This document shows positions 1 to 64,000 of a stretch of 64,000 bases of DNA, piece after piece. The first letter of the stretch is position 1. Each line of letters opens with the position of its first letter. Position numbers and translations under genes: made by a program. The stretch lies in NCBI RefSeq assembly GCF_900104615.1, contig NZ_LT629939.1:283616-347615 (forward strand). The letters run 5' to 3'. A model generated the notes under the pieces. It saw only the letters and a list, made by a program, of their open reading frames with translations. It made no database searches and was not told the DNA's origin. The stretch comes from Merdimmobilis hominis. GTDB taxonomy: Bacteria > Bacillota > Clostridia > Oscillospirales > Ruminococcaceae.

Positions 1-64
1 TCCTTCTCTTTTTGGTTAGTTTGCTTAGGTTTCCCCTTCCCAGGCGGAAGTTGGGCGGTTTCTA

Positions 65-93
65 TTGAAAAACTGCCTAAAACTGGATATAAT
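65..93 (+). promoter_or_regulatory. sigma-A promoter of fba
   Basis: TTGAAA (65-70), a 17-base spacer and a perfect TATAAT (88-93) lie about 50 bases upstream of the aldolase start. The match and the position fit a housekeeping promoter. Confidence 0.75.
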
Positions 94-141
94 GGAGATA
101 ATGATTGCCCCTACACCGAATTATAAAAAGGAGTTGTTGTC

Positions 142-1080
142 ATGCCACTGGTCACCACAACCGAAATGTTCAAAAAGGCTTACGATGGCGGGTATGCCAT
201 CGGCGCGTTCAACGTCAACAACATGGAGATTGTCCAAGGCATTACCGAAGCGGCTTCCGAGCTCAATTCCCCTGTGATTCTGCAGGTCTCCGCCGGCGCG
301 CGGAAATACGCCAAACACGTCTATCTGATGAAACTGGTGGAGGCCGCTATCGCCGACACCGCCGGCATCCCCATTGCCCTGCACCTGGACCACGGCGGGG
401 ATTTTGAAATCTGCAAAGCTTGCATCGACGGCGGATTCTCCTCGGTCATGATCGACGGTTCCTCCAAGAGCTTTGAGGAAAACATCGCCCTGACCAAACA
501 GGTGGTGGAATACGCCCACGCCCACGGTGTTGTGGTGGAAGGTGAGCTGGGCAAGTTAGCTGGCATCGAGGATGCGGTCAATGTCAAAGCGGAAGACGCC
601 TCTTACACCAACCCTGCTGAAGTGGAAGAGTTTGTCACCCGCACCGGCGTGGATTCTCTGGCCATCGCCATCGGCACCAGCCACGGCGCTTACAAATTTA
701 AACCCGGCCAGAAGCCCCAGCTGCGGTTTGACATCCTGGAAGAGGTCAGCCGCCGCCTGCCTGGCTTCCCCATTGTGCTCCACGGCGCTTCCTCCGTTCC
801 CCAGGACCTGGTCAAGGTGATCAACGAGTGCGGCGGCGCAATGCCCAACGCCATCGGCATCCCCGAGGAGATGCTCCGTCAGGCGGCTGGTATGGCTGTC
901 TGCAAAATCAACATTGATTCGGATATCCGGGTCGCCATGACTGCCGCTATCCGCAAGCACATGTTGGAGAACCCCAGCCACTTTGACCCCCGCCAATACC
1001 TGACCCCTGCCCGCGCCGCCGTCAAATCCATGGTCGCCCACAAAATCAGCGACGTCCTCGGCTCCGCCGGCAAAGCGTAA
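142..1080 (+). CDS. fba: class II fructose-bisphosphate aldolase
   Basis: A 312-residue zinc-dependent aldolase of the FbaA/GatY/KbaY family, cytosolic, expected to cleave fructose 1,6-bisphosphate to DHAP and glyceraldehyde 3-phosphate in glycolysis. Visible family marks are HLDHG near residues 81-85 (catalytic Asp and zinc His), EGELG near 133-137, GTSHG near 178-182 (zinc His), LHGASS near 213-218 (zinc His) and a NIDSD phosphate-binding segment near the C terminus. The start has AAAGGAG eight or so bases upstream. Length is near the family norm. The gene stands alone between a strong promoter and a hairpin terminator. A tagatose-bisphosphate or other ketose-bisphosphate preference cannot be excluded from sequence, but no sugar-specific genes are adjacent. 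Confidence 0.93.
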   Translation: MPLVTTTEMFKKAYDGGYAIGAFNVNNMEIVQGITEAASELNSPVILQVSAGARKYAKHVYLMKLVEAAIADTAGIPIALHLDHGGDFEICKACIDGGFSSVMIDGSSKSFEENIALTKQVVEYAHAHGVVVEGELGKLAGIEDAVNVKAEDASYTNPAEVEEFVTRTGVDSLAIAIGTSHGAYKFKPGQKPQLRFDILEEVSRRLPGFPIVLHGASSVPQDLVKVINECGGAMPNAIGIPEEMLRQAAGMAVCKINIDSDIRVAMTAAIRKHMLENPSHFDPRQYLTPARAAVKSMVAHKISDVLGSAGKA

Positions 1081-1096
1081 TCGAATTATCCTTCCA

Positions 1097-1130
1097 GAAG
1101 GCAGAGGGCGTTCTCTGCCTTCTTCCTTTT
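1097..1130 (+). terminator. rho-independent terminator after fba
   Basis: GAAGGCAGAG (1097-1106) pairs perfectly with CTCTGCCTTC (1113-1122) and is followed by a T-rich run. Confidence 0.8.
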
Positions 1131-1160
1131 CTTCACTTTTTTGGAAAAGAGGCCCATTCT

Positions 1161-2021
1161 ATGCCATTTGATTACGACGCCCCCATCTACTATCCCCCCT
1201 ATGAAAACCGTTCCATCCTCATTCCCGCCAGTTACGGCTGCCCCCACAACCAGTGCGCCTTCTGCAGCATGTACAAGGATACCCCATACCGGGAGGTCTC
1301 TTTGCTGGACATCAAGCAGTCCATCCGGGAGGTGTCGGAATACCGCCCCTGCTCCGAACGGGTCTTTCTGCTGGGAGGGCAGTCCTTCTGCCTGAAAGCG
1401 GACAAGCTCAAGGAGATCCTGCGGTATATCCGGGAAAGGCTCCCCCTCTGCGAGGCGGTATCCATGTACGCCTCCATCCGCAGCGTGGCGGATAAAACCG
1501 ATGCAGACCTGGCGGAACTTAAAGCTTTGGGTCTGGGCAAACTCTACATCGGGGTGGAGAGCGGCTGCGATGAGATTTTAGAGGAGATGCACAAGGGGCA
1601 CACAGGGGAGGAAGCTGCCCGCCAGCTGAAGCGGCTCAATCAAGCGGGCATCCCCTTCCACTCCATCATCATGTACGGCATCGGCGGGCGGGGCCGCGGC
1701 ATCCAGAACGCCCTGGCCACTGCAAACGTGCTGAATCAGGTGGAATCGGTAGCCATTGTCCCCATGTGCCTGACCATTATGCCCTCCACCGAGCTGGAAC
1801 GCCGGGTTCATTCCGGGGAATTCGAAGAAGCCAACTTTGCAGAGCTCCTTTTAGAGCTGCGCACTTTGCTGGAAAACCTGGATTTAAACACTCCAACCCC
1901 ATTTGCCACCGATCACGCCACCAATCGTTTTCTTGTGGCGGGCACCCTCCCTCAAGATAAAGAAAAGATGGTTTCTCAGTTGGATCAGATGTTAAAACGG
2001 TTTGGTATGGAATTACACTGA
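1161..2021 (+). CDS. radical SAM protein with CX4CX2C cluster motif
   Basis: A 286-residue radical SAM enzyme of the Elp3/BchE-like superfamily. The N-terminal motif GCPHNQCAFC (near residues 26-35) has four residues between the first two cysteines instead of the usual three. The glycine-rich LLGGQSF and the YIGVESGCDEIL segment match the SAM-binding motifs of the fold. There is no B12-binding domain and no C-terminal TRAM or iron-sulfur extension. I know similar short clostridial proteins with the CX4CX2C pattern, but none with an assigned substrate. The ATG at 1161 has only a weak purine-rich site upstream, and there is no clear promoter of its own, so some read-through from fba is possible. 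Function unassigned. Confidence 0.85.
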   Translation: MPFDYDAPIYYPPYENRSILIPASYGCPHNQCAFCSMYKDTPYREVSLLDIKQSIREVSEYRPCSERVFLLGGQSFCLKADKLKEILRYIRERLPLCEAVSMYASIRSVADKTDADLAELKALGLGKLYIGVESGCDEILEEMHKGHTGEEAARQLKRLNQAGIPFHSIIMYGIGGRGRGIQNALATANVLNQVESVAIVPMCLTIMPSTELERRVHSGEFEEANFAELLLELRTLLENLDLNTPTPFATDHATNRFLVAGTLPQDKEKMVSQLDQMLKRFGMELH

Positions 2022-2077
2022 TTTTTGCGGCACTTTCCCTTTTATCTTCTTTTTTGTCATCTTTTCAATTTGGGATA

Positions 2078-2105
2078 TTTACTTTTTAACATTCTTATGT
2101 ATAAT
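2078..2105 (+). promoter_or_regulatory. probable sigma-A promoter of the small protein gene
   Basis: TTTACT (2078-2083), 16 bases, TATAAT (2100-2105), about 30 bases before the start at 2136. A second TATAAT at 2111 lies too close to the ribosome site to serve. Confidence 0.5.
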
Positions 2106-2135
2106 AGAATTATAATGATAAAGGAGTGTAGCGCC

Positions 2136-2360
2136 ATGGAAGAAACCAAAAAGAGAACCCGCAACGTTCGCACCAAAGAGGAGCGGGTTGCTGCGCTTGA
2201 TGAGAAAATTGCCTATCACACCAAGTGTATTGCCACATTGAAGAAGAAAAAAGATGAATTGTTAAAGCCCAGCTCCAAAGAGACCTATAAAGAACTGATG
2301 AAAGCAATTAAAGCTTCTGGCAAAACTCCGGATGAGATCTTAAAGATGATCAAAGGCTAA
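2136..2360 (+). CDS. small basic helical protein, unknown function
   Basis: A 74-residue protein starting at ATG 2136, preceded by AAAGGAG at good spacing; the reading frame is open further upstream but has no initiation signal there. The sequence is rich in Lys, Arg and Glu. The first 45 residues look like a charged amphipathic helix or coiled coil (EERVAALDEKIAYH region, then a KKKK stretch). The tail GKTPDEILKMIKG resembles a short helical cap. There is no signal peptide and no membrane segment. It has its own promoter and terminator, so it is expressed alone. I do not recognise the family; a nucleic-acid-associated role is a guess from charge only. Confidence 0.7.
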   Translation: MEETKKRTRNVRTKEERVAALDEKIAYHTKCIATLKKKKDELLKPSSKETYKELMKAIKASGKTPDEILKMIKG

Positions 2361-2425
2361 TTCTACACAACTTGCAGGGCCCCTTATGGGAAATCCCATA
2401 GAGGGCACAATATTGTTTTAAAAAG

Positions 2426-2456
2426 ACGGCGCAGCGTTTGCTGTGTCGTTTTTTTG
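2426..2456 (+). terminator. rho-independent terminator after the small protein gene
   Basis: ACGGCGCAGC (2426-2435) pairs with GCTGTGTCGT (2440-2449), with two G-U pairs, and is followed by seven T. A second T-less hairpin sits just upstream at about 2382-2408. The rest of 2361-2696 holds only the minus-strand terminator at 2542. Confidence 0.75.
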
Positions 2457-2541
2457 TTATATAGAAAACCGGCTATAGACTAAAAAGCTGCGCCAATTTC
2501 TTCCCGGCATTTAGAACTCCCCTAATCTAACATCCCCACCT

Positions 2542-2580
2542 GCAAAAACGCCGCACAACTGCTTTGGTTGTGCGGCGTTG
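2542..2580 (-). terminator. rho-independent terminator of the Spo0A-like gene
   Basis: Perfect 13-bp arms AACGCCGCACAAC (2547-2559) and its complement (2567-2579). On the minus strand the hairpin runs into TTTTT, so it ends transcription arriving from the gene at 2697-3062, about 120 bases upstream. Confidence 0.75.
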
Positions 2581-2696
2581 GCAGCCGTTTTCTCTACAGC
2601 GGAAGTTTCCCTTAACAGATTGTTGCCATTCAGGAAGTGGGCAAACCCAAATTGCCAGCCTTTTGCCCGGATCTGGAATCAGGTCTACATCCCCAA

Positions 2697-3062
2697 TTAG
2701 CCCTTACCCTGCAGCACCCCTTGATTTTCCTCCAAACGGACGACGACCATAGAGATAAACGCCGCATTGCTCGGCCGTATAATAACATTGTATTCAAAAA
2801 ATTTGTTGTACCGGCTTTCCTGGCCTTCGCACAAACGGCGGTCCATCTGCCAGGATTTATCGATGATCGTGCGAATGTTCCGCTCTACACTCCATGGAGT
2901 GACGTGGTATTTCTTTGCCAGCTCAGGGTATACCACTTTGGTGATCTGGGTTAAGTACTCCGAGTGCTCCCGGCAAAGCTGTATAGCATCCTCTAGATAG
3001 GAATAACCTTTGTATTTTGGAAGCATCCGAAAGTAATTGAGGACTTCTTTGATTTCGTTCAT
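2697..3062 (-). CDS. stand-alone Spo0A C-terminal-type DNA-binding protein
   Basis: A 121-residue protein that aligns along its whole length with the DNA-binding half of the Spo0A encoded at 59371-60144. Shared blocks are GY.YL..AI, TK..YP..AKK, the recognition-helix segment VER.IR..I...W, and the tail P.N..FI.M. There is no receiver domain, so it cannot be phosphorylated like Spo0A. ATG 3062 is preferred to the GTG two codons upstream because GGGGAG lies seven bases before it. The gene is monocistronic, convergent with the small gene at 2136, and downstream of a PdaB-like sporulation deacetylase on the same strand. A 0A-type box lies upstream. Expected role: a sequence-specific regulator that reads 0A-like sites; whether it activates or competes is unknown. 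Confidence 0.82.
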   Translation of the reverse strand: MNEIKEVLNYFRMLPKYKGYSYLEDAIQLCREHSEYLTQITKVVYPELAKKYHVTPWSVERNIRTIIDKSWQMDRRLCEGQESRYNKFFEYNVIIRPSNAAFISMVVVRLEENQGVLQGKG

Positions 3063-3089
3063 CCGCACTCTCCCCTTTTTTCTAAAGAG

Positions 3090-3154
3090 ATTATACGATG
3101 AACGAAACGAGAAATGTTCTTATTGACATTAATCGACGAATTGAAATTTCGACA
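3090..3154 (-). promoter_or_regulatory. promoter region with 0A-type boxes upstream of the Spo0A-like gene
   Basis: On the minus strand TATAAT lies at 3095-3090, about 30 bases before the start at 3062, with no recognisable -35 hexamer. Further upstream TGTCGAAA (3154-3147) matches the Spo0A box core TGTCGAA exactly, and TCGACGAA (3133-3140, plus strand) matches TTGNCGAA in all but one base. A good -10 without -35 plus upstream boxes suggests activator-dependent transcription by Spo0A or by the product itself. Confidence 0.5.
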
Positions 3155-3212
3155 CCTATTCCGATATTTGTCTCATTTTTTATAAAATTCCTCAAAATTT
3201 AATCTGATTCAA

Positions 3213-4034
3213 CTAATTTCTCCCCTTTTCCGGTTGGAAGGAGGGGGTTTCCCCCGAATCCGGCGCCTTTGGGAGGGGGTGCTGCCTTCCCTGGACATCC
3301 ATTTCGTAGTTGTCCCAATAGATCATTTCTGACACCGGCAGGATGGTATACCCCTCCCCTTTCAGGTATTCTATGACTCGCGGCAAGGCTTCTGCCGTAT
3401 GCTTTGCCCCCGAGTGGAAGAGGGTAATCGACCCCGGCCCCGCCTTTTTCTCCACCTTGTTGCAGATTTCGTCGGCGGTGTATCCCTTCCAGTCAATGGA
3501 ATCGCAGTCCCATTGAATCACCTCATAACCAAGGCCCCGGGCGGTCTCCACCAACAAGTCGTTGTAGGCGCCAGAAGGGGCTCGGAACAGCTTGGGCCGG
3601 GTCCCGGTGATCTTCTCCACCTTATCCGATGCATTCTCAATCTCTTCCACAATTCCCGCCCGGTCCAGTTTGGTCATATCCTTATGCCGGTCAGAGTGGT
3701 TGCCAATCTCGTGGCCCGCATCCCCAATGGCTTTGACCGATTCGGGGTATTTGTCACACCACTGCCCCACCACAAAAAAAGTGGCCTTTACACCAGCCTT
3801 ATCCAGAATATCCAGCAGCTGAGGGATGTCGGCGTTGTCCCAAGCACAGTTGATCCCCAGAGAGATGGTCTTTCCCTCCCGCTCCACCGAGTAGATAGGC
3901 AGCTGCCGTTTGGATGCGGCCGTTGCCTGTACGCCCCGGAAAAAGTTTCCTCCTAAAAACAGCACCGCCAATATCACCCCAATCAAGGCGAGCATCCGGG
4001 CACTTTCCCGGCGGCCGATCACCCAAATCCGCAT
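3213..4034 (-). CDS. PdaB-like polysaccharide deacetylase (sporulation)
   Basis: A 273-residue membrane-anchored NodB-fold deacetylase. The start is ATG 4034, with GGGGGAGG just upstream; the frame is open 18 codons further but without a ribosome site. An N-terminal transmembrane segment (LALIGVILAVLFLGGNF) places the enzyme outside the membrane. NodB motifs follow: INCAWDNAD where most family members have TFDDG, HSDRH metal ligands, RAPSGAYN, DCDSIDW and LFHSG. The AWDN form of motif 1 is the pattern I know from PdaB, needed for spore cortex stability in Bacillus, rather than from active chitin or xylan deacetylases. A proline-rich C-terminal tail of about 30 residues is extra. Confidence 0.8.
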   Translation of the reverse strand: MRIWVIGRRESARMLALIGVILAVLFLGGNFFRGVQATAASKRQLPIYSVEREGKTISLGINCAWDNADIPQLLDILDKAGVKATFFVVGQWCDKYPESVKAIGDAGHEIGNHSDRHKDMTKLDRAGIVEEIENASDKVEKITGTRPKLFRAPSGAYNDLLVETARGLGYEVIQWDCDSIDWKGYTADEICNKVEKKAGPGSITLFHSGAKHTAEALPRVIEYLKGEGYTILPVSEMIYWDNYEMDVQGRQHPLPKAPDSGETPSFQPEKGRN

Positions 4035-4190
4035 AGAACCTCCCCCTTTCCCTTTGAAAAAACAATATGCCTTGGGGGATTCTTTCATGAATGATCTCGA
4101 AGAATTTTAGATAATTCGACCGATATCGCAGTGGAAAACTAGGATTCTCTTCTCATATTTCCGAAAAATTTAGAAACCAAGGCCGTGGAA

Positions 4191-4219
4191 TTGACAAACC
4201 TGCTTTTATATGCTATTAT
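4191..4219 (+). promoter_or_regulatory. strong sigma-A promoter of the amidohydrolase/ABC operon
   Basis: Perfect TTGACA (4191-4196), 17 bases, TATTAT (4214-4219) preceded by TGC, giving an extended -10. It lies 50 bases before the start at 4269. Confidence 0.85.
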
Positions 4220-4268
4220 TTTACCATATTAGCAGACTAAAGTATCTGTGAGAAAGAGAGGTACCATT

Positions 4269-5456
4269 ATGAACGCGCTGACACTGGCAAAAGAAATTGC
4301 AGATGAGATCACCGGCTGGCGCAGAGACCTGCACCGCATCCCGGAGATCGGCCTGAACCTCCCCAAAACTGCGGCATACGTCACCGCCCGTTTGGACGAG
4401 ATGGGCATTTCCTACCAGCTGTTTGAGCGACATTCCGGCATCGTGGTCCTCTTAGGCAAACCCACCGGCAAAACCATCGCCCTGCGGGCCGACATGGACG
4501 CATTGCCCATAAAGGAACTTGTGGAGAGCGATTTCAAATCGGAAAATGAATATATGCACGCTTGTGGCCATGATGCCCACACTGCCATGTTGCTGGGCGT
4601 AGCCAAAATTCTCAAAGCCCATGAGGACGAGCTGAACGGCCAGGTTAAACTGCTGTTCCAGCCTGCAGAAGAGGGCCCCGGCGGCGCCGCCCCCATGATT
4701 GAAGACGGCGTGCTGGAAAACCCCAAGGTGGACGCCATCCTGGCCCTCCACTGCGACCGCACCCCGGGTATGGGCTATCAGAACGGGGATATGTTAGTCA
4801 AATACGGCAATATCACCGCGGCGGATGATCAGATTGACATCCGCATCTTCGGAAAAGGCGGCCATGGAGCCCAGCCCCACCTCTGTGTCGACCCCGTGGC
4901 GGTGGCAGCCTTGGTGATCAACAACCTGCAATACATCATCAGCCGGGAGGTCAAGCCCGGAAAGGCGGCGGTCATCACACTGGCCACCGTGCAGGCCGGC
5001 CGGGGGGCCGAGAACATCATCCCCGACGAGGTGTACATCCGCGGCACCGTCCGCAACAGCGACATGGAGACCCGGGCGTTTGTCTTCCAGCGGATCGACG
5101 AGATCCTCAAAGGCACCTGCATGGCTATGCGCGCTGATTATGAACTGAAATTTGACTACGGCTATCCCCCGGTGTTCAATGAGCAGTCCATGACCGACGG
5201 CATGATCGCCACCGCAAAGAACCTGCTTGGCGATGACAAGGTGAAGCTGTATACCGAACAGGCCATGGGTGGTGAGGACGCTGGCTTCTTCTACCAGAAG
5301 GTGCCCGGCTGCTTCTTCCGGCTATACAACCCCGCCCCCTTTGTGGATGGGGAAATCTACCCCGGCCACAACGCCCGTTTTGTCCTTGACGATTCGATTT
5401 TATACGAGGGCACCGCGCTGCTCGCCCAGGGAGCGGTTGATTTCTTAAACCGGTAA
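4269..5456 (+). CDS. M20 family amidohydrolase (N-acyl amino acid hydrolase type)
   Basis: A 395-residue cytosolic metallohydrolase of the HipO/YxeP/AbgB group. ATG 4269 is chosen over the upstream ATG because AGAGAGG lies at proper distance. Metal-binding marks are ACGHDAH (Cys and His ligands near residue 95), the catalytic EEGPGG, HCDRTPG, and the C-terminal GHN. The insert domain for dimerisation is present and length is normal. It is the first gene of an operon with a polar amino acid ABC transporter 44 bases downstream, which suggests it deacylates an imported N-acyl amino acid or hydrolyses a small amidated compound. The gene set resembles yxeM-N-O-P of Bacillus (S-(2-succino)cysteine salvage), but yxeK and yxeL partners are absent here. 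The substrate is not predictable. Confidence 0.88.
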   Translation: MNALTLAKEIADEITGWRRDLHRIPEIGLNLPKTAAYVTARLDEMGISYQLFERHSGIVVLLGKPTGKTIALRADMDALPIKELVESDFKSENEYMHACGHDAHTAMLLGVAKILKAHEDELNGQVKLLFQPAEEGPGGAAPMIEDGVLENPKVDAILALHCDRTPGMGYQNGDMLVKYGNITAADDQIDIRIFGKGGHGAQPHLCVDPVAVAALVINNLQYIISREVKPGKAAVITLATVQAGRGAENIIPDEVYIRGTVRNSDMETRAFVFQRIDEILKGTCMAMRADYELKFDYGYPPVFNEQSMTDGMIATAKNLLGDDKVKLYTEQAMGGEDAGFFYQKVPGCFFRLYNPAPFVDGEIYPGHNARFVLDDSILYEGTALLAQGAVDFLNR

Positions 5457-5500
5457 CTCCCCCGCGGTCCCCTTCCCAATGATAGAAGGAGAATATGACC

Positions 5501-6379
5501 ATGAAAACTATATGGAAACGCTTTGCGGCCGGCTTTTTGGCTGCTACCCTGGCACTCTCCCTCACCGCTTGCGGCGGAGGCTCTTCCTCCAGTTCTGGAG
5601 AATCCAGTGAAGGGGAGGACACCTCCCTCTCCGATATTCAGAAGAGGGGAAAACTGATCGTCGGCATGAACGCCGAATTCGCCCCCTATGAGTTCCACAT
5701 CATGGAAAACGGTGAGGATAAGCTGGTGGGCATGGACATCGAAATCGCCCAAGCCATCGCCGACGACATGGGGGTGGAGCTGGAAATCAAAGAGCTGGCT
5801 TTCGACGCGCTGATCACCGCCCTCAACGCCGGGCAGGTGGACATTCTGATCTCCGGCCTGTCCGCCACTGAAAAGCGGCGGGAGCAGATCGACTTTTCCG
5901 AACCCTACTACAAGAGCAAAACTGTGGCGATGATCAACAAGAAAAACGTCGGCCAATACAAGACCCTAGATGACCTGAAGGACAAAAAATTGGGGGTCCA
6001 GCTCTCCAGCCTACAGCAGCAGGCGGTCAACAACGCCTTCCCTGATAAACCCGACGACGAATACATGCTCATCGAGAGCATGAACACCTTGATGCTGGCC
6101 CTCAAGGCCGATCAGATCGATGCGCTGGTCACCGCTGACATCGTCTGCAAACAGGCCATGGCGGCCAACCCGGAATTCACCGTCGCCGAAGGCTCTGAGT
6201 TTGACCTTGATTTCCTCAACTCCCCCGGTGCAGCGGTGGGCATCCGCAAAGGCTCTGATGCTCTGAAAGCCCAACTGGATTCCACCATCATCCGCCTGAA
6301 AGACGAGGGCAAGATCGACGAATTTATGAACCGCGCCTGCGAAATTGCAGCCAACAATGTCAGCGCGGAAGAAGCATAA
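5501..6379 (+). CDS. polar amino acid ABC transporter substrate-binding lipoprotein
   Basis: About 292 residues. It begins with a signal peptide and the lipobox LTAC, then a Gly/Ser linker (GGGSSSSSGESSEGED), so it is a lipid-anchored extracellular receptor. The mature part is a SBP_bac_3 domain: FAPYEF near the ligand pocket, VGMDIEIAQAIA, FDALITALNAGQVDI, SEPYY and the hinge-distal LGVQLSS. Two in-frame ATGs occur; 5501 has better spacing (9 bases) from GAAGGAG than 5495. The order with the permease and ATPase downstream is that of His/Gln/Cys-type importers. Specificity cannot be told from sequence; the M20 enzyme upstream hints at an acylated or derivatised amino acid. Confidence 0.9.
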   Translation: MKTIWKRFAAGFLAATLALSLTACGGGSSSSSGESSEGEDTSLSDIQKRGKLIVGMNAEFAPYEFHIMENGEDKLVGMDIEIAQAIADDMGVELEIKELAFDALITALNAGQVDILISGLSATEKRREQIDFSEPYYKSKTVAMINKKNVGQYKTLDDLKDKKLGVQLSSLQQQAVNNAFPDKPDDEYMLIESMNTLMLALKADQIDALVTADIVCKQAMAANPEFTVAEGSEFDLDFLNSPGAAVGIRKGSDALKAQLDSTIIRLKDEGKIDEFMNRACEIAANNVSAEEA

Positions 6380-6393
6380 CAAAATACCCCTTT

Positions 6394-6427
6394 TGCAGGA
6401 TAATCCACTTAGGCGGGTTATCCTGCA
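6394..6427 (+). other. intra-operon stem-loop between receptor and permease genes
   Basis: TGCAGGATAA (6394-6403) pairs perfectly with TTATCCTGCA (6418-6427), and three more pairs including a wobble extend the stem to 13 bp with an 8-base loop. There is no T run behind it. Such hairpins after the binding-protein gene usually protect its mRNA end and lower permease expression. Confidence 0.65.
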
Positions 6428-6479
6428 CCCTTTCTTGGGCAGAGTGCTGCCCTGAAATCTCGCAGGAGGGCTACATTCC

Positions 6480-7154
6480 ATGAAACTCAACTTTAGCTTT
6501 GTGGCAGATTATCTGCCCAAGTTTATCAGCGGCTTAAAGCTGACTATCGTCCTCTCTGTCTGGGCGGTGATCGGCGCAACGCTCATCGGCATCCTGGTTT
6601 ACTGGATGCGCACATCCCGTTTTTCCATCTTAAAGGTGCGTCCCCTTTGGGTGGTCTCTACAATCTTCATCGAAGTGATGCGCGGCACCCCGGTGCTGCT
6701 GCAAATCCTCATCGCCTTCTCTGGCTTTAAAATGATGTTTGGGTGGGATCTATCCGCCGCCAACGCTGTGGTTCTGGCCATCACCCTTAACTCCAGCGTC
6801 TATGTCTCCGAGATCATCCGCGCTGGTATCCAGGCAGTGGACCCTGGACAAGAGGAAGCTGCCCACTGCCTGGGTATGACCCGGATGCAGAGCATGCGGC
6901 TGGTCATCATGCCCCAAGCCATCAAAAACATCCTGCCCGCCTTGGGCAATGAGTTTGTATCCATCATCAAAGGTTCCTCCATGGCCTATGTGCTGGGTGT
7001 GGGTGAACTAACCTACTCCGCCAAAGTAGTGCAAGGTGCCACCTACCTCTCCCTGGAGCCGCTGATGGTGTCCGCCCTCTTCTATCTGGTGCTCACCTTC
7101 ACCTTGGGGCGGATGGTCAGCTTTGCAGAACGGAGGATGAAGACCTGTGATTAA
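6480..7154 (+). CDS. polar amino acid ABC transporter permease
   Basis: A 224-residue inner membrane protein of the HisM/GlnP family with about five transmembrane segments. The EAA-type loop that docks on the ATPase reads [19 protein letters not shown], and the N-terminal half carries the family's [13 protein letters not shown] segment. GCAGGAGG-like sequence lies upstream of ATG 6480. Its last eight bases overlap the ATPase gene. Only one permease is encoded, so the transporter should use a homodimer. Confidence 0.92.
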
Positions 7155-7869
7155 AGTCGCCAACTTAAACAAGAGCTTTGCCAAAAACCATGTGCTCCGG
7201 GACATCTCCACCCAAGTGGCCAAAGGGGAAGTAGTGGTGGTCATCGGGCCTTCCGGCTCGGGGAAATCCACCTTCCTGCGCTGCCTCAACCTGCTGGAAA
7301 CCCCGGACAGCGGCTCCATCCTCTTTGACGGGCAGGAGATCACCGCCCCCAAGACCGATGTCAACGCCATCCGTACCCGGATGGGTATGGTGTTCCAGCA
7401 GTTCAACCTCTTTCCCCACATGACGGTGCGGGAAAACATCATCGTATCCCCCATCCATGTCAAGAAGATGTCCAAAACCGACGCCCGGCGCAAGGCCGAC
7501 GAGCTGCTGCAGATGGTTGGGCTCTCCGACAAGGCGGACGCCTATCCCTCTTCCCTATCCGGCGGACAGAAACAGCGGATCGCCATCGCCCGCGCCTTGG
7601 CTATGGAGCCGGAGGTGATGCTCTTCGACGAACCCACCAGCGCCCTTGACCCGGAGATGGTGTGCGAGGTGCTGGCGGTGATGCAGGATCTTGCCAAAAA
7701 CGGTATGACCATGGTGGTGGTCACCCATGAGATGGGCTTTGCCCGGGAGGTTGGTGACCGCATCCTATTTATGGATGAAGGCCGGATCCTAGAAGAGGGC
7801 ACCCCCGAAGCTGTATTCAACAACCCCCAGAACCCCCGCACCATCGACTTTCTCTCCAAGGTGCTGTAA
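7147..7869 (+). CDS. polar amino acid ABC transporter ATP-binding protein
   Basis: A 240-residue ABC ATPase of the GlnQ/HisP group. Walker A is GPSGSGKST, the Q-loop is [10 protein letters not shown], the signature is LSGGQKQR, Walker B is [12 protein letters not shown], followed by the H-loop VTHEMGF. It starts at GTG 7147 inside the end of the permease gene, consistent with translational coupling, and closes the operon before a hairpin terminator. Confidence 0.95.
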
Positions 7870-7895
7870 GCGACACTGTTGTGCAGACTTTTAAC

Positions 7896-7928
7896 AGGGC
7901 TTCCCACCGGTTGGGGGCCTTGTTTTTC
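7896..7928 (+). terminator. terminator after the ABC transporter operon
   Basis: AGGGCTTCC (7896-7904) pairs with GGGGGCCTT (7913-7921) using three G-U pairs, followed by GTTTTT. Confidence 0.6.
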
Positions 7929-7954
7929 TATACGCTATTCGCACCGCTCCCCTA

Positions 7955-7983
7955 TTCTCACCCCTTTCCCGTTGTGGTATAAT
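7955..7983 (+). promoter_or_regulatory. promoter of the amidohydrolase gene
   Basis: TTCTCA (7955-7960), 17 bases, perfect TATAAT (7978-7983) with TGG just before it (extended -10). It lies 42 bases before the GTG start at 8026. Confidence 0.65.
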
Positions 7984-8025
7984 CAAAATAACAGTGCTAT
8001 TCCACAATAAAAAGGAGGATGCAGC

Positions 8026-9219
8026 GTGAGTATGACCATTCAAAATGTCCGACATCCCGACTGCTCCTGTGCCGACCTCTTCTTAGAGGATGGACGGATC
8101 CAGCAGGTAGGCCCAGCGGGTTCCCTAGCTGCCGGCACCGAGTCCTCTATCGATGGGGACGGGTATCTTCTCCTTCCCCCCCTCTGTGACTGCCATGCCC
8201 ATCTGGACAAAACCACCCTGGGCCTTGACTGGATCAAAAACGAGGTTAAGCCCGGCCTTGTCAACCTCATCGCCAATGAGAGGGAACACCGGATCGCCTG
8301 GGGGCTGGACCCCTACCGCCAGGCAGTGCGCCACATCCGCAGCTCTCTCGGGTACGGGGTGCTGGCAATGCGCAGCCACATCGACGTGGATACCCAACAC
8401 GGCCTCTCCCTCCTAGAGGGGGCCCTAGCCGCCCGGGAAGAGTACAAGGATCTGTTCCACCTCCAGCTGGTGGCTTTTCCCCAGAGTGGGCTTGTGAGCC
8501 GCCCCGGCACCTATGAGCTGATGGACCAAGCTCTTGCGATGGGAGCCGACTTGGTGGGCGGCGTGGATCCCTCCGCCTTGGACCGGGACTCCAAAGGCTG
8601 CCTGGATGCCATCTTTGCACTGGCCCAGAAGCACGGCAAGCCAGTGGACATCCATCTTCACGAACCCGCAGAGCTAGGCGCCTATGATATGGAGGAAATC
8701 ATTCAGCGGACCGAGGCTTTGGGCATGCAGGGCAAGGTAGCTATCAGCCACGCCTTCTGTCTGGGCGCCCCCATCCCCGGCCTGGTTCCCCCTCTGCTGG
8801 AAAAGCTGGCCCGGGCAGATATCACCATCATCACCTGCGGCCAGCCTCAATTGGCCACCTTCCCCCACATCCAGGAATTGGCCGCCGCCGGGGTAAAAAC
8901 CGCCTGCGGAAACGACAATATCCAGGACCTGTGGAGCCACTTCGGCACCCCAGACATGCTCCAGAGGGCTTCCCTCATCGCCATGAAAAACCTCTGCCGC
9001 AACGACAGCGAGCTGGATTTGGTCCTGGACCTCTGCACCCGGTCTGGAGCCCAGCTTCTGGGACTGGAATCCTGGGAGCCCTTGCCAGGCGGCCCCGCGG
9101 ATTTCCTGCTGGTCAAGGGTTCTTGCCCCGCCCAGTGCGTAGCCCAACCCCCAGTGGAGCGGATGGTATTCCGACGCGGCTGCCTCATTGCCAAGGACTG
9201 CCGCCTGTTGGATTGTTAA
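8026..9219 (+). CDS. cytosine-deaminase-like amidohydrolase
   Basis: A 397-residue TIM-barrel metal-dependent hydrolase. It starts at GTG 8026 with AAAGGAGG seven bases upstream; the next ATG two codons on is poorly spaced. Metal ligands are seen in CDCHAHLDKT (HxH near residue 58), DIHLHE, ISHAF and CGNDNIQDLW, which align with the ligands of CodA-type cytosine deaminase and AtzC-like isopropylammelide hydrolase. The final loop reads NDN where CodA has HDD. It has its own promoter and terminator, so it is not strictly co-transcribed with the ABC operon upstream, though function in the same salvage route is possible. Substrate likely a cyclic or N-substituted amine, not assigned. Confidence 0.8.
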   Translation: MSMTIQNVRHPDCSCADLFLEDGRIQQVGPAGSLAAGTESSIDGDGYLLLPPLCDCHAHLDKTTLGLDWIKNEVKPGLVNLIANEREHRIAWGLDPYRQAVRHIRSSLGYGVLAMRSHIDVDTQHGLSLLEGALAAREEYKDLFHLQLVAFPQSGLVSRPGTYELMDQALAMGADLVGGVDPSALDRDSKGCLDAIFALAQKHGKPVDIHLHEPAELGAYDMEEIIQRTEALGMQGKVAISHAFCLGAPIPGLVPPLLEKLARADITIITCGQPQLATFPHIQELAAAGVKTACGNDNIQDLWSHFGTPDMLQRASLIAMKNLCRNDSELDLVLDLCTRSGAQLLGLESWEPLPGGPADFLLVKGSCPAQCVAQPPVERMVFRRGCLIAKDCRLLDC

Positions 9220-9250
9220 AATCCACTGCGGCGTCCTTCCCCTCGCAAAA

Positions 9251-9285
9251 ACAGGGAGGCCCCAAGTTTTTTGGGGCCTCCCTGT
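9251..9285. terminator. bidirectional terminator
   Basis: Perfect 15-bp arms (9251-9265 and 9271-9285) around a 5-base loop, between convergent genes, with T-rich sequence on the plus side and A-rich sequence (T on the other strand) on the minus side. Confidence 0.85.
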
Positions 9286-9302
9286 GGTATTTTACTTTAC
9301 GC

Positions 9303-10010
9303 TTATAACCGGACGCACTCCTCCTGGGCGGAGAGCTCCGCCTCCTCTTCCCCGATTAGCTGGGCGCAGTGGGAAAGCACTGTATCCGCCAGGGAATCCA
9401 CATCATTCAAGCGGGATACCGCCTGCTGGGTCAACTCCCCCAAGGCAGTGCGCAGCCCGCCCAGCTCCTTTTGGAACCGCAGGATCTCCTCTTCCATCCC
9501 CTTGGCGGATCTGGCGGTTTCTTCCCGCAGGGCATCCGCTTCGGCTTTTGCCTCCGCGATGATGGATTGGGCTGTACTGCGGGCATCCACCAGCACGGCG
9601 CCGACTTGGGCGGCGGCTTCGTCAAACTTTTTGCTCTTCCGGTCCAAGGTCTCCACCTGGAACTGAAGCTGGCGGCATTTTTCCGCCTGGGCGCGGATCT
9701 CTTGGTCCTTTTCTTTGACCACTGTCTTTTGGATGTTGGTCTCCCTTTCCTGGTTGGCCAGCTTTTGCTCCAGTTCCTCCAGCTTCTTCTGCGCCTCCTG
9801 AAGCTGCCCAGTCAGGGAATTGACCAGTGACTGGGATTCCGATGCCCGGTGGGACGCCTCCTGCTTTTCGGCGAATAAGCTGTTGATTCTCTCTTCCTTC
9901 TGTGCAAGTTCAGCGTGGTGTTTGGCGGTCAGCTCGTCAATGTAGGCGAGAACTGCCTTCTTTTCAAAGCCGCCCAAGGCGGTTGTTTTAAACAAAATTT
10001 GTTCTTCCAT
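9303..10010 (-). CDS. DivIVA-like coiled-coil protein
   Basis: A 235-residue soluble protein. The first 35 residues (FKTTALGGFEKKAVLAYIDEL) resemble the N-terminal DivIVA/GpsB membrane-curvature domain, in which a GGF or RGY turn is followed by a helix. Residues about 35-140 form a continuous coiled coil rich in Gln, Glu and Lys, followed by a shorter helical region (VLVDARSTAQSIIAEAKAEA) like that of many clostridial DivIVA homologues. AGGGAG lies nine bases upstream of the ATG. It is monocistronic. A role in polar or septal protein recruitment is inferred from the family, not shown. Confidence 0.7.
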   Translation of the reverse strand: MEEQILFKTTALGGFEKKAVLAYIDELTAKHHAELAQKEERINSLFAEKQEASHRASESQSLVNSLTGQLQEAQKKLEELEQKLANQERETNIQKTVVKEKDQEIRAQAEKCRQLQFQVETLDRKSKKFDEAAAQVGAVLVDARSTAQSIIAEAKAEADALREETARSAKGMEEEILRFQKELGGLRTALGELTQQAVSRLNDVDSLADTVLSHCAQLIGEEEAELSAQEECVRL

Positions 10011-10035
10011 GCGTTTTTACTCCCTATTGGTCGCA

Positions 10036-10060
10036 GGCTGGATGATTCCAGCCCGGTTTT
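10036..10060 (+). other. hairpin with T tract in the leader of the DivIVA-like gene
   Basis: GGCTGGA (10036-10042) and TCCAGCC (10047-10053) around TGAT, followed on the plus strand by CGG and seven T. On the minus strand it would be a leader hairpin just upstream of the ribosome site. On the plus strand it would block antisense transcription entering the promoter area. Confidence 0.4.
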
Positions 10061-10160
10061 TTTCCTCATTGTCCCATTATAACAAGGAATTCGCCAAAAT
10101 ACAAATGCTGTTTTTTTGCATATATTTCCAGGACTTTTCCCCAAATTTACCCGATCTCCA

Positions 10161-10188
10161 TTGATTTTCCCACCCTGCTTGGTATAAT
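10161..10188 (+). promoter_or_regulatory. promoter of the HAD/GNAT pair
   Basis: TTGATT (10161-10166), 16 bases, TATAAT (10183-10188), 36 bases before the HAD start, which has AGGAGG upstream. Confidence 0.65.
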
Positions 10189-10224
10189 AAAGAAGATTTC
10201 ATCGGCAGCATAGGAGGATTTTTT

Positions 10225-10884
10225 ATGAGCCGCGACAAACTGGTCATCTTTGATTTGGATGGGACTCTCAACCGCACTGACCTCTATTCGGTGGCGGCCC
10301 AACAGAAGGCCCTAGAGGAATTCGGGGTCACCGGCATCCCGGAGGCGGATCTTAAGGGATGCCTCGGCGGGCGGCCCATCGACTACGCCAAACGCTTCCT
10401 GCCCCATCTTACCCATGAGGATCATCTGCGCTACCTGGAGCGGGAGCTGTATTGGGAAAAGGTGATTATGGAAAAAAGCTGCGGCAGCTTTGAGGGCATC
10501 CCGGAATTACTGGACCGGCTGCACCAAGCTGGGTACCGCACTGCTGTCTGCTCCAACTCCGCCCGGGACTACATTGTGCCGGTGCTGACCGCCCTGCATC
10601 TGCTGGACAAAATCGACGCCATCCAGCCCCTTCTCCCCGGCCTGACCAAGGTGGACACCCTGGGCCTTTTGCTCCAGCGGGAGGAGCCGGAGGCGGCGGT
10701 GATGGTGGGCGACCGGATCTTCGACATGGAGGCGGCCCGGGGCAATTCCATCCCCTTCATCGGCTGCCTGTATGGCTACTGCCCGGCGGAGATGGCCGGT
10801 TCCGACCGGACTGTGGACTGTGCCGCCGCCATCTTTGACGCAGTCCAGGATTTGATTGGAGAGCCGGTGAAAGCGGCATGGTAA
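10225..10884 (+). CDS. HAD family phosphatase (phosphoglycolate phosphatase-like)
   Basis: A 219-residue haloacid dehalogenase-fold hydrolase. Motif I is FDLDGTLNRT, with Asp nucleophile and acid at residues 9 and 11. A helical cap follows (EFGVTGIPEADLKGCLGG). Motif II is CSNSARD and motif IV is MVGDRIFDMEAA, with a motif III Lys in PGLTKVDT. Length and cap type fit subfamily IA (Gph, PgmB, PpaX). The gene overlaps the acetyltransferase gene by seven bases. Exact substrate unknown. Confidence 0.85.
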   Translation: MSRDKLVIFDLDGTLNRTDLYSVAAQQKALEEFGVTGIPEADLKGCLGGRPIDYAKRFLPHLTHEDHLRYLERELYWEKVIMEKSCGSFEGIPELLDRLHQAGYRTAVCSNSARDYIVPVLTALHLLDKIDAIQPLLPGLTKVDTLGLLLQREEPEAAVMVGDRIFDMEAARGNSIPFIGCLYGYCPAEMAGSDRTVDCAAAIFDAVQDLIGEPVKAAW

Positions 10885-11375
10885 ACATCCGAATTATTCC
10901 CGCCACTATGCGCTACGCCAAGGCCTACTGCGCCGCTGTGGACATTGTCGCCCGGGAACGGCGGTATCTTTCCCGCACCACCGGCTTCTCCCTGGCCTCC
11001 ACCAAGGCGTTTTTCCGCTCCGCTTTTGACGACAACTGCCCTATTCTAGTGGCAGTAGACGACCAGGATCGGCTGGTGGGCTGGTGTGACATCATCGCCC
11101 TGCCAGGGGACTGCTGTTGCCACGTGGGACGGCTGGGGATCGGCCTGCTGCCCGCCTACCGGAATCACGGACTCGGGGGCCGCCTTCTAAAGGCTGCCCT
11201 CAACCAGGCCCAGGGCCGGTTTGAACAGGTGGAGCTGGAAGTGCTGTCTGGCAACGGCCGGGCGATTCGGCTGTATGAACGTTTCGGCTTTGAGCAGGAA
11301 GGGGTCCGCCGCCGGGCCTTTTTTGTAGATGGCCAGTACCAGGACATCCTCCTGATGAACAAATTTCTCCAATAG
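10878..11375 (+). CDS. GNAT family N-acetyltransferase
   Basis: A 165-residue acetyl-CoA-dependent N-acetyltransferase. The acetyl-CoA-binding motif A is GIGLLPAYRNHGLGGRLL, and the C-terminal part LEVLSGNGRAIRLYERFGF is typical of the family. It begins inside the end of the HAD gene, so the two are translationally coupled. The pairing of HAD and GNAT genes does not fix a substrate; RimI-like or small-molecule acetylation are both possible. Confidence 0.85.
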   Translation: MVNIRIIPATMRYAKAYCAAVDIVARERRYLSRTTGFSLASTKAFFRSAFDDNCPILVAVDDQDRLVGWCDIIALPGDCCCHVGRLGIGLLPAYRNHGLGGRLLKAALNQAQGRFEQVELEVLSGNGRAIRLYERFGFEQEGVRRRAFFVDGQYQDILLMNKFLQ

Positions 11376-11379
11376 CAAA

Positions 11380-11415
11380 CCCCTTCCACCTAGGTTTTGG
11401 TGGAAGGGGTCTTTC
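11380..11415 (+). terminator. terminator after the GNAT gene
   Basis: CCCCTTCCACC (11380-11390) and its exact complement (11399-11409) around an 8-base loop, followed by TCTTTCT. It also lies downstream of the minus-strand phosphatase pseudogene and may serve both. Confidence 0.85.
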
Positions 11416-11470
11416 TCTGTTCTTTCTTATGGTATCCTCCTGCGGCGGGGGTACGGCCGCCTGTTTGGAT

Positions 11471-12195
11471 TCATGGGCGAAGGAGCTTTGCCCGCAGGGC
11501 TTCGATCTCCTCCCCGGTGAGGCCGATACCCCGCAGGTACTCCTCCACCGTGCCGAAGGTCTTCTGGAAGCGGTCCAAGAAAGCCTCCATGTATTCCAGG
11601 TTGGAACGGCCGATGAAGGCGGGGAGATCGGGGTGATCCCCCCGCATGGCTTCTATCAGCGGCTGGATATAGGTGTAGGATACCTGATAATCCGCCACAA
11701 TATCCGCCTTCGCCACTCCCGCCAAGGAGAGGAGCAGAGCCGCGGTGACGCCGGTGCGGTCCTTTCCCGCCGTGCAGTGGAAGAGGCCCCCCCAGGGGCG
11801 GCGGCAATGGTTTTCATCACCTGTTTCATCCGTTCCCCCGGCTCCACCATGTCAAAGTAGAATACTGCCACATCGTCCTCCGTATCCGGCAGGCCGCCTC
11901 CTGCCAGTGGGAGGGAATGGTAGTAAAACCCTTCTCTCCCCGCAAAAGCGCAGGGTTTGCGGGCAATCTCCTCTGCGCTGCGCAGGTCGATGACGGTGGT
12001 AACCCGCCACTGCCGGAACTGTTCCAACTCCCCTTCCTTTAAATCCACAGGGCAGTCACTGCGCAGGTAGCGCAAGGAATCTGTCGCTTCGCGCCGGCAC
12101 AAATTTGGAAGGAAAGCGCAGGCTTTATCACGCGAAGCCAACCCCTGATAAGAAATTCCCAGCTCTCCTGGACAGCAGCCCAATGGGAGCGCCAC
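11471..12195 (-). pseudogene. protein tyrosine/serine phosphatase gene with a poly-G frameshift
   Basis: The 5' part encodes RYLRSD, VIDLRSAEEI and YHSLPL, typical of the Y_phosphatase3 (tyrosine-serine phosphatase) family, and stays in frame to AAAPGG. At 11787-11793 there is a run of seven C (seven G on the coding strand). Past it the family sequence continues in another frame: LFHCTAGKDRTGVTAALLL, with the catalytic CX5R signature, then a normal helical C terminus ending at 11471. Adding one G to the run restores an intact protein reading PGGGLFHC. The N terminus also lacks the usual NxRDLGG motif, and the first plausible start is GTG 12195, without a close ribosome site. Either a real loss of function, a phase-variable tract, or a sequence error. 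Confidence 0.75.
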
Positions 12196-12242
12196 TGCCC
12201 TAAGAAGAGGATCAGACGGGCGCTCCTCCCCATCCCCATTTG

Positions 12243-12280
12243 AAAAAACAGCACAGCCCAAGTTGGCTGTGCTGTTTTTG
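12243..12280 (-). terminator. terminator of the rnf operon
   Basis: AACAGCACAGCC (12247-12258) and GGCTGTGCTGTT (12265-12276), with six T following on the minus strand, 24 bases past the rnfB stop. Confidence 0.88.
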
Positions 12281-12299
12281 ATTGGTTATATCCGCGGGG

Positions 12300-13157
12300 T
12301 TATTCCGCCGCTTTCTCTTCTCCAGCGGCTTCCGCTTTCGCCTGGGCGGCCAACTCTACTGGGCATTTGTACTCGTGGATGGCCCCGGTGGGGCACTGAG
12401 CTACACAAGTGCCACAGTTTGTGCATTTGGCTGGGTCAATCACCGCGTGGTTGTTCACAATGGTGATCGCCTGGGAGGGGCAAGCTTTCTCGCATTTACG
12501 GCAGGCGATGCAGCCGGTTTTGCAGGCTTTGCGGGTGGCGGCGCCCTTCTCCTGGCTGGAGCAGCGCACATAGACGTTGCTTGTCACCGGGATCAGGCTG
12601 ATCAGCGCTTTGGGGCAGGTCTTGGCGCAGAGGCCGCAGCCTACGCAGAGGTTTTTATCCACTACAGCCACCCCGTCCACCAGGTCGATGGCCCCATAAG
12701 GGCAGACCTTGACGCAGTCGCCAAAACCGAGGCAGGCATTGGGGCAGGTGCCGCGGCCGCCGAACAAGGTGCTGCAGGCAGCGCAGGTGGCAGGGCCTTC
12801 ATAATCCACCGCATACTGGGTATTGTTGCAGGTGCCGTTGCAGTGGACCACCGCATAATTGGGCACAGTCGCCTCAAAAGAGACGCCCATGATCTCGCTC
12901 AAAGCCTTGGCTGCACCAGCGCCGCCAGGCACACAAAGATTGGTAGCCAGATCTGGATTCTCCACCAGAGCCTGGGCATATTGGTCACAACCGGCATAGC
13001 CGCAAGCGCCGCAGTTGGCGCCTGGAAGCTCAGCGCGGATCTTTTCAAACCGCTCATCCACCTTGACTGCCATAAATTTAGCGGCGGCGGACAGGATGAC
13101 GCCGGCCAAAATACCGATGCCTGTCACAATCAAAACAGGAACCATAAAATCATTCAT
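12300..13157 (-). CDS. rnfB: Rnf complex iron-sulfur subunit RnfB
   Basis: A 285-residue subunit of the membrane-bound ferredoxin:NAD+ oxidoreductase, thought to receive electrons from ferredoxin. One N-terminal transmembrane helix is followed by the Fe-S domain motif [12 protein letters not shown] (near residues 46-57). Several [4Fe-4S] motifs follow: the [17 protein letters not shown] region, [24 protein letters not shown] and [12 protein letters not shown]. An Ala/Glu-rich tail closes it. Last gene of the operon, 28 bases after rnfA, with AGGAG before the ATG. Confidence 0.95.
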
Positions 13158-13185
13158 AGTATCAGACTCCTATCTTCTAGTTTTG

Positions 13186-13776
13186 TTATTTAAACAGGCC
13201 TTCGACCAGGCCGCCGAATCCCATAAAGGATACCGATACGATAGAAGCCGCGATCAATGTGATGGGGATTCCTTTGAAGCACTCGGGGGTGTCGATGTCC
13301 TCCAGCCGCTGCCGCACGCCGCAGAACAGCACCATGGCCAGCAGGAAGCCCAGGCCAGCGCCCACCGCGTTCACCATCGACTCAGCAAAGTTCAACTCCT
13401 TGCTGATGTTGAGCATGGTGACGCCCAGCACGGCGCAGTTGGTGGTGATCAAAGGCAAATAGATACCCAGGGATTTATGCAGGGCGGGGACATACTTTTT
13501 CAGGATGATCTCCACCAGCTGTACCAGGGCCGCAATGACCAGGATGAACACCACCGTCTGGAGGTAATCCAGCCCATTGGGAACCAGCAGGTAAGTGTAG
13601 ATGGGCCAGGTAACTGCAGTGGCCATGGCCATAACAAAGGTTACGGCCACGCTCATTCCCACGGCAGAATCCAGCTTTTTGGAAACGCCCAAGAAGGGGC
13701 AGATGCCCATAAACTTGGCCAGGATAAAGTTTTCGGTGAGGATGGCGCTAAACAGGATGATCATCATTTCTTTCAT
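13186..13776 (-). CDS. rnfA: Rnf complex membrane subunit RnfA
   Basis: A 196-residue integral membrane protein with six predicted transmembrane segments, homologous to NqrE and RnfE. Near the start it has NFILAKFMGICPFLGVSKK and later LITTNCAVLGVTML; the cysteines in these paired half-channel motifs are the ones that hold the intramembrane [2Fe-2S] cluster between RnfA and RnfE. GGAGG precedes the ATG, three bases after the rnfE stop. Confidence 0.95.
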   Translation of the reverse strand: MKEMMIILFSAILTENFILAKFMGICPFLGVSKKLDSAVGMSVAVTFVMAMATAVTWPIYTYLLVPNGLDYLQTVVFILVIAALVQLVEIILKKYVPALHKSLGIYLPLITTNCAVLGVTMLNISKELNFAESMVNAVGAGLGFLLAMVLFCGVRQRLEDIDTPECFKGIPITLIAASIVSVSFMGFGGLVEGLFK

Positions 13777-13779
13777 GGG

Positions 13780-14463
13780 TTAGCAGCCTCCTTTCGCAGC
13801 GCCGCAACTGGAAGCGTTGGGGCAATTGGCGCAGCCGAATTCCTTCTTCTTAATGGCTTTGCCCTTGGTCAGCTTGTTGATCAAAGCGATCATACAACCG
13901 AATACGAAGAAGCCACCGGGCGCCAGGGTGAAGATGCTCATGGGGGTGGAGAGAATGCCGGTCAGGTCCACCATAAAAGGGGTGCCGCTCATCCAGGTGC
14001 CGGCGCCGAGGATCTCACGCACCGAGCCGATCAAGGTCAGCGCCAAGGTGAAGCCAAGGCCCATGCCCAGGCCATCCAAGACCGAATCCACCGGGCCGTT
14101 TTTGCTGGCGAACATTTCCGCCCGGCCCAGAATGATGCAGTTGACGACGATCAGCGGCAGGAAGATACCAAGGGCTTTGTCCAGATCCTGGGCAAAGGCT
14201 TTTACCAGGAACTGAACCACGGTGACAAAGCCGGCGATTACTACAATGTAGCAAGGGATGCGGACCTTATCCGGGATAATCTTCTTCAAAAGGGAAATGG
14301 CCAGGTTGGAGCACATGAGCACCACAGTGGCAGCTACACCCATGCCCAGGCCGTTGATGGCCATGGAGGTGGTCGCCAGGGTGGGACAGGTGCCCAAAAG
14401 CAGCACCAATACTGGGTTCTCCTTAATGATGCCGTTGGTTAAAATCTTCAATCTCTTTCCCAT
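13780..14463 (-). CDS. rnfE: Rnf complex membrane subunit RnfE
   Basis: A 227-residue multi-span membrane protein, homologous to NqrD and paralogous to RnfA: NPVLVLLLGTCPTLATT at the N terminus and LPLIVVNCIILGRAE in the middle carry the cluster cysteines. The start is ATG 14463, one base after the rnfG stop, with AAAGGAG inside the end of rnfG. The C-terminal tail CANCPNASSCGAAKGGC has four extra cysteines, more than I expect in RnfE, which could bind a metal or be redox active. Confidence 0.94.
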   Translation of the reverse strand: MGKRLKILTNGIIKENPVLVLLLGTCPTLATTSMAINGLGMGVAATVVLMCSNLAISLLKKIIPDKVRIPCYIVVIAGFVTVVQFLVKAFAQDLDKALGIFLPLIVVNCIILGRAEMFASKNGPVDSVLDGLGMGLGFTLALTLIGSVREILGAGTWMSGTPFMVDLTGILSTPMSIFTLAPGGFFVFGCMIALINKLTKGKAIKKKEFGCANCPNASSCGAAKGGC

Positions 14464-14464
14464 G

Positions 14465-15415
14465 TTACTCTGCTCCTTTCTGCAGCTCGGGGGCCTGCTG
14501 CGCAGCAGGATGGGCGGCAACGGCTTTGTTGATCGCCTTTTTCAGCACGTCGCTGGAAGAAGTGGCACCGGAAATGCTGGCGACCTCGTCCGCGCTGGTC
14601 TTGCCGATGAATTGTTCCAGGTACTCCGGGCGGGCAACCTTCATGCCATAATCCGGGTTTTCATTGATATAGTCCAGGGCCACGCCGGTGATGGTGCCAT
14701 CCTCCGCGAAACCGACTGCCGCCACGATATCATCGTGGAAACTGGGCTCACTGATGACAACGATGTGCTCTTTGCCATCCACGCGGTAAGCCTCTACCTC
14801 CATATCCAAAGGGATAAACTCCTGGGCGTCAGGGTAAATGGCCCGCAGAGTTTCTTCCTTGGCCGGTGCGCGCTGGGGAGCTGCTGCCCCCTCTCCGCCC
14901 ACTTCGTTGTAGACGCGGTAAGCAGCTTTGGCCGCGTTCATAATGGCTGTGGAGGAGACGGTGGCACCGCCAACAGCATTGACCTCGCCCAGGGTATCCA
15001 CCGTTTTGCCGGTGTACTGAACCATGTGTTTGGGGTCGCAAGCTTTGGTACCAAGGCCCGCAGTCTCGGAGTTTTCCAGCACTTTGGCCCCTGTGATGAC
15101 ACCGTTTGCATCCATGCCGAACATCACCTTGATGGTGCCGCCGTAACCTTTCCAGGCCGTGGTGATCACATAGCCCGAACCGTCGGTGGCGCGGTAGGCA
15201 TCCAAGCCTCCTTCCGGCATATTGGCAACGGTGAGCTGTTCAAAGTCAGACGCGCCGGGCAGAACCTCCGCACGGGCTGCGTTGGCAGTCTCAATGGCCA
15301 GCCGGTCAATAATGGGCTGGGTGATGCTGTAGGTCTTGGCCAAGGCGAAGGAGATCACCAGGCAGATTACCGCCAGCACCAGGGTGGGCTTGATAAAATC
15401 TTGGAAGACGCTCAT
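14465..15415 (-). CDS. rnfG: Rnf complex subunit RnfG with two FMN-binding domains
   Basis: A 316-residue, periplasm-facing flavoprotein subunit anchored by one N-terminal helix (LVLAVICLVISFALA). Usual RnfG proteins are near 200 residues with one FMN_bind domain. Here two repeats are seen: about 49-165 and 191-300. Paired segments are RAEVLPGASDFEQL against RAIYPDAQEFIPL, GVITGAKV against GTITGVAL, and QYTGK against QFIGK. Each repeat ends in a flavinylation-like motif, VGGATVSS (Thr152) and ISGATSSS (Thr285). ApbE, encoded at the head of the operon, attaches FMN to such threonines. A Pro/Ala linker (residues about 174-188) joins the halves. It starts directly at the rnfD stop (TAGATG). Confidence 0.92.
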   Translation of the reverse strand: MSVFQDFIKPTLVLAVICLVISFALAKTYSITQPIIDRLAIETANAARAEVLPGASDFEQLTVANMPEGGLDAYRATDGSGYVITTAWKGYGGTIKVMFGMDANGVITGAKVLENSETAGLGTKACDPKHMVQYTGKTVDTLGEVNAVGGATVSSTAIMNAAKAAYRVYNEVGGEGAAAPQRAPAKEETLRAIYPDAQEFIPLDMEVEAYRVDGKEHIVVISEPSFHDDIVAAVGFAEDGTITGVALDYINENPDYGMKVARPEYLEQFIGKTSADEVASISGATSSSDVLKKAINKAVAAHPAAQQAPELQKGAE

Positions 15416-16360
15416 CTAGTACGCACCTCCAAACGCTTTGTTCCGGGTCAGGTTGTCAATGTGAGGGGTGATGATATTCATCAGCAAAATGGCGAAGGAG
15501 ACGCCCTCCGGGTAGTTGGCAAAGAGGCGGATCAGAACGGTGATCACACCGCAGCCGATGCCGAAGATCAACTTGCCTTTATCGGTCACCGGGGAGGTGA
15601 CATAGTCGGTAGCCATAAAGAAGGCGCCCAGGAACAGGCCGCCGCCCAGGATGTGGTAGATGGGGTTCTGTCCCAGCACCGCAGTCAGCACAAACACGGT
15701 GGCGATGAAGCTGGCCGGGATGATGGGGCTGATGATCTTTTTGGCGATGAGGTACAGGCCGCCGATCAACAGGGCGATGGAACAGGTCTCACCCAGGGAA
15801 CCGCCGTGGAAGCCCAGCAGCATCTCGGTGAGGGAGGGCAGGGTCTCCCCTGCGTTTTTCATCACCGCCAAAGGGGTTGCGCCGCCCATGGCATCAAAAG
15901 CCGCTGTGCCAAAATTGGGGGAAACCCATTTGGTCATGGGCTGGGTAAAGGAGATCAGCAGCACCACACGGGCGGTGATGGCGGGGTTGGCAAAGTTCTG
16001 GCCGATGCCGCCAAACAGCTGCTTGACCACCACAATGGCCACAATGGAACCCACCGCAGCCATCCACAGGGGGAGGGAGGAAGGCAGGTTCATGGCCAGG
16101 ATGACACCGGTGACCACCGCACTCAAATCTTTGGTGGTATTGGGTTTTTTGCAGACCATCTCAAACAGGTACTCCGCCGCGACGCAGGAGACCACGCAGG
16201 TAATTAAAATTAGAAGAGCCCGGACGCCGAAGATCAGGACTGAAGCCACCATGGCCGGGGCGAGGGCCAACACAACGTTGCCCATAATCGACTGGGTGGT
16301 GACCGAATCCTTTACATGCGGCGAGGGAGTTACAATCAGTTTATTGCTCAAAGTGTTCAC
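15416..16360 (-). CDS. rnfD: Rnf complex membrane flavoprotein RnfD
   Basis: A 314-residue membrane subunit homologous to NqrB, with about ten transmembrane segments. The covalent FMN site reads DAMGGATPL, in which the Thr is expected to carry FMN through a phosphoester made by ApbE. The best start is GTG 16360, seven bases after the rnfC stop; no ATG is available nearby and the ribosome site is weak, so translation is probably coupled to rnfC. Confidence 0.94.
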   Translation of the reverse strand: MNTLSNKLIVTPSPHVKDSVTTQSIMGNVVLALAPAMVASVLIFGVRALLILITCVVSCVAAEYLFEMVCKKPNTTKDLSAVVTGVILAMNLPSSLPLWMAAVGSIVAIVVVKQLFGGIGQNFANPAITARVVLLISFTQPMTKWVSPNFGTAAFDAMGGATPLAVMKNAGETLPSLTEMLLGFHGGSLGETCSIALLIGGLYLIAKKIISPIIPASFIATVFVLTAVLGQNPIYHILGGGLFLGAFFMATDYVTSPVTDKGKLIFGIGCGVITVLIRLFANYPEGVSFAILLMNIITPHIDNLTRNKAFGGAY

Positions 16361-16366
16361 CCCATA

Positions 16367-17668
16367 TTATTTCTTTTGTGTCAGCATTTTTTTGGCCAGG
16401 CGGTTGGTCATCACCAGCCGGCGTTTGGCCGGGCAGGCAAAGGCGCAGCAACCGCACTCCATACAGAGATTGACCTTCAGCTCCCGCAGGGCATCCACAT
16501 TGCCGGCCTTAAAGGCTTTCTCAATGGAGGCGGGCATCAGGTTGAACGGGCAGGCGTTCACACAGCGGCCGCAGCGGATGCAGGGGGTCTCCTCCGGCTC
16601 CCGGCTGTCCTTCTCATCAAAGGCCAAGATGGCGTTGTTGTTTTTCAACACCGGGTAATCCAGACGGTTGACGGCAATGCCCATCATGGGGCCGCCCATC
16701 AGCACCTTGCCGGGCTCGGTCTTGAAACCGCCGCAGAAGTCGATCAAATTTTGGATGGGTGTGCCGATGGGGACCAGCAAGTTCTTAGGCTCTGCGATGG
16801 CGCTGCCATCCACAGTGACCCGTTTGGTGGTCAGGGGCATACCGGTCTTTAAGTATTTGGACAGGAAGGCGACCGAAGCCACGTTCATCACGATGACCCC
16901 CACATCCGCGGGGAGTTTCCCCTCCGGCACAACACGGCCGGTGGTGTGGTAAATCAGCACCTTTTCAGCGCCCTGGGGGTATTTGGCCGGCAGGGAAGCC
17001 ACTTCGATGGAAGCATCCCCTGCGGTCATCTCCTTGAGGAGGGCAATGGCTTTGGGCTTGTTGTCCTCCACCCCGATGATGACCTTTTTCAGGTCCAGGT
17101 ATTTCTGCACCTGGCGGGCGCCGTTCAGAACATCCTCGGCATCCTCCATGATGGTGCGGTAATCGGAGGTGATGTAAGGTTCGCACTCAGCGGCGTTGAT
17201 GCACAGGGTATCCACTTCACTGAGGTTTTTGGGGCTGAGTTTTACATAGGTCGGGAAACCGGCGCCGCCCAAGCCCACCAGGCCGGAGGCTTTCACCGCC
17301 TGGATGAACTCCTCAAAGCTGTTGACGGACGGCGGCACAACCGATTCGTCCACCTCCTGGAGTTTGTCGGTCTCGATGGTGACCGCCTTGGTCTTCTGGC
17401 CGTTAGACATCAAAATTTCGTCCACTGCCACCACCTTGCCGGACACGCTGGAATGAATCGGGGCGCTGATGAAGGCATCGCTGGTCCCGATGACCTGGCC
17501 AACCTTGACCAAATCGGTGATTTTCACCGTCGGGTCACAGGGCTTGCCGATGTGCTGTGACATGGAGATCACAACTCTGTCCGGAATGGGCAGAATCTCA
17601 GTGGAGCAGTCTTCGGTATTTTTGAAGTGCTTCACTTTGACGCCATGCAAAGATTTTAACTTTGACAC
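16367..17668 (-). CDS. rnfC: Rnf complex NADH-binding subunit RnfC
   Basis: A 433-residue peripheral subunit that holds the NAD(H) site. GLGGAGFPTYVKL and INAAECEPYITSDYR are the NuoF-like nucleotide and FMN-binding segments. Two [4Fe-4S] motifs occur at the C terminus, CIRCGRCVNACP and CMECGCCAFACP. It starts at GTG 17668 with GGGAGG nine bases upstream. The order C-D-G-E-A-B is the one usual in Clostridia. Confidence 0.95.
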   Translation of the reverse strand: MSKLKSLHGVKVKHFKNTEDCSTEILPIPDRVVISMSQHIGKPCDPTVKITDLVKVGQVIGTSDAFISAPIHSSVSGKVVAVDEILMSNGQKTKAVTIETDKLQEVDESVVPPSVNSFEEFIQAVKASGLVGLGGAGFPTYVKLSPKNLSEVDTLCINAAECEPYITSDYRTIMEDAEDVLNGARQVQKYLDLKKVIIGVEDNKPKAIALLKEMTAGDASIEVASLPAKYPQGAEKVLIYHTTGRVVPEGKLPADVGVIVMNVASVAFLSKYLKTGMPLTTKRVTVDGSAIAEPKNLLVPIGTPIQNLIDFCGGFKTEPGKVLMGGPMMGIAVNRLDYPVLKNNNAILAFDEKDSREPEETPCIRCGRCVNACPFNLMPASIEKAFKAGNVDALRELKVNLCMECGCCAFACPAKRRLVMTNRLAKKMLTQKK

Positions 17669-17686
17669 AATCTGTATCCTCCCGTG

Positions 17687-18232
17687 CTATGTATTTTTTG
17701 TTTGACAAACATGGAGTGTATTCATATAAGGTGTCAGTACCCGGAGCAGGGTGCCGGTCAAGGCTCCCATACAGATTCCGGAGAACACCATTATAGGCAG
17801 GTAAGCAAGGGCAAACTGGGAGCGCAGGATGAAACTTGCCATCCCCAATTGGCCCAAATTGTGGAATACTGCGCCAGCTACGCTGATCAAAAAAGCGCTG
17901 GGCGCAAAGCGCTTGAGGGCGCAAAGTGCCGCCATAATCCCCAGGGAACAGAGGCCCCCAGCCAAGCTCATGGCCATGGCCACCCCGCCCCGGGTCAACA
18001 GCACAAACAAAGATTTGAGCACTGCCAGGGTGAGGGCTTCCTTGCCGCCCAGGCAGAAAAGGCAATACATGGTGACGATGTTGGAAAGCCCTAGCTTTAC
18101 CCCAGGGGGCAGAGCCGGCAGAACGGGCAACAGCCCTTCCACATAGCTCAAGGCCATAGCAAGGGCAAACAGCAGGCCCATCAGGGCAATTTTTATGGTG
18201 GGGATTCTGCCACCCGGCTGCGGTTTTGGCAT
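17687..18232 (-). CDS. Gx transporter family membrane protein (Hpre_diP_synt_I type)
   Basis: About 181 residues, mostly membrane-embedded with five to six helices. It belongs to the family annotated as heptaprenyl diphosphate synthase component I or Gx transporter, with the characteristic PPGVKLGLSNIVTMY and AGAVFHNLGQL segments. The fold resembles the substrate-binding S component of ECF transporters. ATG 18232 is preferred over GTG 18238 because of spacing to AAAGGA. In clostridia this gene often sits between apbE and rnf genes, which suggests a role in supplying or exporting flavin for extracellular flavinylation. That role is an inference from context. Confidence 0.8.
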   Translation of the reverse strand: MPKPQPGGRIPTIKIALMGLLFALAMALSYVEGLLPVLPALPPGVKLGLSNIVTMYCLFCLGGKEALTLAVLKSLFVLLTRGGVAMAMSLAGGLCSLGIMAALCALKRFAPSAFLISVAGAVFHNLGQLGMASFILRSQFALAYLPIMVFSGICMGALTGTLLRVLTPYMNTLHVCQTKNT

Positions 18233-18249
18233 GGGCACAGATCCTTTCC

Positions 18250-19296
18250 CTACCCTTCCAGATGGAAGGTATACTCGGTCTTTTGCTCATTGGGGGTAAA
18301 CTTCGGCACCAGCGCTGGAGAAAGGTAGACGTTTTTCTCCTCATCCACCGCAATCAGAGAAAACTCCTCCTCATCCAGGTATTGGAGAGCCACCTCTTTT
18401 CCATAGATAAAAAAGGTAGTGGAGAGGTAGTCTGCCAGGCCCCCATCCGCGGAGATAACCGTCAGGGAGATGAGGTCGGTCTTGGCGGGATAGCCGGTGC
18501 GGGGGTCGATCACATGGTGGTATCGGACGCCATCCTGCTCAAAAAAACGCTCATAGTCCCCTGTGGTGGCCATGGTGAGGCCAGGGATGCTCAAGGTTCC
18601 TAGGTATTCCCCACCATCCCCCCTAGGGTCCCGCAGGCCAAAGACAAATTCCTTCCCATCGGGTTTTTGGCCGATAGCCAGAATGTTTCCCCCCAGGGAG
18701 ACAAAGCCGGAATCCACCCCATCTTCTTGGGCAATACCCCGGATTTGATCCAGAAGCATCCCTTTGGCAACCCCGCCCAGGTCCACCGCCATCCCTTCCC
18801 GGGCCAACATAGCTGAATGGGTGGCTTCGTCTAGGAGGATGCCCTCTGCCCCCACCAGAGAGAGGGCGCTTTGCAGTTCCTCCTCCCCCGGGACTTTAGG
18901 GTCTTCCCCGGTGATGCCCCACAGGGTGGTGACCGGCGCGATGGTTACGTCAAACACCCCACCGGAGGCAATGGACCATTCCTTGGCCTGTTTGAGAATT
19001 TGGAAGGTGTCCTCTGAAAGGGGGACGTATTCCTTGCCCGCCGCTTGGTTGAGGCGGTCGATCTCGCTTCCCTGGCGGTAAAGGGACAATTTTGATTCCA
19101 TGGCGCCCAGCTTTTTGGCGATGTCCAGGTAGGCAGTTTTCCCCGCTTCCCCATACCAGGTCTGTTCAATCACCGTATCAAAGGCGAAGGTCATCCCCGA
19201 TTTCACAGGGATTTCCTGCCTAGGCTGCGGGGTACAGGCGCCCAGAAAACAAACAAATGCCAGCAGCAGTGCAGCGGCTTTTTTCTTTGGTTGCAT
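18250..19296 (-). CDS. apbE: FAD:protein FMN transferase ApbE
   Basis: A 348-residue lipoprotein that transfers FMN from FAD to Thr in target flavoproteins on the outer face of the membrane. The start is ATG 19296, behind GAGGGGG; the open frame extends 50 codons further without signals. A signal peptide ends in the lipobox FLGAC. Family motifs: SLYRQGSEIDRLN, DVTIAPVTTLWG, DLGGVAKGMLLDQI, SLGGNILAIG, HHVIDPRTGYPA and the metal-site GGLADYLSTTFF. Being first in the operon with rnfD and rnfG, its likely targets are those two subunits. Confidence 0.93.
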   Translation of the reverse strand: MQPKKKAAALLLAFVCFLGACTPQPRQEIPVKSGMTFAFDTVIEQTWYGEAGKTAYLDIAKKLGAMESKLSLYRQGSEIDRLNQAAGKEYVPLSEDTFQILKQAKEWSIASGGVFDVTIAPVTTLWGITGEDPKVPGEEELQSALSLVGAEGILLDEATHSAMLAREGMAVDLGGVAKGMLLDQIRGIAQEDGVDSGFVSLGGNILAIGQKPDGKEFVFGLRDPRGDGGEYLGTLSIPGLTMATTGDYERFFEQDGVRYHHVIDPRTGYPAKTDLISLTVISADGGLADYLSTTFFIYGKEVALQYLDEEEFSLIAVDEEKNVYLSPALVPKFTPNEQKTEYTFHLEG

Positions 19297-19449
19297 CGGC
19301 GTTCCCCCTCTCATTTTGTACAGGATAAGTATACTGTTTTTCGTCAAAAAACACAACATTTCCCGAAGAAAAAGGGGATGGAAAATGCTTCTGTAGCGCA
19401 GTGGGATCTCCAGCAAAATTCGCCATAAACCCCAATACACCAACATCTA

Positions 19450-19478
19450 AGTTTAAAGATTATTCATGCAAATGTCAA
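19450..19478 (-). promoter_or_regulatory. candidate promoter of the apbE-rnf operon
   Basis: Minus strand: perfect TTGACA (19478-19473), 17 bases, TAAACT (19455-19450). It predicts a leader of about 145 bases before the apbE ATG. The stretch 19297-19639 has no gene; besides this promoter it holds the terminator at 19585 and a 0A-like box TAGTCGAA at 19496-19503. Confidence 0.55.
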
Positions 19479-19584
19479 TAAAATATTCATATTCTTAGTC
19501 GAAGTATCTACCAATTCAACTCTTTTGCCAAAATACAAAAGGGGTTTTTGGATAAATAGATAAGTACTCCTGCCCCTCAATGAC

Positions 19585-19627
19585 AAAAAAATGGCGAAAG
19601 AAAGGCCAGGCCCTTCTTTCGCCATTT
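19585..19627 (-). terminator. terminator of the CD1247-type gene
   Basis: A stem of about 19 bp with one imperfect pair, nearly loopless (left arm 19589-19607, right arm 19609-19627), followed on the minus strand by six T. It lies 13 bases past the stop codon. Confidence 0.85.
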
Positions 19628-19639
19628 GGGGAAAATTCG

Positions 19640-20092
19640 TTATTCTGCGTCGTGATCGTGGCCACAGCAGCCGCAATCGCAGCCCTCGTCCTCGCACTCC
19701 TCTTCCAGATCAAATTCCAGAAGCTCACCGCAGTTGGGGCATTCAATCTCACCCTGCTCCAGAGTTTCTTCATCAATGCAGATGGTGTCGCCGCAGGCGG
19801 GGCACTGCACCTCGTACAGGTCGCCGTCAAAATCCTCGTCGCTGCACCCATCGCAGTCGCACTCGTCCTCGTCGCCGTAGAACTCCTCTTCCAGAGCTTC
19901 CAGGTCCTCGTCAATCAGATCAACCTGATCGCAAACCTCAGCGAGACCATCCTCCAGATCGGCTACAGAAAATGCAACGTCATCCAGAACGTCAATGATT
20001 GCTTTGATAATCTTGCCCTCTTTGGTGGTGTCATCAATGCTCAAACCCTCGGCCAGGCCCTTCAGATAAGATACTTTTTCCGTGATAGTCAT
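19640..20092 (-). CDS. CD1247 N-terminal-type protein with zinc ribbon and Cys/His-rich tail
   Basis: A 150-residue, very acidic protein. The N-terminal 65 residues (MTITEKVSYLKGLAEGL, then a VADLEDGLAEVCDQVDLID helix) match clostridial proteins labelled CD1247 N-terminal domain. The middle is a run of Asp, Glu and Cys (DECDCDGCSDEDFDGD). A zinc ribbon follows (VQCPACGDTICID and IECPNCGELLEFD), then a second metal-like tail, CEDEGCDCGCCGHDHD. No signal peptide and no membrane segment. AAAGGAGG precedes the start. It lies just downstream of efp. A metal-binding or regulatory role is suggested by composition; no function is known to me. Confidence 0.78.
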   Translation of the reverse strand: MTITEKVSYLKGLAEGLSIDDTTKEGKIIKAIIDVLDDVAFSVADLEDGLAEVCDQVDLIDEDLEALEEEFYGDEDECDCDGCSDEDFDGDLYEVQCPACGDTICIDEETLEQGEIECPNCGELLEFDLEEECEDEGCDCGCCGHDHDAE

Positions 20093-20181
20093 TTGTTCTT
20101 CCTCCTTTGCGATAATAGGATTGGTCTAATTAGCATTGATATTCCAAAATTTACTTTGGGATACCCATGTGTTGATAGAAA

Positions 20182-20211
20182 TTGAAGTGAACACCTGGGT
20201 GTTCACTTCAA
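20182..20211 (-). terminator. 30-bp palindrome downstream of efp
   Basis: TTGAAGTGAACACC (20182-20195) and its exact complement (20198-20211) around TG. It lies 12 bases past the efp stop on the minus strand. The following T run is weak (ATTTCTAT), so it may be a terminator, or an operator for the gene downstream. Confidence 0.5.
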
Positions 20212-20223
20212 TCCACATGCTTG

Positions 20224-20781
20224 TTATGCGCGTTCCATGTACTCGCCGGTGCGGGTGTCGATGCGGATGCGGTCGCCCTCTTCGATAAACAGGGGGACTT
20301 TGATCTCCGCGCCGGTCTCCACAGTGGCGGGCTTGGTGGCGTTGGTGGCGGTGTCGCCTTTGAAGCCGGGATCGGTCTTGGTGACCTCCAGCTCTACAAA
20401 GAAGGGGGGCTCCACGCCGAAGACCACACCTTTGTAAGAAAGAACCTTGACATCGGTGTTCTCTTTGACGAACTTGAAGTTGTCACCCAGCTTGTCGGCG
20501 TTGATAGGGATATTCTCATAGGTCTCGTTGTCCATAAAGTAGTACAGGTCGCCGTCCTGGTACAGGTACTGCATATCCTTGCGCTCAATGAATGCAGTGG
20601 GGAATTTATCGGTGGGGTTAAAAGTTTTTTCAACCACCGAACCGGAAATTACATTGCGGATTTTGGTGCGCACAAAGGCGGCGCCTTTACCGGGTTTTAC
20701 ATGCTGAAACTCGATAATCTGAAAAACGTTGCCGTCCATATCGAAAGTAACGCCGTTTCGAAACTCACCTGCAGAAATCAT
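20224..20781 (-). CDS. efp: translation elongation factor P
   Basis: A 185-residue EF-P, which relieves ribosome stalling at polyproline. The start is ATG 20781 ([10 protein letters not shown]), with GGAGG eight bases upstream; the frame extends five codons further without reason. The first domain carries the modification loop [14 protein letters not shown], with Lys at the tip. Domains II and III are complete, ending in the [14 protein letters not shown] signature. No modification enzyme (EpmA or YmfI type) lies near. Confidence 0.96.
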
Positions 20782-20831
20782 GTATGAAACCTCCAAAAAT
20801 TAACTTTTCCTGTAAGATGTTTAACGTACTA

Positions 20832-20860
20832 ATTCTATCCTATCTCGGTTCGTTTTGCAA
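20832..20860 (-). promoter_or_regulatory. promoter of efp
   Basis: Minus strand: TTGCAA (20860-20855), 17 bases, TAGAAT (20837-20832), about 45 bases before the efp ATG. Confidence 0.6.
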
Positions 20861-20937
20861 GCAAAAAGCGAAATATTTTTGCTGTTTTTCCCCTAAAATG
20901 GGGCTTTTGCATGCAAATTTGCCTGCTTAACCAACGA

Positions 20938-21801
20938 TTAGGACTGTTTGGCCGCCTTTTCCCGGTAAACGGCGAACATTTGGGCAGCATCCTCCGCCTG
21001 GGTGCCGGCGGATTCGCAGATGATGGTGGGGGCGCAGTTTTTCTGCACCAAGAGCTCTGCCACCGGGTCAAAATCCGGGCCGTAGACGGTGTCCGCAAAA
21101 GTGAGGTGCATCTTTTCCCCTCCGTTTTCGGTATACGCGATCTTAGAGAAGTGGGAGTGGAACTCCCGCAGGCGGCTGACTCCCAACCGGTCCTCAATGT
21201 GGTCAAAGACGCGCTTGTAATCGGAAAATTCCTTGAGCCCCCCGAAGGTCCGGGCGTTGAGGTGGCCAAAGTCAATGCAGGGGAGCATCCGCTCGTCGAT
21301 GCGGCAGAGTTCCACCACCTCCTCCAAAGTGCCCAGCTGGTTGACCTTGCCCATAGTCTCCGGGCAGAGCCGGATATGGGAAAGGCCGTTTTCATCCAGG
21401 GCGCGCAGGGCCTTTCGCAGTGTGTCCCCCGCTAACTCCAGCGCCTGCTGCCGGGAGATTTTGGCACAGGACCCGGAGTGCACCACCACCCGCGTGGCCC
21501 CCATGGCGCTGGCCGCTTTGGCCGATTGGAGGATGTAATCCACGCTGCCTTCCCGCTTCTCCTCCTCCAAACTGGAGAGGGAGATGTAATAGGGCGCATG
21601 CAGCGAAAGGGCGATGCCCCGGCGGGCTGCCTCCTCCCCCAGCTCCCGGGCGGCTTCCTCGCTGATGCGCACCCCCCGGCCACACTGGTACTCATAGGCG
21701 TTGAGCCCCATTTTTTCCACATATTCCGGCACCTGGATGGTCTTTTTATACCCCATAGCCTTAAAGCTGTCGGAATTGCCCGCAGGCCCAAAACGAATCA
21801 T
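20938..21801 (-). CDS. AP endonuclease family 2 (endonuclease IV-like) TIM barrel protein
   Basis: A 287-residue protein of the Nfo/xylose isomerase-like TIM-barrel fold. ATG 21801 overlaps the yqeG stop (ATGA), with AAAGGAGG upstream. Metal-ligand positions of endonuclease IV can be followed: LHAPYY (His), RVVVHSGS (His), CPETMGK (Glu), CIDFGHLNA (Asp, His), FHSHFS (His) and the final ICESAG (Glu). All appear present, so it should bind up to three zinc or manganese ions. Activity on abasic sites is probable from the family, but similar proteins annotated as sugar isomerase-like exist. Confidence 0.85.
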   Translation of the reverse strand: MIRFGPAGNSDSFKAMGYKKTIQVPEYVEKMGLNAYEYQCGRGVRISEEAARELGEEAARRGIALSLHAPYYISLSSLEEEKREGSVDYILQSAKAASAMGATRVVVHSGSCAKISRQQALELAGDTLRKALRALDENGLSHIRLCPETMGKVNQLGTLEEVVELCRIDERMLPCIDFGHLNARTFGGLKEFSDYKRVFDHIEDRLGVSRLREFHSHFSKIAYTENGGEKMHLTFADTVYGPDFDPVAELLVQKNCAPTIICESAGTQAEDAAQMFAVYREKAAKQS

Positions 21802-22298
21802 CTTGTCTTCCTCCTTTGATAGCGGCGGAGCACCCCTTTTTCTAAAAACCGTTTGCATTTGAAAAAGGGCTTGTCCTCCAGCTCGATGGGCTGAACGAGG
21901 ATGGTCTTTGCCCCAAACAGGTTCCCCCCCAGGATATCGGTAAAGATTTGATCCCCCACCACAGCGATCTCCCGCGGGGAGACCCCCATAGACTGGGCCG
22001 CACGGCTCATCCCACTGGATAAGGGCTTCCTGCCGTCCTCTACAAAGGGGAGGCCCAGCAATTGGGCAAAGGGCTTGACCCGTTCATAGTGGTTGTTGGA
22101 TACGATCATCATAGGGATTCCCGCCTGCCGCATCTTCGCCAGCCACTCCCGCACCCCTTGGGAGGGGACGGGGTTGTCATGGGTGGTCAAGGTGTTGTCC
22201 ACATCTAAAATCAAGGCCCGGACCCCCAGACGGCCCAGCAGTTCTAGGGTGATATCGCAGACCCCTCTTACATCAATTGTCGGGTAAAAGATGGGCAT
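21798..22298 (-). CDS. YqeG family HAD IIIA phosphatase
   Basis: A 166-residue HAD-fold protein. Motif I is ILDVDNTLTTHD, motif II VSNN, motif III RKPLSSG and motif IV VVGDQIFTDILGGN. These fit YqeG, related to mitochondrial phosphatidylglycerophosphatase Gep4/PTPMT-like HAD enzymes, so dephosphorylation of phosphatidylglycerophosphate is one candidate role. The start is ATG 22298, with GGAGG five bases upstream; two other ATGs upstream lack a site. It is coupled to the endonuclease IV-like gene by ATGA. Confidence 0.87.
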   Translation of the reverse strand: MPIFYPTIDVRGVCDITLELLGRLGVRALILDVDNTLTTHDNPVPSQGVREWLAKMRQAGIPMMIVSNNHYERVKPFAQLLGLPFVEDGRKPLSSGMSRAAQSMGVSPREIAVVGDQIFTDILGGNLFGAKTILVQPIELEDKPFFKCKRFLEKGVLRRYQRRKTR

Positions 22299-22396
22299 AT
22301 TGTCCTCCGCCATTTTTTGTTTGTCTAGTTGGATTGGGAGCTTCAAAAAGGCGCCGGCCCCTTCTCCCCTTTATCTTCCCCAAGAAATACAGAAAT

Positions 22397-22435
22397 TTCT
22401 TCCCCAATAATCTCTTTGCGATTATTGTAGCACAA
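22397..22435. repeat. dispersed intergenic repeat, X module, copy 1
   Basis: A module with TTCTTCCCC, then the inverted repeat AATAATC...GATTATT around a CTTTG core, then GTAGCACAA. The same module recurs at 31674-31710 and 59239-59276 with different but still complementary stem bases. The remaining part of the 22299-22740 gap holds the start region of the peptidase gene and no other recognisable feature. On the minus strand the module carries TGCTACAAT, a possible extended -10 for yqeG. Confidence 0.65.
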
Positions 22436-22666
22436 AACCCTTCCCATAGCCACCATCTTTCGGTTTTGACCCTCCGCAAATATCCGTCCCGCCATGAAGC
22501 CAGGCCGTCTTTAAACGGAGCCTTCTCCCTCATGCTGCTGTGGGAATCACACCGTCCTCTCACCGTGCACATCACATCGTCAATAGTTCCAAACCTGATT
22601 GCTTTCTCCCCCATCTACAAAAGCAATATACACAAGATTTCCAGCGTCGATTCTAAGGTTGTTCTA

Positions 22667-22696
22667 TTGCAAACTATCCTTATAATGTGCGATAAT
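22667..22696 (+). promoter_or_regulatory. candidate promoter of the first S9 peptidase
   Basis: TTGCAA (22667-22672), 18 bases, GATAAT (22691-22696) preceded by TGTGC. An overlapping alternative is TTGTTC (22659) with TATAAT (22681-22686). The TGCGATAAT box is shared with the regions upstream of the second peptidase and of the hydrogenase operon. Confidence 0.5.
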
Positions 22697-22740
22697 GAAA
22701 TTACAAAATCCGTTCACATCGACAGAAGGAGGTCTTTTCC

Positions 22741-24729
22741 GTGGAAAATGTAAAAATCCAAGATCTTTTCTCGTTCCATTTTCTGTCTTCCCTGACCCTG
22801 TCCCCCGACAAGACCCGCGCTGCTCTGGTTGTACAGAAAGCAAACGGCAAGGACAACGATTACGATGGGGATATCTACCTCTATGAGATCGCCAGCGGCG
22901 CTGTCCGCCGCCTCACCTCCCAGGGGGATGGCAAGTCCTACACTTGGCTGGATGACACCACCCTGATCTTCCCCTCGGCCAAGCGGAATAAAGCTCTGAC
23001 GGAAGCCTCCAAAAAAGGCGAGCCCTGGACGGTCTACTATTCCATCGACGTCACCGGCGGCGAAGCAGTCGAGTTTATGCGGGTCCCCCTCTCGGTGACC
23101 GCAGTCAAACCCTTGGGCGGCGACCTGTTTGCCCTTACCGCCAAATACAACAAATATGCCCCCGATCTCCACAGCCTTCACGGCGAAGAAAAAGAAAAGG
23201 CCATCGCCGATCTGAAAGCGGAGAAAGATTATGAGGTCCTAGATGAGCTCCCCTACTGGAGCAACGGCGCAGGATTTGTCAACAAAGACCGCAACCGCCT
23301 CTACCTTTTTGACAAGTCCAGCGGGAAGCTGACCTCTCTCACTGCGGAGAATGAGACAGTGGGCCTCCTCAAAACCAAAGATGGCAAACTCCTCTACATT
23401 TCCACCAGCTACGACGATATCTTGGGCCAGGCCAGCGGCCTTTACCTGTATGACATCGCCTCCGGCGAAAAGAAAACCCTCGTCTGCCAGGATGAGGATT
23501 TGAAACTGGGCTATGCCGACTTCCTGCGGGATAAGATCATCGTGGCGGCCACCGACCGCAAAGCCCATGGCATGAACACCGCCTACAACTTCTATGTGGT
23601 TGGCGAAAAGGGCTTGGAACTGATTGCGGAGAACGATTACAGCATCGCCAGCACCTTGGGCTCCGACGTGAAGCTGGGCAAATACGGCGGTTACCACACC
23701 AGTGGCGACAGCCTCTTCTTCATCACCACCCGGGGCCATGCCAACCACATTGGCAAAGTGACTTTGGGTTGTGACAAGGTGGAGCTCATCGGCGAACCCA
23801 TCGGCTCCATCGATGATTTTGACCTGGGCGATGACTGCTTCTACTTTATCGGCCAGCGGGGCATGCGCCTCCCCGAGCTGTACAGCTTGTGCGGCAAAGA
23901 GGAAAAGCGGCTGACCTCCTTCAATGAGGAGTACTTCACAACCCACGCCATCGCCACCCCTGAGCCCTGCTTCTTTGAGAACGACGGCATCACCCTGGAG
24001 GGCTGGGTCATCCCTCCCTACGGTTATGACCCCAGTAAGAAGTACCCGGCGGTTATCGACATCCACGGCGGTCCCAAGACTGCCTTTGGCACCGTCTTCT
24101 TCCATGAGATGCAGGCTTGGGCCGGCATGGGATACTTTGTCTTCTTTATGAATCCCCGGGGAAGCGACGGCCGGGGCGACGCCTTCGCTGAACTGCGAGG
24201 CGCCTATGGCACCTATGACTACGACGACCTGATGAAGTTCACCGATGCGGTCATCGCCAAATACCCTGCCATCGACACCGCCCGCATGGGAGTTACCGGC
24301 GGCAGCTACGGCGGCTTTATGACCAACTGGATCATCGGCCACACCGACCGGTTCGCCTGTGCAGCCTCCCAGCGGAGCATCTCCAACTGGGTGTCTTTTT
24401 CCAACACCACTGACATCGGCTACCGGTTTGGCGACGACCAGATGGCGGCCAACACCTGGGACAATGTGGAAAAAATGTGGTGGCATTCCCCCCTTAAATA
24501 CGCCGACCAGGTGAAAACCCCCACCTTATTTATCCACTCAGATGAGGACTACCGCTGCTGGCTGGTGGAAGGGCTCCAGATGTTCACCGCACTCAAGCTC
24601 CACGGGGTGGAAAGCCGCCTGTGCATGTTCCACGGCGAGAACCACGAGCTGAGCCGCGGTGGCAAGCCCAACCACCGCATCCGCCGCCTGGACGAGATCA
24701 CCAATTGGTTTGAAAAATTCCTGAAATAG
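22741..24729 (+). CDS. S9 family serine peptidase (acylaminoacyl-peptidase/DPP type), paralogue 1
   Basis: A 662-residue cytosolic prolyl-oligopeptidase-family enzyme. Residues 1 to about 380 form a seven-bladed beta-propeller with WD40-like strands, and the C-terminal 260 form an alpha/beta hydrolase. The nucleophile motif is GVTGGSYGGFMTNW, the acid lies in IHSDEDYRCW and the His in HGENHELSRGG. The start is GTG 22741, with GAAGGAGG in front. It should cleave short peptides from the N terminus. No signal peptide, so it acts in peptide turnover inside the cell. A paralogue follows 267 bases downstream. Confidence 0.92.
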   Translation: MENVKIQDLFSFHFLSSLTLSPDKTRAALVVQKANGKDNDYDGDIYLYEIASGAVRRLTSQGDGKSYTWLDDTTLIFPSAKRNKALTEASKKGEPWTVYYSIDVTGGEAVEFMRVPLSVTAVKPLGGDLFALTAKYNKYAPDLHSLHGEEKEKAIADLKAEKDYEVLDELPYWSNGAGFVNKDRNRLYLFDKSSGKLTSLTAENETVGLLKTKDGKLLYISTSYDDILGQASGLYLYDIASGEKKTLVCQDEDLKLGYADFLRDKIIVAATDRKAHGMNTAYNFYVVGEKGLELIAENDYSIASTLGSDVKLGKYGGYHTSGDSLFFITTRGHANHIGKVTLGCDKVELIGEPIGSIDDFDLGDDCFYFIGQRGMRLPELYSLCGKEEKRLTSFNEEYFTTHAIATPEPCFFENDGITLEGWVIPPYGYDPSKKYPAVIDIHGGPKTAFGTVFFHEMQAWAGMGYFVFFMNPRGSDGRGDAFAELRGAYGTYDYDDLMKFTDAVIAKYPAIDTARMGVTGGSYGGFMTNWIIGHTDRFACAASQRSISNWVSFSNTTDIGYRFGDDQMAANTWDNVEKMWWHSPLKYADQVKTPTLFIHSDEDYRCWLVEGLQMFTALKLHGVESRLCMFHGENHELSRGGKPNHRIRRLDEITNWFEKFLK

Positions 24730-24745
24730 CGTTCCTGTTTCCAAG

Positions 24746-24785
24746 CGGGATGGCGCGGCTTTTGCCGCGCCATCCCGTTTTTGCG
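24746..24785 (+). terminator. terminator between the two S9 peptidase genes
   Basis: Perfect 14-bp arms (24746-24759 and 24764-24777) around TTTT, followed by TTTTTG. The paralogues are therefore separate transcription units. Confidence 0.88.
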
Positions 24786-24892
24786 TTTTAGACTTCCCCA
24801 ATACTAGGGGCATCTTTCCTCAATTGGCCGTGTTTTCCCCAAAGCAAAAAAATATATACAAACATCCCTCTGCTATTTCTCTTTCCCGTCTA

Positions 24893-24921
24893 TTGTGCCA
24901 AATCGAATGCCATGCGATAAT
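24893..24921 (+). promoter_or_regulatory. candidate promoter of the second S9 peptidase
   Basis: TTGTGC (24893-24898), 17 bases, GATAAT (24916-24921) in ATGCGATAAT. It is followed near the start point by an 8-bp inverted repeat, ATAAAATC (24920-24927) and GATTTTAT (24951-24958), of unknown meaning. Confidence 0.5.
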
Positions 24922-24996
24922 AAAATCAAATCCAATTTGCCTGTGTAATCGATTTTATCAATAGAACGGCGGCCCGCCGCCCCAAGGAGATTTCTT

Positions 24997-26970
24997 ATGA
25001 AACCTATTGAAATACAAGACCTGTTGGAGTACCGGTATCTCTCCGGTCTCGCCCTGTCCCCCGACAACCGGCACATCGCTTTTGTGGTGCAGCAGGCTGC
25101 CAGCGATCAAAACAGCTATATCGGCAGCCTCTATCTCTACGACACCGTGAGCCAAACCACCCGGATGCTCACTTCCGGCGGGAGGGAAAAGAGCTTCTTC
25201 TGGCTGGATGGCTCCACCATCCTTTTCCCCGGCCTGCGGGACCCAGAACTGCGGAAGAAAAAAGCCCAAGGTGAGCCTTGGACAGCTTTCTACGCCATCG
25301 ACATCCGGGGCGGTGAAGCCTGTGAGCATATGCGCATCCCGCTGGAAGTCATTTCCGCTAAGCCGCTGGACAGCCGGCGCTTTGTGCTGCTGGCCCGCAC
25401 CAACAGCACCCTGCCCGATTTCCACGCCTTGTCCCAAGAAGAACAGGCCGCCTACCTCCGGGAAGGGAAGGACTACACCGTCCTGGATGAAATTCCCTAC
25501 TGCTCCAACGGCAGGGGGTATACCGGCAAGTGGCGGCAGCGGCTTTATTTCTACGACCGTTCCTCTGGGGAACTGCGGCCCATCACTGGGGAGCTGGAAA
25601 ACGTCAGCTTCTACCAAGTCCAGGGGGAGGAAGTCCTCTACATCTCCAGCACCTACCGGGAGAAATACAACCTGACCAGCGCCCTTACCCGCTACCACAT
25701 CCAGCGCGGCTCCCACCAGGTTCTGGTGGAGGACGGGGTCTATAAAATGGAGTATGCCGGCTTCTGGGGGGAGGAAATCTTCCTGGCCGCCACCGACATG
25801 AAGCGCTATGCCATGAATGAGTCCCCCAATTTTTATTGGGTGCGGGAGGGGCGCCTCGTTTTACTTGCAGAGAACGACTTCAGCATCCACAGCTCCATGA
25901 CCTTGGACTGCAAGCTGGGCGGCGGCAGCGGTTTCTCCCTGGAAGGGGATACTTTTTCCTACATCACAACCCGGGGCGGCAGTGACTACATCGCCACCCT
26001 CTCCCAAGATGGCCGGATCTCCCTTCTGGGCCGGGACAATGGCTCCATCGAGTGCTTCGCCCGGGGCAAAGAGGGGGAGTATTACTTCATCGGCACCCGG
26101 GGCACCCGCCTACAGGAGCTGTATTGCCTCCGGGATGGGGTGGAGACCCAGTTGACCGCCTGCAACGAGGAATACCGGAACAGCCATACGGTTTGTGAAC
26201 CCGTTTATTTCCCCATTGAAAAAAAGGGCCTGCGTCTGGATGGCTGGGTAATCCCTCCGGCGGACTTTGATGAGTGCAGAGTTTATCCGGGCATACTCAG
26301 CATCCACGGCGGGCCAAAAACCGCCTATGGCGCTGCCTTCCTCCACGAGATGCAGGTTCTGGCTGCCAAGGGGTATTTTGTCTTTTATGTCAATCCCCGG
26401 GGCAGCGATGGCCGGGGCGACGCCTTCTCAGACATCCGGAACCAGTTCGGCCGGGTAGATTATGAGGATTTTATGGACTTTACCGACCAGGTCTTGGAGG
26501 CGTATCCCCAAATCGACCGGGAGCGGCTGGGGGTGACCGGGGGCAGCTACGGGGGGTATATGACCAACTGGATCATCGGCCACACCCACCGGTTCGCCTG
26601 TGCCGTCTCCCAGCGGAGTATTTCCAACTGGATCACCAAAATCCTCACCACCGACATCGGCTACTACTACAACGCCGACCAAGTTGGGGGGATGCCCTGG
26701 CCGGACCCCACTCCACTGTGGGACTGTTCCCCCCTCAAATACGCCAGCCAGGTAAAAACCCCTACCCTTTTTCTCCATTCTGACCAGGATTTCCGCTGCT
26801 GGATGGCCGAAGGGCTCCAGATGTTCACCGCCCTCAAGCTCCACGGGGTACAGACGCGCCTTTGCCTGTTTCACGGGGAAAACCATGAGCTGAGCCGCAG
26901 CGGCACTCCGAGGCACCGCATCCGCCGCTTGAAGGAGATGACAGACTGGTTCCAGAAATATCTGGAATAG
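24997..26970 (+). CDS. S9 family serine peptidase, paralogue 2
   Basis: A 657-residue enzyme of the same architecture as its upstream neighbour: beta-propeller, then alpha/beta hydrolase. It has nucleophile GVTGGSYGGYMTNW, acid LHSDQDFRCW and His HGENHELSRSG. The catalytic domain is much closer to paralogue 1 than the propeller is, as expected for a tandem duplication in which the substrate filter diverged. AAGGAG precedes ATG 24997. All catalytic residues are kept, so both copies should be active. Confidence 0.92.
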   Translation: MKPIEIQDLLEYRYLSGLALSPDNRHIAFVVQQAASDQNSYIGSLYLYDTVSQTTRMLTSGGREKSFFWLDGSTILFPGLRDPELRKKKAQGEPWTAFYAIDIRGGEACEHMRIPLEVISAKPLDSRRFVLLARTNSTLPDFHALSQEEQAAYLREGKDYTVLDEIPYCSNGRGYTGKWRQRLYFYDRSSGELRPITGELENVSFYQVQGEEVLYISSTYREKYNLTSALTRYHIQRGSHQVLVEDGVYKMEYAGFWGEEIFLAATDMKRYAMNESPNFYWVREGRLVLLAENDFSIHSSMTLDCKLGGGSGFSLEGDTFSYITTRGGSDYIATLSQDGRISLLGRDNGSIECFARGKEGEYYFIGTRGTRLQELYCLRDGVETQLTACNEEYRNSHTVCEPVYFPIEKKGLRLDGWVIPPADFDECRVYPGILSIHGGPKTAYGAAFLHEMQVLAAKGYFVFYVNPRGSDGRGDAFSDIRNQFGRVDYEDFMDFTDQVLEAYPQIDRERLGVTGGSYGGYMTNWIIGHTHRFACAVSQRSISNWITKILTTDIGYYYNADQVGGMPWPDPTPLWDCSPLKYASQVKTPTLFLHSDQDFRCWMAEGLQMFTALKLHGVQTRLCLFHGENHELSRSGTPRHRIRRLKEMTDWFQKYLE

Positions 26971-27330
26971 CCCCCTTCCTAGGAAAGCCATTGGGATCGG
27001 GCAAAACCTGCCTTTTGACGTTGGATTCCATCCAAATGGTCTCCTTTCCCTTTGTTTATCAAAATATCTACAAAAGTTCAGTTTTATTTCTATTTTTCAT
27101 CAATTGCGCCCAAATATGAGTTGTGCGATAATGGAGTTAGCTCCTTTTCTCCCCAGCAGTTTTTTATCTGCATTTTCCGCTGGGGAGGGATGCCAGACCT
27201 TCCCCGGGTCGGCTCCTGCGCTGAAAAATGCAGGATGCATGCATTTCTCTTGAAGAATATGCATTTCCCCCATATTGTTCAACACTTGACAAACAATGGA
27301 TTGGGAACTTTTATTTTTATGTTGTATCTA
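26971..27330. other. structured intergenic stretch without recognised gene
   Basis: Between the second peptidase and the hydrogenase promoter. It holds a possible promoter TTGCGC (27104-27109), 17 bases, GATAAT (27127-27132), and then a 9-bp inverted repeat CTCCCCAGC/GCTGGGGAG spanning about 27151-27190. Next comes a patch with TGCATGCA. A weak TTGGAT/ATCCAA hairpin lies at about 27020. A 118-codon open frame crosses this area but has no ribosome site and odd composition. A small RNA or a long leader is possible; I see no known riboswitch. Confidence 0.4.
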
Positions 27331-27359
27331 TTGACTGCTTTAGCCTCTCCTCTTATAAT
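27331..27359 (+). promoter_or_regulatory. strong promoter of the hydrogenase operon
   Basis: TTGACT (27331-27336), 17 bases, TATAAT (27354-27359): 11 of 12 consensus bases. An 8-bp inverted repeat, AGGTATCA (27360-27367) and TGATACCT (27406-27413), begins right at the expected start point and could be an operator or a leader hairpin. Confidence 0.8.
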
Positions 27360-27493
27360 AGGTATCATCAATGGGAAGCAAATTAAGATAGAAAAAATCG
27401 AAATTTGATACCTTTGCTAGTCTTGTACCGCAGCTGTATTTTGCAAGAAATTTCTTCTTAACATTCAAAAAAAATCCACAAGGAGGAAGCACC

Positions 27494-27976
27494 ATGGCCA
27501 ACCAGTTCGAAATGCAAATCACCAAAATTCTGGACGAACAGGGCCGCGACCAACAAAAGTTGCTGTCCATTCTCCTGGACATCCAAAAGGCCTCAGGCAA
27601 AAACTACATCAGTGAGGAGGCCGCAGAGATTGTTTCCCGGGAAATGGGCATCCCCCTGGTGAAGCTGTACGACATCCTGACCTTCTATGCCATGTTGGAG
27701 ACAAAGCCCCGGGGCCGCTTCCTCATTGAGGTCTGCAACAATGCCCCCTGCTACGTCTCCAAATCCGACCGGATTGCCCAGTTCCTTCGCCAGGAGCTGG
27801 GGATCAACTTCGGCCAGACCACAGCGGACGGCTTGTTTACCCTTCAATACATGCCCTGTGTCGGCGCCTGTGACATCGGCCCGGTAATCAAAATCGGTGA
27901 CCGGGTCTATGGCAACCTGACCGAGGAGAAGATCCGCAAGATCCTCTCCGACCTGACCAACAACCTGGAGGGCTAG
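27494..27976 (+). CDS. NADH-linked [FeFe] hydrogenase, NuoE-like [2Fe-2S] subunit
   Basis: A 160-residue protein of the 24-kDa NuoE/HndA/HydC family with a thioredoxin-like fold. The [2Fe-2S] ligands are CNNAPC (near residues 79-84) and CVGAC (near 120-124). The N-terminal helical bundle is complete. AAGGAGG precedes ATG 27494. First gene of the operon, 31 bases before the NuoF-like gene. It passes electrons between the flavin subunit and the hydrogenase subunit or holds a dead-end cluster, as in related complexes. Confidence 0.92.
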   Translation: MANQFEMQITKILDEQGRDQQKLLSILLDIQKASGKNYISEEAAEIVSREMGIPLVKLYDILTFYAMLETKPRGRFLIEVCNNAPCYVSKSDRIAQFLRQELGINFGQTTADGLFTLQYMPCVGACDIGPVIKIGDRVYGNLTEEKIRKILSDLTNNLEG

Positions 27977-28007
27977 ACCCCAAATCGAAGGAAAGGATGT
28001 TTTTCAC

Positions 28008-29318
28008 ATGCCAAAAACCATGTCTGTTCTGACAGCGCGCTGCGGCAGAATCCGGCCGGACTCGGTCAAGGAGTATGTGGCCACCGGCGGCTTTGAAGCC
28101 TTCCGCAAGGCGCTGGCTATGGAGCCTATGGAGATCATCAACGAGGTGATGGACGCCAAGCTTCTAGGCCGCGGCGGCGCTTCTTACCCAGCGGGTAAAA
28201 AATGGAAGCAACTCTATGAGATCCCCACCTTCCCCAAATACATCGTCTGCAATGCCGATGAGGGCGAGCCCGGCACCTTTAAGGACAAAGTCTTGCTGGA
28301 AAAAGACCCTCTCTTGGTCATCGAGGGCATGCTGATCGCCGGCTATGTCTTTGATTCCCACGACGGTTACATCTACATCCGCGGCGAATACCGGGAGATC
28401 CAGCGGATCTTCCAGGCCGCTATCGCCAATGCGGAGTCTGCTGGATTCTTAGGGGACAACATCTGCGGGACGGATTTCTCCTTCCGAGTTCACATCGTGT
28501 CCGGCGCCGGCGCTTATATCTGCGGCGAGAACTCCGGCCTACTCAACTCCATCGAAGCTAAAACCGGACGGCCCCGGGTCAAACCGCCCCATCTAGCGGA
28601 GGTTGGCCTCTTCTCCATGCCCACCTTGGTGAACAACGTGGAGTCCTTTGCGGGCATCCCGGTTATCCTCTCCATGGGCGGCAAACAGTTCCTGGAACTT
28701 GGTTCGGAGAACAGCGGCGGCACCAAGCTCATCTGCCTCTCTGGAAATGTCAACAACCGGGGCACCTATGAAATTCCCATGCACGGCGTCACCCTGCGGG
28801 ATATTATCTATGATCCAGAACTGGGCGGCGGCATCCCGGACGGCAAAGAACTGAAGTTTTTCCACCTGGGCGGCCAATCCGGCCCCATCGGCTTCCCTCA
28901 CCAGCTGGATACCGTCTACTCCCACGATGCCCTGAAAAAAGTGGGGCTTTCGGTGGGCTCCGGCGCAGTGGTGGTGCTGGATGAATCGGTCTGCATCATC
29001 GATTACCTGAAAAAGGTGGCCGACTTCTTCATCCATGAAAGCTGCGGCAAATGCGTCCCCTGCCGGGAAGGCAACCGCCAGATCCGCCTGATCCTCCAAA
29101 AATTCTCCGACGGTGTGGCCACCATGCAGGACTTTGAACGGCTGGAGCGGCTCTCCCTCACCATGGCGATGGCCTCCTCCTGTGGCCTTGGCCAGGCGGC
29201 TACTACTGCCCTGGATTCCTGCCTCATCCACGCCCGGGAAGAATTTATCGCTCATATCAACGGCGTCTGCCCTGTGTGCTTCAACAGTAGAAAGAATGGT
29301 GATACCTATGCATATTGA
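28008..29318 (+). CDS. NADH-linked [FeFe] hydrogenase, NuoF-like flavin subunit
   Basis: A 436-residue subunit with the NuoF core: GRGGASYPAGKKW (FMN site), CNADEGEPGTFKD (NADH site), YICGENSGLLNSIEAKTGRPR, and the cluster N3 motif SCGKCVPCREG with the fourth Cys in SSCGLG. Usual HydB/HndC proteins of bifurcating hydrogenases are nearly 600 residues, with an N-terminal thioredoxin-like [2Fe-2S] domain and a C-terminal 2[4Fe-4S] domain. Both are missing here. Its end overlaps the hydrogenase gene by 11 bases. It should oxidise NADH (or reduce NAD+) through FMN. Confidence 0.92.
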   Translation: MPKTMSVLTARCGRIRPDSVKEYVATGGFEAFRKALAMEPMEIINEVMDAKLLGRGGASYPAGKKWKQLYEIPTFPKYIVCNADEGEPGTFKDKVLLEKDPLLVIEGMLIAGYVFDSHDGYIYIRGEYREIQRIFQAAIANAESAGFLGDNICGTDFSFRVHIVSGAGAYICGENSGLLNSIEAKTGRPRVKPPHLAEVGLFSMPTLVNNVESFAGIPVILSMGGKQFLELGSENSGGTKLICLSGNVNNRGTYEIPMHGVTLRDIIYDPELGGGIPDGKELKFFHLGGQSGPIGFPHQLDTVYSHDALKKVGLSVGSGAVVVLDESVCIIDYLKKVADFFIHESCGKCVPCREGNRQIRLILQKFSDGVATMQDFERLERLSLTMAMASSCGLGQAATTALDSCLIHAREEFIAHINGVCPVCFNSRKNGDTYAY

Positions 29319-31044
29319 TCCCAACAAAATGGTCACTGTAAAGATCGACGGCATCCCGGTCACTGTGCCCTCCGGCACCACCATCATGGAAGCCGCCAAA
29401 AAAATCGGCATTAAAATCCCTTCCCTGTGCCATCACCCCGACTTGACCGTCCGGGCTTTCTGCCGCGTCTGCGTGGTAGAAGACACTTGGAGCCGCCGCC
29501 TGAAAACCGCCTGCAACAACATTGTGGACGAGTGCGGGGATATCTTCACCAACACCGAAGGGATTCGCCGGGCCCGTCGCACTATTTTGGAACTGCTGCT
29601 GGCCAACCATCCCCAGGACTGTCTCCACTGCGAGCGCAACCGCAAGTGCGAGCTCCAGACCCTGGCTGAAGAGTTCGGCATCCGTAAAAACGCCTTCGAC
29701 CCAGTCTACCGCCCGGTCCCCAAAGATTTGAGCAATCCCGCCATGGTCCGGGATATGAGCAAATGCATCCGCTGCGGCCGTTGTGTGGATGCCTGCCAGG
29801 CGGTTCAGGGGGTCAATGCCATTGGGTATGCCGGCCGATCCACTGGGTTTAAAATCACCACCGCCTTTGAGAAGCCTTTGAGCGAATCCCCCTGTGTCTA
29901 CTGCGGCCAGTGCATTGCCGCCTGCCCTGTGGGTGCCCTTTATGAGAAAGACGACACCCAAAAGGTGTGGGACGCTCTCTCCAACAAGGACCTCCACGTA
30001 GTGGTCCAGACCGCGCCTGCGGTCCGTGTGGCCATCGGCGAGGAGTTCGGCATGGAGAAAGGGGCCATTGCCACCGGCAAGATGGTGGCTGCCCTGCGCC
30101 GCCTGGGCTTTGACAAAGTGTTTGACACCAACTTCTCCGCCGACCTGACCATCGTAGAGGAGGGCAATGAGCTCTTCTCCCGATTAAAATCTGGTAAGAA
30201 TCTGCCGATGATCACCTCCTGCAGCCCCGGATGGGTCAACTATGTGGAGAAGAACTACCCCGACCTGCTGGACCATGTCTCCAGCTGTAAATCCCCTCAG
30301 CAGATGTTTGGCGCAGTGGCTAAGACCTATTACGCCGACAAAATGGAAATCCCCCGGGAGAAGATGTTTGTAGTCTCCATCATGCCCTGCGTGGCTAAGA
30401 AATATGAGGCCCAGCGGCCGGAGATGAACTCCAGTGGTTACCAGGATGTAGACGTGGTCCTTACCACCCGGGAATTGGCTAAGATGATCCGCCTGGCCGG
30501 CATCCAATTTGGCGCCCTGCCGGAAGAAGAGTTTGACAGTCCGTTGGGCCTTGCCTCCGGTGCGGGAGCCATCTTCGGCACCTCTGGAGGGGTCATGGAG
30601 GCCGCAGTCCGCACCGTCTATGAGATTGTCACCGGCAAAGAGCCCCAGAGTCTTGATTTTAACGAACTGCGGGGTCATGAGGGCATCAAAGAAGCCTCTT
30701 TGGATTTGGATGGCACCACCGTGAAAGTTGCAGTTGCCAATGGCCTCTCCAACGCCAAAATCTTGATGGATAAAGTTCGCGCCGGTGAGGCCGACTACCA
30801 ATTCATTGAGATCATGTGCTGCCCAGGCGGCTGTGTAGGCGGCGGCGGGCAGCCCTTCCGCACCACTGCGGCTATCCGCTCCAACCGGATGACCGGCCTC
30901 TACAAGGTGGATAAGGACAGCAAAATCCGCCAGTCCCACAAAAACCCGGAAATTCTCGCCCTGTACGATGAATTCCTGGGCGAGCCCAACGGCCATCTGG
31001 CCCATGAACTGCTCCACACCCATTATACCGACCGGAGCCACTAA
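29308..31044 (+). CDS. NADH-linked [FeFe] hydrogenase catalytic subunit
   Basis: 578 residues. The start is taken as ATG 29308, behind GGTGAT; ATG 29296 is an alternative. Domains in order: [2Fe-2S] ferredoxin (Cys41, 52, 55, 69), His-Cys3 [4Fe-4S] (His101, Cys105, 108, 114), two ferredoxin clusters (CIRCGRC...C near 153-163 and CVYCGQC...C near 196-206), and the H-cluster domain. The latter has L1 TSCSPGW (303-309), L2 MPCVAKKYE (359-367) and L3 EIMCCPGGCVGGGGQP (501-516). L1 has Ser where the textbook motif has a second Cys. Maturases HydE, HydF and HydG are not in this window. Last gene of the operon. Confidence 0.93.
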   Translation: MHIDPNKMVTVKIDGIPVTVPSGTTIMEAAKKIGIKIPSLCHHPDLTVRAFCRVCVVEDTWSRRLKTACNNIVDECGDIFTNTEGIRRARRTILELLLANHPQDCLHCERNRKCELQTLAEEFGIRKNAFDPVYRPVPKDLSNPAMVRDMSKCIRCGRCVDACQAVQGVNAIGYAGRSTGFKITTAFEKPLSESPCVYCGQCIAACPVGALYEKDDTQKVWDALSNKDLHVVVQTAPAVRVAIGEEFGMEKGAIATGKMVAALRRLGFDKVFDTNFSADLTIVEEGNELFSRLKSGKNLPMITSCSPGWVNYVEKNYPDLLDHVSSCKSPQQMFGAVAKTYYADKMEIPREKMFVVSIMPCVAKKYEAQRPEMNSSGYQDVDVVLTTRELAKMIRLAGIQFGALPEEEFDSPLGLASGAGAIFGTSGGVMEAAVRTVYEIVTGKEPQSLDFNELRGHEGIKEASLDLDGTTVKVAVANGLSNAKILMDKVRAGEADYQFIEIMCCPGGCVGGGGQPFRTTAAIRSNRMTGLYKVDKDSKIRQSHKNPEILALYDEFLGEPNGHLAHELLHTHYTDRSH

Positions 31045-31050
31045 AAAAGC

Positions 31051-31092
31051 AAAACGCCCCGCGGGACGCAAACGTTCCACGGGGCGTTCTTG
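31051..31092 (+). terminator. terminator of the hydrogenase operon
   Basis: AACGCCCCG (31053-31061) pairs with CGGGGCGTT (31080-31088), with further inner pairs, followed by CTTG and a weak T run, directly after the stop codon. Confidence 0.7.
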
Positions 31093-31170
31093 TATATCCT
31101 AGCCCTTCCCCGCCTAGGTGGAGGAAGACATTTCCCCCTTCTCTTTAGGGGATTTGTTTTTTATCATACG

Positions 31171-31205
31171 AAAAAAAGCGAACGGGAATAACCCCGTTCG
31201 CTTTT
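31171..31205 (-). terminator. terminator of rpsU
   Basis: AAGCGAACGGG and CCCGTTCGCTT arms with seven T on the minus strand, about 25 bases past the rpsU stop. Confidence 0.88.
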
Positions 31206-31228
31206 CTCTTCCTTAGAGGACACAAACC

Positions 31229-31405
31229 CTATTTGAATTTGCGTTTCCGAGCAGCTTCAGACTTCTTTTTCCGTTTGACGGAAGGTTTTTCGTAGTGCTC
31301 TCTTTTGCGAACCTCAGCCAGAACGCCAGCTCTAGCGCACTGTCTCTTAAATCTTCTAAGAGCGCTATCCAAAGACTCGTTATCTTTAATACGAATTTCT
31401 GCCAT
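31229..31405 (-). CDS. rpsU: 30S ribosomal protein S21
   Basis: A 58-residue basic protein read directly from the minus strand: [19 protein letters not shown], a middle [20 protein letters not shown], and a tail rich in Lys and Arg ([15 protein letters not shown]). This is bS21, which helps initiation at the mRNA exit channel of the small subunit. AAGGAGGG lies nine bases before ATG 31405. It is monocistronic, with its own consensus promoter and terminator. Confidence 0.96.
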
Positions 31406-31468
31406 TTACAATATCCCTCCTTACGCCCAACCGGCAGGAGTTTTTATCCCAAGTGGATAACATCGAAT

Positions 31469-31498
31469 ATTATACAATATCATGCACTAGGATGTCAA
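31469..31498 (-). promoter_or_regulatory. consensus promoter of rpsU
   Basis: Minus strand: TTGACA (31498-31493), 18 bases, TATAAT (31474-31469), all twelve consensus bases. Confidence 0.9.
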
Positions 31499-31611
31499 TA
31501 CCTTTGCCCCCATTGAATACAAGTTTCTTCCAAATTCTTTTTTGAAGAGAACCCTTTCATCCAGAGGGGCAGCAAGACCCAGCGGAACTGATTATTTTAA
31601 ATATAAAGTCT

Positions 31612-31710
31612 ACACAAACTGGAAAAATCCCGATGCGGCTTTGCCGCAGGAAGGGCCGCACCCTGACAGGGATTTCTTCCCCAATGATCGCTTTGCGATC
31701 ATTTTACCAC
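31612..31710. repeat. dispersed intergenic repeat, Y and X modules, copy 2
   Basis: Plus strand: the Y module with CTGGAAAAATCCCG and the hairpin GCGGC-TTT-GCCGC (about 31619-31660), then GGATTTCTTCCCC and the X hairpin ATGATCGC-TTT-GCGATCAT (about 31674-31710). The X part overlaps the last codons and the stop codon of leuS (stop at 31699-31701). The same Y-then-X arrangement occurs at 59101-59276. The rest of 31406-31698 holds the rpsU promoter only. Confidence 0.7.
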
Positions 31711-34110
31711 GATGTTGACCAATTTGCCGGGGACACAGATCTCCTTGACCACTGTTTTGCCTGCTATGGCCGCTGCGATGGACTCATTGGCCTTGGCGGC
31801 GGCAATGGCATCCTGGTTGCTGCAATCGGCGGGAATGACCACACGGGCCTTTACCTTGCCGTTCACCTGCACTGCGATCTCCACGCTGGCATCCTTGCAC
31901 TTTGCCTCATCATAGGAGGGCCATTTCTGGTCGGTGATCATGCCGCCGAAGCCGCAGACCTCCCAGAGTTCTTCCGCAATATGGGGGGCAAAGGGATTGA
32001 GCAACAGGAGGAAAGTTTTAAACTCCCCACGGGTGATGCTCCCCTTGTCGGTGATTTCGTTGAGCAGGCTCATCATCGCCGCGATAGCGGTGTTGAACTT
32101 CATCTCCTCGATATCCTCACTGACCTTCTTGATGGTCTTGTGGAAAGAGGTTTCCAGCTCCTTAGAGTATCCCTCCCCATCGGTGAGGACGTCCTGCAGG
32201 CCCCAGATACGCTCCAGGAACCGTTTGCAGCCCTTAATGGAGGAGGTGTTCCAAGGGGCGCTCTTCTCAAAATCGCCAATGAACATCTCATAGAGGCGCA
32301 TGGTATCGGCGCCGTATTCCTTGACAATGTCATCGGGGTTGACCACATTGCCCCGGGATTTGCTCATCTTCTCCCCGTTTTCGCCCAGGATCATACCGTG
32401 GCTTGTCCGTTTGGCATAGGGTTCGGGACAGCTGACTACACCGATGTCATAGAGGAATTTGTGCCAGAACCGGGAGTAGAGCAGGTGCAGAGTGGTGTGC
32501 TCCATGCCGCCGTTGTACCAGTCCACCGGCAGCCAGTAGTCCAGGGCCTCTTTAGCAGCCAAAGCAGTGTCGCAGGTGGGGTCGCAGTAGCGCATAAAGT
32601 ACCAGGAGGAGCCTGCCCACTGGGGCATGGTGTCGGTCTCCCGTTTGGCGGGGCCGCCGCAGCAGGGACAGGTGGTGTTGACCCAGGCGTCCATCTTCGC
32701 CAAGGGGGATTCGCCATTTTCGGTGGGCTCATAGCTTTCCACCTCAGGCAGGGTCAAGGGCAACTCACTCTCCGGCAGGGGAACATAGCCGCACTTCTCG
32801 CAATAGACAATGGGGATGGGTTCGCCCCAGTAACGCTGGCGGGAGAACACCCAGTCACGCAGTTTGTAGTTGACCTTGGGCTGTCCTTTTCCTTCTTTTT
32901 CCAGCCAGGCGATGATCTTCTTCTTGGCCTCTTCCACTGTCAGGCCGTCCAGCATGCCGGAGTTGACCATAATGCCGGTCTCGCAGTCGGTGAAGGCTTC
33001 CTTCTCCACATCGCCGCCTTTGACCACCTCAACGATGGGCAGGCCGAACTTTTTGGCGAACTCCCAGTCCCGGGTGTCGTGACCGGGGACCGCCATGATG
33101 GCGCCGGTGCCGTAGGTCATCAGCACATAATCGGAGACGAAGATGGGGATCTCCTTGCCGTTGACGGGGTTGATGCCCCGCACCCCGTCGATGCGGATGC
33201 CAGTCTTGTCCTTGTTCACTTCTGAGCGTTCAAAGTCGGACTTTTGGGCCGCCTGCTGCTGGTAGGCCTTGATCTCCTCCAGGTTGGTAATCTTGTCCGC
33301 CCACTTCTCCAGGAAGGGGTGCTCCGGCGACATGACCATGTAGGTGGCGCCGTACAGGGTATCTGGGCGGGTGGTGTAGATAAGCAGGTCATCGCCGGCG
33401 GTGGTGGCAAAGGTCACCTCTGCGCCGGTGGAGCGGCCGATCCAGTTCTTCTGGGAAGTCTTGACCCGGTCTATGTAATCCAGACCCTCCATATCAAGGT
33501 CGTCGATCAGCCGCTGGGCATATTCGGTGATTTTCAGCATCCACTGGCTTTTTACCTTGTGGATGACCTGGCCGCCGCAGCGCTCGCAGACGCCGCCCAC
33601 GACCTCCTCGTTGGCCAGAACCACTTTACAGGAAGTGCACCAGTTGACGTTCATCTCCTTTTTATAGGCCAGGCCGTGTTTAAACAGCTGGAGGAAAATC
33701 CACTGGGTCCATTTGTAGTAACTGGGGTCGGTGGTGTTGATTTCCCGGTCCCAGTCAAAGGAGAGACCGAGAGACTGGAGCTGGGATTTGAAGCGGGCCA
33801 CATTCTGCCGGGTGACAATCTCCGGGTGGATGTGGTTCTTAATGGCGAAGTTCTCAGTGGGCAGGCCAAAGGCGTCCCACCCCATGGGATACAGCACGTT
33901 GTACCCCTCCAGGCGGCGTTTGCGCGCCACGATGTCCAGGGCGGTATAGGAGCGGGGATGGCCCACGTGTAAGCCCTGCCCCGAGGGGTAGGGGAACTCC
34001 ACCAAGGCGTAATATTTCGGCTTGGTGTAATCGTTGGTGGCGGCAAAGACATGCTTGTCCGCCCAAATTTTTTGCCATTTTTGTTCAATGGCCGCAAACT
34101 CATATTTCAA
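31699..34110 (-). CDS. leuS: leucyl-tRNA synthetase
   Basis: An 803-residue class I synthetase. The start is TTG 34110 ([12 protein letters not shown] follows), with GGGAGG eight bases upstream; an ATG ten codons earlier lacks a site. The HIGH motif is [10 protein letters not shown], the KMSKS motif is [10 protein letters not shown], and the CP1 editing domain and zinc-type CxxC knuckles ([21 protein letters not shown]) are present. The last few codons lie in the dispersed repeat element. There is no T-box upstream, since the gene follows rsfS by 56 bases at the end of the long housekeeping operon. Confidence 0.95.
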
Positions 34111-34166
34111 TGTAGGTACCTCCCAAATGCCGTTCGGCATGGATTTTGTGTCACAGCGGGCAGGAA

Positions 34167-34526
34167 TCAGTCCTGGGTCAGCACATCCGACAGATCGACG
34201 CGAGGCGCGTCCGCCCATAGTCGGTCCAGCGAATAAAACTCCCGGGCCTCCTCCAGAAACACATGGACGATCACATCGCTGTAATCGAGCAAAATCCAGG
34301 CGGCGGAATTATACCCCTCCACCCGTTTGGGCTCAACGCCCAGCTGGGAGAGTTTTTCCTCCACCTCGTCGGCCAGCGCTTTGGTCTGGGAGGTGCTGCT
34401 GCCCGAAGCCACCACAAAATAATCGCCGATGGTGGTCAGGCCATGGATATCAATGGCTTCTACATCCTTGGCTTTTTTGGCATCCAGCAGGGCGGCAACC
34501 TTTTTTGCCAGTTCCAATGCTGTCAT
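34167..34526 (-). CDS. rsfS: ribosomal silencing factor RsfS
   Basis: A 119-residue Iojap/RsfS protein that binds L14 and blocks subunit joining in poor conditions. Core segments are [22 protein letters not shown] and the conserved [19 protein letters not shown], which ends in [26 protein letters not shown] precedes the ATG. The order lcp - rsfS - leuS is common in Firmicutes. Confidence 0.94.
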
Positions 34527-34555
34527 CTTTTCCCCTCCTTTACCGTCCCATACGC

Positions 34556-35593
34556 CTAATCTGTGGGAAAAGCGCTGGGATTCTCTATCAAATCGCCCGG
34601 TAAGTTCCCCTCACCGGCCGATTCTTCTATGGGTTGTTCTTCCTCACTGGCCGGTTCTTCCGGCTCAGGCGGCGGGAGCGGCACTGCGGCCACCTCCAGC
34701 TGGGATGGGGGAACTTCCTCCCCCACCGGGCGGAATGCTTCATTCAAAAGATCCGCCAGGGCTTCCCGATCCGCTTCATAGACCGAGTAGCCGTTGTGAT
34801 AAGTCCCCCGGCCTGGGAGCAGATAGAACTCCACCCCGCTGTCCGGAACCTGGTAAGCCCGGTTGGCAAGGCTGGCCATCTGCCCGAGGGGCAGGTCGGT
34901 TTTCACCTCGCCGGCGTGGTCCAAAAGGATTTGGATGGACTTGAGCCGCCCTTCCCGCCGCACCGCATCTAATACCCCGTGAAGGAACTCCTTCTGAGCG
35001 CCCAGGCGGCCGATATCGCCAGTGGCATAGCCTTTGCGGTACCGGATAAACCACTCCGCCTGCTCTCCATTCAGCCGCTGTTTCCCCTCCTCCAGCACCA
35101 TGCCGGGCAGGTACTCCATCTGGAAGGGGACCTCCACCTCCACCCCGCCCATGGCGTCCACCATGCTTCGCAGGCCAGAAAGGGTGATAGTCGCTGTGTA
35201 GTCGATGGGGAGCTGGAGCTGCTTTTCCACCAGTGTTTTCAGCTCCTGGATGCCGCTGTCCCCCTTGGGATGGCCGTAGACCGCGTTGATCTTGCCGGTG
35301 ACATACCCGTCCCCGATATAGGTATCCCGGGGGATTTGCAAAAGGCTGATACGGTCGGTTTCCAGGTCAAAGCGGCCCAGGATGATCACGTCGGTGAGCA
35401 TACCGGTCTCGTCGATGCCGCAGCCCAACACCGTCACCGCTTTCGCTGAGAGGGGTTCAAACTCCATTTCCCTCTCCCCAGGGGAGTCCGGCCCATCCGG
35501 AACCGCGGCCCCAGGCCAGCGCAGAAAAAACACCGTCACCCCCAACAGTACAGGGATGAGAAGCCACCGAAACTTGTTGAACCCACCGGCCAA
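34556..35593 (-). CDS. LytR-CpsA-Psr family cell wall glycopolymer ligase
   Basis: A 345-residue single-pass membrane protein (WLLIPVLLGVTVFFL) with an extracellular LCP domain: TDVIILGRFDLETDRISLLQIPRDTY, KINAVYGH, VDAMGGVEVEVP, and the catalytic-site region RYRKGYATGDIGRLGAQKEFL. It should transfer undecaprenyl-linked polymers such as teichoic acids or capsule to peptidoglycan. A Pro/Glu-rich tail of about 60 residues ends the protein. It starts at TTG 35593, with GGGAGG eight bases upstream. Confidence 0.86.
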   Translation of the reverse strand: MAGGFNKFRWLLIPVLLGVTVFFLRWPGAAVPDGPDSPGEREMEFEPLSAKAVTVLGCGIDETGMLTDVIILGRFDLETDRISLLQIPRDTYIGDGYVTGKINAVYGHPKGDSGIQELKTLVEKQLQLPIDYTATITLSGLRSMVDAMGGVEVEVPFQMEYLPGMVLEEGKQRLNGEQAEWFIRYRKGYATGDIGRLGAQKEFLHGVLDAVRREGRLKSIQILLDHAGEVKTDLPLGQMASLANRAYQVPDSGVEFYLLPGRGTYHNGYSVYEADREALADLLNEAFRPVGEEVPPSQLEVAAVPLPPPEPEEPASEEEQPIEESAGEGNLPGDLIENPSAFPTD

Positions 35594-35611
35594 ATGCCGC
35601 GCCTCCCTTAT

Positions 35612-36790
35612 TCAGCGCACAACATAACAATTGTAAGCGCCCAGCGTATCGGAGTTGATCAGCGCCTTTTTCTGCAAAAGGTCGCCCATGATAAACTCCA
35701 TCGCCTCCCGCATTGCGTCATCCAAGGAAGTATCCGCCAAATCGCGCATCTTTTCCACCCCGCCGTATGTTCTGTCTTTGGAGGTCAAATCGGCCAGGTA
35801 GACAATCTGCTCCAGCCGGGTCATATTTGCCCGGCCAGTGGTGTGATACCGCACTGCATTTAGTATTTGAAGGTTGTGGATGTTTAATGCATCCCGCAGG
35901 TAGATGGCCCCCGCCGCCGCGTGCCAAAGTTTGGGCTGCTGCGGCAAAGTTTTCTCAAAAATTATATCAGAATTTACAATCCTTTGCAACTGCTCGTCGC
36001 CGGGGACGTTCTTCTGAATATCGTGGAGAAGGCCCGCCACTAAGGCATAGGTTTCATTCTCCCCCCAGCGCTTGGCCAGGCGGACCGCCTGCTTTGCCAC
36101 ATACAGGGAGTGGATGCGGCGGCTGTCCTTTAACAGGGTTTTCATCTGCGCCACATACCCCCCGATGTCGTACACATACTTGCCCGGGTCCAATCCATAG
36201 AGGCCGTTTTGGCGGATGTATTCCTCCCCCTGGGGCGGCAGAAACCCTTCCACCGGCTCCCCTTGACGGATCTTCTTCCGCACCTGGGTGGAGGAAAGGG
36301 GCTTTACCTGGATGTCCAGTACCCGGCAGCTCCAGCCGCGGGCGCGGTACTCTTTCTCCTTAGCCTGGAGGGCTTCCAGCTCTCCCCCGTCCCGGGCGCC
36401 GCCGCAAAGGGTGCATAGAAGGGCGATCTCCCCGGCCATATACCAGCTTTCAAAGGTCAAAAACATATCCGACCCCATCAGGAGGAAGAATTCATCCTCC
36501 TTGGGATAAGCGTTCCGCAGTTCCCGCAGGGTCATCACCGTATAGCTGGGGCCCTCCCTCCGCAGCTCCAAATCGCAGGGGACAAACCGGGGATCGGTTT
36601 TGGCGGCCAGACGGCAGAGGTTCAGCCGGTGCTCCGCTGGGGCAAGGTCCTGTGCCGACTTGTGGGGCGGGATGGCTGTGGGGATGAGCAATACCCTGTC
36701 CAACCCCAGCCGGTCTGCAAATTGGGTGGCCAGCGACAGATGTCCTTGATGGATGGGGTTAAAGGTGCCGCCGAAAACGCCGATTTTCAT
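35612..36790 (-). CDS. nadD: fusion of nicotinate-nucleotide adenylyltransferase (NadD) and YqeK HD phosphohydrolase
   Basis: 392 residues. Residues 1 to about 200 are NadD: GVFGGTFNPIHQGHL (nucleotidyl transferase HxGH), IPPHKS, and the SSTQVRKKIRQG motif near 170. Residues about 205-392 are an HD domain of the YqeK type, a diadenosine tetraphosphate hydrolase in known members: HSLYVAKQAVRLA, LLHDIQKN, HAAAGA and ADLTSKDR. In many Firmicutes the two are separate neighbouring genes; here the frame is continuous with a short linker (GLYGLDPGKYVYDIGGY). One polypeptide would make NAD precursor and degrade Ap4A. Confidence 0.92.
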   Translation of the reverse strand: MKIGVFGGTFNPIHQGHLSLATQFADRLGLDRVLLIPTAIPPHKSAQDLAPAEHRLNLCRLAAKTDPRFVPCDLELRREGPSYTVMTLRELRNAYPKEDEFFLLMGSDMFLTFESWYMAGEIALLCTLCGGARDGGELEALQAKEKEYRARGWSCRVLDIQVKPLSSTQVRKKIRQGEPVEGFLPPQGEEYIRQNGLYGLDPGKYVYDIGGYVAQMKTLLKDSRRIHSLYVAKQAVRLAKRWGENETYALVAGLLHDIQKNVPGDEQLQRIVNSDIIFEKTLPQQPKLWHAAAGAIYLRDALNIHNLQILNAVRYHTTGRANMTRLEQIVYLADLTSKDRTYGGVEKMRDLADTSLDDAMREAMEFIMGDLLQKKALINSDTLGAYNCYVVR

Positions 36791-36808
36791 AGGCTGCGCC
36801 TCCCTTAG

Positions 36809-37096
36809 TTACAGCTCGATTTTGGGGTCTTTGTCATTGCGGCGGTACAGGACGATCCGGGTGCCGATGACCTGCACCACCTCAGAGCCGGTCAGGGCGG
36901 CCAGCTCCTGTGCCGTCTCCTGGGCGAAGGCGGGGGCGGTTTCCAGCACCCGCAGCTTGATCAGCTCCCGGGCAGTGAGGGCGTCGTTCACCTGCTTCAC
37001 CGTAGCTTCCGAAATGCCGGATTTCCCAATTTGGAAGATGGTCTCCATCGGGTTGGCCAGGGATTTGAGTTTTGCGCGTTGTTTTGATGTGATCAC
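36809..37096 (-). CDS. yhbY: YhbY family RNA-binding protein
   Basis: A 95-residue CRM-domain protein associated with ribosome assembly. I place the start at GTG 37096 (then ITSKQRAKLKSLA), because AGGAG is seven bases upstream, whereas the ATG two codons earlier touches the site; known homologues begin MLTGKQ in the same register. The GKSG turn near residue 24 and the C-terminal VIGTRIVLYRR are family marks. It lies between nadD/yqeK and rdgB, the usual order. Confidence 0.92.
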   Translation of the reverse strand: MITSKQRAKLKSLANPMETIFQIGKSGISEATVKQVNDALTARELIKLRVLETAPAFAQETAQELAALTGSEVVQVIGTRIVLYRRNDKDPKIEL

Positions 37097-37114
37097 TTGC
37101 ATTCTCCTAGTTGT

Positions 37115-37702
37115 TTATTTTAATAATTGAGGCAGCTCTTCTGCAAAGAGTCGCAGGGCTTTGCCCCGGTGGCTCATGGCGTCCTTTTCCTCGCCGGAGA
37201 GTTGGGCAAAGCTCCTCTCCCCCACGTAGAAGATGGGGTCGTATCCGAAGCCATTCTCCCCACGGCACTCATAGCCGATGGTCCCTTCGCAGCTGGCCTC
37301 AAAGAGATGAGGAGTGGAATCCTCTCCCACAAAGCAGATGGCGCTGGTGAACCGGGCAGTGCGCTCCTCGGGGGCGGCGTCCTTCAGCTCCGCCAGCAAG
37401 GCGGCGATCTTTTCGGGATAGGGGGTGTCCTCCCCTTGGTACCGGGCGGAGTATACCCCGGGGCGGCCGTCCAGGTAATCGACACACAAGCCGGAGTCGT
37501 CGGAGATGGCCGACTTGCCGGTCACCTTGTGGATGGTCATGGCCTTGATGGTGGCATTCTCCCCAAAGGTGGAGCCGTCCTCCTCAATCTCCATGTCCAC
37601 CCCGGCCTCTTCCATGCCGATGACGGTGCAGCCGAATTCTTCCAAGATGCGGGCGAATTCCCGCATCTTGCCTTGGTTGCGGGTTGCTACAATGATTTCC
37701 AT
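37115..37702 (-). CDS. rdgB: XTP/dITP diphosphatase (RdgB/HAM1)
   Basis: A 195-residue house-cleaning nucleotide pyrophosphatase that removes dITP and XTP. Family marks are ATRNQGKMREFARIL at the N terminus, ISDDSGLCVDYLDGRPGVYSARY in the middle, GENGFGYDPIFYV, and a C-terminal MSHRGKAL. AGGAGG precedes ATG 37702, which lies two bases after the ftsY stop. Confidence 0.95.
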   Translation of the reverse strand: MEIIVATRNQGKMREFARILEEFGCTVIGMEEAGVDMEIEEDGSTFGENATIKAMTIHKVTGKSAISDDSGLCVDYLDGRPGVYSARYQGEDTPYPEKIAALLAELKDAAPEERTARFTSAICFVGEDSTPHLFEASCEGTIGYECRGENGFGYDPIFYVGERSFAQLSGEEKDAMSHRGKALRLFAEELPQLLK

Positions 37703-37704
37703 GA

Positions 37705-38667
37705 TTATTCCTCCTCCTGGGGGATGGGGGCTTCCTCTTGTGGAATCTCCTTAGAGGACTCCTCCCCGAACAGCGCGTCGGCAAAGTCCACCGGGTCAAA
37801 GGGCCGCAGGTCGTCGATGCCCTCGCCCACGCCGATGTATTTCACCGGGATTTTCAATTCTTCCTTGATACCGATGACCACGCCGCCCCGGGCGGTGCCA
37901 TCCAGCTTGGTCAGCACGATGCCGGTGAGGCCGGCGGCCTCCCCAAACAGCTTTGCCTGGTTGAGGGCGTTCTGGCCGGTGGTGCCATCCAGCACCAGCA
38001 GGGTCTCCACCGCGCTGTCCGGCAGTTCCCGGGCAATGACCCGGCTGATTTTGGCCAGTTCATCCATCAGGTTTTTCTTGTTGTGGAGCCGCCCGGCGGT
38101 GTCGCAGATGATGACGTCCACCCCCCGGGCCCGGCCGGCATTTACCGCGTCAAACACCACCGCGGCGGGGTCTGACCCCTCCTGGTGCTTGATGAGGTCC
38201 ACCCCGGCCCGGTCAGCCCAGATCTCCAGCTGGTCGATGGCCGCGGCCCGGAAGGTATCTGCCGCCGCCAACAGGACGGTCTTGCCCTCCTCTTTGAGCT
38301 GGTGGGCCAGCTTGCCGATGGTGGTGGTCTTGCCCACCCCGTTGACCCCAATGACCAGGATAACCGCCGGCTTGGTGGAGAGGTTCAGCTCCTGGCCGCC
38401 CTCCAGCATCTCGGCGATGATCTCCTTGAGCAGCCCCTTGACCTCCCGGGCATCGGTGACCCCCCGCTCCTTGATGCGGCGGCGCAGCGCCTCCACAATG
38501 TGCTGGGAAGTGGTCACACCCACGTCAGAGAGGATGAGAGTCTCCTCCAGCTCATCCATCAGGTCGTCGTCGATGGTGGTGAAGGAATTGGTGATGGCCT
38601 CCACCTTTTTTGCGAAGGAGTCCCTTGTTTTTTTGAGCCCCTCGCTGATTTTGCTAAAAAATCCCAC
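37705..38667 (-). CDS. ftsY: signal recognition particle receptor FtsY
   Basis: A 320-residue SRP GTPase of NG-domain type with a short N-terminal region. G1 is GVNGVGKTTTIGKLA, the RGD-like DTFRAAAIDQLE follows, G3 is DTAGRLHNKKNL and G4 is TKLDGTARGG. It starts at GTG 38667, behind GAGGTGATC. The extended C-terminal tail is Pro/Glu-rich (KEIPQEEAPIPQEEE). It sits after smc as in other Firmicutes. Ffh is not in this window. Confidence 0.95.
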   Translation of the reverse strand: MGFFSKISEGLKKTRDSFAKKVEAITNSFTTIDDDLMDELEETLILSDVGVTTSQHIVEALRRRIKERGVTDAREVKGLLKEIIAEMLEGGQELNLSTKPAVILVIGVNGVGKTTTIGKLAHQLKEEGKTVLLAAADTFRAAAIDQLEIWADRAGVDLIKHQEGSDPAAVVFDAVNAGRARGVDVIICDTAGRLHNKKNLMDELAKISRVIARELPDSAVETLLVLDGTTGQNALNQAKLFGEAAGLTGIVLTKLDGTARGGVVIGIKEELKIPVKYIGVGEGIDDLRPFDPVDFADALFGEESSKEIPQEEAPIPQEEE

Positions 38668-38685
38668 AGGATCACCTCACGATAG

Positions 38686-41600
38686 TTATTTCATGCCCAG
38701 CTTGCTTTCCAGCTCGCTCACCTTCAATTCCAACAGTTTGGAGACCCCTTCTTCCTGCATGGTGACCCCATACAGGACGTCGGCTTCCTCCATGGTGCCG
38801 CGGCGGTGGGTGATGGCGATAAACTGGGTTTTTCCGCACAGGCGGCGCAAGTACCGGGCAAATTTATCCACATTCACGTCATCCAGTGCCGCTTCAATCT
38901 CATCCAAAAGGCAGAAAGGCGCCGGGTTGACGGTTAAAATGGCAAAGTAAATAGCGATGGCCACAAAGGCTTGCTCCCCGCCGGAAAGGGCGGAAAGGTT
39001 TTTAATCACCTTGCCGGGAGGCTGGACTGCGATTTCAATGCCGCATTCCAGCACATCCTCCCCTGTAAGGGAGAGGCTGGCGCGGCCGCCGCCAAACAAC
39101 TCGGTAAACACTTTAGAGAACTGATCCGCAATTTTTTGAAAGCTTGCCGCAAAGATTTCCCGCATCTCCCGGGTGAGGCTGCCGATCTGGCGGGAGAGTT
39201 CCGCCTCCGATTGGGTGACATCCTCCACCTGCCCCTTCAGCGCCCTGTACCGGCCAGAAACCTCTTCATACTCCTCCAAAGCCCCCAAATTGACGCTGCC
39301 AAGGGCCTTGATTTTCCCTTTCAGTTCCTGCAGACGGTGCTGGGCAGCAGACAGATCCTTCACCGGCTGGGCCAAGGCTTCCGCTTCGGTGCGGGTCACC
39401 TCATACTCATCCCACAGCCGTTGGATCACACTGTCATAACTCCCCTGGAGATTCAGCCTGTGCTCCTCCAAACGGGCCAGGCTGCGGGCGCTGTCCTCCC
39501 GCTTGGCGGAGAGCTCTTTTTCCCGCCCCCGCAGCTGGGTGGTTTCCCCTTCCCAACTCTCCCGCTGGGCCATGAGTCCCAGGATGTTCCCCCGGAACTC
39601 CTCGGCCTGACGCTGGCTGTGGGCTCGCTGGGATTTCAGTTCCTCGATCTTCTTCCCGATGGCCGCGTTTTCCCCAACGAGGGCTTCCGCCCGGGCGGTC
39701 AGTTCCTGGCCCCGGCTCGCCTGGTTTTCCCGCTGCTGCCGCAGCTGGTCCCGCCGGCCGGAAAGCTGTTCCACGTCCTTCTCCGCCGCCAGGGCGGAGA
39801 GGCTGTTCTTGGAGAGGCGATCCTGGAGTTCCCCCAGAAGGCCCTGGTGCTTCTCCTTGCGCAGGAGGGCGGTTTCCAACTGGATTTCCACCTCAGAAAG
39901 GCGGGCGGTCAGCTCTTCCAACAGCCGGTGGGCAGCTTGGTTCTGGCCCTCCAACTCCTTGGCCCGGGCGCTGAGGCGCTGGGTTTCCCCTTGGGCGAAG
40001 TCCCTCGCCTCCCGCAGTTCCTGCCGCCGCTGGGTGAGGCGCTGCAACCGGCTTTCCAGCCGGATGGCATCCTCGGAAAGGGTCTTTTTCCGGGATTCCA
40101 GAGCGGTCAATTCCGCCTGGTCCCGGCCGATCTCCCCCTGGGCGGCGAGAAGCTTCTTCTCCAATTCCCCGATCTTGGCATTCAGGGCGCTCACTTCTTG
40201 AGTGAGGGTTTCAATTTCGGTGCGGCGGCTGAGGGCGCCGGCGGATTTTGCCGTAGAACCCCCAGTGAGGGAGCCCCCTGCGTTGACCACCTGGCCATCC
40301 AGCGACACCACCCGGAACTGATACCTGGCCCCCTTGGCGATGGCCACAGCGGCGTCCAAATCCTCCGCCACAACCACCCGGCCAAGAAGCCAGGCCACGA
40401 CCCCTTCAAAACGGGGATCGTATGTAACCAGGTCAGCGGCCAGCCCTACAAACCCCGCCTGGCGGGAGAGGGAGCGGACGTCCAGCCGGTTTCCCTTCAC
40501 CGAGGTGCGGGGCAGGAAGGTGGCCCGCCCAGCCCGGTCCCGGGAAAGCTGCCGGATGGCCGCCTTGGCGGCTTCCTCATCCTCAGCCACAATATTCTGC
40601 ATGGCGCCGCCTAAAGCGGTTTCGATGGCTAAGGCGTGTTCCCCCTTGGCGGCGATCAATTGGAAGACCGGCCCCACAATGCCCTGCAAGAGGCCCTTCT
40701 TCCCCTGCTTTACGATGTATTTCACACTTTGGGCAAAGCCCTCCATGCTGTTTTCCAGGTCCTCCAACAGGCGGGCCCGCTGGGATTTTTCCCGCAGCTG
40801 GTCCTCCCATTTTTGTCGCTGGGCGAGGAGCTCCTCCCGCTTGGCGGCCTTTCGCTCCAGCCGCAGGCGATAGCCCTTTCCGGTATTTTCCAGCCCGGAG
40901 GCTTCCTCCTCCAAAGCGGTGAGGTCCTCTTTTGCCTGGGCCAGCTGGGCCTCCACCTCCGCCAATAGGGAGGCGAAGTCCTGCCGTGCCCCTTCTTCTA
41001 TCCGGGCCCGGGCCTCCTCCAACAACGAAGCGGAGGCATCCTTTTCCGCCCCGGCCTTGGAGACGTCCAGGTACACCGCATCCCGCAGGGCGCGCTGCCG
41101 GTCGATCTCCCGCTGGATGGCGGTCCCCTCCTCCTGAGATGCAGCCAATTCCCTGCCCAGGGCCTCCCCTTCTTGACGCAGGGCATCGAGAGCGGCAGAT
41201 TTCTCCTGCATCAGGCTTTCCAGGGCGGCGATGGCCTGTTCCGATTCCGCCCCGGCCTGGCCGGATTCTTCCAGCTGGGCAGCGATTTCCCTTTGTGCCT
41301 GCTGGTTGTGCTCCCGGTTGTTTTCGCACACAGCGATCTCGGCAGTGCGGGCGGCGGCGGCCTCCTCCCGGCTTTTCACCTGGGAGCGCGCTTCCTCCGC
41401 CTTCACCGACGCCTCCTGCATCTTTTGGTACAGGGCGGCGATTTCAGCCTCCACCCCGGCGATCTCCCCATCCAGTTCCTTGCGGCGGGACTGCTCCACC
41501 AGGATTTTGTCCTCCTCCGCCCGGATGAGGGCCCGGGCCTTGCGCAGGTTATCCATCCACAGGGAGATTTCCAGCGTCTTTTTCTCCCCCGCTAAAACGA

Positions 41601-42246
41601 GGAATTCCTTGGCCTTTTCGCTCTCCTGCCGCAGGGGTTCCACCCGTCTTTCCAGCTCCCCCAAAATGTCCCGCAGCCGGTCCAGGTTCTCCCGGGCGGC
41701 GGCCAGGCGGCGCTCCGCCTCGGTGCGGCGGAACCGGAATTTGGCGATTCCGGCAGCTTCCTCAAAAATTTCCCGCCGGTCGCTGTCCTTGGCGGAGACG
41801 ATCTCTGCGATCTTCCCCTGGCCGATGACCGAGTAACCGTCCCGCCCCAGGCCGGTGTCCAGAAACAGCTCGTAGACGTCCCGCAGCCGGACCTGAGCGC
41901 TGCCAATGCGGTATTCGCTCTCCCCGGAGCGGTAGAGCTTGCGGGACACGGTGACCTCATCTTCTTCCATAGGGAGGGCGCGGTCCCGGTTGTCGATGGT
42001 GAGGGACACAAAGGCGTACCCCTGGGAGCGGCGGGTCTGGGTGCCGCCGAAGATGACATCCTCCATCTTGGCGCCCCGCAGGGTGCGGCTGGACTGTTCC
42101 CCCAGTACCCAGCGCACCGCGTCGGAGATGTTGCTTTTCCCGCTGCCGTTGGGGCCCACCACTGCGGTGATCCCCGGGCCGAAGGTCAGCCGGGTGCGGT
42201 CGGGAAAGGATTTAAACCCCTGGATTTCCAGCACTTTCAGCTGCAT
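38686..42246 (-). CDS. smc: chromosome segregation protein SMC
   Basis: 1186 residues, the standard bacterial length. The N-terminal ATPase half has Walker A GPNGSGKSN near residues 32-40. Long coiled coils follow, then a hinge near 500-670, the returning coiled coil, and the C-terminal half with the signature LSGGEQAFVAIAI and Walker B FCLLDEIEAALDD. The start is ATG 42246 (MQLKVLEIQGFKSF), behind AAGGGGGG; the frame is open further upstream without a start signal. ScpA and ScpB are not in the window. Confidence 0.96.
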   Translation of the reverse strand: MQLKVLEIQGFKSFPDRTRLTFGPGITAVVGPNGSGKSNISDAVRWVLGEQSSRTLRGAKMEDVIFGGTQTRRSQGYAFVSLTIDNRDRALPMEEDEVTVSRKLYRSGESEYRIGSAQVRLRDVYELFLDTGLGRDGYSVIGQGKIAEIVSAKDSDRREIFEEAAGIAKFRFRRTEAERRLAAARENLDRLRDILGELERRVEPLRQESEKAKEFLVLAGEKKTLEISLWMDNLRKARALIRAEEDKILVEQSRRKELDGEIAGVEAEIAALYQKMQEASVKAEEARSQVKSREEAAAARTAEIAVCENNREHNQQAQREIAAQLEESGQAGAESEQAIAALESLMQEKSAALDALRQEGEALGRELAASQEEGTAIQREIDRQRALRDAVYLDVSKAGAEKDASASLLEEARARIEEGARQDFASLLAEVEAQLAQAKEDLTALEEEASGLENTGKGYRLRLERKAAKREELLAQRQKWEDQLREKSQRARLLEDLENSMEGFAQSVKYIVKQGKKGLLQGIVGPVFQLIAAKGEHALAIETALGGAMQNIVAEDEEAAKAAIRQLSRDRAGRATFLPRTSVKGNRLDVRSLSRQAGFVGLAADLVTYDPRFEGVVAWLLGRVVVAEDLDAAVAIAKGARYQFRVVSLDGQVVNAGGSLTGGSTAKSAGALSRRTEIETLTQEVSALNAKIGELEKKLLAAQGEIGRDQAELTALESRKKTLSEDAIRLESRLQRLTQRRQELREARDFAQGETQRLSARAKELEGQNQAAHRLLEELTARLSEVEIQLETALLRKEKHQGLLGELQDRLSKNSLSALAAEKDVEQLSGRRDQLRQQRENQASRGQELTARAEALVGENAAIGKKIEELKSQRAHSQRQAEEFRGNILGLMAQRESWEGETTQLRGREKELSAKREDSARSLARLEEHRLNLQGSYDSVIQRLWDEYEVTRTEAEALAQPVKDLSAAQHRLQELKGKIKALGSVNLGALEEYEEVSGRYRALKGQVEDVTQSEAELSRQIGSLTREMREIFAASFQKIADQFSKVFTELFGGGRASLSLTGEDVLECGIEIAVQPPGKVIKNLSALSGGEQAFVAIAIYFAILTVNPAPFCLLDEIEAALDDVNVDKFARYLRRLCGKTQFIAITHRRGTMEEADVLYGVTMQEEGVSKLLELKVSELESKLGMK

Positions 42247-42284
42247 GCGGCATTCCCCCCTTTCGCGGTCGTTTCGGTCTTCCA

Positions 42285-43286
42285 TCAAAATGATATGCGG
42301 ATTCCATCCCCGGTAAGGGCAGGGTCGGCTTTCACCTTCACCCGGTAGCCCCGTCGCTGCAACTCCAAAAGGTTGCACCGCTTTTGGCCGATCATCCGGG
42401 AGAGGTTGCGGGGTTCCACCCAAAGGGTGACCTCCCCTTGGGGCATCCCCTCCAGCAGCCGGAGAGCCCGCCGGAGGAACATCCTCCCCTCGCAGACCTC
42501 CCGGAAGGCGGGATGATAGGGCCCGGCCACCCGGTTCTCCTCCAAAGACGGGCTGTCGTGGAGCCCACAGCGGATGACCCGAATCCCCTGTTCCCCGAAA
42601 AATTCCAACAGGCGGGCGGAAAGTTCCACCGCCTCCTCGAATTCCATGGGGAGGTACTCCCCCGATTGGTACAGCGTTTCCAACTGGGTACGGCGCAGCA
42701 CCACCGTGGGGTAGATCCGCACTGTATCCGCCCCCAAAGCGGCGAATTCCCGGGCGGTTTCCATGGCCCCTTGGGGGCTGTCCCCGTAGAGGCCCAACAT
42801 CATTTGAAGGCCCAGCTCCAGCCCAGCTTCCCGGATGAGCCGGGAGGCATCCCGCACCGCCTGGGCATTGTGGCCCCGCCGGTTCATCTCCAGGACCCGG
42901 TCGTCCATGCTCTGGGCCCCCAGCTCCACAGCGGTGACCCCATAGCTTTTCAGCATCGAGAGGATGTCCCGGTCGATGGCGTCCGGCCGGGTGGAAAGGC
43001 GGATACCCCCAAAGCCCTGCGGCCCCACAAAGGAAAATGCCGCCTCCAACAGCTCCCGCTGGTAAGCCGGGTCGATGGCGGTGAAACTGCCGCCAAAAAA
43101 GGCAATTTCCGCCTGCCGGGCTCCCTCCCCCAACTGCCGGAGAGCCTGTTTACAGGCCGCCTTCACCTCTTGGGCGGTGGGGGCAGACACGGCCCCGGAA
43201 ATTTCCCGTTGGTCGCAGAAGCTGCACTGGTTTGGGCATCCCAAATGGGGGACAAAGATGGCTACATTGGCGTGTTTCCCCATCAT
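42285..43286 (-). CDS. radical SAM protein (Elp3/YhcC-like)
   Basis: A 333-residue enzyme with the classical CX3CX2C motif in GCPNQCSFC near residue 17, followed by FFGGSFTAID and an ELGAQSMDDRVLEMNRRGH region typical of Elp3-like radical SAM proteins, without the acetyltransferase domain of Elp3. It lies between rnc and smc, a place where clostridia often carry such a gene. Start codons 43286 and 43283 are both in a short tandem repeat. Function unassigned; tRNA or other modification is possible. Confidence 0.85.
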   Translation of the reverse strand: MMGKHANVAIFVPHLGCPNQCSFCDQREISGAVSAPTAQEVKAACKQALRQLGEGARQAEIAFFGGSFTAIDPAYQRELLEAAFSFVGPQGFGGIRLSTRPDAIDRDILSMLKSYGVTAVELGAQSMDDRVLEMNRRGHNAQAVRDASRLIREAGLELGLQMMLGLYGDSPQGAMETAREFAALGADTVRIYPTVVLRRTQLETLYQSGEYLPMEFEEAVELSARLLEFFGEQGIRVIRCGLHDSPSLEENRVAGPYHPAFREVCEGRMFLRRALRLLEGMPQGEVTLWVEPRNLSRMIGQKRCNLLELQRRGYRVKVKADPALTGDGIRISF

Positions 43287-43310
43287 TGCCCCATCATTGC
43301 CCCATCAATT
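43278..43310. repeat. three 11-bp tandem repeats at the rnc/radical SAM junction
   Basis: Plus strand: CCCCATCATTG twice and CCCCATCAATT once. The repeat supplies the rnc stop codon and both candidate start codons of the next gene. Confidence 0.8.
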
Positions 43311-43962
43311 CCAAGGCCTCTTTGGCCGCCATCTGCTCGGCGTCCTTTTTACTCTTGCCCACCCCGTGGCCTATGACGTTGGAGTTGAGGCGGACTTCCA
43401 CTTCAAACCGCTTGTTGTGGTCAGGGCCGGATTCCTCCACCAGCACATAGGAGAGTTTTTCCTCCGGGTTTTTCTGCACGATCTCCTGGAGGGCGGTCTT
43501 GTAGTCGTGGAAGCGGATTTTGCTCTCACTCTCCAAGGTGTCCATGACAAAGGGAAGGACAAACTCCCGGGCCGCCTCCATGCCGCCGTCCAGGTAGATG
43601 GCGGCGATCAGCGCCTCAAAGGCGTCTGCCAGGATGGATGGCCGGGTCCGGCCGCCCATCATCTCTTCCCCCTTGCCCAGCCGGATGGCGGAACCCAGGT
43701 CGATTTTGGCCGCGAAGCCGCACAGGGATTTTTCACAGACTAGAGCCGCCCGCAGCTTGGTCAAATCCCCCTCCGCCAAGCTGGAGTTTTTAAAGAGGTA
43801 GTCGGACACCACGATGGAAAGCACCGCGTCCCCCAAAAACTCCTGCCGTTCGTTGTACGGGGTCGGGTCCTTCATCTCGTTGGCATAAGAGGAATGGGTG
43901 ACCGCCGTCTGCAAATATTGTTTTTCCCGAAAGTGGTAGCCAATCCGTTTTTCCAAATCCAC
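43294..43962 (-). CDS. rnc: ribonuclease III
   Basis: A 222-residue double-strand RNA endonuclease for rRNA and mRNA processing. The signature is NERQEFLGDAVLS near residues 37-49, where Gln replaces the common Leu. The second acidic site is ADAFEALIAAIYLDGG. The C-terminal dsRNA-binding domain runs from YKTALQEIVQ to KKDAEQMAAKEALE. It starts at GTG 43962, with AAAGGAGGG eight bases upstream. Confidence 0.95.
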   Translation of the reverse strand: MDLEKRIGYHFREKQYLQTAVTHSSYANEMKDPTPYNERQEFLGDAVLSIVVSDYLFKNSSLAEGDLTKLRAALVCEKSLCGFAAKIDLGSAIRLGKGEEMMGGRTRPSILADAFEALIAAIYLDGGMEAAREFVLPFVMDTLESESKIRFHDYKTALQEIVQKNPEEKLSYVLVEESGPDHNKRFEVEVRLNSNVIGHGVGKSKKDAEQMAAKEALELMGQ

Positions 43963-44000
43963 CGGGAAACCCTCCTTTCATTCGTTCCTCCACAGGATGC

Positions 44001-44035
44001 GCCAAAAGACGGGAGCAGATCTCCCGCCTTTTGGG
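44001..44035 (-). terminator. hairpin between plsX and rnc
   Basis: CCAAAAG-G-CGGGAG pairs with CTCCCG-T-CTTTTGG (one G-U pair, about 14 bp) starting eight bases after the plsX stop. No long T run follows, so it may process or partly terminate the transcript. This is where acpP lies in many relatives; no acpP is present. Confidence 0.45.
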
Positions 44036-44043
44036 CCTTCCAT

Positions 44044-45069
44044 TTATTCTTCGGCAACTGCCGCCGTGCTGGTTTTGAGTTCTTCCAGCGCTTTCTGCAT
44101 GGTGCCAATCATGTCGCTTTCACAGCACAGCTTAGCCTGCCGGATGGCATTTTTAAAGGCATAGCCGTTGGAACTGCCGTGGGCTTTGATCACCGGCTTG
44201 GTAAGGCCCAACAGGGGCGCGCCGCCGTGTTCGGTGTAGTCCATCTTCTTGCGGAAGCCGTCCAGGCCCCCCCGCACGCAAAGGTAGCCGATCTTGGTCA
44301 GCAGCGACTGTTTAAACAGGTCCTTAATGGCTCCGCTAAAGGATTTGCCAAGCCCCTCGCTCAATTTGAGGATGACGTTGCCGGTGAAGCCGTCGGCCAC
44401 CGCCACATCCACCTCGCCCAAGGGCAAGCCCCGGGCTTCCACGTTGCCGATGAAATTCACCGGCGCTTTTTTGAGCAGGGCGCCTGCATCGATCTGCAAG
44501 GGAAGGCCCTTGGTCTCCTCTGCGCCGATATTGACCACGCCGACCTTGGGATTCTTGACCCCGATGACCTTTTCCATGTACACCGAACCCAGCACCCCGA
44601 ATTGGCAGAGCATCTCCGGCCGGCATTCGTGGTTGGCGCCAGCATCCATCAGAAGGTAATTGCCCCGGCCGGTCATGGTGGGGATCACAGTGCCAAGGGC
44701 CGCCCGCTTGATGCCCTTGAGCCGTTTGACAATCAGGGTGGAGCCGACCACCAGTGCGCCGGTGCTCCCCGCCGAGAGGAAGGCATCCCCTTTCCCCTCG
44801 CTGAGCATCTTGAGGCCCACCGCCATAGAGGAATCGCTATAAGTTTTCAAGATATCGGTGGGGTCAGCTTCCACCGGCATAATACCGGGGGCATTTTCAA
44901 TGGCAATCCCGGTGAGGTCGGCGTTCATCTCCTTGGCCGCCTCCCGGATTTTCTCTTCATCCCCGGTGAGGACCAGGTCCACACCGTATTCCTGTTTTGC
45001 CAGCAGGCAGCCCTCGATGACTGCCTGGGGGGCGTTGTCTCCGCCGAAAGCGTCTACAATAATCCGCAT
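44044..45069 (-). CDS. plsX: phosphate acyltransferase PlsX
   Basis: A 341-residue enzyme that makes acyl phosphate from acyl-ACP for phospholipid synthesis. It begins MRIIVDAFGGDNAP (ATG 45069). Further marks are LSAGSTGALVVG, DAGANHECRPEMLCQFG, NIGAEETKG and ADGFTGNVILK. The ATG follows the trmFO stop by four bases. In relatives fapR or acpP are common neighbours; neither is here. Confidence 0.95.
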   Translation of the reverse strand: MRIIVDAFGGDNAPQAVIEGCLLAKQEYGVDLVLTGDEEKIREAAKEMNADLTGIAIENAPGIMPVEADPTDILKTYSDSSMAVGLKMLSEGKGDAFLSAGSTGALVVGSTLIVKRLKGIKRAALGTVIPTMTGRGNYLLMDAGANHECRPEMLCQFGVLGSVYMEKVIGVKNPKVGVVNIGAEETKGLPLQIDAGALLKKAPVNFIGNVEARGLPLGEVDVAVADGFTGNVILKLSEGLGKSFSGAIKDLFKQSLLTKIGYLCVRGGLDGFRKKMDYTEHGGAPLLGLTKPVIKAHGSSNGYAFKNAIRQAKLCCESDMIGTMQKALEELKTSTAAVAEE

Positions 45070-45073
45070 GATG

Positions 45074-46408
45074 CTAGTTATCCCCTTTCCCATACAAAGG
45101 TGTCTCTTCCTGCAAATAAGCCCGAAGGCTGTCCACTGCTCGCTGGGCCACCAACATATAGCGTTGGCTTTTATCCCGGATTCTATCCGGCCAAGGTGGC
45201 AAAATACCCATATTGGCCCCCATGGGCTGGAATTCTTTTACGTTTGGGTCGCTGATATAGGCACACAGAGCCCCCAACATGGTGTCCCGGGGGAGGACAA
45301 GAGGGGCTTGTCCCAGCAGCTGCCGCGCCAAATTCTGCCCCGCCAGGATGCCGGAGGCCGCCGACTCGGTATATCCCTCCACCCCGGTCAGCTGCCCGGC
45401 GAAGTAGAGGTCCTCCCTGCCTCGGAAGCGGAAGGTGGGCGTGAGCAGCCGGGGCGAATCCAAAAAGGAGTTGCGGTGCATCACCCCATAGCGCAGGAAA
45501 GATGCGTTTTCCAGCCCCGGGATCATAGAAAACACCCGCTTCTGCTCCGGGAACTTCAAGTTGGTCTGGAAGCCCACCAAGTTGAACATGGTGCCCTCGG
45601 CATTTTCCCGCCGCAGCTGCACCACTGCCCAAGGGCGGCGGCCGGTGCGGGGATCGGTGAGTCCCACCGGCTTCATAGGCCCGAAGCGCAAGGTGTCCGG
45701 CCCCCGTTTGGCCATTACCTCCACCGGCATACAGCCCTCGTAGACGGTGAAATCCCGCTTGTCAAATTCCTTTAACGGGGCGGATTCCGCGTGGATCAGG
45801 GCATCGTAAAAGGCCTCATACTCCTCCTTATTAAAGGGGCAGTTGATGTAGTCATCCTCCCCCCGGCCATAGCGGGCGGCAAAAAACACCCGCTCTTGGT
45901 CGATGGAGTCAAAGGAGACGATGGGGGCGGCAGCGTCAAAAAAGCTGAGGGTATCGCTGCCGCACAGCTCCCGGATAGCCTGGGCCAAAGCGCCGTCGGT
46001 CAAGGGGCCGGTGGCGATGACCGCCGGGCCTTCCGGGATGGCGGTAACCTCCCCTACATGGACGGTGATATTGGGGTGGCTTTTGATGTGCTGGGTCACC
46101 AGGTCGGAGAATTTCTCCCGGTCCACCGCCAAGGCCCCGCCGGCGGAGACGCTGGTCTCTTCCGCACAGGCCATGGTGAGGGAGGATAGCATCCGCATCT
46201 CCTCTTTCAGAAGCCCGGCCGCCGACCCCAGGCGGGAGGCTTTCAGGGAGTTGGAGCAGACAAGCTCCGCAAAGCCGGGGTATTTGTGGGCAGGGCTGTA
46301 CCGCTGGGGCTTCATTTCAAAAAGGTCCACCCCGATTCCCCTTTGGGCCAAAGCCCAGGCGGCTTCACAGCCGGCCAGGCCCGCCCCTACTACCGCGGCC
46401 CGGATCAT
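45074..46408 (-). CDS. trmFO: tRNA m5U54 methyltransferase TrmFO
   Basis: A 444-residue folate- and FAD-dependent enzyme that forms ribothymidine 54 in tRNA. FAD-binding GAGLAGCEAAWALAQRG is at the N terminus. Then come ELVCSNSLKA (with the Cys known to be important), NCPFNKEEYEAF, FEGCMPVE-like YEGCMPVEVMA, and FAGQLTGVEGYTESAASG. It begins at ATG 46408, overlapping the topA stop (ATGA). The topA-trmFO order is conserved in Firmicutes. Confidence 0.96.
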   Translation of the reverse strand: MIRAAVVGAGLAGCEAAWALAQRGIGVDLFEMKPQRYSPAHKYPGFAELVCSNSLKASRLGSAAGLLKEEMRMLSSLTMACAEETSVSAGGALAVDREKFSDLVTQHIKSHPNITVHVGEVTAIPEGPAVIATGPLTDGALAQAIRELCGSDTLSFFDAAAPIVSFDSIDQERVFFAARYGRGEDDYINCPFNKEEYEAFYDALIHAESAPLKEFDKRDFTVYEGCMPVEVMAKRGPDTLRFGPMKPVGLTDPRTGRRPWAVVQLRRENAEGTMFNLVGFQTNLKFPEQKRVFSMIPGLENASFLRYGVMHRNSFLDSPRLLTPTFRFRGREDLYFAGQLTGVEGYTESAASGILAGQNLARQLLGQAPLVLPRDTMLGALCAYISDPNVKEFQPMGANMGILPPWPDRIRDKSQRYMLVAQRAVDSLRAYLQEETPLYGKGDN

Positions 46409-48507
46409 TCTTCCTTCTCCTTTTTCTCTTTGCCGGTGGCCTGCTCATAACCGCAGTCCGGCTTGAGGCAGTGAATCCGGCCATACCGCCCCGCCTTTTT
46501 AAACAGGGTGGAGCCACACTGGGGGCAGAGGTCGGTCAAAGGCTTATCCCAGGTCATAAAGGAGCAGGTGGGGTTGTTTTCACAGCCGTAGTACCCCTTG
46601 CCGTTTTTGGATTTTTTAGCCAGCACCTTGCCGCCGCACAAGGGGCAGATGCCGCCGGTTTCCTGGACGATCTTTTTGGTGTTCTTGCACTCGGGGAAGC
46701 CGGGGCATGCCAGGAATTTGCCAAACCGGCCCATTTTGATCACCATTTTTCGGCCGCACAATTCACAGACCACATCGGTCTCCTCATCCGGGACCTTGAT
46801 CCGGGTGCCGTCCATATTCTTCTCCGCCTGTTCCAAGGTAGCGGCAAAATCTTTGTAGAAGTTGTCAAGGGTGCTGACCCAGTCGGTCTTGCCCTCCTCC
46901 ACCCCATCCAGGTTCTTCTCCATGTTGGCGGTGAAGTCCACATCCACAATGTTGGAGAATTGGTCTTCCATCAGCTTGGTGGTCACCTCCCCCAGAGGGG
47001 TGGGTTTGAGGGCCTTGGCGTCCCGCTCTACATAGTTGCGCTGTAAAATGGTGGTGATAGTGGGGGCGTAGGTGCTGGGGCGGCCGATGCCGTTTTCCTC
47101 CAACGTCTTGATGAGGGAAGCCTCAGTGAACCGGGCCGGCGGCTGGGTGAAGTGCTGGTTGCCGTCCAGGGCTTTGACCTTGAGGGCCATGCCGGTCTCC
47201 AAAGGCGGCAGGGCGCCGGAGTCCTCTTCCTCCTCGTCCTTGCCCTCCACATACAGCACGGTGAAACCATCAAACTTCACCGAGTAGCCGGAGGCTTTAA
47301 AGAGGTAGTCGCCGGCGTGGATGTCGGCGGAGACGGTGTCCAGCAGGGCAGTGGCCATCTGGCTGGCGATAAACCGCTCCCAGATCAGTTTGTAGAGTTT
47401 GTATTGATCACTGGTCAGGCTGCCTTTGACCTTGTCAGGGGTGAGGCTGGCCACGGTGGGCCGGATGGCCTCATGGCCGTCCTGGGCGCTGGCCTTGGAT
47501 TTGTACACCCGCTTGGTCTGGGGCAGGTAGGGCTTGCCGTACTTCTCTTCAATGAAGGCGGCCGCGTCCTTCACCGCTTCGTCGGAAAGGCGCAGGGAGT
47601 CGGTTCTCATATAGGTGATGAGGCCCATGGCGCCCATCCCCTCCACTTCCACGCCTTCATAGAGCTCCTGGGCGGCTTTCATGGTCCGCCGCGCCTGGAA
47701 GCCCAATTTGCGGGAAGCCTCCTGCTGGAGGGTGGAGGTGATAAACGGCGGAGCAGGGGATTTCTTGCGGACCCCCTTCTTCACCGTGCCCACCTGGAAC
47801 TCCACCCCTTGGAGGGCGGCCAGGATGGCATCAGCGGTCTCCTTGTCCTTGATCTCCTGTTTTTTGCCCCCATGGCCGTGGTATTTGGCGGGGAACGCCT
47901 TGCGGCTGCCCTCAGCGAGCAGGCTGGCATCGATGGTCCAGTATTCCTCTGACTTGAAAGCGCGGATCTCCTCTTCCCGGTCGACGATCAGCTTGACTGC
48001 CACCGATTGAACCCGCCCGGCGGAGAGCCCCCGGCGGATTTTCCTCCACAAAAAGGGGCTGATTTTATAACCCACAATCCGGTCCAGGATGCGTCGGGCC
48101 TGTTGGGCGTCCACCAGCGCCTGATCGATCTGCCGGGGATGGGCCATGCCGTTCTGGACGCCGGTCTTGGTGATCTCATTAAAGGTGACCCGGTTCTCGT
48201 CTTTGAGATCCAGGTCCAGCAGGTGGGCCAAATGCCAGGAGATGGCCTCCCCTTCCCGGTCGGGGTCGGTGGCCAGATAGACTTTGTCGCTCTTCTTGGC
48301 CTCTTTGACCAAGGAGGAGATCAGATCTTCCTTGCCTTTGATGTTGACATATTGGGGGGTGAAACCGTGTTCGATATCCACCCCTATTTTGCTTTTGGGC
48401 AGGTCGCGGATGTGGCCCATGGAGGCCACCACCTCATAATTATCGCCCAGATATTTCTGGATGGTTTTCGCCTTGGCCGGCGACTCCACAATCACTAGAT
48501 TTGACAT
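46405..48507 (-). CDS. topA: DNA topoisomerase I
   Basis: A 700-residue type IA topoisomerase that relaxes negative supercoils. The Toprim domain starts LVIVESPAKAKTI and holds YLATDPDREGEAI. The active-site Tyr is in GLITYMRTDS. Three C-terminal zinc fingers follow: CELCGRKM...C, CPLCGGKV...C and CPQCGSTL...C. The last is followed by a Lys/Glu tail. A 50-base gap separates it from dprA. Confidence 0.96.
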   Translation of the reverse strand: MSNLVIVESPAKAKTIQKYLGDNYEVVASMGHIRDLPKSKIGVDIEHGFTPQYVNIKGKEDLISSLVKEAKKSDKVYLATDPDREGEAISWHLAHLLDLDLKDENRVTFNEITKTGVQNGMAHPRQIDQALVDAQQARRILDRIVGYKISPFLWRKIRRGLSAGRVQSVAVKLIVDREEEIRAFKSEEYWTIDASLLAEGSRKAFPAKYHGHGGKKQEIKDKETADAILAALQGVEFQVGTVKKGVRKKSPAPPFITSTLQQEASRKLGFQARRTMKAAQELYEGVEVEGMGAMGLITYMRTDSLRLSDEAVKDAAAFIEEKYGKPYLPQTKRVYKSKASAQDGHEAIRPTVASLTPDKVKGSLTSDQYKLYKLIWERFIASQMATALLDTVSADIHAGDYLFKASGYSVKFDGFTVLYVEGKDEEEEDSGALPPLETGMALKVKALDGNQHFTQPPARFTEASLIKTLEENGIGRPSTYAPTITTILQRNYVERDAKALKPTPLGEVTTKLMEDQFSNIVDVDFTANMEKNLDGVEEGKTDWVSTLDNFYKDFAATLEQAEKNMDGTRIKVPDEETDVVCELCGRKMVIKMGRFGKFLACPGFPECKNTKKIVQETGGICPLCGGKVLAKKSKNGKGYYGCENNPTCSFMTWDKPLTDLCPQCGSTLFKKAGRYGRIHCLKPDCGYEQATGKEKKEKEE

Positions 48508-48557
48508 CCAATACCTCCATGAAAGGATTCGGCCACAGTTGGCCGGGGGGTCTATGG

Positions 48558-49706
48558 CTACAGGCTGTATCGGCCGCCAGGCAAGGCGGTGACTGCCCCG
48601 TAGATCTCCAATTCGGTTAGGGTGGAGAGGACCTTTGCCACCGGCATCCGGCCCTCTTGGGCAATCTGCTCGGCGCTGCGTGGGCCCTGCTCCAACAGCT
48701 TGTATATGGAAAGCTGCGGCGGATTGAGATACTCCGGTGGGCGCGCCGCAGGCTGTGTTTTCTGGTTGATGGTTGGGGGCCTTTCTTTGGATTTGCGCTC
48801 CGGCGCCGGCTGCTGAGGAAGGTGGAAGGCGTACCCGCTATAGAGGTACTCCTCCAAAACATCCTGAGCGCAGGCCGTCAGCTTTGCCCCCTGCTGAATC
48901 AGTTTATGGGTCCCTTTGGAATTTGGCTCCTCAATCCGGCCGGGCACCGCAAAAACATCCCGGTCTTGGGAAAGGGCCAGGCCCGCTGTGATCAAAGAGC
49001 CGCTGCGCTCCCCCGCTTCCACCACCACGACCCCTTTGGAGAGGCCGGAGATAATCCGGTTGCGGCAGGGGAAATGGCCGGGGTTGGGCGGCGTGCCCGG
49101 GGGATATTCACTGATGACTGCCCCGTTTTGGGAGATGAGCCGGTGAAGGTCGCTGTTCTGCCGGGGGTAGTCCACATCGAGACCACAGCCCAGCACAGCG
49201 ACTGTCTTTCCGCCGCCGGCGATGGCCCCTGCGTGGCAGATGGCGTCAATGCCGACTGCAAGTCCGCTGACCACCACCGCCCCGGCCCTGGCCAGGTCGC
49301 CGGAGAGAGTTTTTCCCACCCGCTTGCCATATTCGGTAAAATTGCGGGTGCCCACCATAGCGATGGGCAATTGTTGGGAGAGGTCGGGCAGTTCCCCCTC
49401 CACATAGAGCACCAGGGGGCAGGAATAAATGTTCTTCAATAAATTAGGGTATTTAAGGTCCTCAGGCGTCAAAATTTCAAACCCGAGCCGCCTGGCCTCG
49501 GCGGCGTTTTTTCGCGCTTGATCCAAGGTGGTGTTGCCCAACAAAGAGAGCTCCTTCTGGGAGAAGATGCCCAGCCGGGCCAGGTTTATGCGGTCCATCT
49601 CATACAATTTCCGCGGGTGGCCGACCCGGGAGAGGACTTCCTCCGCCCGGCGGGTACCCACGCCAAACACCTGCTGGAACCACATCCAATAAAGCGCTTC
49701 TTCCAT
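48558..49706 (-). CDS. dprA: DNA-processing protein DprA
   Basis: A 382-residue single-strand DNA-binding protein that loads RecA in natural transformation. The start is ATG 49706 (MEEALYWMWFQQ), behind GGGGGAA. An N-terminal helix-hairpin-helix/SAM-like region comes first. The Rossmann core holds GTRNFTEYGKRV, SGLAVGIDAICHAGA, PGHFPCRNRIISGLS and ERSGSLITAGLA. A winged-helix DML1-like domain ends the protein. Other competence genes are not in the window. Confidence 0.94.
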   Translation of the reverse strand: MEEALYWMWFQQVFGVGTRRAEEVLSRVGHPRKLYEMDRINLARLGIFSQKELSLLGNTTLDQARKNAAEARRLGFEILTPEDLKYPNLLKNIYSCPLVLYVEGELPDLSQQLPIAMVGTRNFTEYGKRVGKTLSGDLARAGAVVVSGLAVGIDAICHAGAIAGGGKTVAVLGCGLDVDYPRQNSDLHRLISQNGAVISEYPPGTPPNPGHFPCRNRIISGLSKGVVVVEAGERSGSLITAGLALSQDRDVFAVPGRIEEPNSKGTHKLIQQGAKLTACAQDVLEEYLYSGYAFHLPQQPAPERKSKERPPTINQKTQPAARPPEYLNPPQLSIYKLLEQGPRSAEQIAQEGRMPVAKVLSTLTELEIYGAVTALPGGRYSL

Positions 49707-49728
49707 GGTATTCCCCCTTTTCCCTGCC

Positions 49729-50520
49729 CTAGGGCCGGGCCATCTCCCAGGCGACAATGCTCGCCGCCACCGAGGCATTGAGAGACTCCGCCCGCCCCGC
49801 CATGGGGATGATTACCGCGCTGTCGCACAAGGCGACAACCTCCGGCGGCAATCCCTTCCCCTCGTTGCCGATGACCACTGCGCCCCCTTGGTTCAGGGGC
49901 AGCCGGGTGATGTCCTTGGCCCCTTCCTGAAGGGCGGCGGCATACACCGGCACCTTCTCCCTCCGGAACCTTTCAAATAGATCCGGCAGGTTGTCCGCCA
50001 CTGTAATAGGCAGGCGGAATACGCCCCCCATGGTGGCACGCAGCACTTTAGGGCTGTAAAGATCCGGGCAATCGCTGGTCAAAAACAGCCGGTCGATGCC
50101 AAAGGCTTCACAGCTGCGGATAATGGTGCCCAGGTTCCCCGGGTCCTGGAGGGAGCAAAGCACCAAATAATGCCCTGTACCCCATATTGTAGCAGTCTGG
50201 AAGTGATTGTCAAGCATAGGCAGGACGCAGAAAACCCCTTGGGGGGTGTTGGTATCGGCAATCTTCTGCGCCAGTTCCGGGGTGATTTCGTAGATTTTCT
50301 GGGCCTTTTCTGTGAGGAGAGCCGTTTCCTGGGGATAGCGTTCCCCTGCCTGAGGGGTAAGGAACAGTTGCTCTACAGCAAGGCCGCTCTTCACCGCATC
50401 GGCAGCAATTCGCGCGCCCTCGGCTACAAATAACCCGGTGCGGATCCGTTCTTTTTTCTGGGTGATCAATTTGATCAGCTGTTTGATCTGGGGGTTTTCC
50501 CGTGAGGTGATCCGTTCCAT
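49729..50520 (-). CDS. SpoU/TrmH family 2'-O RNA methyltransferase
   Basis: A 263-residue SPOUT methyltransferase. The substrate-binding N-terminal domain (SRENPQIKQLIKL, VAEGARIAADA) is followed by the knotted SAM domain: PGNLGTIIRSCEAFGIDRLF (motif 1), VIGNEGKGLPPEV (motif 2) and IPMAGRAESLNASVAASI (motif 3). RlmB/YsgA-like; the exact rRNA or tRNA position is not certain. It lies between rplT and dprA. Confidence 0.9.
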   Translation of the reverse strand: MERITSRENPQIKQLIKLITQKKERIRTGLFVAEGARIAADAVKSGLAVEQLFLTPQAGERYPQETALLTEKAQKIYEITPELAQKIADTNTPQGVFCVLPMLDNHFQTATIWGTGHYLVLCSLQDPGNLGTIIRSCEAFGIDRLFLTSDCPDLYSPKVLRATMGGVFRLPITVADNLPDLFERFRREKVPVYAAALQEGAKDITRLPLNQGGAVVIGNEGKGLPPEVVALCDSAVIIPMAGRAESLNASVAASIVAWEMARP

Positions 50521-50555
50521 CCCTTCCCCTTTCCGGCGGCAGCCCGCCTAAGGTA

Positions 50556-50592
50556 GTAAAAGACGCCCGTGTCAATTGCGACCCGGGCGTTC
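50556..50592 (-). terminator. terminator after rplT
   Basis: ACGCCCGGGTC and GACACGGGCGT (minus strand) around a 6-base loop, followed by CTTTT, 15 bases after the rplT stop. Confidence 0.75.
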
Positions 50593-50605
50593 TTTCTAGT
50601 CAAAA

Positions 50606-50959
50606 TTACAGAGCGGCTTTTGCCTTCTCAACCAGAGCGGTGAAAGCAGCAGGATCGTTGATGGCGATCTCAGACAGCATTTTGCGGTTGAGGGTAATAC
50701 CAGCCTTTTTCAGGCCGTTCATGAAGGTGGAGTAGTTGGTGCCGTTCATCTTGCAGCCAGCGCTGATGCGGGTGATCCACAGGGAGCGGAAGTTGCGTTT
50801 CTTCTGCTTTCTGCCAATGTAAGCGTACTGGCCGGATTTCATAACCGCCTCTTTTGCGGTTTTAAACAGTCTGCTCTTTGCACCAAAGTAGCCTTTGGCC
50901 AGTTTCAGTACCTTTTTTCTTCTCTTGCGGGTCATGGTAGCGCCCTTAATACGAGCCAT
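50606..50959 (-). CDS. rplT: 50S ribosomal protein L20
   Basis: A 117-residue basic protein, complete: [20 protein letters not shown] at the N terminus, [13 protein letters not shown] in the middle. L20 is an assembly protein and, in Firmicutes, the repressor of its own operon through the infC leader. GGAGG precedes the ATG. Confidence 0.97.
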
Positions 50960-51007
50960 ATCGTTATACCTCCGTTTTGGTCTTTCTTAAAAGTAGTTCT
51001 TCAAAAA

Positions 51008-51205
51008 TTATCTTGCGGGCATGAGGAGCTTGAGTGCTCTCATATTGGTCTTATCCGCATAGGTAGCTTTCCGCAGAGCTCTCTTTCTCTTGGTGGTCTT
51101 GTGGTTCAGGATATGTCTTCTGTTGGTGTGCGCTCTTTTTACCTTCCCGTTTTTGGTCAGTTTAAAACGCTTTTTGGCGCCGGTATGAGTTTTCAGCTTA
51201 GGCAT
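51008..51205 (-). CDS. rpmI: 50S ribosomal protein L35
   Basis: A 65-residue basic protein: [20 protein letters not shown] with [20 protein letters not shown] following. AAGGAGG precedes the ATG. Standard position between infC and rplT. Confidence 0.97.
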
Positions 51206-51225
51206 GTGGATTTTCCTCCTTAAAT

Positions 51226-51744
51226 TTACTTGGCATTCTTCGGTGAGATAAACGCGACCATGCTGCGTCCTTCCATCTTGGGCAGTTTGTCAACCGAGCC
51301 CAACTCCGAGCAACTTTCAATGAAGCGCTTAACGATGGCTTCGCCCAATTCGGGATGCGCCATCTCACGGCCACGGAAGCGCAGGGCAACCTTGACTTTG
51401 TCGCCGCCGGCCAGGAACTTCTTGGCGTGGTTGAGCTTGGTGTCAAAGTCGTGGACGTCGATGTTCAAAGAGAGGCGAACCTCCTTGACGTCCATGGTCT
51501 TCTGATTTTTCTTTGCTTCCTTCTCCTTTTTGGCCTGCTCGAACCGGTATTTTCCATAGTCCATAATCCGGCAGACGGGAGGGGTGGCCTGAGGAGCAAT
51601 TTTGACTAGGTCAAGATTTTTTTCCAGGGCAATTTTCTGAGCGTCCTTTGTGGGGATTACGCCCAGCTGGCTGCCGTCGGCATCGATGACACGCACTTCC
51701 TTATCCCGGATCTCCTCATTGATAAGCAGTTCTTTGTTGCTAAT
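51226..51744 (-). CDS. infC: translation initiation factor IF-3, ATT start codon
   Basis: 172 residues. The family N terminus [20 protein letters not shown] is encoded in full, but its first codon is ATT at 51744, with GGAGG nine bases upstream. No ATG lies in frame before it, and a later GTG at 51696 would cut off the first 16 residues, which are conserved. The N and C domains are complete ([16 protein letters not shown] linker region, [17 protein letters not shown]). ATT lets IF-3 sense its own abundance. Heads the infC-rpmI-rplT operon. Confidence 0.95.
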
Positions 51745-51946
51745 GGTAAAGCACCTCCAAAATCCATAAATCGTGGTTTACAAGGCGGCAAAGCCGCCGG
51801 ATAAAACAAAGAAAGCGCAGACCAATTCCGTCTGCGCTTGCAATACAAACCAAGAACGGCCACTAGCCGCACCTTGTGTTTCTATTGACCCAGGCCACTA
51901 TCGCGTGGATAGGTGAGAACGGAATTCTGTTCTACTTTGTTTTCTA
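51745..51946 (-). ncRNA. leader of infC-rpmI-rplT with attenuator (L20-type)
   Basis: About 200 bases between the promoter and infC. It contains a GC-rich hairpin region near 51860-51890, the strong terminator hairpin AAGCGCAGAC (51813-51822)/GTCTGCGCTT (51830-51839) followed on the minus strand by TCTTTGTTTTAT, and then the mini-hairpin GGCGGC-AAA-GCCGCC (51784-51798) near the ribosome site. The placement fits the L20 leader that terminates transcription when L20 is in excess. I cannot confirm the L20-binding structure by eye. Confidence 0.7.
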
Positions 51947-51950
51947 ATCT

Positions 51951-51979
51951 ATTCTACCAGGCAAAAGGGGATTTGTCAA
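51951..51979 (-). promoter_or_regulatory. promoter of infC-rpmI-rplT and downstream genes
   Basis: Minus strand: TTGACA (51979-51974), 17 bases ending TGG, TAGAAT (51956-51951). Confidence 0.82.
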
Positions 51980-51998
51980 GGCTTTTACCACGATCTTT

Positions 51999-54900
51999 TT
52001 ACAAGATCTTTGTGGGGTCCGCGCGGACATCCCCCAGTGAAACCGGTATGGCTTCATCCAAGGCGAATGAATATAGTATACACGCCCCGATGGGGATATG
52101 CAAGCTCTCCTCCAATATTTTTTGATAGAGAAGCACCTGGACCCGGTACCGGTCCGTCAGCTCCTGAGGGGTTTTGACATAGTCGGTTTTGTAATCAATG
52201 ACTGTCCCCCGGCCATTTTCCACCAAGATGCAGTCGGCAACGCCCTGGACAGCGGTTTGGTTGCCCCCGAACTCCCAGTCCAGGTAGGGGGCCAGAAGCT
52301 CCTCCCCCGCCTCGGCCAAAAACCGGTATTCCCGCAGCACCTGGTCGGCACAGAAGATCCGCCGGGCCAAATCCGAGCAAAAAAACCGCTCCAGTTTGGC
52401 CACTGGGATGGCCTCACCCTCCGTCGGGAGGAGGAAGCCCTGTTCCACCAGCCGGGCGATCTCCCCGGCGGGGTTGTCCCGAGCCGCTTCATAGGAGGCA
52501 AACTGCATGAATTTGTGGACGGCGTTGCCCCGCTCCGCACCGGTGAGCCCCTTTCCAATCAAGAACTTGGGCCGCCGGATGAAATAGTTTCCCTCCCCCT
52601 GCCCCTTTGAAATAGCCGAGACCGCCATTTTGGTGGGGATGAGGGTCGCTGCCCGGTTGGGGTACTGGAAAGCACACTGCCGCCGAAGGGCCTCTACCAT
52701 CCCAGGATCTGGCAGAGATTCCAACCGGCCTCCCCCCTCTTCCCCAGCTTCTTCCCGGGGGTGGAGACTTTCCACCTGAATGGAGAAATGGCTGGAACCG
52801 TCCCCGCCCGAGACTTCACACCCGGCCAGGCGGCAGAGCTCCCCAGAATCCGGATGGTGGAGAAGAGCCATCAACAGCCAATCGGCGTAGCTGCTCCCCG
52901 CCCGCACCCGGCGGGAGGGCACCCGGCCGCCCTTATCAAGGCCCCCCGCCAAAGCGGAGAGCTTCTTCTCCGGATTTTTGAGCTGCATGGTGACAACCAG
53001 CCGCTCCTTGGCCCGGGTGAGAGCCACATATAAAATCCGCAGCTCCTCCGAGAGCATCGACCGCTCCAGTTCAATCTTCATCGCCTCCATGGGCACGGTG
53101 GTGAATTGGCGCATCAGCTGTTCATCCCGCCGCATGCAGGCAAACCCCATCTGGGAGTGGAGGAGGGTAGGGCTTCGCAGGTCCTCTTTGTTAAACTGTT
53201 TGGCGGTGTCGCAGAGGAAGACCACCGGGAACTCCAACCCTTTGGAGCGGTGGATGGAGAGGATCTGCACCGCGTCCTCCCCACCGCTGCCGGTGGGTGG
53301 GGCCAAGTCCTCCCCCTGGCGTGCCAGCCGGTCCAAAAACCGGATAAACCCGACAAGGCCTTTTCCCCCGCCGTATTCCGCCGCGTAGGACAGGAAGGCC
53401 CGCAGGTTTTCTTTCCGGCGGGCGCCCCCTGGCATTGCTCCGGCGATCAGCTCAAACCCGGTGCAATCGTAGACCTTCTGCACCAGCTCCTGGGCGGGGA
53501 GCACCGCTGCTTCCCGCCGCAGGTAGGCGAGGGTCTCCAAAAACCGGGCGGTTTTCTCCGATGTGCCGCTGTAGGCGATGGCCGCCTCATAGATGGAAGC
53601 TTTTGGGGCAGAGAGCCGCAGCTGGGCCAGCTCATCGGCGGTGAAGCCGAAGAGGGGTGAAAGCATGGCGGCAGTCAAATCCACATCCAAAAGGGGGTTG
53701 TCCACCGCCCGCAGGAGGGAGACCACCGCGGCGATCTCCCGCCGGGCGAGGAATCCCCCCTGGCTGTCCGCCCAGCCGGGGATCTTCCGGCGGCGCAGGA
53801 CTTCCAGGTATTTCTCCGCCTTATTTTTGGTGGAGCGCAGCAGAATGGCGATATCCCCCGGCCGCACGGGGCGAAGCTCCCCCCCATCTGTTACAAGGGT
53901 CTTCTCCCCCAACATCCGGGCGATCTGTCCAGCCACATACTCCGCTTCCAGGGCCGCGCCGTCCTCCTCCCCCAATTGGGAGGAATCCAGCACCCGCACC
54001 TGCCAACCCATCCCGGGGGCCTCCGGGTAGCTGGCAGCGGGGATCAGCGCCTCTTCGGCGGTGTAGTCCATCTCGCCGATTTCCTCACTCATCACCATGG
54101 AAAAGAGGAAGTTGATCCCCGCAGTGACCTCCGGCCGGCTGCGGAAGTTGCGCCCCAGAAGGATCTTTGCCGGGTAATGCTCCCCGTCGTATGGGGCAAA
54201 ATGCCTCTTCTTTTCCAGGAAAATCTCCGGCATGGCCTGGCGGAACCGGTAGATGCTCTGTTTCACATCCCCCACCAAAAAGAGGTTTTTCTCCTCCCGG
54301 GAAACCGCCCGGAAGAGCATGTCCTGGGCTTCATTGGTATCCTGGTACTCGTCCACAAACACCTCTTCAAACCGCTGTGAAGCCTGTTTGGCCAAGGCAG
54401 TGGGATGGTATCCCCCTTCCTCCTTCTCCCAAAGGAGGGCGAGGGCCAGGTGTTCCAGGTCGGAGAAATCCACCAGCTTGCCTTCCCGCTTTTTTTCGGT
54501 GAACCGCCGGTCGAAGGCCAGGGTCACCTCAAACAGCCGGGTGATTTTGGGCAGCAGGTCGTCGATATCCTCCCGGAACTGGGCCCGGGTTGCGCAGAAC
54601 TGCTTTTCCGCCAGTGTTTCGATCAGCTCTTTTACCTGCTTGCGTGCGGCCTGCACCCGCTCTTTTAAAGGGTCATTGGAAAAGCCCCGCAGGGCCTTGA
54701 GCCGGGGAAAACTGAAACTGTCCAGGGCGGCTTTCACCCCATCCCAGTCGCCGGCTTCTACACGCTCTAAGGCGGCACGCACCCCCTGCAGGTCGCTCTC
54801 GTAGGCGGGGCCATAGGCCGCCTCCATCTTCTCATCGGAGCGGATCTCCCACAGGGCTTCCTCTAAGGTGAAGGCGGCATATTCCAGGGCGTTTTTGCCA

Positions 54901-55556
54901 TAGGCGAGGATCGCCTGGCCCCAGACTGTCTCCTCCACCGGGAGGCCGCTGCCGTAAAAGGCCAGCTTGTCCGCCAGCCAATCCTGGTAAAAGGGGTGGG
55001 AGCGGACAAAGTCGTAGAGGCGCAGTACTGTCTGGGTCAGGCGCTTGTCGTCCCGCCCGGTGGACAGCAGCTCCACCAGGCTGAAAAAAGCGCTGTCCTC
55101 GGGGTTTTGATAACATTCCTCGATGACCTCCGCCGCGGCGTCGGCCCGCAGCAGGTCCAGCTCCTTCTCATCCCCCACCCGGAAGTCCGGCGGCAGGTCC
55201 AGGGCCTGGAAATTCTGCCGCAGAAGCTCCTGGCAGAAGGAATGGATGGTGCTAATCTGCGCCCGGGCCAACAGGGATTGCTGCCGGGCCAAAGCGGCGT
55301 CCTGGGGATTCTCCTCGATGAGCTGGGAGAGCTTGAGACTGATCCGCTGTTTCATCTCCTGGGCCGCGGCTTTGGAAAAGGTGACGATCAGCAGCCGGTC
55401 GGCATCCACCGGGGCGATGGGGTCCAATATCCGCTGGATCACCCGTTCCACCAGGACGGCAGTCTTTCCGCTGCCTGCCGCCGCCGAGACCAGGACGGTC
55501 CCGCCCCGGGCAGTGATGGCGTCCAGCTGTTCTTTTGTCCAATTACGGCTTGTCAA
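51999..55556 (-). CDS. addA: helicase-exonuclease AddA
   Basis: A 1185-residue UvrD-type helicase and RecB-family nuclease for double-strand break repair. It starts at TTG 55556 (then TSRNWTKEQLDAI), 14 bases before the end of addB, with GGGGGAGAAGG upstream. Walker A is SAAAGSGKTAVL, motif II VFVDEYQDTNEAQD, motif III VGDVKQSIYRFR; motif VI includes YVALTRAKERL. The C-terminal nuclease has GVADCILVENGRG and VIDYKTDY. Complete. Confidence 0.95.
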   Translation of the reverse strand: MTSRNWTKEQLDAITARGGTVLVSAAAGSGKTAVLVERVIQRILDPIAPVDADRLLIVTFSKAAAQEMKQRISLKLSQLIEENPQDAALARQQSLLARAQISTIHSFCQELLRQNFQALDLPPDFRVGDEKELDLLRADAAAEVIEECYQNPEDSAFFSLVELLSTGRDDKRLTQTVLRLYDFVRSHPFYQDWLADKLAFYGSGLPVEETVWGQAILAYGKNALEYAAFTLEEALWEIRSDEKMEAAYGPAYESDLQGVRAALERVEAGDWDGVKAALDSFSFPRLKALRGFSNDPLKERVQAARKQVKELIETLAEKQFCATRAQFREDIDDLLPKITRLFEVTLAFDRRFTEKKREGKLVDFSDLEHLALALLWEKEEGGYHPTALAKQASQRFEEVFVDEYQDTNEAQDMLFRAVSREEKNLFLVGDVKQSIYRFRQAMPEIFLEKKRHFAPYDGEHYPAKILLGRNFRSRPEVTAGINFLFSMVMSEEIGEMDYTAEEALIPAASYPEAPGMGWQVRVLDSSQLGEEDGAALEAEYVAGQIARMLGEKTLVTDGGELRPVRPGDIAILLRSTKNKAEKYLEVLRRRKIPGWADSQGGFLARREIAAVVSLLRAVDNPLLDVDLTAAMLSPLFGFTADELAQLRLSAPKASIYEAAIAYSGTSEKTARFLETLAYLRREAAVLPAQELVQKVYDCTGFELIAGAMPGGARRKENLRAFLSYAAEYGGGKGLVGFIRFLDRLARQGEDLAPPTGSGGEDAVQILSIHRSKGLEFPVVFLCDTAKQFNKEDLRSPTLLHSQMGFACMRRDEQLMRQFTTVPMEAMKIELERSMLSEELRILYVALTRAKERLVVTMQLKNPEKKLSALAGGLDKGGRVPSRRVRAGSSYADWLLMALLHHPDSGELCRLAGCEVSGGDGSSHFSIQVESLHPREEAGEEGGGRLESLPDPGMVEALRRQCAFQYPNRAATLIPTKMAVSAISKGQGEGNYFIRRPKFLIGKGLTGAERGNAVHKFMQFASYEAARDNPAGEIARLVEQGFLLPTEGEAIPVAKLERFFCSDLARRIFCADQVLREYRFLAEAGEELLAPYLDWEFGGNQTAVQGVADCILVENGRGTVIDYKTDYVKTPQELTDRYRVQVLLYQKILEESLHIPIGACILYSFALDEAIPVSLGDVRADPTKIL

Positions 55557-58500
55557 TCCCTTCTCCCCCTTCCGCAAAGAATGCCCGCTTGTCCAGCTCG
55601 GCGATCGTCCGCACCCGGTCGCCGTCCTCAAACCCGCAGACCTGTCGGTATTCACAGTAAACACAAGGGTCGTACCCCAGGCCAGAGACTGGCAGCGGCT
55701 CCACCTTCCCAGCGGAGAGCTCCTTGGCCATGGCGAGGATCTCCTCCTCGATTTTGGTTTTCAGCTGACCCATCTCTTCCAAGCTGGCCAGGGAAGACCG
55801 GGCGTCCAGCTCCCCATCCGCCTTGAGCTTTGCGGGGATAAACACCCCTTTGCCATCCTGTTCCATGCCTAGCACCACGTCTTTATCCTCTAAAATCAGG
55901 CCGTTCATCCGCCGTTTTTTCTGCTGCTGGGCGGCCACCAATGCATCGCTCTCCCCCCGGTCGGCGGTGACGATGACATTTTTGGCCGGCAGGTAAAGCA
56001 CCCCGGCGGGCAGGGCACCCTCCAGTTCCCCGGTGCCATTTTGGCAGATGGAGAAGAGGTAGATCAGCATCTGCATATTGAGGCCGTAGAAGATATCCGA
56101 CAGGTTGAAGGTCTTGGAGCCGGATTTGTAGTCGATGACCCGGACGTATTTCTTCCCGTCCTTCTCCATCACATCCACCCGGTCCACAACCCCCTCCACC
56201 GAGACGGTGACCCCGTCGGGGGTGGTCAGCTCCAAAGGTTTCACCGGGCCATCCGCCCCGATTTTCAGCTCAAAGGCCACAGGGGCAAAGGCGCTTTGGG
56301 AGAATTCCGCGCCCAACTGTTCCAGCAGCCGGGTCACCAGGGCCACCAGCCGGTTGAACAGGTACCGGAAGCGGGTGGGCAGCGCGTCCATGTTGTCAAT
56401 CCGCTGGGAGAGGTATTGGGTCAAAAGCTCCTCCACCTCCCGGTGCATCTGCTCCTGGGTCAGCTGGGAGAGGCCCTTCCCCCCATAACGGGAGACCATC
56501 CGCTCCAGCAAAAAGTGGATCACCGAGCCAGACTCCAGGGGGGAGAATTCCACCTTGCGCCGGGGCCGGATGCGAAGGCCGCTGGCGCAGAAATACCCAA
56601 AGGGGCAGGCGAAGTACTGCTCCACCCGGGAGGGGGAGAGACGCATCCGCTTGCCGAACAGCTGCCGGGCGAGAACCGGGCTCTGGATGGCATATCCATC
56701 CCGGTTTTGGGCCGCTTCCATCCGGTCCAGGAGTTCCCCGTCCCTCTCCTCCAAAAACGCCTGGAGAGATGCCCGCTGGGGGCTGTCCTGGTGGTAGACC
56801 CAGGAGAACGCCTCCCTCGCTGACGGAAGGTTGGCCGCCGCCTTGATGGGGTCGACGGCAGCGGGGCTCAGGCGACACCCCAGGATTTTCGCCGCCTGAG
56901 AGAGGATCACCGACGGCGCCAGGGCGCCGCCTTTTCCATCTTCTTTGGGGTAGCTGATGTACAGCCGCTCCCGTGGGGTGGTGACCGCAAAATAGGCGTA
57001 GAATTTTTCGTAAACCGATTTTTCCTCGATGTTTTGGGCGAGCTCCACCCCCGCCTCCAGAAGGCGGGTTCGCTCCTGGTCGGTGAACACACCGCCGGCA
57101 TTGACCACCGCCGGAAACTCCCCCTCCACCGCACCGATGACAAAGGTGGCCCTCGGCTCCCCTGGGCGGATGCGGTCGGCCATGCCCACCATCACCTGGT
57201 CCAAGGTCTGGGGCCGCTGGCCGATGTCAGTTTTGCCGATGGCCAGGCGCAGCAGGTCGGTGAGCCTTTGCTGGCTCATGCCGGCCTCCCCCACGATCTG
57301 GGCAAATTGATCTAATATATCCACCAAGGCGTCCCAAAGGGCGGACTGTTCTTCTAAAAAGAGTGCAGCTTCCTCCGGCGGGAGGGAGGCGGCGAAATCC
57401 TCCAGGTGGCGGGGGGCCTCCACCTCCTCCAAAAGGGTGAACAGCCCTGCGGCAAAGGAGATGCCGTCCCCTTGGGCCAGCTGTCCCTTCAGGTTTTTCA
57501 ACGGCTGGATCACCCGTGCCCGCAGAAGGTTCAGTTCCTCCAGTTGGAGGACCGCCGCCTCATCGAAGGCTTCCGAGAGGCCGCCGGGGTGGTTTTCAAA
57601 GGGGGTGAGCCAGTGGCGGCCCTCTACCCCCCAAATGTAGCAGTAGTTTTCCAGCCGGGCCAGTTCCGGTGCAGAAAGGCCCAGAGCTGGGTTCTTGGCA
57701 AAACGCAGGATGGCCTCGGTGGAATAATTGCCCCGCACCGCCTCCAGGGCAGACAGCAGCAGGGCGGTCAGGGGCTTGGATTCCAGTTCCACCCTGCGGT
57801 CAAAGAAGCAAGGGATGTCATAGCGGGTGAAAATCCGCTCCACCGGGGTGCGGTACCGCTCCAAGCTTCGGCAGATCACCGCCACATCGCTGTAGCGGTA
57901 CCCTTCTTCCCGCACGAGACCGGCGATGTTGGCCGCCACCCACTGGATCTCCTCCCAAGGGCTTGGGGCGGCGGCGACCTGCACCCACTGGGACGTCCCG
58001 GGGCAGGGGATCACCCGGGGCCGCAGGAAACTGCGCTCCAAACAGGACAGTTCTTCATTTTGAAACCGGTGGGAACCCTCCAGCACCTCCGGCACAGCTA
58101 CCCCTACCCCGCTTTGCCGTGCGGCGCGGATCAGCCGGGCTATGGCTTTTTTGGCGGTAGAAAACACCCCGTTCCCCCCCTCCTGGTCGGCCATGCCATC
58201 ACAGCAGAAGGCGCAGGTGCAGTGAGGCGCCCCCCCAATCGCCAGTTCCAACATGCGGAATTCTGAGGCCATAAAGGTCATGAAGGAGTCCACAAACACC
58301 CCATATCCTGCAAAAAAGGGGTGATCTTCTACCAAACGGCAGGCCCGCTGCAAATCGTCGGCAGTGTCGGTATAACGGCTTTCCAGCAAGGCGTTGTACA
58401 CCTCGTAGATGGTGGATAGCTCCGCTGCTTTCTCCCGCAGTTGGGCATCACCGCTCTCCCGGGCGGCAGCAGCCAGCTCCTCTGGTGAGACCCCGCCGTT

Positions 58501-58881
58501 TTTAAATTCCGAAACCGCGGCGCACAAGCTCTCCACAAAGGCGGCGCTGCCAACCTGCCGGGCATAGATTTGCAAGGTGTCCCGCACCTCCCCAAGGGCT
58601 AGGCTCATCAGCATCGCTTTGCCGGTGTCGGTCAGGGCGTTGACCGCAAGGCCGCCGTATTCCCGGAAGATGCGGTCGCACAACCGGGTAAAACTGAGCA
58701 CCTCAACCCGGGCAGCTCCAGTGGGGCCAAGGCGGCGGTACAAAGCTTTTTCGCTTTCAAAAGAGTATTGTTCCGGCACCAGGAGGATGGCTTTTTTCCC
58801 GCCTTGAACCCAGTGTTCCAATTCCTCATAGAGGCGGGTGGTCTTTCCCGAACCGGCCGGGCCTAAAATCAAATGCAGCAT
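55543..58881 (-). CDS. addB: helicase-exonuclease AddB
   Basis: A 1112-residue partner of AddA with an inactivated helicase core and an active nuclease. ATG 58881 is seven bases after AGGAGG; the GTG two codons earlier is too close. Walker A is GPAGSGKTTRLYEEL. The C-terminal nuclease has RVIDYKSGSKTF. The iron-sulfur staple is formed by Cys in YFACPFGYF and the three cysteines of CVYCEYRQVC. Both subunits overlap, as usual in Firmicutes. Confidence 0.94.
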   Translation of the reverse strand: MLHLILGPAGSGKTTRLYEELEHWVQGGKKAILLVPEQYSFESEKALYRRLGPTGAARVEVLSFTRLCDRIFREYGGLAVNALTDTGKAMLMSLALGEVRDTLQIYARQVGSAAFVESLCAAVSEFKNGGVSPEELAAAARESGDAQLREKAAELSTIYEVYNALLESRYTDTADDLQRACRLVEDHPFFAGYGVFVDSFMTFMASEFRMLELAIGGAPHCTCAFCCDGMADQEGGNGVFSTAKKAIARLIRAARQSGVGVAVPEVLEGSHRFQNEELSCLERSFLRPRVIPCPGTSQWVQVAAAPSPWEEIQWVAANIAGLVREEGYRYSDVAVICRSLERYRTPVERIFTRYDIPCFFDRRVELESKPLTALLLSALEAVRGNYSTEAILRFAKNPALGLSAPELARLENYCYIWGVEGRHWLTPFENHPGGLSEAFDEAAVLQLEELNLLRARVIQPLKNLKGQLAQGDGISFAAGLFTLLEEVEAPRHLEDFAASLPPEEAALFLEEQSALWDALVDILDQFAQIVGEAGMSQQRLTDLLRLAIGKTDIGQRPQTLDQVMVGMADRIRPGEPRATFVIGAVEGEFPAVVNAGGVFTDQERTRLLEAGVELAQNIEEKSVYEKFYAYFAVTTPRERLYISYPKEDGKGGALAPSVILSQAAKILGCRLSPAAVDPIKAAANLPSAREAFSWVYHQDSPQRASLQAFLEERDGELLDRMEAAQNRDGYAIQSPVLARQLFGKRMRLSPSRVEQYFACPFGYFCASGLRIRPRRKVEFSPLESGSVIHFLLERMVSRYGGKGLSQLTQEQMHREVEELLTQYLSQRIDNMDALPTRFRYLFNRLVALVTRLLEQLGAEFSQSAFAPVAFELKIGADGPVKPLELTTPDGVTVSVEGVVDRVDVMEKDGKKYVRVIDYKSGSKTFNLSDIFYGLNMQMLIYLFSICQNGTGELEGALPAGVLYLPAKNVIVTADRGESDALVAAQQQKKRRMNGLILEDKDVVLGMEQDGKGVFIPAKLKADGELDARSSLASLEEMGQLKTKIEEEILAMAKELSAGKVEPLPVSGLGYDPCVYCEYRQVCGFEDGDRVRTIAELDKRAFFAEGGEGIDKP

Positions 58882-58978
58882 CTTCACCCCTCCTGATGGC
58901 GTAAATGAAAAGAGCGGGTGTTCCCCGCGGATCGGTTGAATATTTAATAGGGCCGCAGTCTCAACCTGTGGACAATAG

Positions 58979-59276
58979 CCCGCTTTGCGGATTGTATTTT
59001 TCAGAACCTTTTAAATTGCGGTGCGGCCCTCGCCGCAAAGGGCTGCGCCCTGCAAGAAATTCTTCGAATGACACAACTTTGTTGTGGCTATGATACCACA
59101 AAGTCCGCACAGGCTGGAAAAATCCCGGTGCCGCTTTGCGGCGGGAGGGCGGCCCCTCAAAATTGCGTTGCCACTGTGTGGCAGGAAGCAATTTTGCGCA
59201 TGTTACAAGCAGCGCTTGTAGCAATGGAGAGAGGATTTCTTCCCCAATGGTCGCTTTGCGACCATTGTACCACAAT
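58979..59276. repeat. cluster of stem-TTT-stem mini-hairpins and dispersed repeat modules, copies 3 and 4
   Basis: The gap 58882-59370 has no gene. It contains, in order: CCGC-TTT-GCGG (58980-58990); a GGCCCT/AGGGCTG region; TTCTTCGAATGA with CACAAC-TTT-GTTGTG (59072-59086) and TACCACAA; the Y module CTGGAAAAATCCCG with GCCGC-TTT-GCGGC (about 59115-59143); TTGCCAC/GTGTGGCAG; CAAGC/GCTTG; and the X module TTCTTCCCC with ATGGTCGC-TTT-GCGACCAT and GTACCACAA (59239-59276). The same modules occur at 22397 and 31612. Confidence 0.7.
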
Positions 59277-59288
59277 CTCTCCCCCAAC

Positions 59289-59330
59289 GCAAAACCGCCA
59301 AAGGACAATTCTGTCTTTTGGCGGTTTTGC
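59289..59330 (-). terminator. terminator of spo0A
   Basis: Arms 59289-59306 and 59313-59330 pair over 18 bp with one G-U pair; minus strand runs into TTTTGCG. It lies about 40 bases past the spo0A stop. Confidence 0.85.
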
Positions 59331-59370
59331 GGTTGTATGATTCAATTGTGGTTGGCATAATAATAGGAAT

Positions 59371-60144
59371 TTAGCTGATTTTGAGGCGCAGGCGCAGCTT
59401 ATCGGCGATCATCGCGATGAATTCGCTGTTGGTTGGCTTCCCTCTGCCGTTGTGGATGGTATACCCGAAGTAGGAGTTGAGGATGTCCACATCCCCGCGG
59501 TCCCAGGCGACTTCAATGGCGTGGCGGATGGCCCGCTCCACCCGGGAAGAGGTGGTGCCAAATTTTTTGGCTACAGTGGGGTACAGCTGTTTGGTCACCG
59601 AGTTAATGATGTCGGCGTTGTTCACTGCCAACAGGATGGATTCCCGCAGGTAATGGTAGCCTTTGATGTGGGCGGGCACCCCGATTTGATGGATGATCTC
59701 AGTCACCATCATTTCCAGGTCGGGCTGGAGTTTACCAGCGCCGGGCAGGTCTAGGATGTCCGCTTTTTTGTACCCGGAGATCTGGACAATCCGCTCCACC
59801 AGCACGTCGGTGTCAAAGGGTTTGAGGAAGTAGTAAGAGGCGCCGGAGTTGAGCAGTTCCCGCTCCAGGACTGGGTTGTCGAAGGTGGACATCATCATGA
59901 ACAAGGGCTGGACTGAAATTTGGGATTCGCGGATGGTTTTCATCACGCCGATGGCATCCAGCCGAGGCATGAACACATCCAAAAGGACAATATTCGGCTG
60001 ATTTTCTTCCACCAGCTCCACAACACGGAATCCATCCTTTGGGGCCACGACCGTCTCATAGCCATAGGTCCGAAGGAGTGCAGAGCATTGGGCGCAAAAC
60101 TCTTTGTTGTCATCTGCGATGAGGACCTTGATTTTGTTTGTCAT
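59371..60144 (-). CDS. spo0A: sporulation master regulator Spo0A
   Basis: 257 residues. The receiver domain spans about 1-125, with acidic pocket Asp11/Asp12, phosphorylation site Asp56 ([10 protein letters not shown]), Ser86/Thr87 and Lys108 (FLKPFD). The DNA-binding domain spans about 145-257, with the recognition region [18 protein letters not shown] and the C-terminal [16 protein letters not shown]. Phosphorylated Spo0A binds TGTCGAA boxes and starts sporulation. GAGGTG lies before the ATG. It follows spoIVB, the gene order kept in endospore formers. Confidence 0.97.
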
Positions 60145-60272
60145 ATTCGCACCTCAATTGTAAATTTTTTCCATGTCTATAGATTACCATATTTTGGAAG
60201 TGATTGCAAGAGTTTGTCAAATAAAAGAAGTTCCAACACCATTATAAAATTCCAGGTAAAAATTGTCAATTA

Positions 60273-61505
60273 TCACGAGACTTTTCTGCTTCCACTTTCG
60301 ACGATCTTCGAGGATTTTTCCATATTCTCTGCAAAAATTGCGTACCCCCGTGTCGGATCGTTGACAAAAACATGGGTCACCGCCCCTACCAAACGGCCGT
60401 TTTGGATGATGGGGCTGCCGCTCATCCCCTGAACAATTCCCCCTGTTTTTTCCAAGAGAGTGGGGTCTGTGACACGAATCACCATGTTCTTGGTGGGGTT
60501 GGAATCGCTAAAATTGATCTTTTCAATCACAATGGAATAGTTTTGTGGTTTATCCCCCGAAAGGGTGGTGCGAATCTCTGCGGGTCCTGTCTGTACCTCG
60601 TGTCGAACGGCCAGCGGTATGGCTTCCCCAGAAACGGGAATCCGTTCCAGCAAGCCAAAAACGCCGGTTTCGTTGTTCATCTCCAGCGAACCCATCCGTC
60701 CGGAGCCGTTGAAGGAACCCCGCAGTTCGCCAGGTTTCCCACTGACCCCCTTTCCAACACCGGTGATGGTCACTCCCACAATTTCGCCGCTGGAAAGGGG
60801 CATCAATTCGCCGGTATCCACGTCGCAGATGGCGTGTCCAAGCCCTCCATAAGCCATGGAAGTGGGATTGTAGTAGGTCATGGTGCCAATGCCTGCGGAG
60901 CTGTCCCGCACCCAGATTCCAGCTTTATAGCTGCCGTCATCCGGGGATTTCACCGGCTTCAGGCTGACCTTCATCCGGGTGTTTTTGCGGCGGAGTTCCA
61001 CAGCGACTGCTTTCCCCTGGGAACCGGAGACCGCGGCTGCAACATCTTCATTGGAGGAGACCTTCCTCCCGCCAATAGAGAGGATGATATCCCCGGTGGC
61101 GATGCCCGCCTCTTTCGCCGGGTTGACCGCCTGGCCGTCCAGATTGATGTCGGAAAGGCCCACCACCATCACCCCCTCGGTGAACATCTTCAGCCCGAAA
61201 GGATTTCCCCCTGGGATTACATAGTTGCGCTCCACCACCTGGACGTTGACCTGTTTGATGCCGATGGCGCCAAACATTTTCAGGTCCAGGTGGTAGCTGT
61301 TCCCCGATTGATCGTATGCGTGGGCAGGCAACCCTTCTGCCGGCTCCATGGCGGTGATATACCGCCCGGCCCGTATGGAAAAGGGTTCCCCTTCCACCAC
61401 ATAAAAATCATCGGGCAAGGTCACTTGCATATATAAGGTAAAACACAGCAGGGCGGCGATGGCCACGCAGGTCACCGACGCAAACTTTTGATACAATCTT
61501 TTCAT
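60273..61505 (-). CDS. spoIVB: SpoIVB serine peptidase
   Basis: A 410-residue S55-family protease secreted from the forespore to trigger sigma-K activation. The start is ATG 61505, behind GGGGGATG at good distance. One N-terminal membrane segment is followed by a PDZ domain (about residues 95-185: SDINLDGQAVNPAKEAGIATGD) and the protease domain, with His in GGLGHAICDVDTGE (about 224) and Ser in VQGMSGSPIIQNG (about 364). The C-terminal VNDPTRGYAIFAENM is typical. Complete and active-looking. Confidence 0.95.
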   Translation of the reverse strand: MKRLYQKFASVTCVAIAALLCFTLYMQVTLPDDFYVVEGEPFSIRAGRYITAMEPAEGLPAHAYDQSGNSYHLDLKMFGAIGIKQVNVQVVERNYVIPGGNPFGLKMFTEGVMVVGLSDINLDGQAVNPAKEAGIATGDIILSIGGRKVSSNEDVAAAVSGSQGKAVAVELRRKNTRMKVSLKPVKSPDDGSYKAGIWVRDSSAGIGTMTYYNPTSMAYGGLGHAICDVDTGELMPLSSGEIVGVTITGVGKGVSGKPGELRGSFNGSGRMGSLEMNNETGVFGLLERIPVSGEAIPLAVRHEVQTGPAEIRTTLSGDKPQNYSIVIEKINFSDSNPTKNMVIRVTDPTLLEKTGGIVQGMSGSPIIQNGRLVGAVTHVFVNDPTRGYAIFAENMEKSSKIVESGSRKVS

Positions 61506-61652
61506 TTTAAGCATCCCCCATTTTAAGTTCCTTCTTACTGTTCCACCGATGGCCGCCGATATGGGATGTAAAATTACCGTCTATTAGCGGAATGTTCCCC
61601 GCCTAGCAAAACTTTTCGGGGGAAAGAATTCCCACAACCGGCGGGAATGTGC

Positions 61653-61658
61653 TACAAT
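61653..61658 (+). promoter_or_regulatory. candidate extended -10 of the SLOG-fold gene
   Basis: TACAAT preceded by TGC, about 180 bases before the start at 61835; the -35 (TTCCCA, 18 bases upstream) is poor. Confidence 0.35.
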
Positions 61659-61834
61659 ACAGGTAAATTTGATTTTTGGGGGATCCTTCCTGGCAAGTCC
61701 TTCCTCTTAATTGGAATTGTTTTTACTCGCCACCATTGAAAACAGGCGGAGGCACAGGGAATTTTCCTTCATACAGCCCGTTTGCAAGCCAATTTTTTCA
61801 TTTTATATGCAGGATAAAGGGAAGGGGAAACGGC

Positions 61835-62212
61835 ATGCGCGTAGCTATCATCGGATCGAGGAACGCCAAAAATTTGGATATTTTTCAGATGATCCAGCGG
61901 GTGCCCCGCAATTGCTCGGAGATTATCAGCGGCGGGGCCAAGGGTGTGGACGCCGCAGCCAAAACCATTGCCCAGGTGCTAGGGGCCATCTACACCGAGT
62001 TCCCACCTGAGTACAGCCGCTACGGGGCGAAAGCGCCGATGATGCGCAACCAGCAGATTGTGGGGCGGGCGGACCTGGTCCTCGCCTTTTGGGATCTTTC
62101 CTCCCGCGGCACCGCCGGTACGCTGAACCTCTGCATCCAAAAAAGGGTCCCCTTCCGCATCTTCCCCCTTCACGAATACGAATTGCCCGAGGGGGAGACC
62201 CTTACCCGATAA
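61835..62212 (+). CDS. SLOG-fold (DprA/YspA-like) protein
   Basis: A 125-residue Rossmann-like protein. ATG 61835 has GAAGGGGAAA upstream; the frame is open 53 codons further but that part is not protein-like. Motifs are VAIIGSRN at the N terminus, IISGGAKGVDAAAK (nucleotide-binding SGG.KGVD), PPEYSRYGAKAPMMRNQQIV and LAFWDLSSRGTAGT. These match the SLOG superfamily, near YspA/cpYpsA, thought to sense nucleotide-type ligands. There is no effector domain. Neighbours (spoIVB, divergent; GGT, convergent) give no functional hint. Confidence 0.82.
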   Translation: MRVAIIGSRNAKNLDIFQMIQRVPRNCSEIISGGAKGVDAAAKTIAQVLGAIYTEFPPEYSRYGAKAPMMRNQQIVGRADLVLAFWDLSSRGTAGTLNLCIQKRVPFRIFPLHEYELPEGETLTR

Positions 62213-62488
62213 AGTCGGGGATTTTGCACAAACCCACTTTTGGGGGTTTCCAAAAACCGGATGCCCTGCAACCGGCTTGCACGGCCCTTTATATGTTTTT
62301 GTTGGAGTTTTCCCAATTCGCCGGCGTGCCGCAAAAATATGGCTTTTCCCTATTTTTATGAAAGCACTTCCGCTCCTTTGGGACTTCGGATACACCCAAG
62401 GGACAGGGGCGCTGTTCGAAATCAAACAGTGCCTGTATACCTTGTTAGATTGCCCGGTTTTTTCAAAAATAATGGCTTTTGCCATCAA

Positions 62489-62528
62489 AAAAGAGGGCCT
62501 GTCACTTGGCGACAGGCCCTCTTTTTTT
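62489..62528. terminator. bidirectional terminator between the SLOG and GGT genes
   Basis: GAGGGCCTGTC (62493-62503) pairs with GACAGGCCCTC (62511-62521); T runs follow on both strands. The gap 62213-62553 otherwise holds a weak AAACCC/GGGGTTT hairpin near 62235 and nothing else recognised. Confidence 0.88.
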
Positions 62529-62553
62529 AAAAATATAAGTCAGTGTGATAGGG

Positions 62554-64000
62554 CTACCAAGCGGCAACTGTGCCGTCGGTCCGGGACTCGGTTCCGCCGC
62601 AAAGAACGCCATCTTCATCCCGCCAGATGATCTGCCCTCTGCCGAACAGCAGGGACTCCGCGGGGACGGTGACCTTGTGCCCTCTGCGGATCAGTTCCTC
62701 GGTGGCCGCGTAGGGGAAGGCGCGCTCCACTTCTACATTCATGCCGCTAGTCCACTGCCAACGGGGGGCGTCCAACGCCTCCTGAGGATTCATATGGAAG
62801 TCGATGGTGTTCATCAGCACCTGGACTTGACCCTGAGGCTGCATAAATGCACCCATGACCCCAAAGGGGCCGACTGCCTTGCCATCCTTGGTGAGGAAAC
62901 CGGGGATGATGGTGTGGGCAGGCTTCTTACCGGGGGCGATGCAGTTGCCGCTGGCGGGATCCAGATAGAAGTTCCGGCCCCGGTTGTGCAGGCAGATGCC
63001 GGTTTCGGGGATGACCACGCAGGAGCCAAAGCCGTTGTAATTGCTCTGGATGTAGGAAATCATGTTGCCCTCTTCATCCGCGGCGCAGAGGTAGACGGTT
63101 CCGCCGCAGTTGGGGTCACCTGCCTCAGGCATCCGGGCAGTGTCGCCAATTAAGGCGCGGCGGCTGTCCGCATAGCCCTGATCCAACATTTTTTCCGCCG
63201 TGGTTTTCATAAACCGGGGGTCGGCCACGTATTTCTGGGAGTCGATGAAGGCCAGCTTCATAGCTTCCAGCTGTTTGTGGTAGGTCTCCGCCGAATGGGG
63301 ATCCTTGAACTCAAATCCCTTGAGGATGTTCAGCGCCATCAGCACGGTGATGCCATAGCCATTTGGGGGAATCTCCCAAACGTCATAGCCTTTGTAGTTG
63401 GTGCTGATCGGCTCCACCCACTCGGCGTGGAAAGCGGCCAGATCCTCTTTGCGCAGGTAGGCCCCGCATTCCCGGGAGAAGGCATCGATTTTCTCAGCGA
63501 TGGCGCCCCGGTAGAAAGATTCGCACTTGGTGGCCGCCAGCTCCCGCAGGGTTTTCGCGTGATCTTTCAGGTAGACCATCTCACCCGGCTTGGGAGCGCG
63601 GTCTTTGGGGCAGAAGGTTTCAAACCAATATTTAAAATAATCGTCTTTGAGGGTGGGTTTAAACTCGTTGTAAGCGTTGTCCCACAGCCGGGAGATCACC
63701 GGGGAAACCGGGTATCCTTCCTCCGCGTAGCGGATAGCGGGCTCCAGCAGTTCTTCAAAGGGGAGCTTTCCAAACCGTTCGGAGAGGCTCGCCCAAGCGG
63801 AGGGAATGCCAGGAACCGTCACCGGCACCCAGCCCCGTTTGGGGAGGGTATCACCGTATTTGGCCCGCAGCTCCTCCGGGTCAATGCCCATGGGGGCGGG
63901 GCCGCTGGCATTTAAGCCATATAATTTGTCTTTCATCCAAACCAGGGCGAAGCCGTCTCCGCCAATGCCGTTGCTGGTTGGTTCCAGTACCGTCATGCAG
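62554..64000 (-). CDS. gamma-glutamyltransferase-like Ntn hydrolase, 5' end outside the window
   Basis: 480 or more residues are visible; the gene runs off the right edge, so the N-terminal part (about 40-60 residues) is missing. TSNGIGGDGFALVW is the family block of the large subunit. WEIPPNGYGITVLMALNIL and AMKLAFIDSQKYVADP follow. The self-cleavage and nucleophile Thr should be in CGGTVYLCAADEEGN, a form close to YwrD-type homologues, not the TTHYS of EcGGT. The small subunit (IQSNYNGFGSCVV to GTESRTDG) is complete. Likely acts on glutathione or gamma-glutamyl compounds; specificity open. Confidence 0.88.
   Translation of the reverse strand, partial: CMTVLEPTSNGIGGDGFALVWMKDKLYGLNASGPAPMGIDPEELRAKYGDTLPKRGWVPVTVPGIPSAWASLSERFGKLPFEELLEPAIRYAEEGYPVSPVISRLWDNAYNEFKPTLKDDYFKYWFETFCPKDRAPKPGEMVYLKDHAKTLRELAATKCESFYRGAIAEKIDAFSRECGAYLRKEDLAAFHAEWVEPISTNYKGYDVWEIPPNGYGITVLMALNILKGFEFKDPHSAETYHKQLEAMKLAFIDSQKYVADPRFMKTTAEKMLDQGYADSRRALIGDTARMPEAGDPNCGGTVYLCAADEEGNMISYIQSNYNGFGSCVVIPETGICLHNRGRNFYLDPASGNCIAPGKKPAHTIIPGFLTKDGKAVGPFGVMGAFMQPQGQVQVLMNTIDFHMNPQEALDAPRWQWTSGMNVEVERAFPYAATEELIRRGHKVTVPAESLLFGRGQIIWRDEDGVLCGGTESRTDGTVAAW

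Follow-up and report, generated by a model that had tools for sequence, protein, structure and literature searches.

What does a bacterium that encodes Spo0A do with a second gene for the DNA-binding domain of Spo0A alone, and might that gene itself answer to Spo0A? These questions are raised by the 64,000-nucleotide stretch of Merdimmobilis hominis DNA analysed here (the window), in which such a gene lies 56 kb from the true spo0A:

2697..3062, minus strand: receiver-less Spo0A_C gene, 121 amino acids (open reading frame list, Pfam, NCBIfam, AlphaFold, Foldseek)
3213..4088, minus strand: PdaB-like polysaccharide deacetylase (open reading frame; Pfam Polysacc_deac_1, 1.4e-33; TIGR02764, 208.2 bits, cut-off 237.4)
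59371..60144, minus strand: true spo0A, 257 amino acids (the genome's best Spo0A_C match, 156.8 bits)

The window gene runs on the minus strand from an ATG at 3062 to the end of its stop codon at 2697; the frame in the open reading frame list starts at a GTG at 3068 and encodes 123 amino acids. The deacetylase gene lies immediately upstream on the same strand. In the preliminary description it was called PdaB-type, and it is indeed PdaB-like, but it scores below the PdaB cut-off. Pfam scans of 13 neighbour representatives (from 40 clusters) showed no deacetylase next to a relative of the window gene. By eye, the surrounding reading frames look metabolic or otherwise like ordinary chromosomal genes, and a 413-amino-acid reading frame beside spo0A is, judging by its sequence, presumably SpoIVB.

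The window protein had been described as the full DNA-binding half of Spo0A without a receiver, and our searches confirm this. The Spo0A_C model (PF08769) aligns over positions 1-103 of 104 (E = 3e-25; 88.6 bits, cut-off 25) and is the sole domain, with no Pfam match to a receiver. Similarly, the NCBIfam Spo0A model TIGR02875 aligns only over positions 151-257 of 262 and scores 75.4 bits (cut-off 200). Since the open frame begins merely 19 codons upstream of the ATG, no receiver is fused to the protein. A structure prediction, suggested at the outset as a check, gave a confident AlphaFold model with seven helices (pLDDT 93, pTM 0.86). Foldseek matched this model to seven PDB chains at E < 0.001, all of them the Spo0A C domain, free or DNA-bound (1FC3 and 1LQ1), with TM-scores of 0.69-0.77 by query length (best TM 0.77, rmsd 1.8). 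Overall, the window protein is a full-length member of the Spo0A_C family (PF08769) and has the same predicted fold.

We compared the window protein residue by residue with Spo0A, beginning with the recognition helix:

2868..2888, minus strand: recognition-helix signature VERNIRT, VERAIRH in Spo0A (sequence, residue table)

The recognition helix claimed earlier is present, but it is not a plain Spo0A helix, reading WSVERNIRT against SRVERAIRH. The window protein shares with Spo0A the full-length domain, the predicted fold and residues E213, R214 and R217 (B. subtilis numbering). It differs in lacking a receiver, in carrying VERNIRT rather than VERAIRH, in R211S, in an insertion of about six residues near 227-240 and in D258V, and is further changed by S210W, A215N, H218T, E221D and R226M. 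In the recognition helix, whose comparison with Spo0A bears on another of the suggested checks, E213, R214 and R217 are kept and S210, R211, A215 and H218 altered. We take the base contacts in 1LQ1 to be made by helix residues including R211, E213 and R214, and the sigma (sigma A) contacts of Spo0A to map to 227-240 and 257-260.

Constancy was measured over 63 non-redundant Spo0A rows, chosen by VERAIRH from 72 rows with more than 100 residues before the domain (a count that predates further duplicate removal); constancy at 213-218 is by construction because of that choice, while that of S210, R211, E221, R226 and D258 is untouched by it. S210 and R211, both altered in the window protein, are constant in 100% and 98% of these rows. 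Half of the positions constant in at least 97% of rows, 21 of 42, are unchanged in the window protein: 6 of 11 in region 166-195, 9 of 15 in 196-221 and 6 of 16 in 222-260. It does retain F236 and Y238, unlike most VERN-type relatives. Position 257 is A in 65% of the Spo0A rows, S in 17%, T in 16% and V in 2%, and the window protein reads V257 followed by V258. In passages of one paper, A257V in B. subtilis is cited as losing activation of sporulation with abrB repression retained, and P. polymyxa with A257V still forms spores (PMC9195935). Because position 257 tolerates change and P. polymyxa A257V keeps its spores, V257 is weak evidence.

Upstream of the window gene we identified the following elements:

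3070..3075, minus strand: ribosome-binding site GGGGAG, 7 nt upstream of the ATG (read from the sequence)
3090..3095, minus strand: perfect -10 element TATAAT (best -35: 5 of 6 mismatches)
3134..3140, plus strand: degenerate 0A-like site CGACGAA (one mismatch to TGNCGAA, two to TGTCGAA)
3148..3154, minus strand: perfect 0A box TGTCGAA (sequence; enrichment among relatives)

The good -10, missing -35 and perfect TGTCGAA of the preliminary description were all recovered, and a consensus scan found no two-hexamer promoter on the gene's strand. The second box, said to carry a single mismatch, does so against TGNCGAA but has two mismatches to TGTCGAA. The perfect box is centred 88.5 nt (about 89) upstream of the ATG, at about -68 from the inferred +1, in the same orientation as the gene, which is also the more frequent one among the relatives, and with no partner TGTCG core at 10 bp. 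Taken alone it is weak evidence, TGTCGAA occurring four times in the window against 5.2 expected and in 5.7% of shuffles of the 150-bp intergenic stretch; its strength comes from the relatives of the gene.

Single-domain Spo0A_C proteins, for which a database search had been proposed, proved common. Among 41 genomes (the genome itself, the same family and the same order), 37 have a Spo0A_C match, seven, the genome itself included, have a near-whole single-domain frame of 117-193 amino acids (G000, G018, G019, G021, G024, G030 and G037), and two further ones have a partial frame of 97-100 amino acids (G010 and G017), a contig-edge fragment in G034 being left out of the count. All nine of these also hold a Spo0A-grade match. 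Scanning genome_contigs with the motif [ASC]VERNIRT[IV] returned 132 relatives, the best 80 of which were kept; their titles name Lachnospiraceae, Oscillospiraceae and other Clostridia or Firmicutes, and some read ‘uncultured bacterium’. Two scans of viral contigs added 12 loci, 11 with a domain row. Of the resulting 98 domain rows, 88 belong to ERNIR genes whose open frame extends fewer than 100 residues ahead of the domain, corresponding to the 96 loci of the neighbour clustering minus eight added by hand. The constancy of E213, R214, N215, I216, R217 and T218 in L133-L212 is by construction, these loci having been chosen with the motif. N215, and mostly also T218, recurs in ten further VERN[IL]R proteins, the window's not counted, that came up in HMM or profile searches made independently of the pattern. 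A Spo0A-length frame (264-324 amino acids, at least 152 bits) was present in all 14 carrier genomes tested from the 80 loci kept. Receiver-less proteins with a VERNIRT helix are widespread in Clostridia.

We then asked which short motifs precede these genes. In the 250 bp upstream of 79 non-redundant genes (87 upstreams before deduplication, the window's included), the top 7-mer is TGTCGAA, with 31 sites at 24 genes. The same 7-mer precedes 18 of 521 other reading frames at the same loci (Fisher p = 1.5e-12, kinship ignored), and because some of these control upstreams are operon-internal, shuffles served as a second control, giving 2.1 expected sites and a maximum of 6 in 100 shuffles. As a positive control, TGTCGAA lies upstream of spo0A itself in 24 of 62 cases; the box rate at receiver-less genes is near that of spo0A. 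In sets assembled independently of the pattern, the box precedes 5 of 10 VERN-type stand-alone genes (the window gene included; L044 and L083 are apparently loci that the pattern set contains as well), as against 1 of 12 other stand-alone genes, with fragments and frames truncated or broken by stops (L008, L085-L089, L105 and L120) left out of the count. Moreover, newly fetched, motif-independent and previously unused upstreams (20 minus five duplicates of loci already used) carry it in 4 of 15 cases (p = 0.002), at one of four VERN genes and three of eleven others, with a VERDIRT helix at three of the four. The other enriched upstream k-mers, GTACAA, GAAAACA, AAATATG and ACCTGGTA, are weaker, none being enriched like TGTCGAA, and in one clade ACCTGGTA falls within the final part of an adjacent gene. 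As the top upstream 7-mer with a motif-independent replicate, TGTCGAA lends real support to the earlier idea of a receiver-less factor under Spo0A-type control; the earlier interpretation as a whole is partly supported.

The placement of the boxes is also regular. In ranges picked post hoc, 26 of 31 sites lie 60-130 nt before the start codon, and 14 of 31 are plus-strand boxes 70-100 nt from it (p = 1.6e-9). TGTCG cores form 22 pairs within 35 bp, of which 12 are spaced at exactly 10 bp, five at 20, one at 30 and four elsewhere; the 12 pairs at 10 bp comprise five in ++, two in -- and five in inverted arrangement, with 0.01-0.02 expected for each. All five loci with the inverted pair TTCGACA-N5-TGTCGAA (L142, L158, L180, L187 and L203) belong to one Lachnospiraceae clade; at spo0A, pairs are direct and we saw no inverted 10-bp pair. 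The flanks of the boxes are similar to those in spo0A promoters and share with them a TG some 10 bp further along, with the base before the box more commonly A at receiver-less genes (15 of 31) and T at spo0A (13 of 30). For 18 boxes followed by a -10 with at most one mismatch, the distance to the -10 is 41-61 nt in 12 cases and 13-28 nt in six, values that are descriptive since the -10 was searched for. In passages on C. difficile, spo0A is described as a direct Spo0A target, 0A boxes are placed at -75 and -78 at spo0A and sigH, and the isolated Spo0A domain binds TGTCGAA DNA and is said to do so without phosphorylation (PMC3485338).

Some relatives carry additional parts. A helix-turn-helix (HTH) gene clusters near 22 of 96 loci; by a stricter test it lies close upstream at 10 of 77, and none of these ten loci has a 0A box of its own (p = 0.026). 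At L163 (5713-6324), about 95 residues that look HTH-like by eye, with no Pfam HTH match, are fused to a VERNIRT Spo0A_C domain, and this fusion together with the separate upstream HTH gene elsewhere may represent a two-part regulator. At L063, L135, L189 and L210, a VERNIRT Spo0A_C domain follows an N-terminal part of about 130 amino acids, in which neither Pfam nor a PDB sequence search found a receiver; this part is possibly a decayed receiver. AlphaFold, with only three alignment rows, modelled L189 at a pLDDT of 53.5, its N-terminal part mostly below 50, a quality too low for a verdict on that part.

Does the window gene descend from the same source as these relatives? Its protein's best matches among 152 domains score 61 bits, to L135 (VERNIRT with the long N-terminus) and L133 (stand-alone). 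In quick trees of 152 and 45 rows it sits on a long branch between Spo0A, the long-N-terminus VERN group and the stand-alone VERN genes, and one quick tree joins it to the long-N-terminus group with a support of 79. AU tests gave 0.76 for joining it with the stand-alone VERN genes and likewise 0.76 for joining it with Spo0A, rejecting neither. We found no orthologue in the genus, where the search covered its own genome, none in close-relative scans of genome_contigs and viral_contigs and, among the matches listed for 247 family genomes, nothing above 45% identity but the window protein itself. The best motif-scan segments match it at 50% identity across only 58 residues. Like the VERNIRT-type stand-alone genes (within L129-L219), the window gene encodes a single domain with a VERN[IL]RT helix and has a 0A box in the same place; it differs from them in a more Spo0A-like C-terminal half, in having no HTH gene just upstream and in not nesting among them in the quick trees. 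The window gene thus shares the helix and promoter feature of the stand-alone VERN genes but not necessarily their descent.

We tentatively favour a model, short of even confidence, in which the window gene encodes a Spo0A-controlled paralogue that binds DNA independently of phosphorylation and, at 0A-like sites, most likely competes or represses. As Spo0A~P accumulates, it would bind the 0A box near -68 and activate the promoter, with its good -10 and no -35. The paralogue, free of restraint by a receiver, would bind DNA without phosphorylation and occupy 0A-like sites, trimming or delaying part of the Spo0A response. Domain content, predicted fold, the box itself and its enrichment before such genes are observations; we infer reading of the box by the host's Spo0A, activation instead of repression of the gene, and competition by its product at 0A-like sites. 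Host Spo0A is the most economical reader, given that motif and spacing are shared and that Spo0A co-occurs with these genes; the box upstream of a -10 that lacks a -35 suggests activation; and competition or repression is favoured by changes, outside the DNA-reading core, at residues that Spo0A almost always conserves.

Several observations pull against this model: with S210, R211, A215 and H218 altered, the window protein possibly does not read TGTCGAA; a perfect box precedes only 24 of 79 genes; and the window's own box lacks a 10-bp partner core in a gene for which no orthologue was found. The box might also be read by the window protein itself, as autoregulation, a possibility to which the inverted pair in one clade and the A rather than T before the box both point. 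Nearly as likely as the competitor or repressor is a regulator that Spo0A controls and that serves a separate gene set; its changed helix would read a different site and so relay the Spo0A signal to other genes. That the near-constant S210 and R211 are altered, and that A-to-N and mostly H-to-T recur in the ten proteins found without the motif, would fit such a regulator; the retention of E213, R214 and R217, and the lack of any k-mer upstream of the relatives that rivals TGTCGAA, speak against it.

Behind these two stand a remnant and a feed-forward activator, both improbable in our view and the latter by a shade the more so. A paralogue of little function, left by a phage or a duplication, would account for the missing orthologue and the long branch, and receiver-less Spo0A_C domains do occur in viral contigs and in phages as described in passages of PMC10294663. 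Such a by-product of a mobile element is harder to reconcile with an intact frame, a ribosome-binding site, a -10, a box placed as in the relatives and neighbours that look like ordinary chromosomal genes. A feed-forward activator would bind 0A boxes and activate the same promoters phosphate-free, locking in the Spo0A response; F236 and Y238, in a region that we take to contact sigma A, are kept, which counts in its favour, but D258, E221 and R226 are altered, about six residues are added at 227-240, and the usual dimerisation is absent without a receiver. Antagonist, feed-forward activator and regulator of a separate gene set had all been offered at the outset, and the sequence does not separate them, though D258V, E221D and R226M disfavour a straightforward activator and the helix changes keep a separate gene set well alive.

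Receiver-less Spo0A homologues have a precedent in phages, truncated forms being described in passages of ‘Human-Gut Phages Harbor Sporulation Genes’ (mBio 2023; PMC10294663). Like them, the window protein is an effector domain without a receiver; unlike theirs, its gene belongs to a bacterial chromosome and is preceded by a 0A box, and 0A boxes go unmentioned in those passages. The window protein matches the PHROG family phrog_24603 at 4e-19 and the Spo0A-length phrog_37855 at 6e-18. Because a neighbour cluster represented by a phage holin was found at five relative loci, part of the VERNIRT group is probably prophage-borne. Four viral-contig loci (L213, L215, L216 and L217) are VERNIRT stand-alones that lie close to holin and NlpC/P60-like genes in putative prophages; three of them are on contigs with one common source number. 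Phage origin was also pursued through 13 phage records that had the look of stand-alone homologues, seven of which were examined (L121-L127) and have frames of 253-292 amino acids with the domain at the end; these do not support it because the frames are long enough for a whole Spo0A. The ‘Bacteriophage sp.’ records with Spo0A-length frames, MT835504, MT835715, MT835718, MT835737, MT835781, MT836727 and MT837510, may be bacterial fragments or prophage neighbours. In the literature covered, to which subscription papers mostly do not belong, we found no account of a chromosomal receiver-less Spo0A or of 0A boxes before one; within that limited coverage, receiver-less Spo0A is known from phages, and chromosomal genes bearing 0A boxes are apparently unreported.

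We know of no such receiver-less control layer in the B. subtilis model of sporulation. Should these proteins prove to bind 0A boxes, the control of sporulation in such Clostridia would include a layer missing from that model, and the truncated phage Spo0As would have a counterpart on chromosomes; the enrichment of 0A boxes opens this reading to direct test. A broader and rather unlikely extension is that Clostridia have widespread, overlooked regulators made of a Spo0A domain without a receiver, which are part of the Spo0A regulon and act back on it by occupying 0A boxes, natural dominant-negative Spo0As that would tune the timing or decision of sporulation and be exchanged with phages.

Passages of a published survey treat the Spo0A_C domain as the mark separating Spo0A from other response regulators (PMC6136694); the eight Spo0A_C matches of this single genome contrast with that use. 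Seven of the eight places lie above the cut-off: Spo0A, the window gene, L004 (with a confirmed receiver) and L003, L005, L006 and L007, followed by the truncated, sub-cut-off L008. L003, L005, L006 and L007 are four short stand-alone Spo0A_C proteins with the helix TRSIAR or nearly so, in which E213 and R217 are replaced, and no perfect 0A box lies upstream of any of them. Their best match outside the genome, among 244 family genomes, scores 67 bits, and they appear to be a genome-specific expansion. L004 (receiver plus Spo0A_C; L092 12945-15832, contig C3 at about 165.4-168.3 kb) abuts a same-strand AgrB gene (PF04647, 5e-29) and also lies beside a gene for a GHKL-domain membrane kinase (PF14501); the locus appears to be of the Agr type, its output domain being like that of Spo0A.
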